Part shown: positions 1 to 64,000 of the stretch, piece by piece | How the letters are laid out: the number at the start of each line of letters is the position of its first letter | Numbering within the stretch: position 1 is the first letter of the stretch | Origin: Niastella vici | Lineage (GTDB): Bacteria > Bacteroidota > Bacteroidia > Chitinophagales > Chitinophagaceae | Length of the DNA: 64,000 nt | Direction: 5' to 3' | Assembly: GCF_002077945.1 (NCBI RefSeq) | Contig: NZ_LVYD01000046.1 | Location: 1-64,000, forward strand | Position numbers and translations under genes: made by a program | Notes under the pieces: model-generated | What the model was told of the DNA's origin: nothing | The model's input: only the letters and a program-made list of their open reading frames with translations | The model's database searches: none

Positions 1-111
1 AAATCCCCCAAAATTTCAACCTGATCCCCCTTATTCCCTTGTAACCTGAAACTTGTAACCAGAATGTCGCGAGGTGTGAACCGGTAACAGGTAACCGGAA
101 ACTGGTAACCC
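1..111. repeat. Intergenic GTAACC-word repeat (family A)
   Basis: The stretch before the CBS gene holds repeated short words (TTGTAACC, GGTAACC, CCGGAAACTGG) in both orientations, so it can fold into an imperfect hairpin. Similar word clusters lie at about 11155-11235, 22645-22725, 29458-29568 and 54975-55080, always between genes. I see no gene here. Confidence 0.6.
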
Positions 112-1479
112 TTAATTCCCCAACGCCTGTATTACATCATATTTTGTAACAATATGATAATTCCCCAGCTCATCCTTGCTCAGTACCGCGCCATTGTCTT
201 TATTGATGAGCGTGCGCAACTTTTCAATGGGCGTATTCAGATCAACGATCGGGAATGCGGGTTCCATTACGGTAGCTACAGTGGCATTTTTTATATCGGG
301 GTTGCTGAATATTTTCTGGAACAACCCACTCTCGCTGATGGCGCCTACCGGTCCGCTGCCATTGATAACGGGTATATGCTCAATATTGTATTTGCGCATT
401 AATTCAACCGCTTCAGCCACGGTATGCGTTGGTTCTATGGTAACCATTTTTTGTTTGGCGCCGCGGTTGTTAATGATATCCTTGCAGGTCTTTACATCCA
501 TAAAGCCTCTTTCCATCATCCACTGATCGTTATAGATCTTGGCCACGTACCGGCTGCCATGATCATGAAAAATACAAACCACCAGGTCGTCTTTTTTCAG
601 GGGTTGAACAGCAGCAATTTGCATAAGTCCCTGCAGGCAACTGCCGGCGCTGTAACCGCAGAAAATACCTTCATCTTTTGCCAGGCGGCGGGCCATAATG
701 GCCCCGTCTTTATCGGTAACCTGTTCAAAATGGTCAATGACGCTCATGTCGTAATTTTCGGGTACAAAATCTTCCCCGAAACCCTCCGAAATATACGGGT
801 GTACCTGATTCATATCTACCTCGCCTGTGCGAAAAAATTTGGTGAGCAGGGAACCGTACACATCAATGGCCCACACTTTTATATTGGGATTCTTTTCTTT
901 CAGGAACATGGCCGTACCCGTTACCGTACCACCTGTACCGGCCGTGCAAACCAGGTGGGTGATCCTGCCATCGGTTTGTTTCCATATTTCGGGGCCTGTA
1001 GTTTCATAATGGGCCAACCGGTTGGCCAGGTTATCGTATTGATTGCAATGGAATGAATTGGGGATCTCTTTGGCCAGGCGGCGGGCTACGGAATAATAAC
1101 TGCGCGGGTCATCCGGTTCTACGTTGGTTGGACAAACAATCACTTCGGCGCCTACGGCTTTCAGGATATCAACTTTTTCCTTTGATTGTTTATCGGTTGT
1201 AGTGAAAATACATTTATACCCTTTTACACAGGCAGCCAGCGCCAGCCCCATACCGGTATTACCGCTGGTACATTCAATAATGGTTCCCCCCGGTTTTAAT
1301 TTGCCTTCTTTTTCTGCTACTTCAATCATTTTAACCGCCATGCGGTCTTTGATAGAGTTACCGGGATTAAAATAATCGACTTTGGCAACAACGGTGGCTG
1401 GAATTTGTCTGGCGATCTTGTTGAGCTTGATAAGTGGCGTATTTCCAATCGTTTCGAGAATATTATTTTTAATATCCAT
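112..1479 (-). CDS. Cystathionine beta-synthase-like PLP enzyme with C-terminal CBS pair
   Basis: A PLP-dependent beta-synthase that condenses serine or O-acetylserine with a sulfur nucleophile (homocysteine or sulfide) in cytosolic sulfur amino-acid metabolism. I chose the ATG at 1479, giving 455 residues that begin MDIKNNILETIGNTPL, where family homology starts; a further in-frame start 29 codons upstream lacks homology. The fold-type II core (about 1-330) shows GNTPLIKL at 12-19, the PLP lysine Lys44 in NPGNSIKDR, the substrate loop TSGNTGMG and the phosphate-binding GTGGTVTGTA. The last 120 residues form a CBS-domain pair (THTVAEAVELM... HIPVINGSGPVGAISE). There is no N-terminal haem domain. 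The exact substrate, homocysteine (CBS) or sulfide (CysK/CysM), cannot be settled from sequence. It is divergent from the hydrolase at 1633. Confidence 0.9.
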   Translation of the reverse strand: MDIKNNILETIGNTPLIKLNKIARQIPATVVAKVDYFNPGNSIKDRMAVKMIEVAEKEGKLKPGGTIIECTSGNTGMGLALAACVKGYKCIFTTTDKQSKEKVDILKAVGAEVIVCPTNVEPDDPRSYYSVARRLAKEIPNSFHCNQYDNLANRLAHYETTGPEIWKQTDGRITHLVCTAGTGGTVTGTAMFLKEKNPNIKVWAIDVYGSLLTKFFRTGEVDMNQVHPYISEGFGEDFVPENYDMSVIDHFEQVTDKDGAIMARRLAKDEGIFCGYSAGSCLQGLMQIAAVQPLKKDDLVVCIFHDHGSRYVAKIYNDQWMMERGFMDVKTCKDIINNRGAKQKMVTIEPTHTVAEAVELMRKYNIEHIPVINGSGPVGAISESGLFQKIFSNPDIKNATVATVMEPAFPIVDLNTPIEKLRTLINKDNGAVLSKDELGNYHIVTKYDVIQALGN

Positions 1480-1632
1480 TTCATGTAGTTTATGCGGGCA
1501 AAGGTACGGTTTTCCTTTGGGTAGCCCGGTTAGGGCGATTGGGGAGTGTGCTGTTGCCTGCAACATTCTTTAAAATATTTTAACGGCAGGCCCATTGAAT
1601 GTTGGTTAAATTTGTGTGGGGGAATTTCTGTT

Positions 1633-2289
1633 ATGAAAGTGTATTTTATCAGTGGGCTGGCCGCCGATAAACGCGTATTTAAATATATTGAATTACCAGC
1701 AGGTTGTGACGTTGTTCATCTGGATTGGATCACTCCACAAAAGGATGACACGCTGGCTTCCTATGCCTTACGGCTGGCTGAAAAAATTGATAGGTCGGTG
1801 CCATTTGCGCTGGTTGGCCTGTCATTTGGCGGCATGCTGGCCACAGAAATTGCCAAACAATATAATCCTGTTGTAACTATTATAATTTCGAGTGTGCCGG
1901 TAGCCAGTCAGTTACCGGGTTATTTTCGCATGGCCGGTAAAATTGGACTGCACAAATTAGTGCCTGTTTCACTATTAAAATCGTCTGCAGCTACTAAACG
2001 GTTTTTTACCCGGGAAAAGAATGCCGATAAAAAATTATTGTGGGAGATCATCAATGAAAGCGATGTAGGTTTAATTCGCTGGAGCATCGATGCCATCCTG
2101 AACTGGCAAAATGAAATCATTCCGCAACCCATTTGGCATATACATGGTACAAGAGATGAAATATTACCTGTGAAATTTACACATCCTACACATATCATCC
2201 GCAAGGAAGGGCATATGATGATAATGACCTGCCCGCATATAGTGAATGAAATTCTTGAACAGGCGCTTACAACTGCTACTGCTTCATAA
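1633..2289 (+). CDS. Alpha/beta hydrolase
   Basis: A small (218-residue) cytosolic alpha/beta-hydrolase of unknown substrate. The start is the ATG at 1633 (MKVYFISGLAADKRV); the longer frame upstream has no homology and lies in the divergent promoter region. The nucleophile elbow VGLSFGGM puts the catalytic serine at residue 64. A late GTRDEILPV segment carries the probable acid and RKEGHMMIM the probable histidine, in the expected order. The oxyanion-loop region VYFISGLAADKRVF resembles small esterase-like members. There is no signal peptide. It stands alone, transcribed away from the CBS-type gene. Confidence 0.8.
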   Translation: MKVYFISGLAADKRVFKYIELPAGCDVVHLDWITPQKDDTLASYALRLAEKIDRSVPFALVGLSFGGMLATEIAKQYNPVVTIIISSVPVASQLPGYFRMAGKIGLHKLVPVSLLKSSAATKRFFTREKNADKKLLWEIINESDVGLIRWSIDAILNWQNEIIPQPIWHIHGTRDEILPVKFTHPTHIIRKEGHMMIMTCPHIVNEILEQALTTATAS

Positions 2290-2470
2290 TTGGCACACCT
2301 TTTTTTGTTTTGTATTGTGCCAGGTTTGAACCGGGTTTAATTCGCCCCTGATTTTGAACCCGGCACAGCTGCGGCAAACCACATTAACAGGCTAATAACA
2401 GGCAAACAAAGTTCGCCCAAAAGCAACCCCAGAGGAAACCCGGAGGGAACTAAAAGGAAACCCAAACAAC

Positions 2471-2514
2471 GATCGCTATAAGGTCGCTGTAAGTTCGCTA
2501 TAATGTCGCTATAA
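2471..2514 (+). repeat. Four 11-bp tandem repeats (consensus GKTCGCTATAA)
   Basis: Units at 2471-2481, 2482-2492, 2493-2503 and 2504-2514 read GATCGCTATAA, GGTCGCTGTAA, GTTCGCTATAA and TGTCGCTATAA. They lie in the 519-bp gap between the hydrolase and tex. The rest of that gap holds purine-rich sequence, a promoter-like box near 2705 and a CCGATAGCTATCGG palindrome at 2730-2743; I see no gene in it. Confidence 0.85.
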
Positions 2515-2704
2515 GGTAAGTAGTTAAGCAGAAGAATTGCCAGGTGGGAAATAGATAATTAAAAATAGTTTTTTTTTACTTATAAACAAAGCCGGGACCA
2601 ACCTCTTTAAATCATAATTTTGAGCATACCTAATAAAAAACTGGTACGTTTTTTAGAAATAAATGTTGTTGGTAAAAACAAGTTTTTTGTTTGTTTTCAT
2701 GCCT

Positions 2705-2712
2705 TACATTTG
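2705..2712 (+). promoter_or_regulatory. Possible tex promoter, -7 box TACATTTG
   Basis: TACATTTG matches the Bacteroidota -7 consensus TAnnTTTG. The expected TTTG at -33 is not well placed: T-rich TTTG words lie 11-15 bp upstream instead of about 19. It would give a roughly 95-nt leader containing the palindrome CCGATAGCTATCGG at 2730-2743. Confidence 0.4.
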
Positions 2713-2808
2713 CGACCCCTTTATCTGTTCCGATAGCTATCGGGAGGACGAAGAATCTGGTACCTTTTGAACGATCGACAGATTAAAAAAACTGCAAATT
2801 CTCAATAG

Positions 2809-5085
2809 ATGGAAGTAAAGTACATTCAGAAGATCGCTGAAAAATTATCATTCAGCATTAAGCAGATCACGAATATTCATGACTTGCAAAGTGAAGGCGC
2901 AACCATCCCTTTTATGGCTCGTTACCGTAAGGAAGCGACGAACAACATGGATGAGGTAGGCATTGGCCAGGTAGTTGAACAGATCGCTTATTTTTCTGAA
3001 CTGGATAAACGCAAAGAAACGGTTGTGAAAACGATCGAAGGCCTGGGCAAATTAACGCCCGAGTTAAAAGATCGTATTGAAAATTGTTACGATGCTACCG
3101 AGTTGGAAGATATTTACCTGCCCTACAAACCAAAACGCAAAACAAGAGCTACCCAGGCCATTGAAAAAGGACTGGAGCCATTGGCGAAACTGGTATTTGA
3201 GCAGGGCGGAGAAGTGCCTGATGAAGAAGCTGCCAAATTCATCAACGAGCAGGTGAAAGATATCAAGGAAGCGATGCAGGGCGCCCGCGATATCATTGCA
3301 GAATGGGTGAGTGAAAATGAGCAGGCGCGTAATAAAGTGCGTCAGCAGTTTACTGAAACCGCCAAGCTGACGTCGAAAGTATTAAGCAGTAAAAAAGAAG
3401 AAGAGGAAGCACAGAAATACCGCGATTACTTTGAGTTCAATGAATCGCTGGCCGATAGTCCTTCGCATCGCATCCTGGCCATACGCCGTGCCGAAAAAGA
3501 AGGCTACCTGGTAATGGACATTAATATCGAAAAAGAAGTAGCTGTTGAAGGCCTGAACAGAACGTTTGTAAAGAGTAACACTCCATTTGCCGCTGAGGTA
3601 AAGAAAGCGATCGACGATTCGTTCGACCGGTTGTTAAAACCTTCTATTGAAAATGAATTCCGCCTGGCCAGCAAGAACAAGGCCGATGAAGAAGCTATTC
3701 AGGTATTTACCGAAAACCTGCGTCAGCTGTTGCTGGCATCACCGCTGGGTTCAAAAAGAGTGCTGGCGCTTGATCCCGGTTTCCGTACCGGTTGCAAACT
3801 GGTATGTCTCGATGCACAGGGCAACCTGATGTACAATACCGCCATCTATCCACACCCGCCACAAAATGATTGGCAGGGTAGTGTGGCTGAACTGAAACAC
3901 CTGGTTGATAAATATGAAATTGAAGCCATCGGAATAGGTAATGGTACCGCCGGCCGTGAAACAGAGCAACTGGTACGCAGCATTGACTTTGGTAAAATGG
4001 TAAGCGTATTCCAGGTGAATGAAAGCGGCGCCTCTATTTACTCTGCCTCGGAAGTGGCCCGTGAAGAATTCCCCGATCAGGATGTAACGGTGCGTGGCGC
4101 TGTGAGCATTGGCCGCCGTTTGCTCGATCCGCTGAGCGAACTGGTAAAGATCGATCCCAAATCAATTGGGGTAGGGCAATACCAGCACGATGTTAACCAA
4201 ACCCGTCTCAAAGAAGCATTGGACAGGGTAGTGGAAAGCGCCGTGAACTTTGTGGGCGTTGATGTGAACACCGCTTCAAAACACCTGTTGGTATATGTAT
4301 CGGGTTTAAGCAATACCCTGGCGAAAAATATTGTTGAATACCGTGCAAAGAACGGCCCCTTCAAAACCCGTGAAGAGTTGAAGAAGGTACCCATGATGGG
4401 CCCCAAATCATTTGAGCAGTGCGCCGGTTTCTTACGTATTCCCGGCGCCGAAAACCCGCTCGATAATTCATCAGTACACCCCGAGAGCTATCACGTGGTG
4501 GAAACCATGGCCAAAGACCTGCAGGCTTCGCTGGAAGACCTCATCAAAAAAGGGGAGCTGCGTAAAAAGATCAACAAGAAACAATACATCACTGAAAGCA
4601 TCGGTGAATATACCATCGACGATATCTTAAAGGAACTGGAAAAACCTGGCCGCGACCCCCGGGCACAGATCGAGGAATTCCGTTTCGATGATACCATTAA
4701 GGCCATTGAAGATGTAAAGCCCGGTATGACCGTTCCGGGTATCATTACCAACATCACCAACTTTGGGGTGTTTGTTGACATTGGCGTAAAACAGGATGGG
4801 CTGGTGCATATTTCGCAATTGAGCAACACCTATGTTTCTGATCCTAACGAAGTGGTAAAACTGAATCAGAAAGTAATGGTAACTGTTACTGATGTGGATG
4901 TTTCGCGTAAAAGGATCTCACTCACCATGAAAGATCAGCAAAAGGGTGGTGGTGAAAAGCGCAGTGGCGGTGGCAGTAGCGATCGCAAACCAGCTGCCGG
5001 CGGAAAAGCACAGCCAAAGAAACAGGAGCCGCTGAATCCATTCCAGGCGAAGCTGGCAGAGTTGAAGAAGAAGTTTAATGATTGA
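2809..5085 (+). CDS. tex: Tex family S1 RNA-binding transcription accessory protein
   Basis: Tex is a conserved cytosolic nucleic-acid-binding protein linked to transcription and RNA metabolism. The 758 residues follow the family order: helical Tex N-terminal region (1-200, with ATIPFMARYRKEATNNMDE), YqgF/RNase H-like domain beginning VLALDPGFRTGCK near 322, tandem helix-hairpin-helix region (SGLSNTLAKNIVEYR, FKTREELKKVPMMGPK), and an S1 domain at about 638-710 (ITNFGVFVDIGVKQDGLVHIS). A low-complexity Gly/Lys tail of about 48 residues follows, ending in PLNPFQAKLAELKKKF. The length and full set of domains indicate an intact gene. It is monocistronic, closed by the hairpin at 5170-5209. Confidence 0.95.
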   Translation: MEVKYIQKIAEKLSFSIKQITNIHDLQSEGATIPFMARYRKEATNNMDEVGIGQVVEQIAYFSELDKRKETVVKTIEGLGKLTPELKDRIENCYDATELEDIYLPYKPKRKTRATQAIEKGLEPLAKLVFEQGGEVPDEEAAKFINEQVKDIKEAMQGARDIIAEWVSENEQARNKVRQQFTETAKLTSKVLSSKKEEEEAQKYRDYFEFNESLADSPSHRILAIRRAEKEGYLVMDINIEKEVAVEGLNRTFVKSNTPFAAEVKKAIDDSFDRLLKPSIENEFRLASKNKADEEAIQVFTENLRQLLLASPLGSKRVLALDPGFRTGCKLVCLDAQGNLMYNTAIYPHPPQNDWQGSVAELKHLVDKYEIEAIGIGNGTAGRETEQLVRSIDFGKMVSVFQVNESGASIYSASEVAREEFPDQDVTVRGAVSIGRRLLDPLSELVKIDPKSIGVGQYQHDVNQTRLKEALDRVVESAVNFVGVDVNTASKHLLVYVSGLSNTLAKNIVEYRAKNGPFKTREELKKVPMMGPKSFEQCAGFLRIPGAENPLDNSSVHPESYHVVETMAKDLQASLEDLIKKGELRKKINKKQYITESIGEYTIDDILKELEKPGRDPRAQIEEFRFDDTIKAIEDVKPGMTVPGIITNITNFGVFVDIGVKQDGLVHISQLSNTYVSDPNEVVKLNQKVMVTVTDVDVSRKRISLTMKDQQKGGGEKRSGGGSSDRKPAAGGKAQPKKQEPLNPFQAKLAELKKKFND

Positions 5086-5169
5086 TCTGATTGTTTACAG
5101 TCAGTCTGCTTAAAACAGTTTGAAATTTAACATGAGTCAGAAGTAGGAAGTTGGATGTAAGAAAATAAT

Positions 5170-5209
5170 AAAAAGGTGAGTTCGCTATTACCAGCCAGCT
5201 CACCTTTTT
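5170..5209. terminator. Bidirectional hairpin terminator after tex
   Basis: An 11-bp perfect stem AAAAAGGTGAG / CTCACCTTTTT (5170-5180 with 5199-5209) with A-run before and T-run after, so it can end tex (+) and the anti-sigma gene (-). The loop begins TTCGCTATTA, which is shared with the hairpin at 7063-7101. Confidence 0.8.
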
Positions 5210-5251
5210 CATTTCGATTTTAATTATGAGGCTTGAGGAATAGGGATCTTC

Positions 5252-5767
5252 CTACTTCTTACCTCTTACTTCGGTCTTTGGTCTTCTCAGGAACATATCT
5301 AACAATACCAACCCCAGTATAACATTCACCATCATAAACACGGTAGTATAGGTGCTGTTATAGAATTTACTGAAATCTATTTTGTTGAGGTTTATACCGG
5401 TTGAACTATCAGCGCTTGCTGCCGACCAGTTTATTTGTGCCAGGCCGGCGATCAAAAAGCCGATGATGGTACATATAAAGAAACCGGCAATGCCCCAGAT
5501 GATGCGTTTATTGAAATATGATTTTGCCGCGGGTGCAATCTGGTGTTTACTGATAGCTTCCATTATGTTCTGGGTAAAGCGCATGGAAGGTTCATCCAGT
5601 TCAAGGCGATGGCTCAGCAGGTCCTGCAATTCAAGCAGTTCCTGGTATTTGGTTTTCCACTCGAGGTTGGTGGCAATCAATTGATCAATAAACAGGCGTT
5701 CTTCTCCACTGCAAACGCCGTCGAGATAACTCCACAAACGTTCTTCCATATTTTGTTGATTGCTCAT
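5252..5767 (-). CDS. Putative membrane anti-sigma factor
   Basis: A 171-residue protein encoded 34 bp downstream of an ECF sigma gene in the same direction, the usual place for its cognate anti-sigma factor. The cytosolic N-terminal part (1-85) begins NMEERLWSYLDGVCSGEE, typical of Bacteroidota anti-sigma proteins; it has one Cys and no HxxxCxxC zinc motif. Two hydrophobic spans, about 89-111 (IIWGIAGFFICTIIGFLIAG) and 140-160 (TVFMMVNVILGLVLLDMFL), place it in the inner membrane. The anti-sigma function is inferred from position and topology. Confidence 0.7.
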   Translation of the reverse strand: MSNQQNMEERLWSYLDGVCSGEERLFIDQLIATNLEWKTKYQELLELQDLLSHRLELDEPSMRFTQNIMEAISKHQIAPAAKSYFNKRIIWGIAGFFICTIIGFLIAGLAQINWSAASADSSTGINLNKIDFSKFYNSTYTTVFMMVNVILGLVLLDMFLRRPKTEVRGKK

Positions 5768-5801
5768 TATAATATACTGTTTAAAGTTATTGACTTTTCA
5801 A

Positions 5802-6386
5802 TTAACCTACCATATCCTTTACCTCTTCGGAAAAATGCTTTTCCATTTTTTCTTTCAACCGCTGGCGGGCACGGTGCAGTTTTACTTTGGCGGTATTGGG
5901 ATCAACTCCAATGATGCGGCCAATTTCTTCGAGGCTTTGTTCGGCCTGGTAAAACAGGGTGATGATGCGGGCATCATCAACACTCAATAACCGCAACGCA
6001 TCATTAAGCACCTGCACCTTCGATTTCTGCTCTACCTGGTTGGCCCTGAAAGCCGAATTCTGATTGTCTGCAATTTCAAATACCTGTTCATTGTCGAGCG
6101 AATGAATGGGTATTTTCTTTTTGCGTAAGAACGTGATACAGGTAGTGGTTACAATGGTATACAGCCAGGTGCTGAATTTTGATTCGCCCCTGAAATCGGC
6201 CAGGCTGCGGTAGGCTTTTACAAACACATCCTGGGCTATTTCTTCGGCATCTTCCCGGTTGGGTGTATAACGTAAAGCTATGGTAAAAACGAAATTCTGG
6301 TATCGGTTTACCAATAGGGCATACTGGGCCTGTTCGCCCTGCAGTACCTTATGTATGATCTCATTATCTCCCGGTCCGGTTTGCAT
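5802..6386 (-). CDS. ECF-type RNA polymerase sigma factor
   Basis: A 194-residue extracytoplasmic-function sigma factor. Region 2 (about 20-95) includes the core-binding and -10 recognition motifs RYTPNREDAEEIAQDVFVKA and FRGESKFSTWLYTIVTTTC. Region 4 (about 135-185) carries LLSVDDARIITLFYQ, the HTH QSLEEIGRIIGVDPNTAK and VKLHRARQRLKEKM. Its length is usual for the family. It is followed by a membrane protein that probably holds it inactive, and is divergent from the small membrane protein at 6635. The regulon and stimulus are unknown. Confidence 0.93.
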   Translation of the reverse strand: MQTGPGDNEIIHKVLQGEQAQYALLVNRYQNFVFTIALRYTPNREDAEEIAQDVFVKAYRSLADFRGESKFSTWLYTIVTTTCITFLRKKKIPIHSLDNEQVFEIADNQNSAFRANQVEQKSKVQVLNDALRLLSVDDARIITLFYQAEQSLEEIGRIIGVDPNTAKVKLHRARQRLKEKMEKHFSEEVKDMVG

Positions 6387-6634
6387 TATTTATGGTATGA
6401 CTACATAAAAAGAAAGCTGGTTACAGCAAGTGCCTGATTTTTGGGGTTGAAGGGCATGCCCTGTGCCGGATTTCAGTGCTTTTGATTATCAGTTATTTAT
6501 TTAGAATAAATAGAACGGTAGTGTACGGTTTTGATACTTCTTCTGTTCATTTATGAAATAAATTGAGCAGTTTGCCTGTAACCTGGCATTTACTGCTGTA
6601 GTCATAGTTGTGTAGAACTTAAAAAATATACATT

Positions 6635-7006
6635 ATGGATAAAGGAGTACTTGCAATAATCTGGTTAATGTTATCCTCTTTAGGATTGTTTATTATGATC
6701 TTCGGCATCAGGTATTTAATTGGCCGCGAAAACCTGGCCATGATTGAAAAAGGATTGAACCCTAAAGACAAGATCAACCGCCCGGCCCCTTATACCAATT
6801 TAAAATGGGGGTTGCTGCTGTTTGGCGCAGGGGTTGGTTTGGCATTATCTTATTTTATAACCCAGTACATGCTGCATGATTATGAAAATCCGGCATTGTG
6901 GTTTGCGTTTATCGCAATTGGCGGTGGTATGGGGTTAATAGCTTCTTACAGAATTGAGAAGAAGGAATTGCTTGACCCCCCTTCCCCCCTGAAGGGGGAG
7001 AGGTAA
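6635..7006 (+). CDS. Small three-span membrane protein (DUF6249-like)
   Basis: A 123-residue protein of unknown function with a layout seen in the DUF6249 group: membrane span at about 5-27, a short helix with ENLAMIEKGLNPK, then spans near 57-77 and 87-103. It is divergent from the ECF sigma gene, so it may belong to that regulon, though this is only inferred. The last ten codons (DPPSPLKGER) are read from the CCCCCT...AGGGGG palindrome that starts near 6976, so the C-terminus is supplied by an intergenic repeat. The family assignment is moderate. Confidence 0.7.
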   Translation: MDKGVLAIIWLMLSSLGLFIMIFGIRYLIGRENLAMIEKGLNPKDKINRPAPYTNLKWGLLLFGAGVGLALSYFITQYMLHDYENPALWFAFIAIGGGMGLIASYRIEKKELLDPPSPLKGER

Positions 7007-7190
7007 CCTCCCGCTCTTAACAGACATAAAACATGAAGTAAGAAATAAGATGTAAGAAATAAAAATGGTGAGCTCGCTATTGAATGCGGGACTCACCATT
7101 TATGTTTATAAGATTTCAATTCCCCCTTTAGGGGGGTAGGGGGTATTACTTCTTACTTCCGCCCTCCCCCTTTAGGGGGCAGGGGGGTAA
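6976..7190. repeat. Cluster of CCCCCTnAAGGGGG palindromes (family D) around a hairpin
   Basis: Three copies of the palindrome CCCCCT(G/T)(A/T)AAGGGGG-type lie near 6976-7005, 7120-7145 and 7162-7190. A fourth copy is at 35276-35304. Between them is the hairpin AAATGGTGAG/CTCACCATTT (7063-7072 with 7092-7101), probably a bidirectional terminator for the convergent genes. The flanking purine-rich AAGTAAGAAATAAGATGTAAG resembles the sequence before the tex terminator. Confidence 0.75.
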
Positions 7191-8814
7191 GCCCCGGCAG
7201 AGATTTTCGCTCTTCCGCAATCAGGTTGGGTTTCTGCATTTCTGCCATCGCCTTCGTGATCGCTGTATCATCAGTATTACTTACTTCATAGTAACCCTCC
7301 ATTCGCCATATCTGACGCGCCATCCAGGTCTTGATCCGTTTTTCGATCTCCAGTTTATCGCGTTCCGGAACATTCCCAATATTTACCGAATTCTTCCCCG
7401 CATAGCTTACCAGGCTGTTCCAGGCTGCGCGGGTGTCGGTAAAGCGACGGGCAAAATCGGCCGGGTCTTTGAACTGGTCGAACCAGGCTTTGTTTTGCTG
7501 GTAGTAGGTATAAATGAATTTGCTGAACAGCTGATTGTCGAACAATACATACACATTGCTGGTGAACGTGGCTGTATCGAAGGGAATAAATATATCGGGG
7601 GTAATGCCGCCGCCGCCATAAACTATTCTGCCGCTCTTGGTCTTGAATGCGGGGCCGGTATGTTTGGTACTGGTATCGCCGTTCACCAGTTCCCCATTCT
7701 CAAAACGTTCGGCCAGCTCTTCATTATAGGCAGCGCGTCCTTTGTTATATGGTTTTTGAATATTGCGGCCAATAGGCGTATAATAACGGGCAACGGTGAG
7801 GCGCAATGCCGAGCCATCGCTGAGGTCGTATTGTTCCTGCACCAGGCCTTTACCAAAAGTACGGCGGCCGATAATGGTAGCCCGGTCCCAGTCCTGCAGG
7901 GCGCCGGCCACTACCTCACTGGCACTGGCTGAGCTTTCATCGACCAGCAGCACCAGCTTTCCTTTTTCGAACAGGCCCGGGCGTTTGCAATGGTATTCTA
8001 TCTTCTCCTGTTTAACCCCCTGCGTATAAACGATCAGGCGTTCATCATCGAGGAATTCATCAACAATATCTGTGGCTTCGGTAAGTATGCCGCCGCCGTT
8101 ACCCCGCAGGTCGAAAATGAGCTTTTTCATGCCTTTCTTCTCCAGGGTTTCCATGGCCTTCATAAACTCTTCGTAAGTGGTGCCGGAGAATTTATTCAGG
8201 TGTATGTAGCCGGTAGTGGTGTCGATCATATAAGCCGCATCAACCGAATACAGGGGAATGGTGCCGCGGGTTATGGCCGCCTGAATGGTTTTTCCATTGC
8301 GCAACATGGTCACTGCTATCTTGCTGCCGCCCACGCCGCGTAAAAAGTTCTTTATTTTATCACCGGTAATACCGTGGCCTGCCACTATTGAGTCGCCTAC
8401 TTTCAGGAATTTATCGCCCACCTTTATGCCGGCCTTATCGCTGGGTCCATCGCTAAGTACATTGGTAACATGAACCGTATCGTCGATGATAAAGAATTCG
8501 ACCCCTATGCCTTCAAAATTGCCCTGCAGGTCTTCGTTTATTTCTTCCACGTTAGAGGCGGGAATGAATACCGAATGCGGATCGAGGTGCGTAAGCATGG
8601 CCTGTATGGCATCGTCGGTAAGGGTATCGGTATTTACCTTATCAACATATTTCAAATTAACCAGGTCAACCACTTCCTGAAGCACAGAGCGTTTGCCACT
8701 ATTAAAAATGCCGCGTGAGCCAGGTACATTCTGTCTTAGGGCCGAACCAATGGCCATGCCCACGATCAATACTAAAGAAAACAACAGCGGCATCCATACT
8801 TGAAGTCTTTTCAT
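7153..8814 (-). CDS. S41 family carboxy-terminal processing protease (CtpA/Prc type)
   Basis: A periplasmic serine protease of 553 residues that trims or degrades proteins from exposed C-termini. Residues 8-27 form a signal or anchor segment. A PDZ domain (about 95-185) starts FEGIGVEF and contains SDGPSDKAGIKVGD. The catalytic core has FDLRGNGGG (235-242), SSASASEVVAGAL with nucleophile Ser297, and TFGKGLVQEQ with Lys322; the 25-residue Ser-Lys spacing is that of known Ser/Lys-dyad CPPs. A roughly 200-residue helical C-terminal extension follows. The last residues (LPPKGGGRK) are read from a CCCCCT-type palindrome, so the extreme C-terminus may vary between strains. Confidence 0.93.
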   Translation of the reverse strand: MKRLQVWMPLLFSLVLIVGMAIGSALRQNVPGSRGIFNSGKRSVLQEVVDLVNLKYVDKVNTDTLTDDAIQAMLTHLDPHSVFIPASNVEEINEDLQGNFEGIGVEFFIIDDTVHVTNVLSDGPSDKAGIKVGDKFLKVGDSIVAGHGITGDKIKNFLRGVGGSKIAVTMLRNGKTIQAAITRGTIPLYSVDAAYMIDTTTGYIHLNKFSGTTYEEFMKAMETLEKKGMKKLIFDLRGNGGGILTEATDIVDEFLDDERLIVYTQGVKQEKIEYHCKRPGLFEKGKLVLLVDESSASASEVVAGALQDWDRATIIGRRTFGKGLVQEQYDLSDGSALRLTVARYYTPIGRNIQKPYNKGRAAYNEELAERFENGELVNGDTSTKHTGPAFKTKSGRIVYGGGGITPDIFIPFDTATFTSNVYVLFDNQLFSKFIYTYYQQNKAWFDQFKDPADFARRFTDTRAAWNSLVSYAGKNSVNIGNVPERDKLEIEKRIKTWMARQIWRMEGYYEVSNTDDTAITKAMAEMQKPNLIAEERKSLPGLTPLPPKGGGRK

Positions 8815-8953
8815 CTGAAATTGTATAGTTTGTTTTAATAAGGCCAGATGGCGGGGCCGTTAGTAATTTCTTCCGGTAGCTATCGGTAAGAAACAAGCTT
8901 CGCCATATACGGTTCTTTTTACAATTGCGTTTGTATCTTATAATTATGTTAAA

Positions 8954-9036
8954 GCAACAATATTGTGGGCCGGTTGTATTTACAATCGCATGCAAAACAA
9001 ATATGTGTTAGGGCGACAATATTATTGACCGGCTGT
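8954..9036. repeat. Imperfect 24-bp direct repeat in a divergent intergenic region
   Basis: GCAACAATATTGTGGGCCGG (start of copy 1, 8954-8977) and GCGACAATATTATTGACCGG (start of copy 2, 9013-9036) match at 19 of 24 positions with a 59-bp period. They lie in the 569-bp gap between the divergent protease and kinase genes. The gap also holds a variant of the GGTAGCTATCGG palindrome near 8874-8886. I see no gene in it. Confidence 0.6.
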
Positions 9037-9383
9037 TCCTGATCACCACTTCAACCCGGGCCGGTGAGTGAATTTGCCGGAGTAGCAAAGAAACAGCACC
9101 GTAAGGGATGGAAATCGATAAATTTTCGGCGAAGTTCATAATTAATTTGCAAGTAACGGTTTTTTGTTTTGAATGGTTACAGGCCGCATTATTCCGGCAC
9201 TTCTAACAAATAAGAGGCAGGTAAAAGCTGCATAAGTGCCGGAGGTTTGCGTGTTTATGCAAGGTATAAGCCTCGTTTGCAGCATGGTTGTTTCAGCTAT
9301 GCGTCTTACCTTCGCAGGATGGCTATGTGTATAAATGAGCCTGTTACAGGGTTTTGGAACTATACGATTAAACGGTTATAAAT

Positions 9384-10229
9384 ATGGCTATACTGCTGGC
9401 AGATAGTGGAGCAACAAAATGTGAATGGTGTTTGGCAGAATCGAAAGAGCGCACCAATACGGTTTTTACACAAGGCATTAGTCCTTATTTCTTTAATGAA
9501 GAGAAAACGATCGCCTTATTGCAGCAGGAATTACTGCCACAGCTACCCGGGCATACGGAGATAACGGAGATCCATTACTATGGTACTGGTATGCGAAATC
9601 CCGCCAACGTAAATATGGTAAAGCAATCGCTGCGCTCGGTTTTTAAAGATGCTGAACTGGAAGTGAGCGATGATATGCTGTCGGCAGCGAGGGCGTTGAA
9701 TGGCCATAACCCGGGACTGGCCTGCAACCTGGGTACCGGCTCCTTTGTAGTTTATTACGATGGCAAGGGAATTGCAAAACAGGCGCCCGGTATTGGCTAC
9801 ATTCTGGGCGATGAGGGCAGCGGCGCCTACCTTGGAAAAAAAGTACTACAATATTTTCTATACAACACCTTTGACGAAGAGCTGCGATCACTGTTTGATA
9901 GCAGGTATAATACCACCGCAGTGGATATTCTGGAGAATGTTTACCGCAAACCCCTGGCAAACCGGTATTTAGCTTCATTTTGTCTGTTTTTATCGGAGAA
10001 CAGGGGCCATTATATGATAGAGAATATCATTGAAGACGGCCTGAATGACTTTTTCTTTACCCATTTATGCAAATTCACCGAAAGCTGGACGCTGCCAATT
10101 CACTTTGTGGGCGGCGTATCTTTTGCGTTCAGAGATGTTATTAAGGAATTATGTAATTCCTATGAGTTTGAGTTGGGAAACATTTTAAAGAACCCCATGG
10201 AAGGGCTGATCCAATACCATGTACAATAA
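9384..10229 (+). CDS. BadF/BadG-type amino-sugar kinase (GlcNAc/MurNAc kinase)
   Basis: An ATP-dependent sugar kinase of the ASKHA fold, 281 residues. It has phosphate-1 motif LADSGATKCEW (5-15), phosphate-2 motif ACNLGTGS and the adenosine-side motif GYILGDEGSGAYLG. The next gene is a MurNAc-6-phosphate etherase. In Bacteroidota such pairs (MurK-MurQ, as described for Tannerella) phosphorylate MurNAc taken up from peptidoglycan turnover and then cleave it to GlcNAc-6-P. I therefore infer MurNAc and/or GlcNAc as substrate; sequence alone does not decide. No signal peptide, so it is cytosolic. Confidence 0.85.
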   Translation: MAILLADSGATKCEWCLAESKERTNTVFTQGISPYFFNEEKTIALLQQELLPQLPGHTEITEIHYYGTGMRNPANVNMVKQSLRSVFKDAELEVSDDMLSAARALNGHNPGLACNLGTGSFVVYYDGKGIAKQAPGIGYILGDEGSGAYLGKKVLQYFLYNTFDEELRSLFDSRYNTTAVDILENVYRKPLANRYLASFCLFLSENRGHYMIENIIEDGLNDFFFTHLCKFTESWTLPIHFVGGVSFAFRDVIKELCNSYEFELGNILKNPMEGLIQYHVQ

Positions 10230-10275
10230 AAAAGACCTTGTGCCTAACCCGAATAAAACATTGAACAACAGAAAT

Positions 10276-11094
10276 ATGGCAGCAGATTTTACCAGGATAA
10301 CAGAGCAGTCGAGCGATTACCGGCATCTTGATCAAATGAGTATTCATGAGTTGCTTGTCAATATGAATAATGAGGATAAGAAGGTGCCTGCTGCAGTGGA
10401 GAAGGCCATTCCCCAGATCGAAAAGCTGGTAGCTGCTATTTCCGATAAAATGCTGGCTGGTGGCCGCCTTTTTTATATTGGGGCTGGAACCAGTGGCCGC
10501 CTGGGTATTCTGGATGCCAGCGAAATTCCACCCACTTATGGGCTGCCCCAGGGACTGGTGATCGGCATTATTGCCGGTGGCGAGGTGGCCATTCAACGCC
10601 CGGTTGAACAGGCTGAAGACAGCTGGGACCAGGGCTGGGCCGACCTTATGAAACATGCCATTGACGAGAAGGACGTAGTGATTGGCATTGCCGCCAGTGG
10701 TACAACCCCTTACGTGATAGGTGCTCTTACCGAAGCCCGTAAAAAAGGCATTATCACCGGCTGTATAACCTGCAACGCCGGTTCGCCCCTGGCCATTGCG
10801 GCCGAGCTGCCTGTAGAAGTGGTCGTAGGCCCCGAGTTTGTTACCGGCAGTACGCGCATGAAAAGCGGCACCGCACAAAAACTGGTGCTGAATATGATCT
10901 CTACCGCCGTAATGATACAAATAGGCAGGGTAGAGGACAACAAAATGGTGAACATGCAGCTCACCAACAGCAAACTGGTTGACCGCGGCACTAAAATGGT
11001 GATGGAAAAAACGGGCATCAGCAGTTACGACAAAGCCCGCGAACTGTTGCTGAAATATGGCAGTGTAAAAAAGGCGGTTGATTCATTGAAATAA
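10276..11094 (+). CDS. murQ: N-acetylmuramic acid 6-phosphate etherase
   Basis: MurQ splits the D-lactyl ether of MurNAc-6-P to give GlcNAc-6-P in cell-wall recycling. I chose the ATG at 10276 (272 residues, MAADFTRITEQSSDY...LDQMS), which matches the family N-terminus. A start at 10219 would overlap the kinase stop and add 19 unrelated residues. Seen: SIS-domain GAGTSGRLGILDASEIPPTYG with the catalytic Glu in ASEIPP, IIAGGEVAIQRPVEQAED with the second acidic site, and TGSTRMKSGTAQKLVLNMIST. It lies 46 bp after the amino-sugar kinase and presumably forms an operon with it. Confidence 0.95.
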   Translation: MAADFTRITEQSSDYRHLDQMSIHELLVNMNNEDKKVPAAVEKAIPQIEKLVAAISDKMLAGGRLFYIGAGTSGRLGILDASEIPPTYGLPQGLVIGIIAGGEVAIQRPVEQAEDSWDQGWADLMKHAIDEKDVVIGIAASGTTPYVIGALTEARKKGIITGCITCNAGSPLAIAAELPVEVVVGPEFVTGSTRMKSGTAQKLVLNMISTAVMIQIGRVEDNKMVNMQLTNSKLVDRGTKMVMEKTGISSYDKARELLLKYGSVKKAVDSLK

Positions 11095-11154
11095 TTCCTA
11101 CGTAAATATTTAGTGCCGTTTATTTCTTAAACGACCAATTGATCTTGTTACCAT

Positions 11155-11235
11155 CTGTTGCAGGTTACAGGTTGCAGGTTTTTTTTATTCCCTGTAACCT
11201 GAAACCCCGCAAAGCGGGGCAGGCTCTGCAACATG
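11155..11235. repeat. Intergenic repeat (family A) with CCCCGC-AAA-GCGGGG hairpin
   Basis: TTGCAGGTTACAGGTTGCAGG is followed by a T-run and then CCTGTAACCTGAAAC, an inverted copy; a tight hairpin CCCCGC AAA GCGGGG sits at 11205-11219. It lies just after murQ and may act as its terminator. Confidence 0.6.
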
Positions 11236-11322
11236 AAACTTTCTCATTACCTCCGTCAGTTCCCGCTTGAAACCTCCGCAAAAAGCTGTAACTTTTAAGT
11301 ACATATCATTAAACTTTTACTT

Positions 11323-12564
11323 ATGAGGTACAACTTTACAATTACATCCATGACTTCCTGTTTGCTGGTAGTTGCCATGCAGCTTCCGGCCCAACAAAGA
11401 CTATCAACAGCCTACGCAATAACAAGTTCTGAGAAAGGGAATTTTAACTGGACCGACGTAAAACAAATAGACTTTACTACCGGTTCTGTAACCCGCTCTA
11501 TCTTTGATTCAAAGCAAACCAACTTCACGGTATACAGTGCACGAACCGGTAAAGAAATAAAACCTGTTACACAAAACGGAATAACTACAAATGCCAGCAT
11601 GCCGGTTGCCTCCTTATCTGCAGCCTGTGCATATGACCAGCGGCATAACCGCCTGTATTATGCGCCCCTGTTTATGAACCAGCTGCGTTATATTGATCTT
11701 GATGAAAAAGAACCCCGGATCTATTATTTCGATAATGAACAGCTCAGTCCGGTAACCGACCTGAACAATGAAGCCAATCATATTACGCGCATGGTCATTG
11801 CTGCCGATGGCGATGGGTATGCCTTAAGCAATGATGCCAGCCATTTGATACGGTTCACCACCGGCCGTAAACCGGTTATCACCGATCTGGGCGCATTGCA
11901 CGATGATGCAGCCAATGGCGAAAGATCCATTCAGGCAAAACCCACTGCCTGGGGTGGCGATATGATCGCAGATGCAGCCGGCAACCTGTATGTTATTACC
12001 GCCTATCGCCAGGTATTTAAGGTAAGTATCCAAAGCAAGGTAGCTACCTTTATTGCAGAGATACAGGGTATGCCTGCCACCTTTACCACCAATGGGGCAG
12101 TGGTTGATAACGATGGTAGCCTCATCGTAAGCAGCGCCAATACCGCTGAAGGTTATTACAGAGTAGATATGCATTCATGGCAGGCCACTCGTATTGATAT
12201 TCAGGGAACCGTATTCAATGCATCGGACCTGGCCAATGGCAACCTGGCCTTCCCCAACGAAAAAACCGGCACTCCATTAATAAACAGGGCCATCATACGC
12301 AACGAGAAAATAGCCTTATACCCCAATCCGGTTGCAACCAACCTGGTATATGTAAGCTTTAATAGTAAGGAATCCGGCCGGTACACTATACAACTGGTTG
12401 ACCTTAACGGTAAAATAATTGCTGAAAAAATAGCGGTTATAAATAGTGGCGGGCAGGTAGTGCCGGTACCTGTGAACAATGGGCTGGCAAAGGGGCCTTA
12501 CATGGTAAAAGTGTTAAGTAATAGTAAAAAAGCGGTATTTACCGATAAGCTGATCGTTCAATAA
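11323..12564 (+). CDS. Secreted beta-propeller-like protein with type A T9SS signal
   Basis: A 413-residue exported protein of unknown function. Residues 1-25 (SCLLVVAMQLPAQQ) form a Sec signal peptide. The middle (about 60-330) has repeated blade-like stretches such as NRLYYAPLFMNQLRYIDLD and AAGNLYVITAYRQVFKVS, suggesting a beta-propeller. The final 85 residues start LYPNPVATNLVYVSF and end KAVFTDKLIVQ, the type A type IX secretion sorting domain, so it should be delivered through the outer membrane and cleaved or anchored. It stands alone, closed by the terminator at 12597-12626. Confidence 0.85.
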   Translation: MRYNFTITSMTSCLLVVAMQLPAQQRLSTAYAITSSEKGNFNWTDVKQIDFTTGSVTRSIFDSKQTNFTVYSARTGKEIKPVTQNGITTNASMPVASLSAACAYDQRHNRLYYAPLFMNQLRYIDLDEKEPRIYYFDNEQLSPVTDLNNEANHITRMVIAADGDGYALSNDASHLIRFTTGRKPVITDLGALHDDAANGERSIQAKPTAWGGDMIADAAGNLYVITAYRQVFKVSIQSKVATFIAEIQGMPATFTTNGAVVDNDGSLIVSSANTAEGYYRVDMHSWQATRIDIQGTVFNASDLANGNLAFPNEKTGTPLINRAIIRNEKIALYPNPVATNLVYVSFNSKESGRYTIQLVDLNGKIIAEKIAVINSGGQVVPVPVNNGLAKGPYMVKVLSNSKKAVFTDKLIVQ

Positions 12565-12596
12565 TACAATAAAAAATATTTGGAAACCGCATTGTC

Positions 12597-12626
12597 AAGG
12601 CTGTAAATTGCTTACAGCCTTTTTTA
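12597..12626 (+). terminator. Intrinsic terminator after the T9SS cargo gene
   Basis: Stem AAGGCTGTAA / TTACAGCCTT (12597-12606 with 12612-12621), 5-nt loop, then a T-run. Downstream to about 12720 is a longer imperfect inverted repeat built of ATTTCGGGATTT-like words. Confidence 0.85.
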
Positions 12627-12764
12627 TTATTTCGGGATTTCTGAATTTCGGGATTTATAGATTTATTTAAATGCAGAAAAGGAAGAAATCTCAAAATCGC
12701 TAAATCTCGAAATCAGAAATTAATACGAGGTAGCGAATAATAGGGCTGCCAATTGATTTAAGTT

Positions 12765-13328
12765 ATGCATGAAATAGAACCATTTTATAATTGGCGTCAC
12801 ATTTACACCAGTGAGCAGGACGAAAAATCACCGTTTTTCGGAAGGGTATATTCTGAGTTTACGTTTTCACAAACCGTTTACAATTACTATATCCATCCGC
12901 AGTGGGACGATTTCGGTTCGCGCACCATGTACCTGAAAACATTGATGGCCGATTATGAAGAGAAGTACGCGATCATTGAGCTGATCGGCGAATGGAATGA
13001 TGCGATCGAGAATGATATCATGGAATTAAAGCGGGAGGTCATCGATCCTTTCTTTTATGAAGGCATTACCAAATTCATCTTCATAGCCGAAAACGTATTG
13101 AACTTTCACAGCGGCGATAAAGACTATTACCAGGAGTGGTTTGAAGAGGTGACCGATGAAGAAGGCTGGATCATTATCCTGAACATGCCCGAACAAACGC
13201 AATACGATTTCAAACGCGCCCGTCTGAACCGCTATATTGAACTGATGGACCTCGACAACTGGCGTACCTATAAGCCTTTTCACCTGTTCAAAAAGATCGA
13301 CGAACAAATGCGCAAGCGGCTCGAATAA
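12765..13328 (+). CDS. Conserved-looking acidic hypothetical protein
   Basis: A 187-residue cytosolic protein that I do not recognise as a named family. It is acidic and rich in aromatic residues (EPFYNWRHIYTSEQDEKSPFFG, WFEEVTDEEGWIIILN), with no signal peptide, membrane span or clear catalytic motif. Codon use looks like its neighbours, which supports a real gene. It ends 180 bp before the leader peptide of the aromatic cluster and in the same direction, but the promoter at 13470-13500 separates the two units. Confidence 0.7.
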   Translation: MHEIEPFYNWRHIYTSEQDEKSPFFGRVYSEFTFSQTVYNYYIHPQWDDFGSRTMYLKTLMADYEEKYAIIELIGEWNDAIENDIMELKREVIDPFFYEGITKFIFIAENVLNFHSGDKDYYQEWFEEVTDEEGWIIILNMPEQTQYDFKRARLNRYIELMDLDNWRTYKPFHLFKKIDEQMRKRLE

Positions 13329-13469
13329 TTGTTTTCAGCACACTGATCTTAACGATCGTTAGCTAGTTATTTGTTGGAAAACGTTTTTTTAAAATGCTGA
13401 AATATACGCCCATAGCGGGTTTCAGGTGTAAATACCCTACTTGGGGACAGGAGAATTGATCGAAAAAAA

Positions 13470-13500
13470 TTTGTACATAAGTAATTAGTTATTATTTTTG
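13470..13500 (+). promoter_or_regulatory. Promoter of the aromatic attenuator: TTTG-N19-TATTTTTG
   Basis: TTTG at 13470-13473 and TATTTTTG at 13493-13500 are separated by 19 bp, an excellent match to the Bacteroidota consensus (TTTG, 19-21 bp, TAnnTTTG). The start site should fall at about 13504, only a few nucleotides before the leader ATG at 13506. Confidence 0.75.
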
Positions 13501-13505
13501 ACCTA

Positions 13506-13598
13506 ATGATTATCGCAAAAGCATACGGTTTCTTTTACTTTTATTTTTACTTCTACTTTACCAGTAGGCCGGGAATGCTTTTGTTGACAACAAAATAA
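13506..13598 (+). CDS. Phe/Tyr-rich leader peptide of the pheA operon
   Basis: A 30-codon open frame begins ATG ATT ATC GCA AAA GCA and ends TAA at 13596-13598. Codons 7-18 (13524-13559) read Y-G-F-F-Y-F-Y-F-Y-F-Y-F: six Phe and five Tyr in twelve codons. The rest is T-S-R-P-G-M-L-L-L-T-T-K. It lies between a good promoter and a terminator hairpin just ahead of prephenate dehydratase, and its aromatic codons overlap and follow the first RNA arm. This is the layout of an attenuation leader peptide, so charged tRNA-Phe and tRNA-Tyr levels should set operon expression. The function is inferred; the reading frame and codon run are seen directly. Confidence 0.85.
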   Translation: MIIAKAYGFFYFYFYFYFTSRPGMLLLTTK

Positions 13599-13654
13599 GA
13601 ATAAACAAAAAGATCAACATAAGAAGTCCCGGCAAAAAAGCCGGGACTTTTTTT
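13516..13654 (+). promoter_or_regulatory. Phe/Tyr transcription attenuator (three alternative pairings)
   Basis: Three mutually exclusive pairings can be read. Arm 1:2: CAAAAGCAT (13516-13524) with ATGCTTTTG (13575-13583), 9 bp perfect. Arm 2:3 (antiterminator): GCCGGGA (13568-13574) with TCCCGGC (13627-13633), 7 bp perfect. Arm 3:4 (terminator): AGTCCCGGC (13625-13633) with GCCGGGACT (13640-13648), A6 loop, followed by a T-run to 13654. A ribosome stalled on the Phe/Tyr codons covers arm 1 and frees arm 2 to pair with arm 3; without stalling the terminator forms. This logic follows the classical trp/phe/his attenuators; pairing was done by eye. Confidence 0.85.
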
Positions 13655-13716
13655 ATGTGCCATCAGTATCCCCATCCCGATAGCTATCGTGACAGGGAAG
13701 CATAAAAAAAGAATCT

Positions 13717-14616
13717 ATGAGCGACCGAAAACAACAACGGGAGATCACCGATGCAACGCCAGGTTCAAATGGCTTGCAGGGTACTGGTATCAAGGTTTCT
13801 ATTCAGGGGTATGAAGGCAGTTTTCACCAGGTAGCAGCCCGCCAGTTCTTCGGAAAAAATGTAGAAGTAATAGCCTGCGCCACCTTCCGCGATGTGATAA
13901 AAATTGCCACCAACGAAAAAGAAAGCAACGGTGGCGTTATGGCCATCGAAAACTCCATCGCCGGCAGCATTTTACCCAACTACAACCTGTTGCAAAAGAG
14001 TAGCCTCAAGATCATTGGTGAAGTTTACCTGCCTATTAAACAACACCTGTTGGTTAATCCCGGCGTTCAACTGGAAGACATTCGCGAAGTGCATTCACAC
14101 CCCATGGCCATTTTGCAATGCATTGAATACCTCGATAAATACAACTGGAAGCTGGTTGAAACGGAAGACACGGCCTTAAGCGCCAAACATGTTCACCAAC
14201 ACCGCAGCAAACACATTGCCGCCATTGCCAGCAAACTCGCCGCCGACCTCTTCGAACTCGAGGTAATAGCTCCCAACATTCACACAATGAAAAATAATTA
14301 TACCCGCTTCCTGGTTTTGCAACCCGAAGAAGTGGCGCAACCGGTGGCTGATGCCGATAAAGCATCGGTGAGTTTTATTACCGACCACTCGCGCGGCAGC
14401 CTGGCCAGGGTGTTGACCCGTATTGCCGATGGCGGTATTAACCTGAGCAAGCTGCAAAGCTTTCCCATTCCCGGCAGCGACTGGAAATACAGCTTTCATG
14501 CCGATATGGAATTTGAAACGTTGAACCAGCTCAACCAGGTAATTGAACAAATGCAACCCATTACCGAGGAGTTAAAGATATACGGAGTATATAAGAACGG
14601 TAAAAGCATTGAATAA
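13717..14616 (+). CDS. pheA: Prephenate dehydratase with ACT domain
   Basis: Converts prephenate to phenylpyruvate, the committed step of phenylalanine synthesis. The 299 residues start with about 25 non-conserved residues, then the PDT domain (26-205) with GYEGSFHQVAARQFFG, GGVMAIENSIAGSI and the catalytic TRF motif at 196-198 (NNYTRFLVL). The C-terminal ACT domain (about 218-295) has HSRGSLARVLTRIADGGINL and LSKLQSFPIPG, the region that binds phenylalanine for feedback inhibition in the family. It is the first structural gene after the attenuator, with an aminotransferase and tyrA following at short spacing. Confidence 0.95.
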   Translation: MSDRKQQREITDATPGSNGLQGTGIKVSIQGYEGSFHQVAARQFFGKNVEVIACATFRDVIKIATNEKESNGGVMAIENSIAGSILPNYNLLQKSSLKIIGEVYLPIKQHLLVNPGVQLEDIREVHSHPMAILQCIEYLDKYNWKLVETEDTALSAKHVHQHRSKHIAAIASKLAADLFELEVIAPNIHTMKNNYTRFLVLQPEEVAQPVADADKASVSFITDHSRGSLARVLTRIADGGINLSKLQSFPIPGSDWKYSFHADMEFETLNQLNQVIEQMQPITEELKIYGVYKNGKSIE

Positions 14617-14668
14617 ACAAGCTTAGTTACTAACGATCCAAATCATACGATACAAGAAACATTATACC

Positions 14669-15835
14669 ATGCAAACTTCAAAGAGATTAGACGGGATTGG
14701 CGAATACTATTTTTCGCAAAAGCTGCGCGAGATCGATGAGTTGAACAAACAGGGAAAGAACGTTATCAACCTCGGTATCGGCAGTCCCGACCTGCCACCG
14801 CACGCCGATGTGATCAGGACCCTGCAGGAAGAAAGCGCCAGGCCCAATGTACATGCTTATCAAAGCTATAAAGGCTCGCCGGTTTTACGTAAAGCTATCA
14901 GCGACTGGTACAACCAATGGTATAATGTTGAACTGAACCCCGATACAGAAATATTACCCCTGCTGGGAAGCAAGGAAGGCATCATGCACATTTGCATGAC
15001 CTACCTCAATGCCGGTGATAAGGTACTGGTGCCTAACCCCGGGTATCCTACTTACAGAAGCGCCGTAAAACTGGCCGGTGGCGAATGTGTTGACTACGAT
15101 CTTACAGAAGCCAACAGCTGGGAGCCTGATTTCGATGCGTTGGATAAACTGGTGGCAGCCGGTGGTATTTTCAAACTTATGTGGATCAACTATCCGCAAA
15201 TGCCTACGGGGCAATTGCCTTCTGCCACCCTGTTTGAAAAAATAGTGGCATTTGGCAAAAAACATAACATCCTTATTTGTCACGATAACCCTTATAGTTT
15301 TATCCTCAATAACAAGCCGGCCAGTTTACTTGCGGTGCCCGGTGCAAAAGAGGTGGCTATTGAATTGAACTCGCTCAGTAAATCGCATAATATGGCCGGC
15401 TGGCGGGTAGGGGTTTTGTGTGGCGCCAAAGAACGCATCGATGAAGTTTTGCGGTTTAAAAGCAATATGGACAGCGGCATGTTCCTGCCGGCACAATTAG
15501 CTGCGGCCAAAGCATTACAATTGCCCAAAAGCTGGTACGATGAAGTGAATTCCGTTTACAAAAAACGCCGCGAGAAAGTATTTGAACTGCTCGATCTGTT
15601 GCAATGTGTGTACGACAAAAGCCAGGCCGGGATGTTCGTTTGGGCTAAAATTCCCGCTACTTACAAAACCGGTTATGAGCTCAGCGATGAAGTGCTGTAC
15701 AATACCGGGGTATTTATAACGCCCGGCGGCATTTTTGGCAAAGCCGGTGATGGCTATATACGGGTAAGCCTGTGCAGCCCCGAAGAGAAATTTGTAGAAA
15801 GCATTAAACGCATAAAAGCATTTATACCAGCATAA
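14669..15835 (+). CDS. Class I/II PLP aminotransferase (aromatic branch)
   Basis: A fold-type I aminotransferase of 388 residues with NLGIGSPDLPPH at the N-terminus, PNPGYPTYR near 123 and the PLP lysine Lys238 in NSLSKSHNMAGWRVG; Arg near 368 (YIRVSLC) should bind the substrate carboxylate. It sits 52 bp after pheA and 11 bp before tyrA, so the likely job is the last transamination of phenylpyruvate and 4-hydroxyphenylpyruvate, or of prephenate. The sequence also resembles LL-diaminopimelate and alanine aminotransferases, so substrate assignment rests on context. Confidence 0.85.
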   Translation: MQTSKRLDGIGEYYFSQKLREIDELNKQGKNVINLGIGSPDLPPHADVIRTLQEESARPNVHAYQSYKGSPVLRKAISDWYNQWYNVELNPDTEILPLLGSKEGIMHICMTYLNAGDKVLVPNPGYPTYRSAVKLAGGECVDYDLTEANSWEPDFDALDKLVAAGGIFKLMWINYPQMPTGQLPSATLFEKIVAFGKKHNILICHDNPYSFILNNKPASLLAVPGAKEVAIELNSLSKSHNMAGWRVGVLCGAKERIDEVLRFKSNMDSGMFLPAQLAAAKALQLPKSWYDEVNSVYKKRREKVFELLDLLQCVYDKSQAGMFVWAKIPATYKTGYELSDEVLYNTGVFITPGGIFGKAGDGYIRVSLCSPEEKFVESIKRIKAFIPA

Positions 15836-15846
15836 AAGATCAGAAC

Positions 15847-16695
15847 ATGTTCAATACCGTTACCATTGTCGGAGTAGGATTAATCAGTGGTTCCTTTAGC
15901 CTGGCTTTAAAAGAACGGGCACTGGTTAAAAAAGTAATTGGGGTAAGCCGAACCGAAGCAAGCGCGCAGAAGGCCATAGAGCTTGGGCTTATAGATGAAG
16001 CGCTGCCCCTGGAAGAAGCGGTAAAACAGGCCGACCTCATTTACGTAGCCATTCCGGTTGATTCAACTATTGGTGTAATGCAGCAGGTGATGGACCTGGT
16101 AACCGATAAACAGATAGTGGCCGATGCGGGCAGTACCAAACATGCCCTGTGCGCTGCTTTGAACGATCATCCCATGCGCCGGCGCTTTGTGGCCACTCAC
16201 CCTATGTGGGGTACAGAGTACAGCGGTCCCGAAGCAGCCGTGCGCAATGCCTTCGCCGGCCGTTCCTGTGTGATCTGTGAAAAAGAGAAAAGTGATGCCG
16301 CTGCGGTTGCAACCGTAGAAGAGATCTATCGTCAATTGGGCATGCACCTGGTGTATATGGATGCCGACAGCCATGATATGCATACGGCCTACATCAGCCA
16401 TATATCGCACATCACTTCCTTTGCGCTGGCCAATACCGTGTTAGAAAAGGAGAAGGAAGATGATACCATTTTTGACCTGGCTGGTGGTGGTTTTGAAAGT
16501 ACGGTGCGGCTGGCAAAAAGTAACCCGGCCATGTGGGTGCCTATTTTTAAACAGAACCGCGACAATGTGCTCGATGTACTGAATGAGCACATCAGTCAGC
16601 TTAAGAAGTTTAAAGCCTGCCTGGAGAAGGAAAATTACACCTACCTGCAGGAGCTTATAGAACAGGCGAACAAGATCAAACGGATCTTAAAATAA
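15847..16695 (+). CDS. tyrA: Prephenate dehydrogenase
   Basis: Oxidatively decarboxylates prephenate to 4-hydroxyphenylpyruvate with NAD(P)+, the committed step to tyrosine. The 282 residues begin with the Rossmann motif VTIVGVGLISGSFSLALKE (5-23). The active-site region VATHPMWGTEYSGPEAA and the helical dimerisation half (DMHTAYISHISHITSFALA, FDLAGGGFEST) follow as in the family. No ACT or chorismate mutase domain is fused. It is 11 bp after the aminotransferase and should be under the Phe/Tyr attenuator. Confidence 0.94.
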   Translation: MFNTVTIVGVGLISGSFSLALKERALVKKVIGVSRTEASAQKAIELGLIDEALPLEEAVKQADLIYVAIPVDSTIGVMQQVMDLVTDKQIVADAGSTKHALCAALNDHPMRRRFVATHPMWGTEYSGPEAAVRNAFAGRSCVICEKEKSDAAAVATVEEIYRQLGMHLVYMDADSHDMHTAYISHISHITSFALANTVLEKEKEDDTIFDLAGGGFESTVRLAKSNPAMWVPIFKQNRDNVLDVLNEHISQLKKFKACLEKENYTYLQELIEQANKIKRILK

Positions 16696-16836
16696 GGGGG
16701 CGGATCGTAAATCCCCGATCGAGGAAACCCAGGCCAGACGAGGCATAAAAACAGGTCGATAAAAGGCCAGGTTTTCCAGATATAATCAAATTGCTCTTTG
16801 AACAGGATTAATTTAGGTCAACGGCCATAATAACAG

Positions 16837-16844
16837 TACCTTTG
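16837..16844 (+). promoter_or_regulatory. Possible helicase promoter, -7 box TACCTTTG
   Basis: TACCTTTG fits TAnnTTTG and lies 18 bp before the helicase ATG. No convincing TTTG is found about 19 bp upstream, so it is a half-site call. Confidence 0.4.
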
Positions 16845-16861
16845 CGCCAAATTTTCTGACT

Positions 16862-18547
16862 ATGATAACATTTGATGCATTGGGTTTAGATGAACGGCTG
16901 ATACAGGCTACCAATGCTTTAGGATTTGTTAACCCCACCCCAATTCAGGAAAAAGCCATTCCTGTGCTGTTGAGTGGTACAAAGGACCTGGTGGGACTGG
17001 CACAAACGGGAACCGGAAAAACGGCTGCGTTTGGGTTGCCCTTATTGCATTTGGTGAATGAACAGGCGAAGCATCCCCAGGCATTAGTGGTTTGTCCAAC
17101 AAGGGAATTGTGCATGCAGATCGTGAACGAAGTAGAAGCATTCAAAAAATTTATACCCGGTATGTTTGTGGCGGCGGTATATGGCGGTGCGCCAATAGGC
17201 CAGCAGATCCGTGAATTGAGAAGAGGCGTACAGGTCGTAGTAGCTACACCAGGCCGGTTGATCGATCTGATAGAACGCAAGGCGATTGACCTGGAACAGA
17301 TAAAGTATGTAATTCTGGATGAAGCAGATGAAATGCTGAACATGGGTTTCCAGGACGATATTGAATTCATTTTGCAGAATACCCCCAAACGCGAAAGCAC
17401 CTGGTTGTTCAGTGCAACCATGCCACCTGAAATTCGCCGCGTAAGCAAACGCTATATGAAAGATCCGGTGGAAGTAACGGTTGGTAAAGTGAATTCTGCC
17501 AACAAGAACATCGATCACCAGTACTACCTTACCAGTGCCCAGCACCGGTATGAAGCACTGAAACGCCTGATCGATTTCAACCCGGGCATTTACGGCATCA
17601 TTTTTACACGTACCAAGGCCGATGCCCAGGATATTGCCGAAAAGTTAACCCGCGAGGGATACGATATTGATGCATTGCATGGCGATCTAACGCAGCAGCA
17701 ACGCGACAAAGTGATGGGCGATTTTCGTGAGAAGACCCTGCAGCTCTTAATAGCAACGGATGTGGCCGCCCGCGGTATCGATGTACAGGGTATCACCCAT
17801 GTCATCAACTACGAGTTGCCCGATGACGTGGAGGTATACACCCACAGAAGCGGCCGTACCGGCCGTGCCGGAAAAACCGGGGTATGTATGTCGATCGTGC
17901 ATGTGCGGGAGCTGGGAAAAATGCGGCAGATACAAACCATTGTACAGGCGCCTTTCCACAAGCTCGAGATCCCTACCGGCAAGGATGTTTGCCGCAAACA
18001 GTTCTACCATTTTATGGATAAGCTGTTGTCGTTAGAGGTTAACCACGGAGATTATGAAGCCTATGTGCCCATGCTCGAAGAGAAGTTTGCCGACATGAGC
18101 AAGGAAGAGATCCTGAAGCGCGTGGCAGCTATGGAGTTTGACCGCTTTTTGAAATATTACGAGAACGCCGAAGACCTGAACGTACGGGAACAACGTCGCG
18201 AACGCGGAGAAAGATTAATGGTAGGAAGAGTGGGCGAAAGAAATGGCGAAAGAAAACAACCCTACACCGATACAAGAGGCCGGAAATTTGGTGCCGGCAG
18301 CGGTGATTACACCAAGTTATTTGTGAACCTGGGTACAAAAGATGGTTTTTACAAAGCCAGTTTCCTGCAGTTCATTCTCGATATGAGCGAATTGCAGAAA
18401 GATGTACTCGGCCGCATCGATATGAAAGAAATGAATAGCTGGATCGAGATAGATAAACGTGTAGCGCAACAGATGATACGGGCTATTGATGGCAGGAATT
18501 ACAAGGGCAGAAGAATAAGAATGAACGAAGCAGACAGTAGACGGTAA
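16862..18547 (+). CDS. DEAD-box RNA helicase with DbpA-like RNA-binding tail
   Basis: ATP-dependent RNA helicase of 561 residues. All core motifs are present in order: Q motif NPTPIQEKAIP, motif I AQTGTGKTAAFGLP, Ia PTRELCMQI, TPGRLIDLI, II DEADEMLNMGF, III SATMP, IV IIFTRTKADA, V ATDVAARGIDVQ, VI HRSGRTGRAG. The C-terminus (about 480-555) resembles the DbpA/CsdA RNA-binding fold (YTKLFVNLGTKDGFYKASFLQFI). Roles in ribosome assembly or cold adaptation are known for the family. It interrupts the aromatic gene series and has its own promoter-like box, so it may simply lie in the same direction. Confidence 0.94.
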   Translation: MITFDALGLDERLIQATNALGFVNPTPIQEKAIPVLLSGTKDLVGLAQTGTGKTAAFGLPLLHLVNEQAKHPQALVVCPTRELCMQIVNEVEAFKKFIPGMFVAAVYGGAPIGQQIRELRRGVQVVVATPGRLIDLIERKAIDLEQIKYVILDEADEMLNMGFQDDIEFILQNTPKRESTWLFSATMPPEIRRVSKRYMKDPVEVTVGKVNSANKNIDHQYYLTSAQHRYEALKRLIDFNPGIYGIIFTRTKADAQDIAEKLTREGYDIDALHGDLTQQQRDKVMGDFREKTLQLLIATDVAARGIDVQGITHVINYELPDDVEVYTHRSGRTGRAGKTGVCMSIVHVRELGKMRQIQTIVQAPFHKLEIPTGKDVCRKQFYHFMDKLLSLEVNHGDYEAYVPMLEEKFADMSKEEILKRVAAMEFDRFLKYYENAEDLNVREQRRERGERLMVGRVGERNGERKQPYTDTRGRKFGAGSGDYTKLFVNLGTKDGFYKASFLQFILDMSELQKDVLGRIDMKEMNSWIEIDKRVAQQMIRAIDGRNYKGRRIRMNEADSRR

Positions 18548-18548
18548 A

Positions 18549-18612
18549 TTAGCTGATGAGCTAATTTGCTGATGTGCTGGCCGTTCATTAGCAAATTAGT
18601 AAATCAGCAAAT
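18549..18612. repeat. Inverted word repeat before the DAHP synthase gene
   Basis: AGCTGATGAGCTAATTTGCTGAT is followed by an inverted counterpart (AGCAAATTAGTAAATCAGCAAATT). It can form an imperfect hairpin and may end the helicase transcript. Similar words occur at 40018-40055. Confidence 0.5.
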
Positions 18613-18624
18613 TAAAAATACATT

Positions 18625-19713
18625 ATGCAACAAACATCAACAACCATGAGAGAGACCGTGAACCAGGTGTGGAAGAAGCGTCCGATCATAATCAGTGGAC
18701 CCTGCAGTGCCGAAACAGAAGAGCAGGTACTGGAAACAGCCACCCGTTTGGCAAAAACAGGAAGAGTAGATATGCTGCGTGCCGGCATTTGGAAACCACG
18801 TACCCGTCCCGGTAGTTTTGAAGGTATTGGAACCAAAGGATTACCCTGGATGCAGCAGGCCAAAAAGATCACCGGCTTACCTGTAACAGTAGAAGTAGCT
18901 ACTGCAAAGCAGGTAGAAGATGCACTGACCTTTGATGTAGACGTATTATGGATTGGCGCCCGTACCACTGTGAACCCGTTCAGCGTACAGGAAGTAGCTG
19001 ATGCTTTACGTGGTGTTGATGTTCCCGTGTTGATCAAGAATCCTATTAACCCTGATCTGGAACTGTGGACCGGTGCTGTTGAGCGCGTGGCCAAAGCCGG
19101 TATCAAACAAATTGGTTTGATCCATCGCGGATTCAGCTCTTATGGTAATACCGAATACCGGAATGCGCCCATGTGGCACCTGGCTATTGAAATGAAACGC
19201 CGCAATCCGGAATTATTGATGATCAACGATCCTTCACATATCAGCGGCCGCCGCGATATCCTGCTCGATGTTGCCCAAAAAGCCATTGACCTCGATATGG
19301 ATGGTTTGATCATTGAAAGCCATATCGATCCTGATAAAGCATGGAGCGATGCCAAACAACAGGTTACTCCTGAAAGACTGGGTGAAATGATTGGCCAGAT
19401 CGTATGGCGTAAAGAAGATATCAACTCCGAAGAATATCATGCCGCATTGGAGAAATTGCGTCAGCAGATCAATCACCTCGATGATGAACTGATGCAGATC
19501 TTAGGTCAGCGGATGAAAGTTGCAGAAAAAATAGGTGAGTACAAAAAGAACAACAACATCACCATTCTGCAAACCAACCGTTGGAATGAGATCCTGGAAA
19601 GAGCATTCCAGAAAGGTGAAAAACTGAACCTCAGCAAAGAGTTCATCACCAAATATTTTGATGCTGTACACATGGAGAGCATTAACCACCAGAACAAGAT
19701 CATGAATTCGTAA
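18625..19713 (+). CDS. Bifunctional DAHP synthase / chorismate mutase
   Basis: Fusion of two aromatic-pathway enzymes in 362 residues. Residues about 15-265 form a type I-beta DAHP synthase that joins phosphoenolpyruvate and erythrose-4-phosphate; it shows IISGPCSAETEEQ, RAGIWKPRTRPGSFEG, LWIGARTTVNPF, NPINPDLELW and NDPSHISGRRD. Residues about 275-360 form an AroQ chorismate mutase (LRQQINHLDDELMQILGQRM, EKIGEYKKNN). The fused mutase is known in the family to couple feedback control by prephenate to DAHP synthase. It supplies both the entry step and the branch point used by pheA and tyrA. Confidence 0.95.
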   Translation: MQQTSTTMRETVNQVWKKRPIIISGPCSAETEEQVLETATRLAKTGRVDMLRAGIWKPRTRPGSFEGIGTKGLPWMQQAKKITGLPVTVEVATAKQVEDALTFDVDVLWIGARTTVNPFSVQEVADALRGVDVPVLIKNPINPDLELWTGAVERVAKAGIKQIGLIHRGFSSYGNTEYRNAPMWHLAIEMKRRNPELLMINDPSHISGRRDILLDVAQKAIDLDMDGLIIESHIDPDKAWSDAKQQVTPERLGEMIGQIVWRKEDINSEEYHAALEKLRQQINHLDDELMQILGQRMKVAEKIGEYKKNNNITILQTNRWNEILERAFQKGEKLNLSKEFITKYFDAVHMESINHQNKIMNS

Positions 19714-19714
19714 G

Positions 19715-19852
19715 CGTGAAAGGTCAACGGTGAATGGTGAATAGCTCGCGAATACGGAGGTCCCGAAATAAAGGGGAAACTCAAAATTGGAGAAATTCAT
19801 TGACCATTGACAGCCGACCCCGATGAAATCGGGGATTGACCATTCACCATAA
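19715..19852. repeat. Intergenic repeat (family B) next to the Y1 transposase
   Basis: GGTGAATGGTGAAT-type words at 19723-19743 are followed, in inverse form, by TTGACCATTGAC and GATTGACCATTCACCAT up to 19852, with an inner CCCCGATGAAATCGGGG hairpin. Copies of the same words lie at 40891-40947 and 41111-41140. The element ends 12 bp before the transposase start. Confidence 0.65.
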
Positions 19853-19864
19853 AGTTTTTCAAAT

Positions 19865-20293
19865 ATGACGAGCCCAAACAGCAAAGTGTATTTGTTCATT
19901 CATGTAATAACCTGTGTAAAGAACAAAGAGCCTTTGTTGACAAAGCCTGTTCGTACGGTATTGTTCGCCCACATTAAAAAGCATGCAGCTGAAAATGGCA
20001 TTAACGTGTTGTCGGTAAACGGCACCGAAGACCATATGCATGCCGTGTTGCAAATGATGCCTACGCAAAACCTGGCGCAGATCATGAAAAGCATCCGTAC
20101 CGACTCTGCCTCCTGGATCAATGAAGGCAACTTCATCAAGAGCGCTTTTGATTGGGAGGAAGGTTACGCTGCTTTGAGCGTAAGCCCCAGCAGTGTAAAA
20201 CAGGTGTTGGAGTATATTGAAAAACAGGAAGAACATCATAAAACGAAGACGCTGGATAGTGAGCTGGAAGTGTTTCAGAAAATTCAGATTTGA
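19865..20293 (+). CDS. IS200-like / REP-associated Y1 transposase
   Basis: A single-domain HUH nuclease of the Y1 transposase family, 142 residues, close to the usual IS200-type length. Seen: N-terminal VYLFIHVITCVKNKEPLL, the metal-binding HxH in NGTEDHMHAVLQM, and the C-terminal EEGYAALSVSPSSVKQVLEYIEKQEEHH with the expected tyrosine region. Family members cut and join single-stranded DNA at hairpins. It lies between the DAHP synthase gene and aroB, 9 bp before the aroB start, with codon use like its neighbours and no IS ends seen. That suggests a resident, RAYT-like copy in the operon, not a fresh insertion. The domesticated role is inference. Confidence 0.85.
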   Translation: MTSPNSKVYLFIHVITCVKNKEPLLTKPVRTVLFAHIKKHAAENGINVLSVNGTEDHMHAVLQMMPTQNLAQIMKSIRTDSASWINEGNFIKSAFDWEEGYAALSVSPSSVKQVLEYIEKQEEHHKTKTLDSELEVFQKIQI

Positions 20294-20302
20294 TTAGTTG
20301 GT

Positions 20303-21322
20303 ATGCAAACAAAAAGTTACCAGTTTTCATCAGCCTCGGTGAATTATTATTTCGATGCTGACTTTTCCAGGTTGGAAAAAATGATCGGAAAAGAACACGC
20401 AGTGCTGATCACTGATGAGCATATTTTCCAGGCCCATAAAAAAAAGCTGAAAGGTTGGAACTGCATCTGCCTGAAGCCGGGTGAAGAATATAAAGTGCAG
20501 GCCACTGTTGATTCAATCATTGAACAACTGATTGAATTCAAAGCCGACCGCAGCACCTGGCTCGTAGGCATTGGCGGTGGTGTTGTTACCGATATCACCG
20601 GGTATGTGGCCGCTGTATATATGCGGGGTATAAAATGTGGTTTTGTTCCCACCACTATACTGGCCATGGTTGATGCATCGATCGGCGGAAAGAACGGCAT
20701 CGATGTAGGTATTTACAAGAACCTGGTTGGAACCATCAGGCAACCGCAATTCCTTTTGTACGACTATAGTTTTCTGAAATCACTGCCCAAGCAGGAATGG
20801 GTGAACGGCTTTGCCGAGATCATAAAACACAGTTGTATAAAAGACCTGAAGTTGTTCAAAGAACTCGAACAGAACAAGCTCACTCATTACCAGAAAAATA
20901 AACCGGCTTTAGCCAAACTCATCCGCCGCAATTCGGAGATAAAATCTACCGTGGTGCAGGCCGATGAATTTGAGAAAGGCGAACGGCGCCTGCTGAACTT
21001 TGGCCACACCCTGGGACATGCTATTGAAAACATGTATGAGCTCAGCCATGGCCAGGCCATCAGCATTGGTATGACGGCTGCCTGCCAGATCTCGCAAAAG
21101 CTGGTTGGGTTTAAAGACAGTGAGCGGGTTATCAGCGTGCTTGACCAATATGGATTGCCCACGCTGGCCAACTTCGACAAACCCAAAGCATTTGAGGTGT
21201 TGAAGATGGATAAAAAGCGGGAGCAAAAAGACATGAATTATGTATTGCTCGAGAAACTGGGGAAGGGGATCGTGAAACCGATACCAATGACGCAGCTGGA
21301 GAAGATCGTTAACGAGCTATAA
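20303..21322 (+). CDS. aroB: 3-dehydroquinate synthase
   Basis: Cyclises DAHP to 3-dehydroquinate using catalytic NAD+ and a divalent metal; second step of the shikimate pathway. The 339 residues contain the NAD-binding GIGGGVVTDITGYVAAVYMRG, the PTTILAMVDASIGGKNGID signature, and metal ligands in the GFAEIIKHSCI, LLNFGHTLGHAIE and HGQAISIGM regions. The length and motifs are complete. Its start is only 9 bp after the transposase stop, so the two are probably co-transcribed, and aroA follows after 10 bp. Confidence 0.95.
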   Translation: MQTKSYQFSSASVNYYFDADFSRLEKMIGKEHAVLITDEHIFQAHKKKLKGWNCICLKPGEEYKVQATVDSIIEQLIEFKADRSTWLVGIGGGVVTDITGYVAAVYMRGIKCGFVPTTILAMVDASIGGKNGIDVGIYKNLVGTIRQPQFLLYDYSFLKSLPKQEWVNGFAEIIKHSCIKDLKLFKELEQNKLTHYQKNKPALAKLIRRNSEIKSTVVQADEFEKGERRLLNFGHTLGHAIENMYELSHGQAISIGMTAACQISQKLVGFKDSERVISVLDQYGLPTLANFDKPKAFEVLKMDKKREQKDMNYVLLEKLGKGIVKPIPMTQLEKIVNEL

Positions 21323-21332
21323 TTTTTAAACA

Positions 21333-22625
21333 ATGATTGTATCAATTCAACCATCTGAAATAAAAGGCTCTATACAGGCGCCGGCCTCAAAAAGCTCTAT
21401 GCAAAGAGGTTGTGCCGCTTCTTTATTGTTCAAAGGAACTACCATCATCCGCAATCCCGGTTATTCAAACGACGATAAAGCGGCCCTGGGTGTTATCAGG
21501 GACCTGGGTGCGGTGATCGTGAAAATGGAGGATGGGTCTTTAAAAATAACCGGCAGCGGCGTGAATCCTGAAAGTGGCGCCGTTAGTTGCGGCGAGAGCG
21601 GCCTCGGCATTCGCATGTTCACGCCGATTGTATCGATGAGCAATAAACCTATTACCATCAACGGGGAAGGCAGCCTGGTGAGCCGTCCCATGGATTTCTT
21701 TGATACAGTATTACCACAACTGGGTGTTGAGATCGTTTCCCGCGAAGGCAAACTGCCCTTGCATGTAAAAGGTCCCCTGCAACCTAAAAATATTACCATC
21801 GACGGTTCTTTAAGCTCACAATTCCTCACCGGTTTATTAATGGCTTATGCCGCTTCGAATGCAAAGGCCGTTACTATAACCGTGAATAACTTGAAGAGCA
21901 AACCGTATATCGATCTTACGCTGGCCGTAATGAAACAGTTTGGCTGGGAAGTGGAGAACCGCAATTACGAGGAATTCCACTTTGCAGGCAATGCCGGCAA
22001 ACGATCAACAGATCAAATTACTTATACCGTTGAAGGTGATTGGAGCGGCGCCGCTTTCCTGCTGGTGACCGGCGCCATTGCAGGTGATATAACCGTAAAG
22101 GGATTGGATGTACAAAGTACCCAGGCCGACCGTGCTGTGCTGCAAGCCTTACAGGCATGTGGCGCCAAGCTCAGTATTCAGGCTGAACAAATAGAGATAG
22201 GCCCCGGTGCGTTAAAGGCATTTCAATTCGATGCCACAGAATGTCCCGACCTGTTTCCGCCGCTGGTGGCACTGGCTGCCTATTGCAAAGGCACCACCGT
22301 TATACAGGGTGTTAGCCGGTTGGCGCATAAAGAAAGCAACCGGGCCCTTACGTTGCAGCAAGAGTTTGGCAAAATGGGAGTGGAGGTAGAACTGCAGGAT
22401 GACCTGATGCTGATCAAAGGGGGCAATGGTTTAAAAGGCGCTGCCGTTCATTCGCACCACGACCACCGTATTGCTATGGCCTGCGCCGTGGCGGCTTTAA
22501 AAGCAAGCGGCGAAACCGTGATCAGCGAAGCAGAGGCAATCAATAAATCGTATCCCGATTTTTATGAGCATATCGCCGCATTGGGTGCAGTAGTAAGAAA
22601 GGAAATGGAAGGTGCAAAGTCATAA
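21333..22625 (+). CDS. aroA: 3-phosphoshikimate 1-carboxyvinyltransferase (EPSP synthase)
   Basis: Transfers the enolpyruvyl group of PEP to shikimate-3-phosphate. The 430 residues start with PASKSSMQRGCAASLLFKG, the shikimate-3-phosphate site. The usual GNAGTAMR-like loop reads CGESGLGIRMF, a divergent version. Further motifs are LSSQFLTGLLMA, EGDWSGAAFLLV, ECPDLFPPLVALAA, RLAHKESNRALTL and SHHDHRIAMA. Two six-fold repeated domains fit the length. It sits 10 bp after aroB and about 165 bp before aroC, with a repeat in between. Confidence 0.94.
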   Translation: MIVSIQPSEIKGSIQAPASKSSMQRGCAASLLFKGTTIIRNPGYSNDDKAALGVIRDLGAVIVKMEDGSLKITGSGVNPESGAVSCGESGLGIRMFTPIVSMSNKPITINGEGSLVSRPMDFFDTVLPQLGVEIVSREGKLPLHVKGPLQPKNITIDGSLSSQFLTGLLMAYAASNAKAVTITVNNLKSKPYIDLTLAVMKQFGWEVENRNYEEFHFAGNAGKRSTDQITYTVEGDWSGAAFLLVTGAIAGDITVKGLDVQSTQADRAVLQALQACGAKLSIQAEQIEIGPGALKAFQFDATECPDLFPPLVALAAYCKGTTVIQGVSRLAHKESNRALTLQQEFGKMGVEVELQDDLMLIKGGNGLKGAAVHSHHDHRIAMACAVAALKASGETVISEAEAINKSYPDFYEHIAALGAVVRKEMEGAKS

Positions 22626-22644
22626 TTAGAAATACCAGTAAATA

Positions 22645-22725
22645 CTTGTACAGTTGCAGGGTACAAGTTACAGGGAATACGAAGCGAGCTAAGCCTTGTA
22701 ACCTGCAACCTGCAACTTGTAACAG
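22645..22725. repeat. Intergenic repeat (family A) between aroA and aroC
   Basis: TTGTACAGTTGCAGGGTACAAG followed by inverse copies AACCTGCAACCTGCAACTTG forms an imperfect long hairpin. It could reduce read-through from aroA to aroC. Confidence 0.6.
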
Positions 22726-22789
22726 AAGGTGAATTCTCGAAAGTTAATTGGTCCTCGAAGGTGCTTTAACAATAAAGAAGAACACTACA

Positions 22790-23809
22790 ATGAACAGTTT
22801 CGGTCGCTTATTCAAAATAACAATATTTGGTGAATCGCATGGCGAAAGCGTGGGCGTGAATATTGATGGCTGTCCGGCCGGTTTACCATTGACGGTGGAA
22901 GATTTTCTGGTTGATATTGAACGCCGCAAGGGCGGCACCCAAAAGGGTACCACTCCGCGCAAGGAAGACGATCTGCCTATTTTCAAAAGCGGCATCTTCA
23001 ATGATAAAACAACCGGTGCGCCCATCACTATAATATTTGAGAACAAGAATACGCGTTCGGGCGATTATGAAAAGTTGCGCGATTTCCCACGCCCCAGCCA
23101 TGCCGATTTTGTAGCCCATGACAAATTTGGCGGCTACGAAGATTACCGGGGCGGTGGTCATTTTAGCGGCCGGTTAACGGTGTGTCTCGTAGCTGTTGGC
23201 GTAATTGCCAAAAAGTTATTGAAATATGAGCATATTTCTGTTGCCGCCAACATCCTGGAGATCGGTGGCGAAAAGGACCTGGAAAAAGGATTGCAAAAAG
23301 CCATCGACGCCAAAGACTCCATTGGTGGTATTGTAGAATGCCGGGCCCAGGTGCCGGCGCGACTAGGCGAACCATTTTTTGATTCTGCCGAATCATTGAT
23401 CAGTCATGCCGTATTTGCCATACCTGCGGTGCGTGCCATTGAATTCGGGACCGGTTTTGCCGCTGCCCGCATGTTCGGCCTTGAACATAATGATGCCATC
23501 ATTGATACCGACGGGTTAACCCGCACCAATCATGCAGGTGGCATTGTAGGTGGCATAACCAATGGCAATGAGCTGGTGTTCCGTATTGCCATAAAACCAA
23601 CCGCTTCTACCCCTAAAGAACAAAATACGCTGAACTGGAAAACCGGTGAGGTAGACACATTTTCAGTAAAAGGCCGTCATGACCTGTGCATCGCCCTCCG
23701 CGTACCGGTGGTGCTGGAAGCTGTGACTGCTATGGTACTGGTTGATCTGATGTTAATGGAACAAAAGTTATACAGACTGGTTCCCGCCTCAATTCCCGGT
23801 TCTAAATAA
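22790..23809 (+). CDS. aroC: Chorismate synthase
   Basis: Last step of the shikimate pathway: FMN-dependent elimination of phosphate from EPSP to give chorismate. I chose the ATG at 22790 (339 residues, MNSFGRLFKITIFGESHGE), the classic family N-terminus; a TTG 14 codons upstream is not needed. Signature motifs are FGESHGESVGVNIDGCPAG, DFPRPSHADF, YRGGGHFSGRLTV, GTGFAAARMFG, NHAGGIVGGITNG and GRHDLCIALRVPVV. It completes the set aroB-aroA-aroC, while dehydroquinase, shikimate dehydrogenase and shikimate kinase are not in the window. Confidence 0.95.
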   Translation: MNSFGRLFKITIFGESHGESVGVNIDGCPAGLPLTVEDFLVDIERRKGGTQKGTTPRKEDDLPIFKSGIFNDKTTGAPITIIFENKNTRSGDYEKLRDFPRPSHADFVAHDKFGGYEDYRGGGHFSGRLTVCLVAVGVIAKKLLKYEHISVAANILEIGGEKDLEKGLQKAIDAKDSIGGIVECRAQVPARLGEPFFDSAESLISHAVFAIPAVRAIEFGTGFAAARMFGLEHNDAIIDTDGLTRTNHAGGIVGGITNGNELVFRIAIKPTASTPKEQNTLNWKTGEVDTFSVKGRHDLCIALRVPVVLEAVTAMVLVDLMLMEQKLYRLVPASIPGSK

Positions 23810-23824
23810 TGAATCTTTCAGGCA

Positions 23825-24124
23825 ATGCATCATTATATTATAAATGCATCCATTCAAATTGTTCCCATTGTGCTCGACAGGCATCCTTATCAGTGGGTCG
23901 ATGATGCTATTGCCATTATCACAAACTCAGGCATTAAATACGAGGTTACCCCATTTGCCACTATCCTCGAAGGCAGGTACGATGAAGTAATGAAGGTAAT
24001 TCACGAAGTGAATGAATTCCTTTATCAAAAAGGGTGTGCCGAATGGATCACCAATTTGCAGATCCAGATCCGTAGTTCGGGTGATATTACGGGTGAAGAA
24101 AAAGCGGGGAAGTTCAGAGGATAG
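23825..24124 (+). CDS. Thiamine-binding / MTH1187-YkoF family protein
   Basis: A 99-residue cytosolic protein of the thiamine-binding (MTH1187/YkoF-like) superfamily. It shows the ferredoxin-like pattern INASIQIVPIV, AIAIITNSGIKYEVTPFATILEG and EVMKVIHEVNEFLYQKG, ending in ITNLQIQIRS. Members bind thiamine or related small molecules or have no known role. It follows aroC after 15 bp and may be co-transcribed. Its last 11 bp overlap the 3' end of the convergent dipeptidase gene. Confidence 0.8.
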   Translation: MHHYIINASIQIVPIVLDRHPYQWVDDAIAIITNSGIKYEVTPFATILEGRYDEVMKVIHEVNEFLYQKGCAEWITNLQIQIRSSGDITGEEKAGKFRG

Positions 24125-24833
24125 CCGCAAAAGGAAGATCAAGCACCTCGTACGCCCGGTCGTTTGGCCAGAAATAATGCCACCATTCTGTCTCCAGCTT
24201 AGTAAATCCGTGTTTTTCCATTGTCTCCTTCAGCAGTTTCCGGTGTTCCTGCACAGCCGGTGGTAAACCGGTAAAATCATGATGGGCTGTATCGCTGAAA
24301 TTATCGAACCCGGTGCCCATATCCAGCTCGCGATGGGTTTTCAGGTCAATAATGGTGAGGTCTATTGCCAGTCCCCGGTTATGCCCCGATCCCCTGACGG
24401 GGTTGGCCACATAGCGTTCATCCTTAATAAGTTCCCAAAAGTGTACGGTAACGCTGTACGGGCGGTAGGCATCAAAGATCTTTAACCCGTACCCCCGGCT
24501 GTTCAGCTCCTGTTGTACGGCGGCCAGGGCCCGGCCGGCGGGTAGCCGCAAAAAGGTATGGCGGGTGGCCGGGGTATACATCTGTGTGTGGGTAAAATTG
24601 TTAATTGTAGCATACCGCAGGTCATATACGATACCCGGGATGATTTTTTTTAATTCCACCATTTTTTTGGCAGAATCATTGCGTACAGATGATTGATATT
24701 CATTGGTTTTACTGATGACCGGCACCCCGTATTTACTAACACTTGTTGTTTGCGCACAAGCCGTGAATACGTGGAAAAAAAACAGGGAGGCCATTACGTA
24801 AATACAACGGTGAAGCACTATTTTGTATAACAT
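24114..24833 (-). CDS. VanX/DdpX-type D-Ala-D-Ala dipeptidase
   Basis: A zinc M15D peptidase of 239 residues that hydrolyses D-alanyl-D-alanine, here probably in the cell envelope. The N-terminus (to about 28) is a hydrophobic export segment ending FTACAQ, which can serve as a lipobox with Cys26. Zinc ligands His151 and Asp158 lie in SGHNRGLAIDL; Glu216 and His219 lie in ETEWWHYFW. The substrate region DAYRPYS (121-127) is typical. It is divergent from an L,D-transpeptidase gene, and its 3' end overlaps the YkoF-like gene by 11 bp. Export argues for wall-peptide recycling, not VanX-type vancomycin resistance; that is inference. Confidence 0.88.
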   Translation of the reverse strand: MLYKIVLHRCIYVMASLFFFHVFTACAQTTSVSKYGVPVISKTNEYQSSVRNDSAKKMVELKKIIPGIVYDLRYATINNFTHTQMYTPATRHTFLRLPAGRALAAVQQELNSRGYGLKIFDAYRPYSVTVHFWELIKDERYVANPVRGSGHNRGLAIDLTIIDLKTHRELDMGTGFDNFSDTAHHDFTGLPPAVQEHRKLLKETMEKHGFTKLETEWWHYFWPNDRAYEVLDLPFAAIL

Positions 24834-24907
24834 TGTACCCGGTTTTAAGGCAGATTAGGTGGTGAAAAGATACATAATTTAATTCCGGATAACCAGGATC
24901 AATAAAC

Positions 24908-26611
24908 ATGAAAAAAGGTATTTCCCAAGGCTGTCGCTGGTGCCTCATTTTATTTGTAGCGCTTAATTTACTGGCCTGCCATGGGCGTGGTAAAACTGCT
25001 GTAAAACCACCCGAAAAACCTAAAGAAAAAGATATTGTAGAGCAGCCCGAAGCGCTGAATGTTCGCATAACCCACAATATGCAAAAGGCGCTTGAGTTTA
25101 TACTGGCCAGCCAGGGCGTGCTGAATGATTCCATTAAACTGGGCAAGGATTCCATCGTTAATGAATTGTATCAAAAAAGGAATTTTGAACCCATCTGGAG
25201 CACCCAGGAGAAGTGGCTGCCCCTGAGCGATTCGCTGGTTGAATTTATTGGCCATGCCACTGAATACGGCCTGTTCCCGGGCGATTATCATTACCGCATT
25301 TTACAAAACATTCGAACTCAAACCACTGAGGATACACTGGGGCAAAAGGATGCTGCCTTATGGTCGCGCGGGGAGCTGTTGCTTACCGATGCCTTTTTCA
25401 GGATGTGTTACGACCTGCATGTTGGCCGCCTGCCCTATGACAGTGTTACCCTGCGGAAAGACAGTATGAGCATGCGTTCGTGCCTCGATCTGTTCGATAC
25501 CCTGCAGCAAAACAGGGATGTGGCCGGTTTAATGCATGCGCTGGAACCCAAACATGGGGCCTACGATTCGCTGAAAACAGGGTTGAAAAAGTTCCTGCAG
25601 TCAATAGATACGCTTAAGCCCTATACATATATCCCTTATCCCCCTAATAATTCAGCCGATTATAATAACAACCTCAAGAAAAGGCTGTTTGAAGAGGGGT
25701 TGCTGAATTCACCATTTGATTACCTCGATACAACATCGATGAAACTGGTGATCAGCAAATACCAGCGCGAAAAAGGGCTTACCGAAACAGGGAAACTGAA
25801 TACCCCTACGGTGAACAGCCTGAACAATACAAGCTGGGAAAAATTTAAGCGGATAGCCATTACACTCGACCGGTTTAAGCTGTTACCCGATTCTATGCCA
25901 ACGACTTATATCTGGGTAAACATTCCTGCATTTAAAATGCAGATCGTTGACTCAAATTTGGTGAAGATGGAATCGAACGTTATTGTGGGGCAGCCAAAGA
26001 CCAGGACCCCATTGTTGACATCGAACGTGTCGAATTTTATAACATATCCGCAATGGACGGTGCCTTACAGCATCATATTTACGGAAATGATGCCCAAAAT
26101 ATTGGCAAACCCCGACTATTTGCGAAAGCAGAACCTGATGGTTGTCGACAATAACGACAGTGTTTTGAACCCCGACAGCCTGAAATGGAAAAGATTTAAC
26201 AAAGATAATTTTCCGTACCTGATCAAGCAGCGGCAGGGGGACGATAATTCGCTGGGAGTATTGAAATTCAACTTCGCCAACAAATACAGTGTGTATTTAC
26301 ATGATACCAATGCCCGGGGATTATTCTCAAAAGAGAACCGCGCTTTGAGTCATGGTTGTGTCAGAATTAAGGAATTTATGAAATTGGCCGATTTTTTGGT
26401 GCGTTATGACACTTTGCGGTTTCCGCCCGATACCCTACGGAGCTGGATAACCCGTAAAGAGAAACATGTTGTTTCGGGATTTCCGCGGGTTCCTATTTTC
26501 ATCAGGTATTTTTCCTGTGAAACCAGGAACGGAAGTATTAAGTTTTATAATGATGTGTATGGGGAAGACAGGTTGTTGTGCCAGCGGTATTTCGACGACA
26601 AGACCCTTTAA
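24908..26611 (+). CDS. YcbB-type L,D-transpeptidase lipoprotein
   Basis: Forms 3-3 cross-links in peptidoglycan. The 567 residues begin with a lipoprotein signal (LFVALNLLACHG). A long N-terminal scaffold (about 50-270) is followed by a peptidoglycan-binding-like segment (VISKYQREKGLTETGKLNTPTVNSL) and the YkuD catalytic domain (about 325-510). The catalytic motif is SHGCVR with nucleophile Cys484 and His482. The arrangement matches E. coli LdtD (YcbB). The following rlpA-like gene starts 13 bp downstream, making a wall-remodelling pair. Confidence 0.92.
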   Translation: MKKGISQGCRWCLILFVALNLLACHGRGKTAVKPPEKPKEKDIVEQPEALNVRITHNMQKALEFILASQGVLNDSIKLGKDSIVNELYQKRNFEPIWSTQEKWLPLSDSLVEFIGHATEYGLFPGDYHYRILQNIRTQTTEDTLGQKDAALWSRGELLLTDAFFRMCYDLHVGRLPYDSVTLRKDSMSMRSCLDLFDTLQQNRDVAGLMHALEPKHGAYDSLKTGLKKFLQSIDTLKPYTYIPYPPNNSADYNNNLKKRLFEEGLLNSPFDYLDTTSMKLVISKYQREKGLTETGKLNTPTVNSLNNTSWEKFKRIAITLDRFKLLPDSMPTTYIWVNIPAFKMQIVDSNLVKMESNVIVGQPKTRTPLLTSNVSNFITYPQWTVPYSIIFTEMMPKILANPDYLRKQNLMVVDNNDSVLNPDSLKWKRFNKDNFPYLIKQRQGDDNSLGVLKFNFANKYSVYLHDTNARGLFSKENRALSHGCVRIKEFMKLADFLVRYDTLRFPPDTLRSWITRKEKHVVSGFPRVPIFIRYFSCETRNGSIKFYNDVYGEDRLLCQRYFDDKTL

Positions 26612-26624
26612 TAAATTCTAGACT

Positions 26625-27059
26625 ATGAAAAATTTACTGGTTTTAACGGTCCTGATGGGCGTTTTCCTGGCGTCCAAAGCGCAGATAAATATTGATAGCA
26701 TAGCGTTGAACAAGAAGCGTAATGTACCTGTAACTCAATTTGGTGTGGCCAGTTTTTATGCCGACAAATTTGAAGGCCAGCGCACCTGCACCGACGAAAT
26801 ATTCACCCAAAAGAGATTAACGGCCGCCTGCAATACCCTCCCGCTTAATTGCTGGATAAAAGTTACCAATTTAAGGAACAAAAAGAGTGTTATGGTCTGG
26901 ATCAATGACCGGATGCACCCATCGAACCCCCGGCTAATTGATATGAGCAAATCGGCTGCCGTTGCCCTGGGTTATACCGGACACGGTTTAACGAGGGTGA
27001 AGATCACCTACCTGGGTAAAAAGAAACCTGATGAAGCATTGCTCGCCGACAATAAATAA
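26625..27059 (+). CDS. RlpA-like double-psi beta-barrel protein
   Basis: A 144-residue exported protein with signal peptide MKNLLVLTVLMGVFLASKAQ. The mature part is a single DPBB domain: TQFGVASFYADKFEGQRTCTDEIF, TLPLNCWIKVTNLRNKKSV, VMVWINDR and RLIDMSKSAAVALGY. RlpA proteins cleave or bind denuded glycan strands; no SPOR domain is present here, so septal targeting is not indicated. It is 13 bp after the L,D-transpeptidase gene and likely in its operon. Confidence 0.88.
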   Translation: MKNLLVLTVLMGVFLASKAQINIDSIALNKKRNVPVTQFGVASFYADKFEGQRTCTDEIFTQKRLTAACNTLPLNCWIKVTNLRNKKSVMVWINDRMHPSNPRLIDMSKSAAVALGYTGHGLTRVKITYLGKKKPDEALLADNK

Positions 27060-27118
27060 TTTCTTCAGTTTACTGACACCGGTTATTTTTGGTTATGGCT
27101 TGAAAGCCAAGACCGGTT

Positions 27119-27739
27119 ATGAAAAAAATAGTAGGATTTCTGCTGGGCATCCTGCCTTTTCTGGCACCTGCTTTTTGCCAGGACGACCATATACAGCGAC
27201 CTACTTTAGGCATTTATTTCTTTTTCAATGATTTTAAAACCGCTGCAAATATCCGCGCAACCTCCCTGCGCGAAGTACTGCGTAACTCCCAATTTGGCAA
27301 GCTGAAGGAAATGTCGCCCGGACTGGCATTGAACTACATGACCGGGCTTACAAAGCATTTTGATATCTCCGGTATGGTAACCGGAAGTTTTCTGGATTAT
27401 TATACACCCGATGGCCGCCTGCTTGGGGAAGATAATCTGTTGCTGGAAGGCGATGTATCGCTAAAGGGAAAATTATTTTCGAACCGGTATTGGGTGAGTC
27501 CGTTTTTGCAGATCGGTGCGGGCTTTTCAAAGTTCAGAACATATTGGGGCGCAATAATACCGGCAGGCATGGGCTTTCAGGTGAACCTGTTCGATGAAGC
27601 TTTTTTTATTGTAAATGCCCAGTACCGCATAGCAGTTACCAATTCGGTGAGTGATCACTTCTTTTATAGTTTGGGGATAGCGGGGAATATAGGTGGTAGA
27701 AAGAAGGGTAGTGGGCGTTCAGTGTTACCACAAGATTAG
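27119..27739 (+). CDS. Exported protein, probable outer-membrane beta-barrel
   Basis: A 206-residue protein with a Sec signal (MKKIVGFLLGILPFLAPAFCQ). The mature chain alternates polar and hydrophobic residues in strand-length blocks (LTKHFDISGMVTGSFLDYY, RYWVSPFLQIGAGFSKF, AFFIVNAQYRIAVTNSV), as in small outer-membrane barrels. I do not recognise a named family. It lies 59 bp after the RlpA-like gene on the same strand and is convergent with hisB. Confidence 0.75.
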   Translation: MKKIVGFLLGILPFLAPAFCQDDHIQRPTLGIYFFFNDFKTAANIRATSLREVLRNSQFGKLKEMSPGLALNYMTGLTKHFDISGMVTGSFLDYYTPDGRLLGEDNLLLEGDVSLKGKLFSNRYWVSPFLQIGAGFSKFRTYWGAIIPAGMGFQVNLFDEAFFIVNAQYRIAVTNSVSDHFFYSLGIAGNIGGRKKGSGRSVLPQD

Positions 27740-27748
27740 ATAGGAATA

Positions 27749-27833
27749 TGAAGTAAGGAGGTAAGAAATAGGAAGTAAGAAGTGCCCGCATTTCGGGTTT
27801 TTCTTACTTCCTACCTCATACTTCTTACCTCAT
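27749..27833. terminator. Large inverted repeat between convergent genes (family C)
   Basis: GGAAGTAAGAA is followed by a CCCGCATTTCGGG inner stem and then TTCTTACTTCC. The outer parts (ATGAAGTAAGGAGGTAAG with CTTCTTACCTCAT) pair as well. It ends both the 27119 gene (+) and hisB (-). Same words occur near 5140-5160, 5255-5275 and 7033-7060. Confidence 0.75.
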
Positions 27834-27842
27834 TTGCATAAA

Positions 27843-28982
27843 TCACAAGACGCCCTTCGTAGAAGGGAGATAGTTCGATAAAGGATCTCTCTTTACGGCC
27901 ATCCGGATAGCTTTTGCAAATGCTTTAAAGATAGCTTCTATTTTATGGTGTTCATTATCGCCATGGCATTCGATGTTCAGGTTGCAGCGGGCAGCATCTG
28001 AAAACGATTTAAAGAAGTGGAAGAACATTTCCGTTGGCATTTCTCCAATACGTTCTCTTTTGAATTCAGTGTTCCACACGATCCAGTTACGGCCGCCGAA
28101 ATCGATCACAACTTTGGCATCGGCTTCATCCATCGGCAAAGCAAATCCATAACGTTCCATACCACGTTTGTCGGCCAGTGCTTTGGCAAAAGCTTCGCCC
28201 AGGGCAATACCGGTGTCTTCAATGGTGTGGTGTTCATCGATATGCAGGTCGCCATTGGCCCTGATGGTGAGGTCCATTTTACCGTGCCGCGCTATTTGAT
28301 CGAGCATATGATCAAAAAAGCCAAGGCCGGTATAAATAGCGCCCTTGCCGCTGCCATCTACATTCAGTTCTATCTTTATCTGCGTTTCGTTGGTATTACG
28401 TTCATGTACCACCTTGCGCAATCCCAGCTTCAGGTATTCATAGATCACGCTCCAGTGGGTGCTTTCCAACGCAATTACGGGACGCAGTTCAGCTACTTTA
28501 TCTTTTATTTCCCCTGCGCCCAGGTTGGGGTCCTGGTTCAGCCAAATGGCTTTACAGCCCAGGTTCTTGGCCAGCTGAACATCGGTGATGCGGTCGCCAA
28601 TAACATAGGAGTTGGCGATATCATAAGCCGGGTTGTTCAGGTATTGCGTAAGCATGCCTGTACCCGGTTTGCGGGTGGGGGCATGGTCGTGGGGGAATGT
28701 TCTGTCAATATGCACCGCGCTAAAATGAATGCCTTCGCCTTCCAGACTCTTCATTACCAGGTTATGCAGGGGCCAAAAGGTATCTTCCGGAAACGAATTG
28801 GTACCCAGGCCATCCTGGTTGGTGACCATCACCAGCTCATAATCGAGCTCGCGGGCAATGCGGCCCATGTATTCAAACATGTTCGGGTAAAAAGTGAGCT
28901 TGTCAAAAGAATCCAACTGATACGTAGGTGGCGCTTCGTTGATCAATGTTCCGTCGCGGTCGATAAATAGAATGCGTTTCAA
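27843..28982 (-). CDS. hisB: Bifunctional histidinol-phosphatase / imidazoleglycerol-phosphate dehydratase
   Basis: Carries two histidine-pathway activities in 379 residues. The N-terminal HAD phosphatase (1-165) starts [16 protein letters not shown] with Asp8 and Asp10 and has [11 protein letters not shown] and [16 protein letters not shown]. The C-terminal IGPD domain (about 187-379) has the two metal-binding repeats [15 protein letters not shown] and [17 protein letters not shown] and the signature [13 protein letters not shown]. The same fusion is known in enterobacteria and Bacteroidota. It is the last gene of the minus-strand run; hisH, hisA, hisF and hisIE are absent from the window. 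Confidence 0.95.
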
Positions 28983-29006
28983 AAAAGTAATTTTAAGAGT
29001 TCACTA

Positions 29007-29423
29007 TTATTTCAGTTTGGCGCGCAGGGCTTTTACTTCAGCTGCCGTCACCATGCTTGCTTTATTGCCAAAACTATTGCGAACATACGTCAATACATCT
29101 GCAATTTCCTGATCAGTTAATGTAGATTCCTGCGGGGGCATGGGATTGTGGAATTTATCGCCGTTTATATCAATTTCGCCGCCTTGCAATCCTTTCAGAA
29201 CGATCTTGGTCAGCGCCTTTTTATCGCCCAGCACCCATTTTGTTTTTATCAATGGCGGGTTCATATTGGGCACGCCGCTGCCATCGGGCTGGTGGCAGGC
29301 CAGGCAAACATTTTCATACACGGTTTTACCTCTTGCTATGGCTGCTTTTGCACCGCCTGGTTGTTGCAGGGCAAAAGAGGTGGCGATAATAAAGATGATT
29401 GTTGCTGGAATTACTTTTTTCAT
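29007..29423 (-). CDS. Exported monohaem c-type cytochrome
   Basis: A 138-residue periplasmic electron carrier with signal peptide (MKKVIPATIIFIIATSFALQ) and a single haem site CLACH (Cys40, Cys43, His44) followed by QPDGSGVPNMNPPL; the probable axial Met lies in FHNPMPPQEST. It follows the PQQ-type dehydrogenase gene by 145 bp, and such cytochromes commonly accept its electrons. It is 24 bp ahead of hisB, so it lies inside the his gene run without a histidine-related role. Confidence 0.9.
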   Translation of the reverse strand: MKKVIPATIIFIIATSFALQQPGGAKAAIARGKTVYENVCLACHQPDGSGVPNMNPPLIKTKWVLGDKKALTKIVLKGLQGGEIDINGDKFHNPMPPQESTLTDQEIADVLTYVRNSFGNKASMVTAAEVKALRAKLK

Positions 29424-29457
29424 ATGAATTTTATCTGTGTTGGTTGATGTGTTTCAA

Positions 29458-29568
29458 GGTTACCAGTTACCTGTTTCCAGGTACCGGGACTTGAATTTCG
29501 AGCTTTCTGCAAATATTCGGGATCTCCTAATTTTTTATCCCGGCAACCGGAACCGGGTAACCGGTAAC
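29458..29568. repeat. Intergenic repeat (family A) inside the his run
   Basis: AGGTTACCAGTTACCTG at one end and CGGGTAACCGGTAACT at the other, with CCAGGTACCGGGA against TCCCGGCAACCGG further in, form an imperfect inverted repeat. It separates the cytochrome gene from the dehydrogenase gene and might attenuate read-through on either strand. Confidence 0.6.
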
Positions 29569-30855
29569 TTACTTACTATAGCTCACTTTCCAGATGGTTC
29601 CATTATTGTCGTCTGAAATTACCAGCGAACCATCGGGCGCCTGTGCCAGTCCACAGGGGCGGTATTTTGCCTGGCCGGTTGAGGCGCCGCTGGTGAAACC
29701 TGAGAACCCATCGGCAAACACTTCCCATTTTCCGGAAGGCATACCATCTTTGAACGGCACAAATACTACAAAGAAACCTGCCTGTGGTTCAGGGGCGCGG
29801 TTCCATGAGCCATGAAAAGCGATGAACGCGCCATTCCTGTATTTGGCAGGGAATTGATTACCGGTATAGAACAGCAGGCCATTAGGGGCCAGGTGACCGG
29901 GGAACTGAACAATTGATTTTGTTTTATCGGCACAGCGGTCAACCTTTTTGCGGTCGCCGCCATATTCAGGGTTCAACAGCTTTTCCTGTTTACCATTATC
30001 GTAATAACAATAAGGCCAGCCGCAATCGGCACCTTTTTTTATGCGGAACAATTCTTCGGCCGGGTTCTCAGCGCCTTCTTTTTGGGTAAACAATTCAGGA
30101 TAGAACTGGAATAACATGTCGCGGCCATGCTGCATAACATACAGTTCATTTACTTCATTATTCCAGTCGAGCCCAACCACATTACGCAAACCCGTTGCAT
30201 AGCGAACACCTTCTGCATAGGATTGATTGAGTTTATCTGCTTTGAATTGCCAGATGCCACCTGCTTTTTCAAGAATGGGGCAGGGGTCTTGTCCGGGTGA
30301 ACCTTTTACGCGGTCATTCACCTGGCAGCAGTTCGAAGGGGCACCGATGTTAACATAAATATTGCCATCGTTATCCAATGCCAGCGATTTTGAATTATGC
30401 TGGTTATTGTCAACCAATCCGGTTACGATCTTTTGTTCGGAACCAATGTCAACAGTGCCTGTTTTTTCATCGATCTTATAACGGTATACATCTGAATTGG
30501 AAGAAGCGTAGAGATAACCATTTTTAATGCAGATGCCGGTGCCTACATAGTTACCAAAGCCGCTGGTTGCATCGGCCTTTCCATCGCCATTGGCATCGTG
30601 TAAACGAATAATGCCTTTGCCATCTTTCAGTTTTTCCAACTTAACAAAGATGTCGCCATTGGCAGCAACTGTGAGGTGGCGGGCCCGGCCCAGGTCAGTG
30701 GCAACCACAACAGATCTAAAACCGGTGGGCAACGTGATGGCCGCCGCATCTCTTGTAACTTCAGCTGTTGAATGCGTTTTCACTTTAGTGCTATCGCTGC
30801 CAAATGCTGTAGCGGCTATAGCTAATGAACATGCCAGGAATAAAGTATTTTTCAT
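29569..30855 (-). CDS. PQQ-dependent sugar (sorbosone/glucose-type) dehydrogenase
   Basis: A 428-residue exported beta-propeller enzyme expected to oxidise a sugar or aldehyde at the cell surface. A signal peptide (MKNTLFLACSLAIAATAFG) is present. Family features are LPTGFRSVVVATDLGRARHL, RYATGLRNVVGLDWN, LYVMQHGRDMLFQF, GADCGWPYCYYD, FHGSWNRAPEPQAGF and CGLAQAPDGSLVISDD. The GLRN and HG motifs surround the PQQ site in homologues. With the cytochrome downstream it forms a periplasmic oxidation module inserted between hisC and hisB. The substrate is not resolvable. Confidence 0.88.
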   Translation of the reverse strand: MKNTLFLACSLAIAATAFGSDSTKVKTHSTAEVTRDAAAITLPTGFRSVVVATDLGRARHLTVAANGDIFVKLEKLKDGKGIIRLHDANGDGKADATSGFGNYVGTGICIKNGYLYASSNSDVYRYKIDEKTGTVDIGSEQKIVTGLVDNNQHNSKSLALDNDGNIYVNIGAPSNCCQVNDRVKGSPGQDPCPILEKAGGIWQFKADKLNQSYAEGVRYATGLRNVVGLDWNNEVNELYVMQHGRDMLFQFYPELFTQKEGAENPAEELFRIKKGADCGWPYCYYDNGKQEKLLNPEYGGDRKKVDRCADKTKSIVQFPGHLAPNGLLFYTGNQFPAKYRNGAFIAFHGSWNRAPEPQAGFFVVFVPFKDGMPSGKWEVFADGFSGFTSGASTGQAKYRPCGLAQAPDGSLVISDDNNGTIWKVSYSK

Positions 30856-30919
30856 GATGCAGTATTTAAAGCGCTTTTGTTAAAGCAGGTTTTAAAGTTA
30901 CTGTTTTAGCAAACTACGT

Positions 30920-31975
30920 TCAGGCCGGTTTCCAGTTTTTCAGGGCGTTCACTACTGCCACATTCTCATCGGGCGTACCCACTGTTATCCGCAAACAGCC
31001 GGCGCACAGTTCCACGCTGCTGCGATCGCGCACTACGATGCCTTTTTCCAATAAATATTTATAAATGGCTTTAGGCTCTGTTACCTGCACAAGCAGAAAG
31101 TTAGCATCGGAAGGATAGATCTTTTTAACAAACGGAATGCTTAACAGGTCTTTCGCCAGCAGATCGCGTTGGGCAACAATTTCACGGATCATGTCATTTA
31201 CCTGCCCAACTTCTTCCAGCGCCTGCAGGGTTAGCTCCTGTGAGGCCTGGTTGATGTTATAAGGCGGTTTTATTTTATTCATAACATGAATGATGTCCTG
31301 TGATGCAAATGCCATACCCACACGCAACGCGGCCAGTCCCCAGGCTTTTGACAGGGTTTGCAGTATCACCAGGTTGGGATAGTCGTTCAGTTCCTGGGTA
31401 AAAGAGCGGAAACGGGAAAAATTGATATACGCCTCATCAATGACCACAATACCGCTGTAATTATTCAGGATAACCTCAATATCGTCGCGGTCGAGTGAAT
31501 TGCCTGTGGGGTTGTTGGGCGAACACAGGAAAATGATCTTGGTGTTATCGTCGATCGCTTCTTCAATGGCCGGCAGGTTCAGCTGGAAGGCCGTGGTAAG
31601 CGGTATTTTCTTTATGTTCACATCGTTGATGTGTGCGCTTACTTCATACATGCCGTACGTGGGCGGACAGATCAAAATATTGTCTTTTCCCGGTTCACAA
31701 AATGCCCGCATCAGCACATCGATGCACTCGTCGCTGCCATTGCCCAGGAAAATGTTCTCAACCGGAACGGCTTTAATGCCGGCTAATTTTTCTTTTACTT
31801 TCAGCTGCAACGGATCGGGGTACCGGTTATACCATTTGGTGAGCGGCGATCCAAAACTGTTTTCATTGGCATCGAGGAAGGTATTGGCCTCGCCTTTGAA
31901 TTCATCCCGTGCCGAAGAATAGGGAACGAGTTTTTTTATATTATCTCTTAGTAAATTATTTAAATCGAAAGTCAT
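30920..31975 (-). CDS. hisC: Histidinol-phosphate aminotransferase
   Basis: PLP enzyme converting imidazole-acetol phosphate to histidinol phosphate. The 351 residues include LDANENSFGSPL (34-45), YPDPLQ, the cofactor-site FLGNGSDECID, CSPNNPTGN, VVIDEAYINFS and the PLP lysine Lys210 in LQTLSKAWGLAALRVG. The C-terminal VRDRSSVELCAGCLRITVGT contains the substrate-binding arginine. It lies 110 bp after hisD on the same strand. Confidence 0.95.
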   Translation of the reverse strand: MTFDLNNLLRDNIKKLVPYSSARDEFKGEANTFLDANENSFGSPLTKWYNRYPDPLQLKVKEKLAGIKAVPVENIFLGNGSDECIDVLMRAFCEPGKDNILICPPTYGMYEVSAHINDVNIKKIPLTTAFQLNLPAIEEAIDDNTKIIFLCSPNNPTGNSLDRDDIEVILNNYSGIVVIDEAYINFSRFRSFTQELNDYPNLVILQTLSKAWGLAALRVGMAFASQDIIHVMNKIKPPYNINQASQELTLQALEEVGQVNDMIREIVAQRDLLAKDLLSIPFVKKIYPSDANFLLVQVTEPKAIYKYLLEKGIVVRDRSSVELCAGCLRITVGTPDENVAVVNALKNWKPA

Positions 31976-32085
31976 GAGTCAGCAACTTTAAATCAAAAAT
32001 GATAAACCATAATTTTTTTTAGACGAACTGCATGGGTGGCCTGCCCAACTACCCGCCTAGGGGTAAGCCCTGGCGGGCGCAGCAA

Positions 32086-33357
32086 CTACAGGCGAACTTT
32101 CACCGCGTTGGCATGCGCCTGTAAACCTTCTGCCTCGGCCATAGCGATCACCGTTTTGCTGATGTTCTTTAAACCTTCCTGTGTTAATTGCTGGAAGGTG
32201 ATCTTTTTTACAAAACTATCCACGCTTACCCCGCTGTATGCTTTCGCATAACCATTGGTGGGCAGGGTATGGTTGGTGCCGCTGGCATAATCGCCCACGC
32301 TTTCGGGCGAATAATGACCCATGAAAACGCTGCCGGCATTGATGATCTGTTCAGCGATAGCTTCCACATTATTACAGCTCAGGATCAAATGTTCGGGCGC
32401 ATATTCATTCAGCAGTTCGATGGCTTCTGCTTCGTTGTTCACCAGAATGAGTTTGCTGTTGGCCAGTGCTTTTACGGCAATATCTTTTCGGGGCAATTCG
32501 GCTACCTGTTTGTTGATCTCCTGTTCAATGCTGTTCACCACGGTGGGTGAGCAACTCACCAACACTACCTGGCTGTCGGCGCCGTGCTCGGCCTGGCTCA
32601 GCAGATCGGCTGCTACAAACGAAGCCGTAGCCGATTCATCGGCATATACGGCCACTTCACTGGGGCCGGCCGGCATGTCGATGGCCAGCCCATCCTGTTG
32701 CACCAGTTGTTTGGCGCAGGTTACATACTGATTACCGGGGCCGAATATTTTTGATACCGCAGGAATAGTTTCGGTTCCATACGCCATGGCGCCAATGGCC
32801 TGTACGCCACCCACCTTGAATACTTTGGTAATGCCTACAGCCCTGGCAGCAAACAGAATGGCAGGATGCAACTGACCGTTGGCATCGGGTGGCGAGCAAA
32901 GGATGATCTCCTTACAACCGGCCAGCTTTGCCGGAATGCCCAACATCAGGATGGTAGAAAAAAGTGGTGCGGTACCACCGGGAATATACAGGCCCACTTT
33001 TTCAATGGCCACGCTCTTGCGCCAGCATTGTACGCCCGGCATGGTCTCTATTACTTCGGGCGCAGTTAGCTGCGACTTGTGAAACGTTTCAATATTTACT
33101 TTGGCAGAAAGGATCGCTGCCTTTAGTTTGGCATCCAACGATTGCTGGGCAATCATGAATTCTTCTTCCGCTACCTGCAGGTCGCTGATAGTGGCTTTAT
33201 CAAATTGCAGCGTGAATTTTTTTACTGCTGCGTCGCCCTGTTGTTTTACTTCCTGCAAAATGTGCTGCACCGAACTTTCCAGCGCGGCCACATTCATTAC
33301 CGGCCGTTGCAGCAACGCCTTCCATTCGCCCCGTTCAGGATACTGATAAACTTGCAT
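32086..33357 (-). CDS. hisD: Histidinol dehydrogenase
   Basis: Catalyses the last two oxidations from histidinol to histidine with NAD+ and Zn. The 423 residues show YIPGGTAPLFSTILMLGIPA, GVQAIGAMAYGTETIP, KIFGPGNQYVTCAKQLV, AGPSEVAVYADES, the catalytic LLSQAEHGADSQVVLV and EYAPEHLIL, and SVFMGHYSPESVGDYASGTNHTLPT (given in parts). Length and motifs are complete. It starts 19 bp after hisG and should share the attenuated hisG promoter. Confidence 0.96.
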   Translation of the reverse strand: MQVYQYPERGEWKALLQRPVMNVAALESSVQHILQEVKQQGDAAVKKFTLQFDKATISDLQVAEEEFMIAQQSLDAKLKAAILSAKVNIETFHKSQLTAPEVIETMPGVQCWRKSVAIEKVGLYIPGGTAPLFSTILMLGIPAKLAGCKEIILCSPPDANGQLHPAILFAARAVGITKVFKVGGVQAIGAMAYGTETIPAVSKIFGPGNQYVTCAKQLVQQDGLAIDMPAGPSEVAVYADESATASFVAADLLSQAEHGADSQVVLVSCSPTVVNSIEQEINKQVAELPRKDIAVKALANSKLILVNNEAEAIELLNEYAPEHLILSCNNVEAIAEQIINAGSVFMGHYSPESVGDYASGTNHTLPTNGYAKAYSGVSVDSFVKKITFQQLTQEGLKNISKTVIAMAEAEGLQAHANAVKVRL

Positions 33358-33376
33358 GTTTTCAGACTATTTAAAA

Positions 33377-34231
33377 TTAGATGATCATTTTCTCGATGGG
33401 CACTACCAGTATTCCCTGGGCGCCGGCGGCTTTGAGCTGTTCAATGATATCCCAGAAAGTATCTTCGCTCAGTACGCTGTGTACGCTGCTCCAGCCTTGT
33501 TCGGCCAGGGGCAGAACCGTAGGGCTTTTCATCCCGGGCAGCAGGGCGATGATCTCCTGTACTTTATCATTGGGGGCGTTCAGCAAAATGTATTTGTTGT
33601 GTTTGGCTTTTTTTACTGATCGAATGCGGAACACCAGTTTGTCAACCAGTTTTTGTTGTTCTGCGTTGAGGTCATTATTGCGGATGAGCACGGCTTGCGA
33701 CTGCAATAAGGTTTCCACTTCTTTGAGGCCGTTCATAAGCAGGGTAGAACCGCTGCTTACCAGGTCGGCCACCACATCGGCAAGGCCGATACCGGGAGCA
33801 ATTTCAACCGATCCGCTGATCTCATGGATCTCGGCCTGGATATTATTTTTTGCGAGGAATTCGTTGACAAGATAAGGATAGCTGGTGGCGATGCGTTTTC
33901 CCTGTAATGATTGCACGCCTTCGTATTGCTGGCTGCGTGGAATGGCTACCGAAAGACGGCATTTGCCAAAACCCAGTTTTTCCACGATGACTGCTTTCTT
34001 GTTTTTTTCGTACAGCACGTTTTCACCAACAATGCCAATGTCGGCCACGCCATCTTCAACATATTGCGGAATATCGTCGTCGCGCAAAAAGAAGATCTCG
34101 AGGGGGAAATTATCCGATTCGGTTTTCAGCCGGTCTTTTACATTGCGCAGGTCAATACCGCATTCTTTCAGCAGTTGTACGGAATCTTCATACAGGCGAC
34201 CCGATTTCTGAATAGCAATCCGAAGTTTCAT
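33377..34231 (-). CDS. hisG: ATP phosphoribosyltransferase, long form
   Basis: First step of histidine synthesis, joining ATP and PRPP. I chose the ATG at 34231 (284 residues, MKLRIAIQKSGRLYEDS), the family N-terminus; 36 extra in-frame codons upstream run through the attenuator hairpin and are not coding. Seen: VEDGVADIGIVGENVL, ATSYPYLVNEFLAKN, ISGSVEIAPGIGLADVVADLVSSG (in parts) and a C-terminal domain (about 210-284) ending VPIEKMII. The C-terminal domain marks the long HisG form, which binds histidine as feedback inhibitor in known cases. It heads the his run and follows the His leader. Confidence 0.95.
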   Translation of the reverse strand: MKLRIAIQKSGRLYEDSVQLLKECGIDLRNVKDRLKTESDNFPLEIFFLRDDDIPQYVEDGVADIGIVGENVLYEKNKKAVIVEKLGFGKCRLSVAIPRSQQYEGVQSLQGKRIATSYPYLVNEFLAKNNIQAEIHEISGSVEIAPGIGLADVVADLVSSGSTLLMNGLKEVETLLQSQAVLIRNNDLNAEQQKLVDKLVFRIRSVKKAKHNKYILLNAPNDKVQEIIALLPGMKSPTVLPLAEQGWSSVHSVLSEDTFWDIIEQLKAAGAQGILVVPIEKMII

Positions 34232-34281
34232 TGGAATGTCATTGTTTTTGATGTCCTGTTTAACAGGCCTGGTTTTAAATG

Positions 34282-34348
34282 ATAAGGGCTTACCATGCGG
34301 TAAGCCCTTATAAATATCTGGCACTACACAAAGCACCATCGGCCTACC
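34282..34348 (-). promoter_or_regulatory. His transcription attenuator (terminator and antiterminator arms)
   Basis: On the minus strand a 13-bp stem (34299-34311 with 34282-34294), loop GCAT, forms the terminator-like hairpin AAGGGCTTACC/GGTAAGCCCTT just before hisG. Its first arm can instead pair, over 8 bp with one G-U, with GGTAGGCC at 34341-34348 (antiterminator). GATGGTG at 34334-34340 can pair with CACCATC at 34367-34373 inside the His codons (protector). The tract after the hairpin is TTATCATTTAAAA, a weak U-run, so a terminating role is less sure than for the pheA case. Confidence 0.78.
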
Positions 34349-34397
34349 TGCAGGGGTAAGTATGATGATGGTGGTGAATGTGTATGAAAATTGTCAT
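34344..34397 (-). CDS. His-rich leader peptide of the hisG operon
   Basis: A 17-codon frame from ATG at 34397 to TAG at 34344-34346 encodes M-T-I-F-I-H-I-H-H-H-H-H-T-Y-P-C-R. Six of codons 6-12 are His (CAC or CAT). It lies between a consensus-like promoter and alternative RNA hairpins ahead of hisG. This is the expected signature of a histidine attenuation leader, as known for enterobacterial hisL (which has seven consecutive His codons). Stalling on the His codons would cover the protector arm at 34367-34373. The codon content is seen directly; the regulatory action is inferred from layout. Confidence 0.85.
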   Translation of the reverse strand: MTIFIHIHHHHHTYPCR

Positions 34398-34406
34398 AAT
34401 GAGCCG

Positions 34407-34436
34407 CAAAAATACTACTTACCTTCTTTCAGCAAA
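34407..34436 (-). promoter_or_regulatory. hisG promoter: TTTG-N18-TATTTTTG
   Basis: On the minus strand TTTG (34433-34436) and TATTTTTG (34407-34414) are 18 bp apart. The -7 box is identical to that of the pheA attenuator. The leader ATG starts 10 bp after the box, leaving a 5' UTR of only a few nucleotides. Confidence 0.7.
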
Positions 34437-34626
34437 ATTTTTTTTACGTTAAGTGTGGTTATGCACAACCTGCATAATTATTTTGTGCGCATCCATTTAA
34501 TAATGTGTAACTTACAGAGAAGTAAACCCCGCCGTTGACCGGCCTCAGGGCCCGGCACGGATAATGAGAAAAGAGGAAATTGCCTGATTTTTCCTTGTTC
34601 TTTGTTGGATAATTAAACCTTTCAAC

Positions 34627-34761
34627 ATGCCAAACCGATCGCCTGCCCAACGATTTGTTATTCTTATTTTGCTGCTATTTTTAGCCTGGTTCAGCAGGTG
34701 CAAACCATTCACTTCTTCCCAAAATAGTTTTCCCCGGCCGGCCGTTGCAAACGGACAATAA
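34627..34761 (+). CDS. Possible small membrane or lipid-anchored protein
   Basis: A 44-codon frame MPNRSPAQRF... with a hydrophobic stretch VILILLLFLAWFSRC that could be a membrane span or a weak lipoprotein signal (WFSRC). It ends 15 bp before the OsmC gene on the same strand. I recognise no family; it could be chance. The remaining sequence between the his promoter and this frame holds nothing I can identify. Confidence 0.3.
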   Translation: MPNRSPAQRFVILILLLFLAWFSRCKPFTSSQNSFPRPAVANGQ

Positions 34762-34776
34762 TCGTAACTTGATGTT

Positions 34777-35253
34777 ATGAAATCGCACCATTACAAAGTA
34801 AACAGTACCTGGACGGGCAACCGGGGAAATGGAACCGCTTCCTATACAGCCTACGACAGAAATCATACTATTGCAACGGGTAATAAACCGGTGATCCCCG
34901 GTTCATCGGATCCCGCTTTTCGCGGCGATGCTACCCGGTATAATCCGGAAGAATTACTGGTGGCTTCGCTGTCATCGTGCCACATGTTGTGGTTCCTGCA
35001 TCTGTGTTCTGCTGCGGGCGTAATTGTGGTGGACTATGTTGATGATGCAACCGGTAATATGGAAGAAACCGCTGATGGCGGTGGCCATTTTACGGAGGTT
35101 ACTTTGTTTCCGGTGATCACTGTGGCCAGTGAAGAAATGGTTGACCAGGCAGATGCATTACACGAAAAGGCCAATGAATTATGTTTTATTGCCAACTCAT
35201 GCAATTTTCCGGTGCATCATAAACCTATTTATAAAATAGCTGAACACGTGTGA
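34777..35253 (+). CDS. OsmC family protein
   Basis: A 158-residue cytosolic OsmC/Ohr-fold protein. It shows SSDPAFRGDATRYNPEELLVASLSSCHM (in parts), where the SSC cysteine is the family's peroxidatic position, and a second cysteine pair region LCFIANSCNFPVHHKPIY. Family members reduce organic or lipid hydroperoxides with two cysteines. The spacing fits the YhfA/OsmC-like branch more than Ohr. It is monocistronic or follows the small frame at 34627. Confidence 0.88.
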   Translation: MKSHHYKVNSTWTGNRGNGTASYTAYDRNHTIATGNKPVIPGSSDPAFRGDATRYNPEELLVASLSSCHMLWFLHLCSAAGVIVVDYVDDATGNMEETADGGGHFTEVTLFPVITVASEEMVDQADALHEKANELCFIANSCNFPVHHKPIYKIAEHV

Positions 35254-35275
35254 CGAGGCTTGCATCGATCTTTCT

Positions 35276-35304
35276 TACACCCCCTTTAGGGGGATGGGGG
35301 GTTA
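35276..35304. repeat. CCCCCTTTAGGGGG palindrome (family D) between convergent genes
   Basis: ACCCCCTTTAGGGGGATGGG lies between the OsmC gene (+) and the membrane-protein gene (-) and reaches the latter's stop codon. It is the same element as the cluster at 6976-7190 and may serve as a terminator hairpin. Confidence 0.65.
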
Positions 35305-35952
35305 AGGCAGCGGCCCTTTGTGATAGTTGTAGGAAATAGCGCGCAGAATAGATTTCTTCAGCACCAGTTTAAAGAAGAGATAAACCACGTGTAAAATAAA
35401 GACCGTCCAACCCAGGAAATCAAATATGCGGCTCATCAATTTTTCGGTTCCGGTGTTCATGACCGTATCGCGGGGCAACCCTTTTGTTACAAATAACTCA
35501 TCGAGGTATACATAGGTGCAAACAAGCAATAATACCAGAAAGATCTCCTGCATTATGAATGAAAACAGGGCAAATGGTTTTTTGAGCTGCTTTTTAACGC
35601 GGTAATAAAAATAAACGCTCAGGATATTATAAGGGATGAGGCAGAGATAGGCATTGGTGTTGTTATTGAAATAGTAAAAGTTCAGCATAAGGCAGCTTAG
35701 CAAAATGCTTACTTCCATACCCGGACTATTAGCCAGATCGGGATTGATGAATACAAGGTGCACTACGCTGAAAAGAAGTATAAGGAATAAGGTGCCTATG
35801 ATCGTGTTTTGGGTCGTTTCGGGACAGTCGTTGGTGAAACAAACTGCCTCAGCTATATTATAGTGATACAGGATGTATTGTCCTAACCAGGCTACTAAAA
35901 ACGAAATAACCAGGATCAGGGTAATGGATATTATCGCATTACGGAGGGTCAT
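35302..35952 (-). CDS. Polytopic membrane protein of unknown function
   Basis: A 216-residue integral membrane protein with about six hydrophobic spans: near 7-29 (AIISITLILVISFLVAWLG), 48-68 (IIGTLFLILLFSVVHLVF), 77-97, 101-118, 127-148 and 180-203. I recognise no family or motif. A large loop with ETTQNTIIG and YVYLDELFVTKGLPRD may be exposed. It stands alone, convergent with OsmC. Confidence 0.7.
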   Translation of the reverse strand: MTLRNAIISITLILVISFLVAWLGQYILYHYNIAEAVCFTNDCPETTQNTIIGTLFLILLFSVVHLVFINPDLANSPGMEVSILLSCLMLNFYYFNNNTNAYLCLIPYNILSVYFYYRVKKQLKKPFALFSFIMQEIFLVLLLVCTYVYLDELFVTKGLPRDTVMNTGTEKLMSRIFDFLGWTVFILHVVYLFFKLVLKKSILRAISYNYHKGPLP

Positions 35953-36153
35953 AAGGATGCTTAATGCCTTATAAAAATAATAAAATTTATCAGTGTCCCT
36001 AATAGCTGGTGACGTTCCTGTCGCATTTGTGCTACTTTTTTCGTTTTTGATACTGATAACCAGGCTGGTTTATGCAACAATTCCTTGTAATGTGTGGCCT
36101 GTTTATTGCTTCCAACCAGTCATAATCGTCATTATCTGTTAACTTTTTTCAAT

Positions 36154-36426
36154 ATGGAAACCATTTCAATTATAGTGAGCGGTTTGGTGCAGGGTGTTTA
36201 TTACAGGCAAAGCACCAAAGAAAAGGCGTTGGAACTGGGCATTTCGGGAATGGTCAAAAACCTGCCCGATGGCAATGTGCACATCAGGGCCACCGGTACG
36301 GCCGATCAGCTGGAGCAACTGGTGCAATGGTGCAAACAGGGACCACCGCATGCGAAAGTAAAAGAGGTGAAAGTTGAAAATGAAGACATGCAGGTATTTA
36401 TGGGGTTTGCTATTCTGAGAAATTAA
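36154..36426 (+). CDS. acyP: Acylphosphatase
   Basis: A 90-residue enzyme that hydrolyses acyl phosphates such as carbamoyl or acetyl phosphate. I chose the ATG at 36154 (METISIIVSGLVQGVYYR); the 20 codons upstream are not conserved. The signature GLVQGVYYRQSTKEKA with catalytic Arg18 and the second signature GISGMVKNLPDGNVHI with Asn36 are both present. Length is typical. Confidence 0.95.
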   Translation: METISIIVSGLVQGVYYRQSTKEKALELGISGMVKNLPDGNVHIRATGTADQLEQLVQWCKQGPPHAKVKEVKVENEDMQVFMGFAILRN

Positions 36427-36488
36427 GAATTAGAAAGGAAAGTTGCCTTTTTCATTAACTTTCCACACATTTTTTAAAACTTCCTATT

Positions 36489-37238
36489 ATGACCCAACGA
36501 TTCTTGTTTAACCTGTTCCTGCTTTTTTGTGTGTATTCCCTGCAGGCACAACAACCTTTGCGGCAAGGCGATCCCAAACTCACTGAAGTGTGGGAACCCG
36601 AACCAAAAGTGATCACGCCTGGTAAAACCAGCCTCGATGCGCCATCTGATGCCATTGTATTATTTGGTGGAGAAAATGCCGATGCCTGGGCTGCAAAAGA
36701 TAATGGTGCTGCCAAATGGAAGGTAGAGTCGGGCATACTCACCGTTGCGCCCGGTACCGGTGAAATACATACCAAACAGGGTTTTGGCGATTGCCAGTTG
36801 CATATTGAATGGAGAACACCCGCTGAGGTGAAAGGCGATGGACAGGGCCGTGGTAACAGCGGTATTTTCTTTATGGGCCGTTACGAATTGCAGGTGCTTG
36901 ATTCATACAAGAACAGGACCTACAGCAACGGACAGGCAGGTAGTATCTATAAACAATTACCACCGCTGGTAAATGTCAGCCGTGGTCCCGGCGAATGGCA
37001 AACCTATGATGTTATATTTACTGCTCCCCGGTTTAATGAAGATGGTTCGGTTAAATTACCCGCCCGCATAACGGTATTGCATAATGGTGTGCTGGTGCAG
37101 AATAACTCAACCTTATGGGGCGGTACCCAATACATTGGTATTGCCACTTATGAAAAACATGGCGATAAGGAACCGCTGGTGTTACAGGACCATGGCAATC
37201 CTACCAGTTTCAGGAATATCTGGATCCGCCCGTTATAA
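36489..37238 (+). CDS. Exported DUF1080 (3-keto-disaccharide hydrolase-like) protein
   Basis: A 249-residue periplasmic protein with signal peptide (MTQRFLFNLFLLFCVYSLQAQ). The DUF1080 domain, a concanavalin-like fold, fills about 55-248: AIVLFGGENADAWAAKDNG, DCQLHIEWRTP, GNSGIFFMGRYELQVLDSY, GSIYKQLPPLVNVSRGPGEW and FRNIWIRPL. Family members have been linked to 3-keto-glycoside hydrolysis and are abundant in Bacteroidota. The exact substrate here is unknown. Confidence 0.9.
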   Translation: MTQRFLFNLFLLFCVYSLQAQQPLRQGDPKLTEVWEPEPKVITPGKTSLDAPSDAIVLFGGENADAWAAKDNGAAKWKVESGILTVAPGTGEIHTKQGFGDCQLHIEWRTPAEVKGDGQGRGNSGIFFMGRYELQVLDSYKNRTYSNGQAGSIYKQLPPLVNVSRGPGEWQTYDVIFTAPRFNEDGSVKLPARITVLHNGVLVQNNSTLWGGTQYIGIATYEKHGDKEPLVLQDHGNPTSFRNIWIRPL

Positions 37239-37255
37239 AGTTATTTGGTTCGTTA

Positions 37256-37299
37256 GTTATTGAGTTATTAAGTTGAATTCATCTTAATAACTCAATAAC
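37256..37299. terminator. 17-bp perfect inverted repeat between convergent genes
   Basis: GTTATTGAGTTATTAAG (37256-37272) and CTTAATAACTCAATAAC (37283-37299) are exact reverse complements separated by 10 bp. The element abuts the stop codon of the TlpA-like gene (37300). There is no T-run, so the terminator role is inferred from position. Confidence 0.7.
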
Positions 37300-38535
37300 T
37301 TATGAACCCTGCTTTAATAGTTCATCTACAATAGCGTAAAACTCTTTCTTGTAGGCTTCATAGTGAATGCCCGTACCAGGGCCCATAAAGCCGGTATGTG
37401 TTTTTTTCAGTTTCCCGTCACGGCCAATGAACAGGGTGGTGGGGAACATTTTTATCCGCGTTATCTGGGGCAATGTCTTTTCTGTTCGAAGGGTATCTGA
37501 AACCTTCACTCCGGTAATAAGCATGGGATAGGTAATATTGAAATGCTGCTGAAATTTGCGCAGGCCCTGTTGCGACCGTTTAAAATCGGTGCTGTACTCA
37601 TAAGCCAATGCGATCATTTCAACCCCGCGTTGCTTGTTGTTTTTATAGTAATCACTTAAGAAGGCCGTTTCATCCATACAATTGGGGCACCAGGAGCCCA
37701 TGATCTGAATGATCACCACTTTATTTTTAAACCGGTCGTCGGTAATGGATACGAGGTTGCTGTCCAGATCAGGAAAACGGAAGTTCAGGTATTCTTCACC
37801 CGGCTTCAGGTACACTGCTGCCAGGGTATCGGGCACGCTGGCCTGTTCATTTTTTTGTGCGGTCCAGTTTTCGTGGTAAGTAGCGCCGGAAGCAAATAAA
37901 CCATTGGTGATAACAGAATCATTGTGAACGGTTCCCCTGAAATAATAGGCATGGCTGCCATCGAATGTACTTAAGTGCAGGGTGTCGTTGTGCACCGCAC
38001 CTTCGAGGTAACGATAATCTCCGGTTGGTGTTAATACAGTGCCGGTTAATGCAGTGCCATTTTGTTTGAACTCAATCACTGCCTGCATGGGATTGCTGTT
38101 TTCAACAAATACAGCGCTCCAGCGACCGGTAAGTAGGCGTTTGGTGTGTTTTGCCTGCGGGTATCGTTGCGGTTGATTATACGTGAACACTACGGGCATT
38201 ACCTGTGTAGTACTGGAAGTGCCTTTGATCCATACGCCCCGCAAGGTATTATTGTTTACGGCCTGTAACCTGAATTCAGATTCAAACAAAGGCATTTGCA
38301 CCAGAATGGAGTCCTGCTTTTGTTCTATGGCGGTTACTTCAATCTTCTCTGCGGCATTGCGGATGTACCAGACAGGTTTTCCTTTTTTATACTGAATAGC
38401 CACATTAAAATCGATCGTATGGCCATCGGTGCGTTGCAGGGAAGCGCGCCACCATCCGGTGGGTAAAGGAATATTAGCTGATGTATAGGTTACCAAACCG
38501 GTCAGCAGACCGATGAGCCAGGGAATCTTTTTCAT
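37300..38535 (-). CDS. TlpA-like thioredoxin-fold protein with N-terminal barrel domain
   Basis: A 411-residue exported protein. After the signal peptide (MKKIPWLIGLLTGLVTYTSA), residues about 25-230 form a beta-rich region with lipocalin-like repeats (LPTGWWRASLQRTDGHTI, RLLTGRWSAVFVEN, EGAVHNDTLHLSTFDGS). Residues about 245-405 are a TlpA/AhpC-TSA domain with the redox motif WCPNC in IQIMGSWCPNCMDE and the FPTTLFIGRDG segment with the cis-proline region. It is expected to act as a periplasmic disulfide reductase; no partner gene lies nearby. Confidence 0.88.
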   Translation of the reverse strand: MKKIPWLIGLLTGLVTYTSANIPLPTGWWRASLQRTDGHTIDFNVAIQYKKGKPVWYIRNAAEKIEVTAIEQKQDSILVQMPLFESEFRLQAVNNNTLRGVWIKGTSSTTQVMPVVFTYNQPQRYPQAKHTKRLLTGRWSAVFVENSNPMQAVIEFKQNGTALTGTVLTPTGDYRYLEGAVHNDTLHLSTFDGSHAYYFRGTVHNDSVITNGLFASGATYHENWTAQKNEQASVPDTLAAVYLKPGEEYLNFRFPDLDSNLVSITDDRFKNKVVIIQIMGSWCPNCMDETAFLSDYYKNNKQRGVEMIALAYEYSTDFKRSQQGLRKFQQHFNITYPMLITGVKVSDTLRTEKTLPQITRIKMFPTTLFIGRDGKLKKTHTGFMGPGTGIHYEAYKKEFYAIVDELLKQGS

Positions 38536-38918
38536 AATAATTGATAAACAAATTTAACCGGTGCAAGTTTACTGCATTAATGCCTTACAAAAGATTGGGG
38601 CTGCTTCATTTTTTTGAAACAGCCCCGGTGACAACACATAGCACTAAATGCCCAAAGAAAACCCATGAATTATTTTGCACCTTTTTAACAAAAAGGAATA
38701 ATACTATAGAATTGCTACAACCTTAGTTGTAAGAATTGCTGATCTATTGCTATAGAAAGTTTGCTACATCAGGGACCATAAAACCGGCCACGCAGAAACA
38801 GTTTATAATGTCAGGAGAATTGCTCTGACAATATAATAACAATTCCTGTAAAACCAAAAAAATATGACCCGGAAGGGGGCGTGCGTCAAACCGTAACGCG
38901 TAAACGCATAAGCGTCAA
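38536..38918. other. 383-bp intergenic region with one hairpin
   Basis: I find no convincing gene. A hairpin GGGGCTG (38597-38603) with CAGCCCC (38620-38626) and an inner TTCA/TGAA stem lies upstream of the TlpA-like gene. The words TATAGAATTGCTACAAC and TTGCTATAGAAAG near 38704-38763 are partly inverse copies. Confidence 0.6.
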
Positions 38919-39866
38919 TCAGGTATTGCGCAAATTTTCCAGCATATCCTTTGTCATTTTCAAGAGGTCGTATTCATGTTTCCAGCCCCAGTCGTTGCGG
39001 GCTACAGAATCATCAATACTTTGCGGCCAGCTATCAGCTATGGTTTGCCGGTAGTCGGGCTCATAACTGATGTTGAATTCAGGGATATAATTCTTTATGG
39101 CAGCTGCAATTTCTTTGGGTGAGAAACTCATTGCCGAAATGTTATAGGAAGTGCGAATGGAGATATTTGCCGCCGGTGCTTCCATAAGCTCGATGGTTGC
39201 TTTAATAGCATCGGGCATATACATCATGGGCAGATAGGTATCTTCGTTCAAAAAGCACTGATACTTTTTTTCTTCCAGCGCTTCATGGAAGATCTCGATG
39301 GCGTAATCGGTGGTGCCGCCGCCGGGGGCAGATTTATAAGAGATCAAACCCGGGTAGCGGAGGCTGCGTACGTCAACATGGAAACGCTGGTGATAATAAT
39401 TGCACCAGAATTCGCCGGCATATTTGCTGATGCCATACACGGTGATGGGTTCAATAATGGTTTGCTGCGGACAGTTTTGTTTGGGCGATGTAGGACCAAA
39501 CACGGCAATACTGCTGGGCCAGTATACTTTGTATATTTTTTCTTCCCGGGCAATATCGAGTACGTTCAGCAAACCCTGCATATTCAAATGCCAGGCGAGG
39601 TTGGGATTTTTTTCACCGGTTGCTGAAAGAATGGCGGCCAGCAGATAGATCTGGGTAATGTTCTGCCTGATCACCTGTACGTGCAACATTTCCTTGTTCA
39701 TTACATCGAGGCTTACGTACGGACCGGTGCCTTTAAGCAGGTCATTCTCTTCGCGCAGGTCAGAGGCAACGACATTATTATTGCCATAGATCTTGCGCAG
39801 GGCCAGGGTTAATTCAACACCAATTTGGCCCGAAGCGCCAATTACGAGTATTCTTTCTCTAATCAT
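38919..39866 (-). CDS. tdh: SDR-type L-threonine 3-dehydrogenase
   Basis: Oxidises threonine to 2-amino-3-ketobutyrate with NAD+. The 315 residues belong to the extended SDR (UDP-galactose-epimerase-like) type of threonine dehydrogenase known from Flavobacterium and Thermoplasma. Seen: Rossmann motif ILVIGASGQIGVEL (6-19), YLLAAILSATGEKNP, VYWPSSIAVFGPTSP and catalytic YGISKYAGEFW with Tyr and Lys, then RYPGLISYKSAPGGGTTDYA. The GGGTTDYA segment is characteristic of this enzyme. No glycine C-acetyltransferase gene is adjacent. Confidence 0.88.
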   Translation of the reverse strand: MIRERILVIGASGQIGVELTLALRKIYGNNNVVASDLREENDLLKGTGPYVSLDVMNKEMLHVQVIRQNITQIYLLAAILSATGEKNPNLAWHLNMQGLLNVLDIAREEKIYKVYWPSSIAVFGPTSPKQNCPQQTIIEPITVYGISKYAGEFWCNYYHQRFHVDVRSLRYPGLISYKSAPGGGTTDYAIEIFHEALEEKKYQCFLNEDTYLPMMYMPDAIKATIELMEAPAANISIRTSYNISAMSFSPKEIAAAIKNYIPEFNISYEPDYRQTIADSWPQSIDDSVARNDWGWKHEYDLLKMTKDMLENLRNT

Positions 39867-40057
39867 GTATTAACGATAGTTAGTTTTTGTAATAGCCGCA
39901 AAAGAATGAACAAAAGATCAAATAGGCAAATTTGAGTATGTACACGATTGCGGTAATTAAAACTGATTGATTATTAGTTGGTTAAGCTTTTTATGGCCGG
40001 CCCAAACCACGAGAACTGGTTATCAAATTAGCTAATTATCAAATTATCACATTAGTT

Positions 40058-40065
40058 TACCTTTG
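40058..40065 (+). promoter_or_regulatory. kdsA promoter-like -7 box TACCTTTG
   Basis: TACCTTTG fits TAnnTTTG and ends only 4 bp before the kdsA ATG at 40070. If used, the mRNA would start at or almost at the ATG. No clear TTTG lies 19 bp upstream; the sequence there is a run of TATCAAATTA words. Confidence 0.45.
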
Positions 40066-40069
40066 CGCC

Positions 40070-40891
40070 ATGAAAAAAATGCTTACTGATCTTTTTGCCA
40101 ACCAGCAATACGATACAACAAACTTCTTTTTGATTGCTGGCCCCTGTGTAGTGGAAAGTGAAGAATTGTTGCTGGAAGTAGGAGAGAAGGTATCCACCAT
40201 TTGCCGCAACCTGGGCATTCCTTATATTTTTAAAGCCTCGTACCGCAAGGCTAATCGCACCAGCGCTACTTCTTTTACCGGCGTGGGCGATGAAAACGGG
40301 CTGGCTCTGTTGCAAAAAACCGGTAAAACCTACAAAGTGCCGGTAACTACCGACATTCATGCGCATGAAGAAGCGGCCATGGCAGCACAATATGCCGATA
40401 TTTTACAGATACCCGCCTTTTTGTGCCGTCAAACCGATCTGCTGATAGCCGCTGCAGAAACCGGTAAAATTGTGAATGTAAAGAAGGGACAATTTGTAAG
40501 CGGCCCTTCCATGAAATTCGCTGTAGAGAAAATAGTAAAAGCCGGCAATGAAAATGTAATGCTCACCGAGCGTGGTAATACCTTTGGCTACCAGGACCTG
40601 GTGGTTGATTACCGCAATATAACCTGGATGAAAGAGCACGGGGTGCCGGTGATCATGGATTGCACGCATAGTTTGCAGCAACCCAATCAAACCACAGGAG
40701 TAACAGGCGGTAATCCCCAACTGATCGGTACTATTGCCAGTGCTGCTATTGCAACCGGCGCCGATGGATTGTTCATTGAAACACATCCCAACCCTGCAGT
40801 AGCAAAAAGCGATGGGGCAAATATGCTGAAGCTCGATCTGCTCGAAGGTTTGTTGCAAAAGTTAGTGAAGATCAGAAAGGCAGTGGTATAG
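40070..40891 (+). CDS. kdsA: 3-deoxy-8-phosphooctulonate synthase
   Basis: Makes KDO-8-phosphate from arabinose-5-phosphate and PEP for lipopolysaccharide core. The 273 residues show FFLIAGPCVVESEE, FKASYRKANRTSATSFTGVG, PVTTDIHAHEEAA, VKKGQFVSGPSMKFA, LTERGNTFGYQDLVVD and MDCTHSLQQPN. Cys26 in AGPCVVES marks the metal-dependent class, in contrast to the Asn of the E. coli enzyme. It is closed by the hairpin at 41001-41057. Confidence 0.95.
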   Translation: MKKMLTDLFANQQYDTTNFFLIAGPCVVESEELLLEVGEKVSTICRNLGIPYIFKASYRKANRTSATSFTGVGDENGLALLQKTGKTYKVPVTTDIHAHEEAAMAAQYADILQIPAFLCRQTDLLIAAAETGKIVNVKKGQFVSGPSMKFAVEKIVKAGNENVMLTERGNTFGYQDLVVDYRNITWMKEHGVPVIMDCTHSLQQPNQTTGVTGGNPQLIGTIASAAIATGADGLFIETHPNPAVAKSDGANMLKLDLLEGLLQKLVKIRKAVV

Positions 40892-40947
40892 GTGAATGGT
40901 GAATGCCCGTCCGACCGGTCATCCGGGCGGGGTTAATGGTGAATGGG
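40891..40947. repeat. Family B repeat after kdsA
   Basis: GGTGAATGGTGAATGCCCG at the kdsA stop, then CGGGCGGGGTTAATGGTGAA, with GCCCG/CGGGC able to pair. The inverse words TTGACCATTGACCATTCACC lie at 41111-41140, on the other side of the terminator. Confidence 0.6.
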
Positions 40948-41000
40948 TTTCTGATTTTCGAGCGTAATCATTGAATTTAACCTCACGATTTTTATAAAAG

Positions 41001-41057
41001 AAAGTGCCCTTAGTAAGAGATAACCTCCTGAAGTTATACTCGAACTAAGGGCACTTT
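41001..41057. terminator. Bidirectional terminator between kdsA and the DUF4382 gene
   Basis: A 14-bp perfect outer stem AAAGTGCCCTTAGT (41001-41014) with ACTAAGGGCACTTT (41044-41057), and an inner stem GAGATAAC/GTTATACTC with one bulge. Convergent genes lie on both sides. Confidence 0.85.
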
Positions 41058-41141
41058 ATTATTTAGTTTTAGAGAAGTTTGAGATTCGTAGTGAGCTGGC
41101 CTAAGAATTATTGACCATTGACCATTCACCATTGACCATCA

Positions 41142-41927
41142 TTACTTCATTAAACGAACCGTATCAACAATGGTAACATTGCCGGTAGTTACAACAATGC
41201 CTGTTTTAGTTTGCGATTTGTACGTTGTGTCTGTGGGATAGTACTTCATTGTGTAAGAAGCTGCAGGAACTCCTTTGATCAAATAGCCACCATTTAAGTC
41301 GGTAAATGTGCTCATGGTATCGGTACCATTGATCGCATACACAGCGGTAAGCACTGTTTTAGGCGTTACCGCCCCTTTGATACTGCCGCCTACCGCATTC
41401 AATACGGTGCGGATAACCGGTTTCAGAATGAATTTGCCATTGCCGGTTGATACAATTGAACGGCCGGCATCGAAATCGAGCACCATCGTATACAGGATAC
41501 CGCCAGTTACATTCTGCTGAACGTTCAGCTTTAAACCGCTTTGTTGCGCGCTGGGCGTTTCAAGCGGAATGGTTACGCCATTGGCAACAATGGAATTGTT
41601 TGTACCCAGGACCAAACGGATCTGGTGCAGTTTGCCGCTCGGAATATCGGCATTCACCAGCAGGGTGTCTTTGTCATTCACCAGGTCGAGCAGGTTGTAA
41701 ATACCAGCATGTACACCTGGTAACGATTGCCAGCCTTTGTCGTCATCACCGGTTACATTGATCTGTACATCTTTCAGGTCAATATAAACCGCATCAAAAG
41801 CTGCAGGATCGTCTGTCATGCGAATTTCCAGTTTTGCTTTGTCACCGGAATCTTTCTCAGAACAGGAAATGAGGGCAGAGGTAAACAGTAAAAACACGAT
41901 TAGGGACTTGAGAACGTTGGATTTCAT
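41142..41927 (-). CDS. DUF4382 lipoprotein with C-terminal Ig-like domain
   Basis: A 261-residue surface or periplasmic lipoprotein with a signal and lipobox (LLFTSALISCSEKD). The DUF4382 domain (about 32-175) shows KLEIRMTDDPAAFDAVYIDLKDV, YNLLDLVNDKDTLLVNADIPSG and the DFDAGRSIV segment. A short carboxypeptidase-regulatory-like beta sandwich (GSIKGAVTPKTVLTAVYAING) follows at about 180-258. The function of DUF4382 is unknown. Family B repeats lie just beyond its stop. Confidence 0.85.
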   Translation of the reverse strand: MKSNVLKSLIVFLLFTSALISCSEKDSGDKAKLEIRMTDDPAAFDAVYIDLKDVQINVTGDDDKGWQSLPGVHAGIYNLLDLVNDKDTLLVNADIPSGKLHQIRLVLGTNNSIVANGVTIPLETPSAQQSGLKLNVQQNVTGGILYTMVLDFDAGRSIVSTGNGKFILKPVIRTVLNAVGGSIKGAVTPKTVLTAVYAINGTDTMSTFTDLNGGYLIKGVPAASYTMKYYPTDTTYKSQTKTGIVVTTGNVTIVDTVRLMK

Positions 41928-41993
41928 AGCGTGTCAAAATTTAATATAAACGCTAAGGAACCAAAACTATACCACACATAAAAACGTAATATG

Positions 41994-42015
41994 AAAAAAG
42001 CTCCCAAAGGGAGCT
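41994..42015 (-). terminator. Terminator for the AraC-type gene
   Basis: On the minus strand AGCTCCC-TTT-GGGAGCT is followed by six T. It lies 264 bp beyond the AraC-type stop codon; the sequence between them (42016-42278) is AT-rich and shows no gene. Confidence 0.8.
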
Positions 42016-42278
42016 GCAAGAAATTGTTTTTCAAAGGAATTGCAATACAAAAAAATATTTATAAACATTTTTTTGCATCTAATATTGGATTAAAAAACGG
42101 GGTGAATAATTATATTGGTAATGATAGATATACGGAAAATTGTACCGGAAGTTTACTATGAGGTATCTAATATAGTCATAACAGTAACCGGAAAGAGTTT
42201 AGTTTCTTTTATGGAGGGAATTTAACATTTCATAAACAATTTTGACAGTTACACGGAAAAAATTGTAAGGTCGACACT

Positions 42279-43307
42279 TTAATGAGAAACCTTCTTTTGT
42301 GAGAGCAGCTGACTGGGCAAAATGCCAAACTCTTTTTTAAATGCGATGGTGAAATTGCTCAGGTTCGAGTAGCCCAGTTCCATGGCTACTTCCTTTACAG
42401 AAAATTTACCGGTTAACAATTTATCCTGCGCCGCATGCATGCGGGCTTTTTGAAAATATTCATAGATGGGAAAGCTGTACATGGTCTTGAAATCCTTCTT
42501 CAGCTTCGATTCGCTTATGGCAGCGATCTTGGCCAGTTGTTGAATAGAAGGCGGCGTTTGCAGTACATTCCTTGTTAACAGCCGTTCAATATGCATAACC
42601 CGGGCAATATCTTCATGCGTTAGCGGTAACCGGTATGCCGGATTGCTCATTTTTTCGAACAGGCTCGAGAAGAACCGTTCTATCAACAGCATCATACGGT
42701 TTTGCAAAATGGTCGTTCGCAGTGGATTGCTTTCCTCTACATGGCAAATGGTCTTTATCCACCGGCGATAGCGGGCATCGAGCGGAACAATATTAATACT
42801 CTCGGCTTTCAATGAAATATAGGCGGTAAGCACTTCTTCAACCCGTTCCACTTCAAAATACTGGGCCAGCCAATGCTTACTGAAGATAATTTGCAGTCCT
42901 TTCCAGTTGCAGCCCGCTGTGCCTTCATACGCCCAGTTATATCGCGAACTGGTGAGGTAGGCCAGCGCTTTATTCGTATTCTTTCCCCTGATCTTTTCCT
43001 CGGCCACAGAAATGGTGAGTGATTGCGGAATGGCCAGTTCATCAAAACGCAGGGTATAATATTCTTCAGCAGCATTATTAACCTGTATATGCCAGTCCTG
43101 GTGCAGGGTGCAATCCATAATATAGGCATGCAATCCATTGGGGACATGCAGGTGACGAAAACTGCCAGTTGCGGTAGCTTCGGGAAAAAACAATTGGTCG
43201 TGATGCGCCGGTATCTTTAAGGCATCGGCCATGGCATGCACCAATTGTTCGTAATTGGTATCAGTATAATCAAATTCAAACACATTCCCTCCTTTATGTT
43301 CACACAC
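42279..43307 (-). CDS. AraC family transcriptional regulator
   Basis: A 342-residue regulator. The N-terminal about 230 residues form an effector or dimerisation region without a named motif. The C-terminal double HTH (about 240-335) has SIQQLAKIAAISESKLKKDF, MYSFPIYEYFQKARMHAAQD and FSVKEVAMELGYSNLSNFTIAFKKEFG (in parts), typical of AraC/XylS. Residues 1-12 (MCEHKGGNVFEF) are the chosen start; a later start is possible. Targets are unknown: neighbours on both sides look unrelated. Confidence 0.9.
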   Translation of the reverse strand: MCEHKGGNVFEFDYTDTNYEQLVHAMADALKIPAHHDQLFFPEATATGSFRHLHVPNGLHAYIMDCTLHQDWHIQVNNAAEEYYTLRFDELAIPQSLTISVAEEKIRGKNTNKALAYLTSSRYNWAYEGTAGCNWKGLQIIFSKHWLAQYFEVERVEEVLTAYISLKAESINIVPLDARYRRWIKTICHVEESNPLRTTILQNRMMLLIERFFSSLFEKMSNPAYRLPLTHEDIARVMHIERLLTRNVLQTPPSIQQLAKIAAISESKLKKDFKTMYSFPIYEYFQKARMHAAQDKLLTGKFSVKEVAMELGYSNLSNFTIAFKKEFGILPSQLLSQKKVSH

Positions 43308-43380
43308 AAATTCAAATTACATACTCTCCCCGGGCACAGCAGGTGCCGGGCGCTGGTAACAGATCAGGAATCAAAGGTTT

Positions 43381-43602
43381 TTACTGATATTTCAGGGGGT
43401 TACGGCGCAGTGAAAAAATGTACCGTTTAATATTCATCCAAAATGCCAGAATGAAATAAATAATAAGCGGAGAACCCATCGTAAGAAAGGATACATAAAT
43501 AAACCAGGTACGAATGCGGGATGTGGCAATGCCGAGGCGCTCGCCAATAGCCGAGCATACGCCAAAAGCCTGCCATTCTATGAAATACCTGAACCGGTTC
43601 AT
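43381..43602 (-). CDS. PspC domain protein
   Basis: A 73-residue membrane protein that is essentially one PspC domain: FGVCSAIGERLGIATSRIRTW followed by the hydrophobic span FIYVSFLTMGSPLIIYFILAFWM (in parts). In enterobacteria PspC senses envelope stress; stand-alone short forms are common in Bacteroidota and their role is unclear. No other psp gene is near. Confidence 0.85.
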   Translation of the reverse strand: MNRFRYFIEWQAFGVCSAIGERLGIATSRIRTWFIYVSFLTMGSPLIIYFILAFWMNIKRYIFSLRRNPLKYQ

Positions 43603-43668
43603 GGCTCTAAATTAAAACATTCGGCAAAAATGTGCAAGTCTACAATTTCACCCTACCCCTTTTTTAGG

Positions 43669-43676
43669 TAACTTTG
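43669..43676 (+). promoter_or_regulatory. Aconitase promoter -7 box TAACTTTG
   Basis: TAACTTTG fits TAnnTTTG and lies 43 bp ahead of the aconitase ATG. No TTTG is seen at the usual distance upstream. Confidence 0.45.
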
Positions 43677-43719
43677 GCAAACTTTTTTATACGTTTAATC
43701 ACCTCTTAAACGAAAAATC

Positions 43720-45987
43720 ATGGTTTTTGATCTGGACTTAATCAAAAAGGTTTACGCCGCAATGCCCGAGAAGGTCGCTGAAGCGCGTAAACTGGTAGGC
43801 CGTCCCCTTACATTAGCAGAAAAAATATTATATGCCCACCTGTTCGTTCCGGCAGAAAAAGCATATGATCGTGGGGTTGACTACGTAGATTTCACGCCCG
43901 ACCGAGTTGCCATGCAGGACGCTACGGCGCAAATGGCGTTATTACAGTTTATGACCTGCGGGCGTGCAAAAGTGGCCGTTCCATCAACCGTGCATTGTGA
44001 TCACCTGATTCAAGCCAAGACCGGTGCTCAGGAAGACCTGAAAACCGCAAACGAAGTAAATAAAGAAGTATACGAATTCCTGGCCTCTATTTCCAATAAA
44101 TATGGTATTGGTTTCTGGAAACCCGGCGCTGGTATCATTCACCAGGTTGTTTTGGAAAACTATGCCTTCCCCGGTGGTATGATGATCGGTACCGACTCTC
44201 ACACCCCCAATGCCGGTGGTTTAGGGATGATCGCCATTGGAGTTGGGGGCGCTGATGCCGTTGACGTTATGGCCGGCCTGCCCTGGGAGCTGAAAATGCC
44301 CAAACTCATCGGTGTTAAATTAACCGGCAAAATGAGTGGTTGGACGGCAGCCAAGGACGTGATCCTGAAAGTGGCTGGTATTTTAACTGTAAAAGGTGGT
44401 ACCGGCGCTATTGTTGAATATTTTGGCGAAGGCGCCGACAGCCTGAGCGCTACCGGTAAAGCTACTATCTGTAACATGGGTGCCGAAATAGGAGCTACCT
44501 GCTCTTTGTTCGCCTATGATGATAAGATGGCCACTTACCTGAGTGCTACCGGCCGCGAAGAAGTGGCTTACCTGGCTACCCAGATCAAAGAACACCTGCG
44601 TCCTGATGAAGAAGTATACGCCGACGCCGCTAAATACTACGATCAGTTAATCGAGATCAATCTCGATGAACTGGAACCATATGTAAACGGGCCTTTCACG
44701 CCAGACCTGGCATGGCCTATTTCTAAATTCGCTGAAGCCGTAAAATCAAATGACTGGCCTGCGAAACTGGAAGTAGCCCTGATCGGTTCCTGCACCAACT
44801 CTTCCTATGAAGATATCAGCCGTTCTGCTTCACTGGCAAAACAGGCCGTTGATAAAAATCTGAAAGCTAAAGCAGAATTCACCATCACCCCCGGTTCTGA
44901 AGTTGTTCGTTTTACCATTGAAAGAGATGGTTTCCTCGATACCTTCTACAAGATCGGCGGTGTAGTGCTGGCAAATGCCTGCGGACCCTGCATTGGTCAA
45001 TGGGCCCGTCACATCGATGATCCCAAACGCAAGAACTCGATCATCACTTCGTTCAACCGCAACTTTGCAAAACGTAATGATGGTCTGGCTTCTACGCACG
45101 CGTTTGTAGCTTCTCCTGAAATTGTAACTGCCTTCGCTATTGCGGGTGACTTAACCTTCAACCCGTTAAAAGATAAATTGAAGAACGAAGACGGTAAAGA
45201 AGTAATGCTCGATGAGCCTACCGGTGCTGAATTACCGCCTAAAGGTTTTTCTGTAGAAGATGCCGGTTATCAGGCGCCTGCTGCAGATGGTAGCGGTGTA
45301 CAGGTAAAAGTGGCTGGCGACTCACAGCGTCTGCAATTGCTGGCACCATTTGCCGCCTGGGAAGGCACTGACCTCAAAGGTTTGAAACTGCTGATCAAAG
45401 CAAAAGGCAAATGTACCACTGACCATATCTCTATGGCTGGCCCCTGGTTAAAATTCCGTGGCCACCTCGATAATATCAGTAACAACATGCTTATCGGCGC
45501 CGTTAACTTCTTTAATGAAGAAACCGATAAAGTAAAGAACCAGCTCACCGGCGAATACGGAGCAGTTCCTGCTACCCAACGCGCTTACAAAGCAGCCGGT
45601 ATCGGTTCTGTGGTTGTAGGTGATGAGAACTATGGTGAAGGTTCAAGCCGCGAGCACGCTGCAATGGAACCCCGCCACCTCGGCGTTCGCGCCATTGTGG
45701 TAAGAAGCTTTGCCCGTATTCACGAAACCAACCTGAAAAAACAGGGTATGCTGGCATTGACCTTTGCCAACAAAGAAGATTACGATAAAGTACAGGAAGA
45801 CGATAGCATCGATATCGTTGGACTGGGATCTTTTGCGCCAGGCAAACCATTGACCATGGTGCTGAACCATAAAGATGGCAGCAAAGACCAGATAACGTTG
45901 AACCATACCTATAATAAACAACAGATCGAGTGGTTTAAAGCAGGTGGTGCGTTGAATGTGATCCGTTCACAGTTTGCGAAAGGGTAA
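43720..45987 (+). CDS. acn: Aconitate hydratase, mitochondrial-type
   Basis: Interconverts citrate and isocitrate in the TCA cycle using a 4Fe-4S cluster. The 755 residues have the usual domains 1-3 and the swivelling domain 4 (about 560-755). Cluster ligands are Cys358 ([11 protein letters not shown]), Cys421 and Cys424 (ACGPCIGQW), the same numbers as in pig heart aconitase. Other signatures are [24 protein letters not shown] and [20 protein letters not shown] second, unrelated-branch aconitase lies at 57735. It is closed by the terminator at 46011-46046. Confidence 0.95.
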
Positions 45988-46010
45988 TATATTATAGATA
46001 TGAATAGTAA

Positions 46011-46046
46011 AAGGCTGTCCCTAACTATCGGGATAGCTTTTTTATT
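46011..46046 (+). terminator. Intrinsic terminator after aconitase
   Basis: Stem AAGGCTGTCCC (46011-46021) with GGGATAGCTTT (46030-46040), two G-U pairs, then a T-run. The loop CTATC belongs to the recurring CGATAG word family. Confidence 0.8.
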
Positions 46047-46132
46047 TATAGACTTGTCGTTGGTCAAGAAATTAAGAAAAGTGTAGAAGAAATATTATAA
46101 ATTGTACTAAATTATTTAGTTTTAGATTGACT

Positions 46133-47173
46133 ATGGAAACCTTAAGCATAAGAAATTTGGGGCCAATTAAGAAGGCTGACATTGATCTAAAACGGATCAA
46201 TGTTTTTATAGGGTCCCAGGGAAGCGGGAAAAGCACTATAGCAAAGGTTATCAGCGCTTTCAGAAATTATAAAAAAATGAAAGCTGATTGGGTTGAAACT
46301 GAGTTTGTAAAAAAACTTGAGGATGATTATGGGCTTGCCAGTTTTTTTAAAGAAGATACAGAGATTAGTCTGGTAACACCAAATGGGAAGTTCAAAATTG
46401 GTAATTCGGGTTTATCCATGCTAAGGGAAGATAGGGCTACTTATTATACCCTTCCTGATTCAGTTTATATTCCAGCCGAAAGGGTGTTGGTGCCGCTTAT
46501 TTCAGAAAACACTTTTCTGTTCATCAGAGAGAATATTTTTATTCAAAAGTATATTACTGATTTTGGAATATTATTTCAAAATGCCCGTAAATTAATTAAG
46601 GAACAAACCGTTGATTTTTTAGATGGGGTTACTTATTACTATGATGACAATATTGATAAAGTAAAATTAAAAAATGGAAGAATAATTAGGTTGAGTGAAA
46701 GTTCCAATGGAATACAATCAACGCTACCGTTATTGCTCGCCATTCGTTTTTTAGCAGAAAAAGCAGGAGGAAAGACAGCAAAAGATATTTCTATTGCTAT
46801 TGAGGAGCCAGAGTTATCCCTTTTCCCATCCTCACAAACTGAGCTTCTCAAATTTATTTTGGATATAATAACCCCATTGAATTATCATTTAACTATTACT
46901 ACCCATAGCCCATATACGCTAACTACTGTAAATAACCTCATTTATGCATACCAGGTAGGACAAATAAATGAAGATGTAAATGATATTGTGCCAAAAAAAT
47001 TATGGCTCAACCCTTCCGATGTTGGCGCCTGGCTAGTAGAAAACGGAACAGTCCGTTCAATTATAGACGAGGAAAACAGGCAAATAAGAGCCGAGGAAAT
47101 TGATAAGATATCAGAAATCCTTAACCAGGAATATGATAAAATTATGGATTTGAAATTTGCTCAAAGGAAATAA
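46133..47173 (+). CDS. AAA/ABC-type ATPase of an accessory gene pair (OLD/AAA_15-like)
   Basis: A 346-residue SMC/OLD-like ATPase without a membrane segment. I chose the ATG at 46133 (METLSIRNLGPIKKADIDL), the typical start of this family; a TTG two codons earlier is unlikely. Walker A is GSQGSGKST (27-35). SESSNGIQSTLPLLLAIRF resembles an ABC signature. Walker B is ISIAIEEPELSLFP with the double Glu, and the switch His is in LTITTHSPYTL. A compact coiled or lid region separates them. The next gene begins 2 bp after its stop. The pair is far more AT-rich than its neighbours, suggesting transfer. A defence role is inferred from this type of context. Confidence 0.85.
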   Translation: METLSIRNLGPIKKADIDLKRINVFIGSQGSGKSTIAKVISAFRNYKKMKADWVETEFVKKLEDDYGLASFFKEDTEISLVTPNGKFKIGNSGLSMLREDRATYYTLPDSVYIPAERVLVPLISENTFLFIRENIFIQKYITDFGILFQNARKLIKEQTVDFLDGVTYYYDDNIDKVKLKNGRIIRLSESSNGIQSTLPLLLAIRFLAEKAGGKTAKDISIAIEEPELSLFPSSQTELLKFILDIITPLNYHLTITTHSPYTLTTVNNLIYAYQVGQINEDVNDIVPKKLWLNPSDVGAWLVENGTVRSIIDEENRQIRAEEIDKISEILNQEYDKIMDLKFAQRK

Positions 47174-47175
47174 TA

Positions 47176-47610
47176 ATGAGATTAAATAGCGAATGCCGCG
47201 AATTTTTAGGTAATAAAAGGAATTGCACAGTTTCAGAAAAAGGAAAAATCTTTCGTCTAATCAATGATTCGGGATTTGAGTTTGCTGTCTTTAAGGTGGA
47301 TGCTTGTCTAATTAAAGATAATTATGAACAAAAATGCGATTATCTTTTTCTTGTTGACAAAAATCAGGAATGCGCTGCCTATTTTATAGAACTTAAAGGA
47401 ACTGACTTAAATAAAGCAATAAGCCAGATACTGAATTCTATTGATATTCTTTATAAGTCGTTTCATGAACATAAAATTTATGCAAGGATTGTAGGTACGC
47501 GGGTGACTCCAAATATAAAGTCACGAAGAGCAAAGCTTGATGAAAAAGTAAAACAATTTGGCGGCGATCTTATAATTGCATCCAAACCTGAATTAAAAGA
47601 AACCATTTAG
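47176..47610 (+). CDS. Candidate PD-(D/E)XK-like nuclease partner of the ATPase
   Basis: A 144-residue protein I cannot place in a named family. The core reads KCDYLFLVDKNQECAAYFIELKG: Asp55, then Glu72-x-Lys74 on a following hydrophobic strand, and a helix with AISQI (Gln84). That is the pattern of the PD-(D/E)XK nuclease fold, read by eye. There is no signal peptide or membrane span. It starts 2 bp after the ATPase stop and shares its AT-rich composition, so the two are very probably translated together and may act as one system. Confidence 0.6.
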   Translation: MRLNSECREFLGNKRNCTVSEKGKIFRLINDSGFEFAVFKVDACLIKDNYEQKCDYLFLVDKNQECAAYFIELKGTDLNKAISQILNSIDILYKSFHEHKIYARIVGTRVTPNIKSRRAKLDEKVKQFGGDLIIASKPELKETI

Positions 47611-47843
47611 AGTTATTATAAATATCCCTTACAGATACCCTTATTTCGATCTTGCTTATTTTAATTCCTCCACTCTTCCGGCCTGCCATTTCAAACACCA
47701 TGTAAAAGCCTACTGCATAAATGTTATAGAATAAATAATCTTTGTGTATAAGGGTTAGCTCCTAATCTTCCAAATACAAGCCTGTTTCCCGCATATGGAT
47801 ACAAATGATAGGGCGAGATTTGTTTCACCTATCATCAATCCAA

Positions 47844-50800
47844 ATGAAAAACCATTTAACCCAATTGTTTGTCCTGGCTGCTGTGCTGCTTTCATTTACC
47901 CGGGTGAACGCACAGGTGAAAGCTGCGTTTTCTGCTACTACTATTGCCGGATGTTCTCCCCTGGTAGTACAGTTTCATGACGAATCAACCGGTAACCCAA
48001 GCAGTTGGCGGTGGGACCTCGGCAATGGCACCATTTCATTGTTCCAAAACCCTTCTTCTGTTTATTTTACGCCCGGTACCTATACCGTAAAGCTGGTAGT
48101 AAAAAATGCAACCGGCGCCGACTCTATAGTAAAGCAACAATTAATTACCGTATACGATAACCCGGTAGCCGGTTTTATTACCTCTGATTCTGTTGGTTGT
48201 TTTCCTTTTCCGGTAACCTTTACCGATAATAGCACGGTTACCGATGGCGTCATTAACAGCTGGCATTGGGATTTTGGCGATGGTAATACGTCAATGACGC
48301 AAAACCCAAAGCATACGTATACTGGTACCGGTAATTTCTCGGTTACCCTGAAAGTTACCAGCGATAAAGGTTGCAGCAACAGCTTTAGTAAATCACAGCA
48401 TGTTCAAATAACATCGGGAGTGCTGGTTGATTTTGATTATACACCTGCGCAGAACAGTTGTAATGCACCGCTCGATATTGATTTTACCAACAAATCTGTA
48501 GAAGCAGGTACAGTATCCTATGTATGGGATTTTGGTGATGGGCAAACATCCGCCAGTAAAAGCCCCCGGCACAAATATGTTTCAAATGGCGCCTACACGG
48601 TTACCCTTATTGCTGTAACCAGTTCAGGCTGTCGCGATACCTTGCGTAAAACGAATTTAATTGTATTGGGAAGCACAAAGACCCAGTTCAACATACCCGC
48701 GAGCGTTTGTGCGGGCGAATCATTTTTCCCTGTCAATACCTCAACACCGGTACCCGGTTCTGTAAATTGGGACTTTGGCGATGGCAGTAAATCTACAGAA
48801 GCCAGTCCGCTGAAAAGCTATGCAGCAGCCGGAACCTATACCGTAAAGCTGGTAAATAATTTTGCCGCCTGTCCCGATTCTATGAGCCAACCCATTACGG
48901 TTCAACCCAAACCGGTAGCTTCATTTACCAGCAGCAGCACTTATTCGTGCAGTGTGCCGGCAACGATCCAGTTTACCAATACAACAGCAGGAAGTACAGG
49001 CTGGCATTGGGATTTTGGCGATGGCAGCACCAGCACTAATGCCAATCCCAAGCATGTGTATACCACTTTTGGCATTTATACGGTAAAACTGATCGTAACA
49101 GGTAGCAATGGTTGCGCTGATTCTATTGTTAAACAGGACTTCATACAAATAAAACGGCCCCGTGTACAGCTCAATAACCTGCCGGTAAAAGGCTGTTTAC
49201 CCTTCACCGTTCCCTTCACTGCCAATATTGATGTGCAGGATAATATAGTGGCTTATAACTGGGATTTTGGCGATGGCACCGGTTCAACCCATATGGCGCC
49301 GGTAAAAACCTATACAACTGAAGGAAGTTATACCGTAAAGCTGGTGATCACTACGGCCGGCGGATGTACCGATTCAATTGTAATGCCCAACGCCGTTCAA
49401 ACTGCTCCGCACCCAAAGGCTGACTTCACGGCAAACCAGCGCGATGTATGCCGCAGCCAGGCAATTCAGTTTACCAACCAAAGCGTACCGGCTGGTGATC
49501 AGTGGCTGTGGAATTTTGGCGATGGTGGCTATTCTTCACAAATGAGTCCTTCCTATCAATTCAATGATTCAGGATATCATTCAGTGACCCTGATCGTTAC
49601 AAACAAGGGTTGCGCTGATACAATTGTCAAAAATGATTTTGTGCATATCAATCCGCCTGTTGCCAGTTTCAGGACCACACTTGATTGTGCCGATAAATAC
49701 ACCCGGAGTTTCATTGATAATTCAATTGGCGCACAAACCTGGCATTGGGACCTGGGCGATGGAAGCACCAGCGATAGTAAATCACCCGCTCACAGTTATG
49801 CTGCAAAAGGAACTTACCGGGTACGGTTGATCGTTACCCATGATGGCTGTGTAGACAGTATGGTGCAAAATGTGGTTATTGCCGACGAGCATCCTGATTT
49901 TGACGCTGATAAAAAAGAAATTTGTAAAGGCGAGGCGATCGCTTTTACCATGAATAATTATGATACTGCCAGTATCAGTAGTTTAGTATGGTATTTTGGT
50001 GACGGTTCTACCAGCGCCATTCCCCGCAAGGTTACCCATACCTACAACCACCCGGGCTGGTATACTGTATCACTTGTTTATACTGATATAAATGGTTGTG
50101 TTGACTCAACTGTTAAACAACAATACATCAGGGTTAACGGACCCGATGCCTCTTTTGCAGCTGACCAGCAAAAGATCTGTATCAGTAATACGGCTACCTT
50201 CCACGATATGTCGGTTACCGACGGAATACATCCCATTGTAAAATGGGTGATGGTGTATGGCGACGGAAAAGAAGATACCTATTCAACCCCATCGTTCACT
50301 CACCAGTACGATAATGGTGGAACCTATACCGTATCGATGCGGATCACAGATAGCAAAGGTTGTACCGATAACGTATCGCAGGCGGCTGCTATCAGTATTT
50401 CGAACCCACGAGCTTCGTTTACTTCGGCCGATACCAGCAGCTGCCCCGGCAAACCGGTTAATTTTTCGAACACCTCAACCGGCGAAAACCTGCAGTATGT
50501 ATGGGATTTTGGCGATGGTACTACTGCTACCCCAATGGCGCCCACTTATCAATACGCGCAGGATGGTTCGTATACAGTGAACCTGTTGATCTATGATCCG
50601 GTTGGCTGCCGCGATTCGGTTAAACGTACTGCTTATATAAACATCGTAACACCGGTGGCCGGTTTTACCATGTCTGATTCAGTTGGAAGCTGTCCGCCCC
50701 TGGAAGTGAAGTTTACAAGCGAAGCAAAAAATTATGTTACGCTCGGTTGGGATTTCGGCGATGGCTCAACATCGACGCTTGTGGATCCCATTCACTTCTA

Positions 50801-52637
50801 TAACTTTCCCGGCAGCTACACGGTAACACAAACAATTGTAGCGCCCGGCGGTTGCATAGCCACTATGCAGCGGAAGGTGATTGTAAAAGGTCCGAAGGGT
50901 GTATTCAATTATGTTCCCACAACAGGTTGTATACCGCTGACCGTACAGTTCAGTGGCAGTGGAAACGACATTAAATCATACATCTGGGATTTCAATGATG
51001 GGAACACGGTTACCACCACCACCAATTCAACACAGTATACCTACGAACTGGCCGGCAAATTTATACCGCGAATGATCCTGGTCGATAGCAATGGCTGCCA
51101 GGTGCCTGTTACCGGAAAAGATACCATCAACGTCATTGGCGTAACTGCCAAAGTAAATATGGATACTTACAGGATCTGTAACAGCGGCTTTATTCAGTTT
51201 ACCGACAAATCGGTTGCCAACGATTATATCATCGGCCAATATTGGGATTTTGGCGATGGCACTTTCAGTACACAAGCCAATCCCAAACATTATTTCAACA
51301 GCGCGCCTTCTACCAATACTATTTTGCATATGGTCACCACCGCCAATGGTTGTAAAGATGTGGCCCATTTAATTGACACCGTACAAATATACCAAACACC
51401 CAAAGTGGCGATCACGGGCGATAAGGAAGCCTGCGAGCCCGGTAAACTCAACTTCAATGCTGTTATTACAGGCGATACTGCCAATTTACAAAAGCACTGG
51501 GTGTTCGGGAACGGAAAAACTGCCGATGCCATGAATGCAGTTACGCAAACGTATACTACCGCCAATAGTTACCAGGTACAGTTGCAAACGATTTACCAGG
51601 ATTACTGTTACGATACGGCCCGCTACGATGTAAACATCTGGCCTTTGCCCAACACCTTTGCAGGTACCGATACGTTTGTATGCCGCGGCACCCCGATGTT
51701 GTTGAAGCCAACCGGCGCCCTGCAATATACCTGGCAATCAACACCGGATATTTCCTGCACGCAATGTGCCACACCGCTCATTAACCCGGCTGCCAGCACT
51801 ACGTATGTTGTAACCGGTGTATCGAACCATGGCTGCGTAAAAAGCGACACCATACAGGTGCGGGTACGGCAACCGTTCACCATGCAGGTGCAGCCTGGGG
51901 ATACTATTTGCGCCGGTGAGCAAACCAGTTTGGCCGTTACAGGCGCCGATCAGTATCAATGGCTGCCTGCTTCGGGTTTGAATAATACAAACACGGCCAC
52001 GCCAAAAGCGTCGCCAACTAACACTACAATATATACTGTTATCGGGCGTGATAATGATCATTGCTTTAGCGATACTGCCCAGGTGAAAGTGGAAGTATAT
52101 CCAATCCCATACATTTTTGCAGGCAACGATACCACCGTGAATACAGGTAATGCTGTTCCGTTATCTGCCACTTATTCGAAGGATGTGAACAAGCTGACCT
52201 GGACACCTTCAAATGGGTTAAGCTGTACGAATTGTGCAACACCTATGGCTGCTGTACAGGGTACGGTTACCTACCGCGTTACAGCCAGTAACCAGGGTGG
52301 TTGCACTGCTTCGGATGATGTTACCATCACTTCTGTTTGTAACGGCAACAACTGGTTCATCCCAAATACTTTTTCACCCAATGGCGATGGCATGAACGAT
52401 GTTTTCTATGTACGCGGAAAAGGCATCAACATGGTGCATTCGTTAAGGGTGTTCAACCGGTGGGGACAAACCGTATTTGAAAAACAGAATTTCATGGCCA
52501 ATGATGCAGCATCAGGCTGGGATGGAAAGATCAATGGCAAGCCGGCCGACAGCGATGTGTATGTATATATCGTAGAGTTGTATTGTGATAATTCGAACAT
52601 TATTCCCTATAAAGGAAACGTGGCGCTGATCAGGTAG
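47844..52637 (+). CDS. Giant PKD-repeat protein with type B T9SS signal
   Basis: A 1,597-residue surface protein. I chose the ATG at 47844 because it opens a signal peptide (MKNHLTQLFVLAAVLLSF...NAQ). About 15 PKD-type repeats follow, each marked by a WDFGDG-like motif (WRWDLGNGT, WHWDFGDGN, YVWDFGDGQ, VNWDFGDGS, YNWDFGDGT, WLWNFGDGG, YIWDFNDGN and others). From about residue 1270 lie Ig-like segments with CTQC/CTNC pairs. The C-terminal 100 residues (FIPNTFSPNGDGMNDVFYV, LRVFNRWGQTVFEK, GWDGKINGKPADSDVYVYIV in parts) are the CHU_C/type B sorting domain. A PorP/SprF gene follows, the usual partner for such cargo. Adhesin or gliding roles are known for relatives. Confidence 0.93.
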   Translation: MKNHLTQLFVLAAVLLSFTRVNAQVKAAFSATTIAGCSPLVVQFHDESTGNPSSWRWDLGNGTISLFQNPSSVYFTPGTYTVKLVVKNATGADSIVKQQLITVYDNPVAGFITSDSVGCFPFPVTFTDNSTVTDGVINSWHWDFGDGNTSMTQNPKHTYTGTGNFSVTLKVTSDKGCSNSFSKSQHVQITSGVLVDFDYTPAQNSCNAPLDIDFTNKSVEAGTVSYVWDFGDGQTSASKSPRHKYVSNGAYTVTLIAVTSSGCRDTLRKTNLIVLGSTKTQFNIPASVCAGESFFPVNTSTPVPGSVNWDFGDGSKSTEASPLKSYAAAGTYTVKLVNNFAACPDSMSQPITVQPKPVASFTSSSTYSCSVPATIQFTNTTAGSTGWHWDFGDGSTSTNANPKHVYTTFGIYTVKLIVTGSNGCADSIVKQDFIQIKRPRVQLNNLPVKGCLPFTVPFTANIDVQDNIVAYNWDFGDGTGSTHMAPVKTYTTEGSYTVKLVITTAGGCTDSIVMPNAVQTAPHPKADFTANQRDVCRSQAIQFTNQSVPAGDQWLWNFGDGGYSSQMSPSYQFNDSGYHSVTLIVTNKGCADTIVKNDFVHINPPVASFRTTLDCADKYTRSFIDNSIGAQTWHWDLGDGSTSDSKSPAHSYAAKGTYRVRLIVTHDGCVDSMVQNVVIADEHPDFDADKKEICKGEAIAFTMNNYDTASISSLVWYFGDGSTSAIPRKVTHTYNHPGWYTVSLVYTDINGCVDSTVKQQYIRVNGPDASFAADQQKICISNTATFHDMSVTDGIHPIVKWVMVYGDGKEDTYSTPSFTHQYDNGGTYTVSMRITDSKGCTDNVSQAAAISISNPRASFTSADTSSCPGKPVNFSNTSTGENLQYVWDFGDGTTATPMAPTYQYAQDGSYTVNLLIYDPVGCRDSVKRTAYINIVTPVAGFTMSDSVGSCPPLEVKFTSEAKNYVTLGWDFGDGSTSTLVDPIHFYNFPGSYTVTQTIVAPGGCIATMQRKVIVKGPKGVFNYVPTTGCIPLTVQFSGSGNDIKSYIWDFNDGNTVTTTTNSTQYTYELAGKFIPRMILVDSNGCQVPVTGKDTINVIGVTAKVNMDTYRICNSGFIQFTDKSVANDYIIGQYWDFGDGTFSTQANPKHYFNSAPSTNTILHMVTTANGCKDVAHLIDTVQIYQTPKVAITGDKEACEPGKLNFNAVITGDTANLQKHWVFGNGKTADAMNAVTQTYTTANSYQVQLQTIYQDYCYDTARYDVNIWPLPNTFAGTDTFVCRGTPMLLKPTGALQYTWQSTPDISCTQCATPLINPAASTTYVVTGVSNHGCVKSDTIQVRVRQPFTMQVQPGDTICAGEQTSLAVTGADQYQWLPASGLNNTNTATPKASPTNTTIYTVIGRDNDHCFSDTAQVKVEVYPIPYIFAGNDTTVNTGNAVPLSATYSKDVNKLTWTPSNGLSCTNCATPMAAVQGTVTYRVTASNQGGCTASDDVTITSVCNGNNWFIPNTFSPNGDGMNDVFYVRGKGINMVHSLRVFNRWGQTVFEKQNFMANDAASGWDGKINGKPADSDVYVYIVELYCDNSNIIPYKGNVALIR

Positions 52638-52687
52638 AGAGTTTTTAAGTTCGTAAGTTATTCTAACCAATTTCAATAATCCAGACT

Positions 52688-53719
52688 ATGAAAACCCTAT
52701 TCAAAACAATCCTTGCCAGCCTGCTATTAGTGGCATCATTTTTACCTGTGCGGGCACAGGACCTGCACTTCTCCCAGTTTTTTGAAGCGCCGTTATTGCG
52801 CAACCCTTCATTGGCGGGTATCTTTACCGGCGACATCAGGGTGCAGGGTGTGTACCGCGATCAGTGGAACAGTTTTACGAATGCCTATCGCACAGGATCG
52901 TTAAATGCAGAATATAAAATGCCGGTGGGTGCATCGAATGATTTTATTACCACCGGTATGCAAATGTTATATGATAAGGCTGGAACCGTTGGCCTCACCA
53001 CCACACAATTACTGCCGGCATTGAATTATCATAAATCATTAAGCGATGAAAAAGTAGAGTATTTATCATTGGGATTCATGGGTGGCCTGGTGCGTAAGAG
53101 CATTGATTTAACCAAGATGACCACTAACAATCAATACAACGGCGATTACAATCCAACGGCACCTACGGGCGAAACATTCAATACCCCCAATTTTAATACC
53201 TGGGATGCTTCTGTAGGGATGAGCTATAACACTACTTTTGGTGAATCGGGTCAGAACACGATGTTTTTGGGCGCTGCATATCATCATTTAAATAAACCAA
53301 AAACTTCCTTTTACCGCGATGCCACTACTGCATTGAACCCGAAATATGTTTTTTCGGCGGGTGTAAAATGGCAGGTTGACGACTTTTCCTATTTTACCAT
53401 GTATGCCGATCATTCCCGGCAGGGTACCGTAAATGAAACGATTGCCGGCGGGTTATATTCTTATAATACAGGCAGCTTTGTTGACGATGCCAACTGTGTG
53501 CTGAATTTTGGCGCTTTCTTACGTTGGAAAGATGCTTTTATTCCTGTTGTAAAAGTAGATATGCGATCATTGTCAGTGGCGCTGAGCTATGATGTGAACG
53601 TGTCGCAGCTGAAAACTGCCAGTCAGGGCAGGGGCGGGTTTGAGCTTTCCTTATCGTATATCGGGTTCTTTGATCGTAATAATTCAGCCCGCGATGAAGT
53701 GATGTGTCCGCGGTTTTAG
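52688..53719 (+). CDS. PorP/SprF family outer-membrane protein
   Basis: A 343-residue predicted outer-membrane barrel with a signal peptide ending VRAQ. Signature at the mature start: DLHFSQFFEAPLLRNPSLAGI, followed by VQGVYRDQWNSF. Strand-rich repeats (YFTMYADHSRQGTVNETIAGGLY in parts) run to the end SLSYIGFFDRNN. PorP/SprF proteins are tied to type IX secretion, and copies next to type B sorting-domain proteins help deliver or anchor them (SprF for SprB). It lies 50 bp after the PKD protein gene. Confidence 0.92.
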   Translation: MKTLFKTILASLLLVASFLPVRAQDLHFSQFFEAPLLRNPSLAGIFTGDIRVQGVYRDQWNSFTNAYRTGSLNAEYKMPVGASNDFITTGMQMLYDKAGTVGLTTTQLLPALNYHKSLSDEKVEYLSLGFMGGLVRKSIDLTKMTTNNQYNGDYNPTAPTGETFNTPNFNTWDASVGMSYNTTFGESGQNTMFLGAAYHHLNKPKTSFYRDATTALNPKYVFSAGVKWQVDDFSYFTMYADHSRQGTVNETIAGGLYSYNTGSFVDDANCVLNFGAFLRWKDAFIPVVKVDMRSLSVALSYDVNVSQLKTASQGRGGFELSLSYIGFFDRNNSARDEVMCPRF

Positions 53720-53836
53720 CAGGCATTGTTCGTTCCCGTAAGTAGGTTTTTTATGAGTGGTGATCATTAAATGTGTGTTTGTCTGTACATTACATTTTCT
53801 GTAATTGCAGCACTATTACATATAAAACACCATCAA

Positions 53837-54958
53837 ATGACCCGCGTAACATTGAACATACTGTTTCTGCTTGGCATATGTGCCTGTAGTTTTTCACAAT
53901 CCAAATCGAAGAGCAGCGCTGTAAAAAAACAACCGCTGGCAGTTATTGCCTATTATGCCGGCCAGGCAGCACAGGTTGATAGTTTTGCGGCTGAAAAGCT
54001 GACGCACATCATCTTCAGCTTTTGTCATTTAAAAGGCAACCAACTGGTTGTTGGCAATGCCGGCGATACCCTCACCATTCAACGCCTGGTTGCGTTAAAG
54101 AGCCGGAATCCCCAATTAAAAGTATTATTATCACTCGGTGGGTGGGGCGGTTGTGAAACCTGCTCCGAAGTGTTTTCAACCGATAAAGGACGCGAAGAGT
54201 TTTCGCAATCGGTAAACCATTTACTGGATTATTTCAAGGCTGATGGAATTGACCTCGATTGGGAGTACCCCGCTATTTCAGGCTATCCCGGCCATCGCTT
54301 TGTACCGGAAGACAAACCCAATTTCACCCAGCTGGTAATACAATTGCGTAAGGCCATCGGCACGCAGCACGTGATCAGTTTTGCTGCCGGCGGCTTTAGC
54401 CAGTACCTGCAGGAAGCCATTGAATGGAAAAAAGTAATGGCGGTGGTTGACTTCGTAAATTTAATGACCTACGATCTTATAAATGGTTACAGTACCGTAA
54501 CCGGTCATCATACAGGTTTATATTCTACACCTTTCCAAAAAGAATCGACCGACAATGCCGTCCGTTTCCTTGACTCAGCAGGCATTCCCCGCAATAAACT
54601 GGTTATTGGTGCGGCGTTCTATGCACGCATCTTTGAAAACGTTGACAGTGTAAATAATGGTTTGTACCAGTCCTGTAAATTCAGAAATGGCGTTCCTTTC
54701 AAAGCATTTCCCAAAGTGTTTTCGCCCGACAGCGGATTTGTGTACCACTGGGACCCTATAGCCAAAGCGCCCTGGTTGTATAATGCCAAACAAAAGCTGT
54801 TTGTGACCTATGATGATACTAACTCCATGCGATTGAAAACAGCGTATGCCCGCGATAAAAAACTCACTGGTATTATGTTCTGGCAACTGGGAGAAGATAC
54901 GTTTAGCGGCGGGTTGCTTGATGTGATCTATGAGGAGAAGATGAAGAAAGGAAAGTAA
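53837..54958 (+). CDS. GH18 chitinase
   Basis: A 373-residue secreted glycoside hydrolase that cleaves chitin or related beta-1,4-GlcNAc polymers. I chose the ATG at 53837, which opens the signal MTRVTLNILFLLGICACSFSQ; it may be lipidated (ICAC). The TIM-barrel motif DGIDLDWEYP has Asp139, Asp141 and catalytic Glu143. Other family blocks are LLSLGGWGG, FVNLMTYDL, VIGAAFYAR and GIMFWQLGEDT. No carbohydrate-binding or T9SS domain is fused. It is downstream of PorP/SprF but 117 bp apart. Confidence 0.93.
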   Translation: MTRVTLNILFLLGICACSFSQSKSKSSAVKKQPLAVIAYYAGQAAQVDSFAAEKLTHIIFSFCHLKGNQLVVGNAGDTLTIQRLVALKSRNPQLKVLLSLGGWGGCETCSEVFSTDKGREEFSQSVNHLLDYFKADGIDLDWEYPAISGYPGHRFVPEDKPNFTQLVIQLRKAIGTQHVISFAAGGFSQYLQEAIEWKKVMAVVDFVNLMTYDLINGYSTVTGHHTGLYSTPFQKESTDNAVRFLDSAGIPRNKLVIGAAFYARIFENVDSVNNGLYQSCKFRNGVPFKAFPKVFSPDSGFVYHWDPIAKAPWLYNAKQKLFVTYDDTNSMRLKTAYARDKKLTGIMFWQLGEDTFSGGLLDVIYEEKMKKGK

Positions 54959-54974
54959 ATGTGATGATTTGATA

Positions 54975-55080
54975 ATCCCGCAGAGCGGGACAGGTTGTGA
55001 TAATGGGAATACAGTTTCAGGTTGCAGGTTTCAGGTTGCAGGGCGTCACAAGTTCCTTGTAACCTGAAACCTGATAACTG
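54975..55080. repeat. Intergenic repeat (family A) after the chitinase
   Basis: CCCGCAGAGCGGG hairpin (about 54976-54989), then TTTCAGGTTGCAGGTTTCAGG and inverse CCTTGTAACCTGAAACCTG. It lies between the convergent chitinase and phosphoesterase genes. Confidence 0.65.
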
Positions 55081-55107
55081 CCACATAGCGCATATTGGTC
55101 TCGACTT

Positions 55108-55605
55108 TCAACCTCTCTTACCCAGCTCAATCACCTCACAGTCTTTCATATTATTACCATCGATAACGAACCGGATCAGGGTGCGCACTTTGTGCCAGCC
55201 CTGCATTCCGGCGGCGCCGGGATTCATATGCAGGCATTGCAGTTTATCGTCGAACATGATCTTTAAGATGTGTGAGTGCCCGCAGATAAATAATTGCGCC
55301 GGATTGGCCGTCAATTCCTTTTTTACCGCCGGGTTGTATTTGGGCGGGTAGCCGCCAATGTGGGTCATGAATACGTGTATACCTTCGCAGGTAAAGCGTA
55401 AATTTTCGGGATAAACCGTACGGATATCTTGTGCATCAATATTGCCGTAAACGCCTTTTAATGGTTTAAAGGCAGCCAGTTTATTGGCGAGCGCTATATC
55501 ACCGAAATCACCGGCATGCCATATTTCATCGCAGTTTTCAAAATGTTTGAAAACTGCGTCATCGAGATAACCATGCGTATCGGATATTAACCCGATTCGT
55601 GTCAT
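55108..55605 (-). CDS. YfcE/MJ0936-type metallophosphoesterase
   Basis: A 165-residue calcineurin-like phosphodiesterase, cytosolic. The metal-ligand blocks are complete: GLISDTHGYL (Asp9, His11), IWHAGDFGD, VYGNID, VFMTHIGGYPPKY and FICGHSHILK, then HMNPGAAG. Members hydrolyse model phosphodiesters and cyclic nucleotides in vitro; the native substrate is unknown. The next gene on the same strand (55640-56095) lies 34 bp upstream and may be co-transcribed. Confidence 0.92.
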   Translation of the reverse strand: MTRIGLISDTHGYLDDAVFKHFENCDEIWHAGDFGDIALANKLAAFKPLKGVYGNIDAQDIRTVYPENLRFTCEGIHVFMTHIGGYPPKYNPAVKKELTANPAQLFICGHSHILKIMFDDKLQCLHMNPGAAGMQGWHKVRTLIRFVIDGNNMKDCEVIELGKRG

Positions 55606-55639
55606 AACTTATTATTAGTGGTTGATGAAATACTACTCA

Positions 55640-56095
55640 CTATTGTCTGTTCATCAATAACCATTGCGTTTCTTCTTCAGCCAGTTTTTTGATCGTATCC
55701 AGGGTTTCTGTCCAGTTCTTTTCGGCATGGGCTAACATCACCTGGGAAGGTATATTATCCTGGGTCATTTGTAACAAAATGCCATTTCCTTCGGGGGTGA
55801 TGGTGAAGGTGATGGCTGAATAATTCTCCGGACTGTCTTCGGTAGCCGAGAACACACTCCAGTAGTTATAGGATAATTTTTTTTCCGCTTCAAAATGTAG
55901 CAGGGTACCTTTGTCTTTCACTTCTTTATCCTTGTACACAAACGTAAAGGCGATGGGGCTTCCGGTTTGCCAGTCGGTGATCATTTGCACGCCCAGCCAT
56001 TGTTCAATCCATTCGTTGTCGGTTAAAATGGTCCAAACTTTCAAAGGGGTAGCATCAATGTGTCTTTCTTTGGTAAGGATTAGATTCTTCTTCAT
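55640..56095 (-). CDS. SRPBCC / AHSA1 domain protein
   Basis: A 151-residue single-domain protein of the START-like SRPBCC superfamily. It has the AHSA1-type pattern RHIDATPLKVWTILTDNEWIEQWLG, GSPIAFTFVYKDKEVKDKGTLL and a C-terminal helix MLAHAEKNWTETLDTIKKL. Such proteins bind hydrophobic ligands; the ligand here is unknown. It precedes the phosphoesterase gene by 34 bp. The 300-bp region between it and the divergent gene at 56396 shows no gene. Confidence 0.87.
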   Translation of the reverse strand: MKKNLILTKERHIDATPLKVWTILTDNEWIEQWLGVQMITDWQTGSPIAFTFVYKDKEVKDKGTLLHFEAEKKLSYNYWSVFSATEDSPENYSAITFTITPEGNGILLQMTQDNIPSQVMLAHAEKNWTETLDTIKKLAEEETQWLLMNRQ

Positions 56096-56395
56096 TTATA
56101 ATTGTTTAGTGATTTTAGCCAGGTTACAAAATTAAGGGCTGCAAGATACATGGCCATCGTACAATTAGCAAGGGATAATAAATATTCATTAACTTTAGGT
56201 CAACGAGCTTTGCCATGCCATTCTTTCGCAATTTTACCTATTGGATCGATAAACGGAGCTGGAAATATGTTTTCCTGCTAAAAACGCTTGAGCTTTCTCT
56301 ATAAGGCCCGTCCACGCTATTTATTACATATTGTTGTTTAGCAAAATAGCCTGCGGGCATATTTGCTTCATTATTCACATTAGTAACTTGTAATT

Positions 56396-57553
56396 ATGTC
56401 ATATTACTATAAATTAGGGAACATTCCTCACAAGCGTCATACCCAGTTCCGTAAACCGGATGGTACATTATATGCAGAACAATTGTTCTCTACCGAAGGG
56501 TTCTCCAATGATTATTCACTATTGTACCATTGCCATCCGCCTACCGATATCATTAAAACAGAACCTTCATACGATGTGTCACCAAAGGTGGCCGAGGAAA
56601 AAATGCTGAAGCACCGCAGTTTTGAGGGTTTTAATATAAAACCAGCCCCCGATTACCTGCAGAGCCGTACGCCGGTACTGGTGAACAATGATTGTCACAT
56701 TGTACTGGCCGCGCCTCAGGACGGCATGCATGATTATTATTTTAAAAATGCCGATGCCGATGAAATGATCTTCATACACGAAGGCGAAGGGGTATTACGC
56801 ACCATGTACGGCGAATTGCCGTTTTCGTATGGCGATTACCTGGTGGTTCCTCGCGGCACCATTTACCAGGTGCAGTTCAGGAACAAGAGCAACCGCCTTT
56901 TTATCGTGGAATCATTCAGTCCCATCCGCTTTCCCAAAAAATACCTGAGCAAGTACGGACAGTTGATGGAACATTCGCCTTTTTGCGAACGGGATATAAG
57001 ACCACCCCAGAACCTGCCCACCTTTGATAAGAAAGGTGATTTTTTGATCAGGACCAAAAAGCGCGGCATGATGTATAACCTGCATTATGGCCATCATCCA
57101 TTCGATGTAATAGGGTGGGACGGGTATTGTTATCCGTTTGCATTCAGCATTCATGATTTTGAGCCTATCACGGGGCGGGTGCACCAGCCACCGCCGGTTC
57201 ACCAAACGTTTGAAGCTAATAACTTCGTGGTTTGTTCATTTTGTCCGCGGTTATTCGATTATCATCCGCAATCGGTGCCGGCTCCATATAATCACAGTAA
57301 TATTGACAGTGATGAAGTATTGTATTATGTGGATGGCGATTTTATGAGCCGTAAGAATGTGACCCGCGGCATGATCACGTTGCATCCCGGCGGCATACCG
57401 CATGGCCCGCATCCCGGCGCAGTGGAAAGAAGTATCGGGGCGAAGGAAACAAAGGAGCTGGCGGTAATGGTAGATACTTTTCATCCGTTGCAGCTTACAA
57501 AAGAAGCGCTGGGTATTGAGAATCCTGATTATACGATGAGCTGGGCGGAGTGA
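56396..57553 (+). CDS. hmgA: Homogentisate 1,2-dioxygenase
   Basis: Iron enzyme that opens the ring of homogentisate in tyrosine and phenylalanine breakdown. The 385 residues show YHCHPPTDI, PVLVNNDCHIVLAAPQ, EMIFIHEGEGVL, YGDYLVVPRGTIYQV, CPRLFDYHPQSVPAPYNHSN, DEVLYYVDGDF and MITLHPGGIPHGPHPGA. The last three blocks carry the Fe-ligand His and Glu of the family. It is shorter than the roughly 430-residue human enzyme. No other gene of the pathway is adjacent, so the fumarylacetoacetate steps lie elsewhere. Confidence 0.92.
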   Translation: MSYYYKLGNIPHKRHTQFRKPDGTLYAEQLFSTEGFSNDYSLLYHCHPPTDIIKTEPSYDVSPKVAEEKMLKHRSFEGFNIKPAPDYLQSRTPVLVNNDCHIVLAAPQDGMHDYYFKNADADEMIFIHEGEGVLRTMYGELPFSYGDYLVVPRGTIYQVQFRNKSNRLFIVESFSPIRFPKKYLSKYGQLMEHSPFCERDIRPPQNLPTFDKKGDFLIRTKKRGMMYNLHYGHHPFDVIGWDGYCYPFAFSIHDFEPITGRVHQPPPVHQTFEANNFVVCSFCPRLFDYHPQSVPAPYNHSNIDSDEVLYYVDGDFMSRKNVTRGMITLHPGGIPHGPHPGAVERSIGAKETKELAVMVDTFHPLQLTKEALGIENPDYTMSWAE

Positions 57554-57595
57554 GAAGACGAAAAATGAAGAATGAAAAATATAAAATGAAAAAGG

Positions 57596-57625
57596 AAAGC
57601 TCCTGGTTGTGCCGGGAGCTTTTTT
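57596..57625 (+). terminator. Intrinsic terminator after hmgA
   Basis: AAAGCTCCTGG with CCGGGAGCTTT (one G-U), 5-nt loop, then T-run to 57625. Confidence 0.85.
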
Positions 57626-57699
57626 ACGCTCCATGACGGCGGAATTTGCTTTTAAGTGGAATCTTATTTAGATCGCTGTGTAATATAATGTACATTAAT

Positions 57700-57707
57700 T
57701 ACCTTTG
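57700..57707 (+). promoter_or_regulatory. acnB promoter -7 box TACCTTTG
   Basis: TACCTTTG fits TAnnTTTG and lies 27 bp before the acnB ATG. No good -33 TTTG is seen. Confidence 0.45.
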
Positions 57708-57734
57708 CAAACTAGCATCAAAAAAGAAAATTAT

Positions 57735-60536
57735 ATGAGCCGTTATAATGAGTACCTTAAGGAAATTGAAGAAAGAAAAGGTCAGGACCTTCACCCGAAG
57801 CCGATCGATGGTGCCGAATTGCTTAGTGAGATCATTGCGCAAATAAAAGACCCCAAAAATGCGCATAGGAAAGATTCACTCAATTTCTTTATTTATAATG
57901 TGTTGCCGGGAACTACGAGTGCCGCTGGTGTGAAAGCTGCCTTTTTAAAGGAAATCATTCTTGGCACTTCCAAAGTTGAAGAAATTACACCCGCTTTTGC
58001 TTTTGAGCTGTTATCACACATGAAAGGGGGGCCTTCAATTGAAGTATTGCTGGACCTGGCCCTTGGTAATGATGCGGCTATTGCCAAAGAAGCTGCAAAA
58101 GTGTTAAAAACACAGGTATTCCTCTATGATGCCGATACAGACCGCCTGAAAGAGGCATTCAAAAACGAAAATGCAATAGCAAAAGATATACTTGAAAGTT
58201 ACGCAAAGGCTGAGTTTTTCACCAAACTGCCCGACGTACCTGAAGAAATTAAGGTAGTTACTTTTATAGCTGGTGAAGGTGATATTTCAACCGATCTGCT
58301 CTCTCCGGGTAACCAGGCCCACTCCCGTTCAGATCGTGAATTGCATGGTAAATGCATGATCACCCCCCAGGCGCAAGCCGAGATCAGAAAGCTGCAGGCA
58401 CAACATCCTGACAAAAGCGTGATGCTGATCGCTGAAAAAGGCACCATGGGCGTAGGGTCATCAAGAATGTCTGGGGTAAATAATGTGGCACTTTGGACGG
58501 GCAAACAAGCAAGCCCCTATATTCCTTTTGTTAACATTGCCCCCATTGTAGGTGGTACAAACGGAATTTCTCCCATTTTCCTTACCACTGTTGACGTTAC
58601 AGGCGGAATTGGTATTGACCTTAAAAACTGGGTAAAAAAGGTAGATGAAAATGGCAAGGTTATCCGCAATGAAAATGGTGAACCTATTCTCGAAGAAGTA
58701 TATTCTGTTGCTACCGGCACTGTTCTTACCATCAACACCAGGACAAAGAAATTATATAATGGCGACCGGGAACTAATTGACATTTCGAAGGCATTTACGC
58801 CTCAGAAAAAGGAATTTATCAGGGCTGGCGGTTCATACGCTATCGTATTCGGTAAAAAGATCCAGACGATCGCAGCGAAGGTCTTAGGTATAGAACCCAC
58901 TCCTGTATTTGCTCCGTCAAAAGAGATCTCCAATGAGGGACAAGGTCTTACTGCAGTAGAAAAGATCTTTAACAGGAACGCTGTTGGCATTACTCCGGGC
59001 AAAGTATTACATGCCGGATCAGATGTTCGTGTAGAAGTGAATATCGTAGGTTCTCAGGATACTACCGGACTTATGACTGCTCAGGAACTGGAGTCAATGG
59101 CAGCCACTGTGATTTCGCCTATTGTTGACGGTGCTTACCAATCAGGCTGTCACACCGCTTCGGTATGGGATAAGAAGGCGCAGGCCAATATTCCAAAACT
59201 CATGAAGTTCATGAATGATTTTGGATTGATCACCGCCCGTGACCCCAAAAGCGAATATCATTCCATGACAGATGTAATTCACAAAGTACTCAACGATATT
59301 ACAGTAGATGAGTGGGCGATCATCATTGGTGGTGATTCTCACACAAGAATGTCGAAAGGCGTTGCATTTGGAGCTGACTCAGGTACCGTTGCGCTGGCAT
59401 TGGCCACTGGTGAAGCATCCATGCCAATTCCGGAATCAGTGAAAGTAACCTTCAAAGGAGAAATGAAGGATCACATGGATTTTCGTGATGTAGTGCATGC
59501 TACCCAGGCGCAAATGCTTCAGAAATTTGGCGGCGAGAACGTTTTCCAGGGCAGGATCATTGAAGTGCACATTGGAACGCTTCCTGCTGACCAGGCGTTT
59601 ACCTTTACAGACTGGACGGCAGAAATGAAGGCCAAAGCTTCTATCTGTATTAGTGAAGATGACACCCTGATCAAATCACTGGAGATTGCGAAAGGCAGGA
59701 TCCAGATCATGATCGACAAGGGCATGGATAACAGCAGACAGGTGCTGAGGGGATTGATCAATAAAGCTGATAAGAGGATCGCAGAAATTAAATCAGGCGA
59801 AAAACCTGCTTTAAAACCAGATGCGAATGCGAAATATTACGCTGAAGTGGTGATTGACCTGGATGTGATCGCAGAACCAATGATCGCTGACCCCGATGTT
59901 AATAATGCAGACGTTTCCAAGCGCTATACCCACGATACCATTCGTGCGCTTTCTTACTATAATGGCGAGAAAAAAGTAGATCTTGGTTTCGTAGGATCAT
60001 GCATGGTGCACAAAGGCGATTTGAAAATTGTTTCTCAAATGCTGAAGAACCTGGAAAAACAACAAGGTAAGGTTGAGTTTCGTGCACCGCTTGTAGTGGC
60101 AGCACCAACTTACAATATCATCGATGAACTCCATGCTGAAGGCGATTGGGAAATTCTGCAGAAGTATTCTGGTTTCGAATTCAATGATAATGCGCCGAAA
60201 GGAACAGCACGTACCGAATACGAAAACATGATGTATCTCGAGCGTCCGGGTTGTAACCTTTGCATGGGTAACCAGGAAAAAGCAGCTAAAGGTGATACGG
60301 TGATGGCAACCTCAACCCGTCTTTTCCAGGGAAGGGTCGTTGAAGATTCCGACCGTAAAAAAGGAGAGTCCCTTCTTGCGTCCACACCAGTAGTTGTGCT
60401 TTCTGCAATTCTTGGAAGAATTCCTAATATGGATGAATATAAAGCTGCAGTAGTTGGTATCGATCTTACTAAGTTCGCGCCTCCCCTTAAGAACTTAACC
60501 TCGAGCCCAATACGCAAAGACAATCTTTCTTATTAA
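57735..60536 (+). CDS. acnB: Aconitate hydratase B (bifunctional with 2-methylisocitrate dehydratase)
   Basis: An AcnB-type aconitase of 933 residues; AcnB members act on citrate/isocitrate and on 2-methylisocitrate. I chose the ATG at 57735 (MSRYNEYLKEIEERKGQDLHPKPIDG); ten upstream codons fall in the promoter region. The N-terminal helical HEAT-like domain and the swivelling domain precede the Fe-S domains, the order that separates AcnB from the mitochondrial type. Ligand cysteines are Cys756 (GSCMVHKGD) and Cys840/Cys843 (RPGCNLCMG). It is longer than E. coli AcnB (865 residues). IIGGDSHTRMSKGVAFGADSG is present. It is a second aconitase beside the one at 43720. Confidence 0.94.
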   Translation: MSRYNEYLKEIEERKGQDLHPKPIDGAELLSEIIAQIKDPKNAHRKDSLNFFIYNVLPGTTSAAGVKAAFLKEIILGTSKVEEITPAFAFELLSHMKGGPSIEVLLDLALGNDAAIAKEAAKVLKTQVFLYDADTDRLKEAFKNENAIAKDILESYAKAEFFTKLPDVPEEIKVVTFIAGEGDISTDLLSPGNQAHSRSDRELHGKCMITPQAQAEIRKLQAQHPDKSVMLIAEKGTMGVGSSRMSGVNNVALWTGKQASPYIPFVNIAPIVGGTNGISPIFLTTVDVTGGIGIDLKNWVKKVDENGKVIRNENGEPILEEVYSVATGTVLTINTRTKKLYNGDRELIDISKAFTPQKKEFIRAGGSYAIVFGKKIQTIAAKVLGIEPTPVFAPSKEISNEGQGLTAVEKIFNRNAVGITPGKVLHAGSDVRVEVNIVGSQDTTGLMTAQELESMAATVISPIVDGAYQSGCHTASVWDKKAQANIPKLMKFMNDFGLITARDPKSEYHSMTDVIHKVLNDITVDEWAIIIGGDSHTRMSKGVAFGADSGTVALALATGEASMPIPESVKVTFKGEMKDHMDFRDVVHATQAQMLQKFGGENVFQGRIIEVHIGTLPADQAFTFTDWTAEMKAKASICISEDDTLIKSLEIAKGRIQIMIDKGMDNSRQVLRGLINKADKRIAEIKSGEKPALKPDANAKYYAEVVIDLDVIAEPMIADPDVNNADVSKRYTHDTIRALSYYNGEKKVDLGFVGSCMVHKGDLKIVSQMLKNLEKQQGKVEFRAPLVVAAPTYNIIDELHAEGDWEILQKYSGFEFNDNAPKGTARTEYENMMYLERPGCNLCMGNQEKAAKGDTVMATSTRLFQGRVVEDSDRKKGESLLASTPVVVLSAILGRIPNMDEYKAAVVGIDLTKFAPPLKNLTSSPIRKDNLSY

Positions 60537-60603
60537 CGCTTTAAACCGCCATAAATCATTTTATAGATTAGCTATATAATGATAAAGGAGAGCAAAGAGA
60601 CCG

Positions 60604-60637
60604 AAAGGTTTCCCGATACATCGGGAGACCTTTTTTT
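60604..60637 (+). terminator. Intrinsic terminator after acnB
   Basis: GGTTTCCCGA (60607-60616) pairs with TCGGGAGACC (60621-60630), one G-U, loop TACA, followed by seven T. Confidence 0.9.
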
Positions 60638-60823
60638 ATGCGCGTCAGGCATGTATATCAACTCACCAGGCTAAGTTATTCTAACAAACTGCCGTATACC
60701 GGTTGGTAGGTACGGAGGTGTTAGAGGACAGTGAGGGAAACTAATCCCTCAATTCCTTAAAATATCCTATTCGCCTCATCGTCTGCCCTTAACAGGGGCC
60801 GGCGATTTTTTTTAGGAAAAAGC

Positions 60824-60855
60824 TTGGCAGTATCAAATTTTCTGGTTTAACTTTG
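60824..60855 (+). promoter_or_regulatory. Exporter operon promoter: TTGG-N20-TAACTTTG
   Basis: TTGG at 60824-60827 and TAACTTTG at 60848-60855, 20 bp apart, fit the Bacteroidota promoter. The start site would fall within the adjacent operator, which explains autorepression. Confidence 0.6.
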
Positions 60856-60856
60856 T

Positions 60857-60876
60857 GTTTAACCAAATGGTTAAAC
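60857..60876 (+). promoter_or_regulatory. TetR-type operator, perfect palindrome
   Basis: GTTTAACCA-AA-TGGTTAAAC is a perfect 9-bp inverted repeat with a 2-bp centre, sitting immediately after the -7 box and ending 3 bp before the regulator start. Confidence 0.8.
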
Positions 60877-60879
60877 TTT

Positions 60880-61497
60880 GTGGCTAAAGAAATAAAAAAC
60901 GATACCAGTACAGAAGAGAAGATCCTGGCAGCTGCCAAACAGGTATTTATGGAAAAGGGCATCGATGGCGCCCGTATGCAGGATATCGCCGATAAGGCCG
61001 GCATCAATAAAGCCTTGTTACACTATTACTTCCGCAGTAAGGACAAGTTGTTTGAGATGATATTTATGGAAGCGGCCAGGCAATTCCTGCCTAAGGTAAC
61101 CTCCATTATGTCATCGGAACTGCCGCTGTATGAAAAAGTAGAGAAGTTTGTAAACGAGTACATTGACACGTTGTTACAAAATCCGACGTTGCCCATTTTT
61201 ATCCTGAATGAGATCAACAGGAACCCGAAAGACGCCATTAAAAAGATCTTTGGCAATCAACGTCCGCCCATTGACAAAGTAGAGGAGCATATAGCGAAAC
61301 TGGTAAAGAAAGGGGAAATAAAGCCTGTAAAAGGATATGAACTGATGATCAATATGGTTTCTCTGTGCATCTTTCCCTTCCTGGCGAGGCCCATGGTTCA
61401 ATGGATAACAAAAACCAATGATGAGGAGTTTTTGCAGTTGATGGAACTGCGAAAAAAGTCGGTGGTCAGGTTTGTAATAGACTCAATTAAGAAATAA
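60880..61497 (+). CDS. TetR family repressor of the exporter operon
   Basis: A 205-residue regulator. I chose the GTG at 60880 (MAKEIKNDTSTEEKILAAAK) because the TTG at 60853 overlaps the -7 box and its nine extra codons are operator sequence. The HTH is at about 14-60: ILAAAKQVFMEKGIDGARMQ, DIADKAGINKALLHYYFRSK. The C-terminal ligand and dimer domain is divergent, as usual. It lies 38 bp before the TolC gene, and operator copies flank it, so it probably represses itself and the exporter and is released by an exported compound. Confidence 0.9.
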   Translation: MAKEIKNDTSTEEKILAAAKQVFMEKGIDGARMQDIADKAGINKALLHYYFRSKDKLFEMIFMEAARQFLPKVTSIMSSELPLYEKVEKFVNEYIDTLLQNPTLPIFILNEINRNPKDAIKKIFGNQRPPIDKVEEHIAKLVKKGEIKPVKGYELMINMVSLCIFPFLARPMVQWITKTNDEEFLQLMELRKKSVVRFVIDSIKK

Positions 61498-61512
61498 ATT
61501 TTTTTATCATGT

Positions 61513-61532
61513 TATTAACTAAATGGTTAAAC
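61513..61532 (+). promoter_or_regulatory. Second TetR operator copy before tolC-like gene
   Basis: The 20 bp match the first operator at 17 of 20 positions; the right half TGGTTAAAC is identical, the left half is degenerate. It ends 3 bp before the TolC-like ATG, so binding here could block either a local promoter or translation initiation sites. Confidence 0.7.
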
Positions 61533-61535
61533 CTT

Positions 61536-62807
61536 ATGATTAAGTTCTGTCTTAATATAACGGTGTTGCTGCTGGTGGCAGGGGTTCAGGCGCAGGAAAA
61601 CAGCCGCCTCACGTTACCGCAAGCCTATGACCTGGCCCGGCAGAATTATCCATTGATCAGGCAAAAAGACCTGGTACGGCAAACGGCCGACCTCACCATT
61701 GAAAACCTGCGTAAAGGATTTCTGCCTCAATTGAATATCAGCGGTCAGGCTACCTATCAATCAGATGTAACCAGTGTTCCCGTAAGTATTCCGGGACTTA
61801 AGATCGATGCGCCGGGCAAAGACCAGTACAAGATACAGGCCGAACTGAGCCAGTTGGTATATGATGGCGGTAATACCAGTGCCCAGAAAAACGTGCAAAA
61901 TGCCAATGCGTTGGTAGAAGATCAGAAAGCAGAAGTGGAGTTGTATAAAGTGAAGGACCGCATTAACCAGTTATTCCTTGGCATCCTGCTTGTAGATGCA
62001 CAGCTGGACCAGGTAGTTGTGGTTAAAAAAGATATTCAATCAGGTATTCAAAAAGTAGCAGCACAGGTAAAGAACGGAACGGCTTTCCGCAGTAGCCAGC
62101 TTACCCTCGAAGCCGAGCTCCTGAAAAACGATCAGCGGGTAATAGAATTGAATGCAAACCGGAAAGGGTTGGTTGATGTATTGTCATTGTTCATTAACCG
62201 CTCATTACCGGCCGATGTGCAGCTTGAAAAACCAACCCTGGTAATGACATTCGCCAAAGAAACCATGGCAAGGCCTGAATTAAAATTATATAACTATCAG
62301 CAGGACCTGTTCAAAGTGCAGAACCAACTGGTGAGTGCAAAGAACCGGCCGCGTACCAGTTTGTTTGTGCAGGGTGGTTATGGCCGGCCGGCGTTAAATA
62401 TGTTGAAAAATGAATTCGATTTCTTTTATATCGCCGGCGTACGCCTGAACTGGGGGCTCGGTAATTTATATACTACCAAAAAGGAACGGGATTTATTACA
62501 GGTGAATCAGCGGATGGTGGATGTGCAGAAAGAACTGTTCCTGCTGAATACAAATACACAGCTCAAACAGCAGGAAGCTGAGCTGAATAAGCTGCAGCAA
62601 CTGATCGCGAGCGATGATCAGATCATTGATATCCGTAAACAGGTGAAGGATGCAGCCCAGGCGCAGTTGACGAACGGGGTGATCACCGCCAATGATTACC
62701 TGAAAGAAGTAAATGCAGAAGACCTGGCCAATCAAAACCGCATTGCACATCAGTTGCAGTTGTTACAGGCACAGATCAATTACCGAACCATTTCGGGCAA
62801 TCAATAA
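61536..62807 (+). CDS. TolC family outer-membrane efflux protein
   Basis: A 423-residue outer-membrane channel component. I chose the ATG at 61536, which opens the signal MIKFCLNITVLLLVAGVQAQ; the nine codons upstream are read from the operator. The mature protein has the TolC repeat structure: LTLPQAYDLARQNYPLIRQK, long helices (LRKGFLPQLNISGQATYQS and KQVKDAAQAQLTNGVITAND in the second half) and strand segments. It is followed by an HlyD-type adaptor and an ABC ATPase gene, forming a tripartite exporter. Confidence 0.92.
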   Translation: MIKFCLNITVLLLVAGVQAQENSRLTLPQAYDLARQNYPLIRQKDLVRQTADLTIENLRKGFLPQLNISGQATYQSDVTSVPVSIPGLKIDAPGKDQYKIQAELSQLVYDGGNTSAQKNVQNANALVEDQKAEVELYKVKDRINQLFLGILLVDAQLDQVVVVKKDIQSGIQKVAAQVKNGTAFRSSQLTLEAELLKNDQRVIELNANRKGLVDVLSLFINRSLPADVQLEKPTLVMTFAKETMARPELKLYNYQQDLFKVQNQLVSAKNRPRTSLFVQGGYGRPALNMLKNEFDFFYIAGVRLNWGLGNLYTTKKERDLLQVNQRMVDVQKELFLLNTNTQLKQQEAELNKLQQLIASDDQIIDIRKQVKDAAQAQLTNGVITANDYLKEVNAEDLANQNRIAHQLQLLQAQINYRTISGNQ

Positions 62808-62836
62808 ATACTGTTATTCAGATTAAATAAAAGAAC

Positions 62837-63778
62837 ATGAACAAACTTATTGTAACCCTTATTAGTGCGGCTGCAGTACTGGTTGCGGCCTGTAACCCCA
62901 ATGGCAAGAAATTTGATGCGTCCGGAACTTTCGAGGTAGATGAAGTGATCGTTTCTGCCGAACAAACCGGAAAGATACTGTCGTTTAACGTAGCCGAAGG
63001 ACAATCAATTCCCAAAGAGAATGTGGTGGGCATCATCGATGCAGAAAACCTGTCGTTACAAAAAGAACAGGTCCAGGCGAGCATTCAGGCCCTGCATGAA
63101 AAAACATCCGACGTAAAACCACAGATACAATTATTACAGGACCAGTTGGAGGTACAGCAATCGCAGCTGGGCAACCTGCAGCATGAACGCACGCGTATTG
63201 AAAACCTGCTGAAACAGGACGCGGCCACCGGCAAACAACTGGATGATATCAATTCGCAGATCGATGTGCTGCAACGGCAAATGGATGTAACCCGGCAGCA
63301 GATCAATGTACAACGCACCAACACCAGTACGCAAAACCGTACGGTGCTGAGTGAAAAGAAGCCGCTGGAAAAAAGAGTGGAACAGCTGAGCGAGCAGATC
63401 GGCAAGGCGCAGATCATTAACCCCATTGGCGGAACCGTACTTACCAAATATGCCGAAGCGGGTGAAGTGACCTCCGCCGGTAAAGCGCTGTACAAGATCG
63501 CCAATCTCGATACGCTCACTTTGCGCGCGTACATTACCGGTACACAGTTGCCGCAAATTAAATTGAACCAACCCGTAAAGGTGATGATCGACAGCGGCGC
63601 CAAAGCCTACCGCGAATATCCGGGCACCATCACCTGGATTGCTGACAAAGCGGAATTCACACCAAAGACCATTCAAACCAAAGAGGAGCGGGCGAATCTG
63701 GTGTACGCTATCAAGGTGCGGGTGAAGAATGATGGCTATCTGAAGATCGGAATGTATGGTGAAGTACAGTTTAAATAA
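62837..63778 (+). CDS. HlyD/YbhG-type membrane fusion lipoprotein
   Basis: A 313-residue periplasmic adaptor linking the inner-membrane ABC transporter to the TolC-like channel. The N-terminus has a lipobox (AAAVLVAACNPN). A barrel and lipoyl half (DEVIVSAEQTGKILSFNVAEG) is followed by a long coiled-coil hairpin (about 75-185, rich in Gln and Leu), then the second lipoyl half (IINPIGGTVLTKYAEAGEV) and beta-barrel (LRAYITGTQLPQIKLNQPV). It begins 29 bp after the tolC-like gene. Confidence 0.92.
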   Translation: MNKLIVTLISAAAVLVAACNPNGKKFDASGTFEVDEVIVSAEQTGKILSFNVAEGQSIPKENVVGIIDAENLSLQKEQVQASIQALHEKTSDVKPQIQLLQDQLEVQQSQLGNLQHERTRIENLLKQDAATGKQLDDINSQIDVLQRQMDVTRQQINVQRTNTSTQNRTVLSEKKPLEKRVEQLSEQIGKAQIINPIGGTVLTKYAEAGEVTSAGKALYKIANLDTLTLRAYITGTQLPQIKLNQPVKVMIDSGAKAYREYPGTITWIADKAEFTPKTIQTKEERANLVYAIKVRVKNDGYLKIGMYGEVQFK

Positions 63779-63795
63779 CTTATCAATTAAGAAAC

Positions 63796-64000
63796 ATGCC
63801 TGCTGTAATAGCAAATAATCTCACCAAACAATATGGAAAGAAGAAGGACATCGTTCAGGCCCTTAAAGGTATTTCCTTTGAAGTAGAGCAGGGCGAACTC
63901 TTCGGGATCATTGGTCCTGATGGTGCCGGAAAAACTTCTTTGTTCCGTATTCTTACCACCCTGTTATTGCCCGATGGCGGTTCTGCTTCGGTTGATGGAC
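63796..64000 (+). CDS. ABC transporter ATP-binding protein, cut by window end
   Basis: The first 68 codons of an ABC ATPase (MPAVIANNLTKQYGKKKDIV), with the Walker A site GPDGAGKTS in FGIIGPDGAGKTSLFRIL. The frame is open to the last base, so the gene continues beyond the window. It starts 17 bp after the adaptor stop. The layout (TetR, TolC, HlyD, ABC) resembles YbhGFSR-type exporters, whose permeases would be expected next. Confidence 0.9.
   Translation, partial: MPAVIANNLTKQYGKKKDIVQALKGISFEVEQGELFGIIGPDGAGKTSLFRILTTLLLPDGGSASVDG

What the first reader, a model, noticed from the sequence alone, without database searches (positions are those of the whole stretch)
13506..13716. Phe/Tyr attenuation leader ahead of pheA in a Bacteroidota-type genome
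Seen directly: a promoter, a 30-codon frame with 11 Phe/Tyr codons in 12, and three mutually exclusive pairings (9, 7 and 9 bp, all perfect) ending in a T-run terminator, directly before prephenate dehydratase, an aminotransferase and prephenate dehydrogenase. Known: ribosome-stalling attenuation controls pheA, trp and his operons in proteobacteria. Inference: stalling on either Phe or Tyr codons would open the whole branch, so one leader senses both end products. The alternating Phe-Tyr codons are unusual, since enterobacterial PheL is Phe-rich only. I cannot tell whether this leader has been described.
Basis: partly seen in the sequence, partly recalled or inferred. Interest (0 to 1): 0.88.

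Follow-up and report, generated by a model that had tools for sequence, protein, structure and literature searches.

The report
Phe/Tyr ribosome-stalling attenuator before pheA
Just before the genes that make phenylalanine and tyrosine lies a tiny gene packed with codons for those two amino acids, and its RNA can fold so that a stalled ribosome would switch the operon on; the same device sits in front of this operon in many related bacteria, and it belongs to a well-known kind of genetic switch.

Summary
The window (Chitinophagaceae by its named relatives, nearest Niastella) has a 30-codon leader ORF, MIIAKAYGFFYFYFYFYFTSRPGMLLLTTK, then a strong terminator, then pheA-aminotransferase-tyrA. 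Similar leaders precede pheA in 78 of 80 named relatives; the other two lack upstream sequence. Beyond the family, FY-rich ORFs precede pheA in 31 of 54 testable Bacteroidia genomes, against 0 of 30 genomes outside the class and 20 of 648 control stretches. All three helices pass a cognate-versus-swapped test (0 of 2000 permutations); compensatory changes support 2:3 and 3:4, not 1:2. The antiterminator is 16 bp, not 7. Mechanism: classical ribosome-mediated transcription attenuation. Simulated stalls at the first Phe or first Tyr codon leave the antiterminator free in 87 of 87 leaders, so double sensing is plausible but untested; Corynebacterium AroR (Phe-Tyr-Phe) is reported to respond to Phe only. 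Distinguishing traits: both amino acids in each of these 87 leaders, a predicted near-leaderless start, tandem copies in some genomes, and His and Ile/Val leaders in the same genome. Partly anticipated: a 2021 Flavobacterium psychrophilum paper flagged a structured pheA 5' element and leader-peptide attenuation. New member of a known kind.

The parts
13470..13500 (+). Bacteroidota sigma-A type promoter: TTTG (13470-13473), 19-base spacer, TATTTTTG (13493-13500)
   Evidence: sequence; consensus TTTG / TAnnTTTG and start site 4-5 nt after the box from PMC6847099 (passages); 76 of 87 family leaders have a full TAnnTTTG within 45 nt upstream, 4.9% of shuffles
13506..13598 (+). leader peptide ORF, 30 codons, MIIAKAYGFFYFYFYFYFTSRPGMLLLTTK, predicted 5' UTR 0-1 nt
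   Evidence: 87 family leaders distinct in ORF DNA
13524..13559 (+). Phe/Tyr run, codons 7-18 (11 of 12 are Phe or Tyr), the proposed stall site
   Evidence: both residues in each of 87 family leaders
13516..13524 (+). arm 1 (pairs with 13575-13583)
   Evidence: fold; cognate arms pair better than swapped arms; 84.5% of cells paired but covariation not clearly above shuffles
13568..13587 (+). arm 2, inside the leader ORF: pairs with arm 1 or with arm 3 (antiterminator)
   Evidence: 9 pairs with changes on both sides, 0 of 500 shuffles as many
13614..13633 (+). arm 3, including the conserved TCAACATAA stretch upstream of the terminator
13621..13654 (+). intrinsic terminator (arms 3:4), loop 13634-13639, T7 at 13648-13654
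   Evidence: a terminator in 87 of 87 distinct family leaders (that of L093 read by eye)
13717..14616 (+). pheA, prephenate dehydratase
   Evidence: PF00800
14669..15835 (+). class I/II aminotransferase
   Evidence: PF00155; follows pheA in 80 of 80 named loci
15847..16695 (+). tyrA, prephenate dehydrogenase
   Evidence: PF02153/PF20463; follows in 79 of 80 named loci, the other being short

Best explanation
A classical ribosome-mediated transcription attenuator of the pheA-aminotransferase-tyrA operon. RNA polymerase starts at or within a base or two of the leader ATG, and a ribosome loads without a Shine-Dalgarno site. If charged tRNA-Phe or tRNA-Tyr is short, the ribosome stalls in the FYFYFY run; it covers or displaces arm 1, stays short of arm 2, and arm 2 pairs with arm 3 (16-bp antiterminator), so polymerase reads through. 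If both are plentiful the ribosome runs over arm 2, arm 3 is left for arm 4, and the terminator releases the transcript near 13654. Without translation arm 1:2 forms first, which should favour termination. Shown by sequence: ORF, run, arms, terminator, conservation, coevolution. Inferred: promoter use, translation, stalling, read-through, and response to Tyr as well as Phe.
For: FY leader in 76 of 80 named relatives by scan and in L044 and L066 by reading; the other two (L061, L079) have under 50 nt upstream. Terminator a median 22 nt after the leader stop, in 87 of 87 distinct leaders (L093 by eye). Cognate arms pair better than arms swapped between species for 1:2, 2:3 and 3:4 (0 of 2000 permutations each); the 1:3 and 2:4 negative controls show no such effect. 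Compensatory counts for 2:3 and 3:4 exceed 500 of 500 shuffles on pairs changed on both sides. Concerted changes in arms 2, 3 and 4, e.g. L025, L067, L084, L081, L097. Stall simulation without pairing across the ribosome: antiterminator free at the first Phe and the first Tyr codon in 87 of 87; arm 1:2 formed in 87 of 87 nascent RNAs without ribosome. Nine of 87 leaders end early in ...FC after the run, so the run is kept as codons while arm 2 is kept as RNA. Spread: 31 of 54 other Bacteroidia, 0 of 30 outside the class, controls 20 of 648.
Against: No expression data for this organism. The 1:2 helix shows no clear excess of compensatory change on alignment A1 (84.5% paired against 83.8% shuffled; 42 to 273 of 500 shuffles reach the five measures). 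In the swap test the cognate pair beats the leader's own swapped median in only 65, 68 and 70 of 87 for 1:2, 2:3 and 3:4, and related species are not independent. One of the 16 antiterminator pairs of the window pairs in only 22% of cells in relatives. If pairing across the ribosome is allowed, the antiterminator is also the best fold with no ribosome (82 of 87), with a ribosome at the stop codon (61-73 of 87) and on arm 2 (13-14 of 87), so termination must be kinetic or rely on the ribosome as a barrier. Terminator hairpin more stable than the antiterminator in only 27 of 87. Two of 24 unnamed family genomes (G050, G058) and 23 of 54 other Bacteroidia show no such ORF at 6 of 12. The AroR precedent speaks against assuming Tyr sensing.
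Confidence: 0.88

Rival explanations
1. Same attenuator, but it effectively senses one amino acid (Phe) and the Tyr codons are spacers or minor contributors.
For: AroR of C. glutamicum has Phe-Tyr-Phe and responds to Phe limitation, not Tyr availability (PMC11802643 passage). PheA is the first gene. Phe codons outnumber Tyr codons (median 6 against 4).
Against: At least 2 Tyr codons in each of 87 distinct family leaders; at least one Tyr in 29 of 29 leaders of other families (29 of the 31 found by scan were tested); tyrA follows in 79 of 80 named loci; simulated stalls at the first Tyr codon work in 87 of 87.
Confidence: 0.3
2. A non-translational switch: T-box, riboswitch or protein-bound antiterminator, the ORF being incidental.
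For: The 2:3 and 3:4 helices alone could serve any sensor; without a ribosome the antiterminator is thermodynamically competitive.
Against: No Rfam family at its gathering score in the window; no T-box or riboswitch among the 27 matches to E 10 in the element; gaps in the run are multiples of three by eye; the last F/Y codon lies 9 nt before arm 2 in 56 of 87.
Confidence: 0.03
3. A small functional peptide or a chance aromatic-rich ORF with an unrelated terminator.
For: Leader peptides can act in trans, as reported for peTrpL (PMC7298713, passages).
Against: C-terminus changes freely, nine of 87 leaders end early in ...FC; the RNA arms coevolve.
Confidence: 0.02

Closest known systems
Enterobacterial pheA attenuator, PheL (Rfam RF01859 Phe_leader)
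   Same: Leader peptide with Phe run, exclusive helices, terminator, upstream of pheA (recalled and PMC11802643 passage). Highest-scoring of 27 weak Rfam matches to the element, full length 1-125 of 125.
   Different: 31.5 bits against a gathering score of 55, so not a member by sequence; run is mixed Phe/Tyr; operon includes tyrA; predicted near-leaderless start.
Structured 5' element upstream of pheA in Flavobacterium psychrophilum and other Flavobacteriaceae (PMC9723704; section 19 read, other passages seen)
   Same: Same phylum and gene; authors report strong clues for leader-peptide attenuation ahead of amino-acid operons and no Rfam hit for the pheA and hisG elements.
   Different: The text read gives no peptide, arms or specificity (supplements could not be opened); here codon run, helices and coevolution are given and the family is followed over Bacteroidia.
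AroR leader of Corynebacterium glutamicum (Neshat 2014, as cited in PMC11802643, passage)
   Same: Ribosome-mediated attenuator with Phe-Tyr-Phe controlling aromatic amino-acid genes.
   Different: Other phylum, short run, controls the aroF operon, reported not to respond to Tyr.
Bacteroid-trp RNA (RF01692; PMC2864571, table passage)
   Same: Predicted cis-regulatory RNA of Bacteroidetes; its name points to trp genes (inference from the name).
   Different: No match in the element up to E 10.
Sinorhizobium meliloti trpL leader (PMC7298713, passages)
   Same: Attenuator whose transcript starts at the leader ATG (leaderless).
   Different: Trp-specific, Alphaproteobacteria.

Membership tests
Ribosome-mediated transcription attenuator | short ORF rich in codons for the end product | tested here: met
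Ribosome-mediated transcription attenuator | antiterminator (2:3) exclusive with terminator (3:4) | tested here: met
   shared arm 3; compensatory changes in both, swap test
Ribosome-mediated transcription attenuator | protector helix 1:2 | tested here: inconclusive
   swap test 0 of 2000 and sliding control favourable, but no clear excess covariation on A1
Ribosome-mediated transcription attenuator | intrinsic terminator ahead of the operon for that amino acid | tested here: met
Ribosome-mediated transcription attenuator | read-through rises on starvation and depends on leader translation | not testable with these tools
   needs RNA-seq or reporter assays
Rfam Phe_leader RF01859 | score at or above the gathering threshold (55 bits) | tested here: not met
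   31.5 bits
T-box (RF00230, accession recalled) | Rfam match | tested here: not met
   no match
Bacteroid-trp RF01692 | Rfam match | tested here: not met
   no match
Flavobacteriaceae pheA 5' element (PMC9723704) | homologous sequence and structure | tested here: inconclusive

The most novel reading that the evidence does not exclude
An ancient bivalent Phe-or-Tyr attenuator, widespread in Bacteroidia, in which either amino acid alone can open the terminal branch, and which in Chitinophagaceae is decoded as a leaderless message by ribosomes that do not use Shine-Dalgarno sites. Its conservation would mean that transcription and translation are tightly timed in a phylum where I found little written about such coupling.
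Probability: 0.45. Interest if true: 0.65.

Novelty: new member of a known kind. Interest (0 to 1): 0.5.

Why it matters
If true, one leader tunes the common Phe/Tyr branch to both end products, and many Bacteroidia rely on a ribosome keeping time behind RNA polymerase. That makes transcription-translation coupling in Bacteroidota testable with a natural reporter. It would also give many genomes an annotation for an overlooked ORF and terminator, and the same genome shows sister leaders for His and Ile/Val.

Tried and rejected
The sigma-70 promoter scan finds nothing at the site; the Bacteroidota consensus does. Rfam at gathering score: no match in the window; the permissive scan of 13420-13720 lists 27 matches, all below their gathering scores. 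Other FY runs in the own genome: 9 exact matches of seven TWY codons, 4 of them overlapping in this leader; the reversed control pattern gave 16, so a bare run is not specific. Of the other five, L143 lies in a 51-codon frame with no run of six T within 140 nt behind it and the other four are not in an FY-rich ORF (flanks also looked at). RNA model R1: in the own genome the next full-length hit (E 0.005) and two weaker ones showed no amino-acid-run leader by eye; weak hits in other genomes led to the Ile/Val leaders. The first count suggested two relatives without leader (L044, L066): a script fault, the stop codon had been cut off; both have it, but they are not among the 87. The terminator for L093 was a wrong pick; the real one was set by hand from the printed sequence. 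The first stall simulation allowed pairing across the ribosome; the second forbade it, which makes its 'none on arm 2 or at the stop' true by construction. Alignment A1 left out 19 of the 87 distinct leaders (with other types of arm 2, such as VVFAKA or RRPAMLC) because arm 2 would not align; the swap and stall tests used all 87. The 30 genomes outside the class are the 30 best-scoring places, not a random draw; in 10 of them the frame is open 120 nt or more upstream of the match, so the test was repeated with 1000 nt (best ORF 4 of 12). An operon reaching to the DAHP synthase was not adopted for this window: a helicase gene with its own promoter-like box lies between.

Literature: 10 searches of the open library listed no paper on a Phe/Tyr leader in Bacteroidota that I recognised beyond the 2021 flavobacterial paper. 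Passages were seen of PMC2864571, PMC4833913, PMC2965389, PMC7366714, PMC6847099, PMC7298713 and PMC11802643; PMC7366714 mentions unvalidated sORFs reminiscent of leader peptides in B. thetaiotaomicron. PMC6429828 was seen only as a listing. The 2010 comparative study by Lopatovskaya and colleagues and the 2004 survey of proteobacterial attenuators are not held, so absence there was not checked.

Full report
What is there. The window lies in a 10-Mb genome (G000:C46) whose nearest named relatives are Niastella and Longitalea, hence Chitinophagaceae by inference. Bases 13506-13598 encode MIIAKAYGFFYFYFYFYFTSRPGMLLLTTK*. It is preceded by TTTG-N19-TATTTTTG ending five bases before the ATG and followed, 22 bases after the stop, by a terminator ending in T7 at 13654. 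pheA, an aminotransferase gene and tyrA follow. The RNA folds far better than shuffles (z -5.05).

Conservation in the family. The best 80 of 139 candidate pheA loci were kept by the search. Seventy-six of these 80 have an ORF with at least 7 Phe/Tyr in 12 codons within 700 nt upstream. Two (L044, L066) were missed because the script cut the stop codon, and have it on reading. Two (L061, L079) have under 50 nt of upstream sequence. Phe codons number 3-8 (median 6) and Tyr codons 2-6 (median 4). An RNA model built on 68 of them matches 99 of 147 family genomes at E 0.001 or better, its own members included, and the own genome at one place only. Among 24 family genomes taken from the unnamed set, own genome included, 22 reach 6 of 12; G050 and G058 do not.

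Coevolution. With all 87 leaders, arms from the same species pair better than arms swapped between species: mean -16.8 against -14.8 (1:2), -22.0 against -19.2 (2:3), -21.4 against -18.5 kcal/mol (3:4), none of 2000 permutations as good; the unneeded pairings 1:3 and 2:4 show no such effect (1895 and 1883 of 2000 permutations as good). Leader by leader, the cognate beats the own swapped median in 65, 68 and 70 of 87. Related species are not independent, so these are not strict probabilities. On alignment A1 (68 of 87 leaders) the 2:3 helix has 9 pairs changed on both sides (shuffles 3.7) and the 3:4 helix 6 (shuffles 2.3), 0 of 500 shuffles reaching either; 1:2 is not clearly above shuffles although 84.5% of cells pair against at most 58.1% when slid. 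It includes a conserved TCAACATAA stretch. Some species changed arms 2, 3 and 4 together, for example L025 (CCGGAGG / CCTCCGG / CCGGGGG) and L067 and L084 (CGGGG / CCCCG / CGGGG).

How it would work. In a simulation that folds only RNA downstream of the ribosome, a ribosome stalled at the first Phe or the first Tyr codon leaves the antiterminator free in 87 of 87 leaders; with a footprint of +11 this holds at 476 of 476 Phe and 343 of 343 Tyr positions, with +14 at 411 and 341. Nascent RNA without ribosome forms 1:2 in 87 of 87 before arm 3 exists. A ribosome on or beyond arm 2 cannot allow it, by construction. When pairing across the ribosome is permitted, the antiterminator also appears with no ribosome (82 of 87), at the stop codon (61-73 of 87) and on arm 2 (13-14 of 87), and the terminator is the stabler hairpin in only 27 of 87. 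The decision must therefore be kinetic, as in the classical model. The last Phe/Tyr codon lies 9 nt before the CCGGG of arm 2 in 56 of 87 leaders. Nine of 87 leaders stop early in ...FC after the run: the run matters as codons, arm 2 as RNA.

Start of the message. In F. johnsoniae the TAnnTTTG box of probable promoters lies 4-5 nt before the start site and 87% of their transcripts have a leader longer than 10 nt (PMC6847099, passages); leaderless messages are 5.5% in F. psychrophilum (PMC9723704, passages). Here a full TAnnTTTG lies 4-10 nt before the leader ATG in 70 of 87 (69 with TAHHTTTG), which predicts 5' UTRs of 0-6 nt, against 1 of 41 mechanically listed ORFs of 200 codons or more in the window. 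Start sites were not measured. By eye, the leaders of unnamed family f25 (L162, L165) are normally leadered, so the trait is not general.

Spread. Outside the family, 31 of 54 testable Bacteroidia genomes (55 drawn, one too short) have an ORF with at least 6 Phe/Tyr in 12 codons within 360 nt upstream of pheA, 26 have 7 or more and 16 have 8 or more; controls 20, 5 and 2 of 648. Thirty genomes of the phylum outside the class, the best-scoring ones, have none, also within 1000 nt (best 4 of 12). Tandem leaders, each with a terminator, are seen in L252 and by eye in L181, L205 and L214.

Gene order. pheA-aminotransferase-tyrA is kept in 79 of 80 named loci, the other being short; the DAHP synthase gene follows tyrA in 30, the helicase gene in 40. 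In this window the helicase gene has its own TACCTTTG, so the leader's reach beyond tyrA is unproven.

Related devices in the same genome. hisG, on the minus strand of this window, has a leader MTIFIHIHHHHHTYPCR followed by a hairpin, and a branched-chain aminotransferase gene has MQKSSINNIISVVTAIIIIVVVVIIPATHGGGV with a terminator-like hairpin by eye.

What is known. Ribosome-mediated attenuation of pheA is textbook in enterobacteria; the element scores 31.5 bits against Rfam Phe_leader, whose threshold is 55. The 2021 F. psychrophilum study reports a structured pheA 5' element shared with other Flavobacteriaceae and strong clues for leader-peptide attenuation of amino-acid operons (section read). 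C. glutamicum AroR has Phe-Tyr-Phe yet is reported to respond to Phe only (passage). Hence: new member of a known kind, with a conserved bivalent run, a predicted near-leaderless start and wide spread in Bacteroidia as its distinguishing traits.

Noticed in passing
window 34344-34397 (-), hairpin about 34282-34310, hisG domain 33620-34084 (-): A second likely attenuator in the window: leader MTIFIHIHHHHHTYPCR (six His) nine bases after TATTTTTG, followed by a strong hairpin with a weak T run, ahead of hisG and a gene that looks like hisD (recognised by eye, not searched).
   Followed up: partly
L259 (own genome G000:C45, upstream of 101191); L254; L256: Ile/Val-run leader peptides (e.g. MQKSSINNIISVVTAIIIIVVVVIIPATHGGGV) with a terminator-like hairpin directly before a branched-chain aminotransferase gene.
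   Followed up: partly
L252, L181, L205, L214: Tandem aromatic-run leaders, each with its own terminator (three of the four judged by eye), upstream of pheA.
   Followed up: partly
L177 and L215 (family f91): Short leader-like ORFs with TYFWFYP before pheA, including Trp, below the threshold used.
   Followed up: no
window 13669-13702; L002: Between terminator and pheA a palindromic stretch around CCCGATAGCTATCG has an 88% match elsewhere in the genome; by eye similar palindromes stand there in L006 and L008. Perhaps a small dispersed repeat.
   Followed up: no
window 14360-14616: The C-terminal part of PheA gives no Pfam ACT hit at E 0.001 and the usual ESRP motif (recalled) reads LQSFP; feedback inhibition by Phe may be altered.
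   Followed up: no
genomes without match: 51 of 119 related genomes have no PheA match at E 1e-20; possible auxotrophs or divergent enzymes.
   Followed up: no
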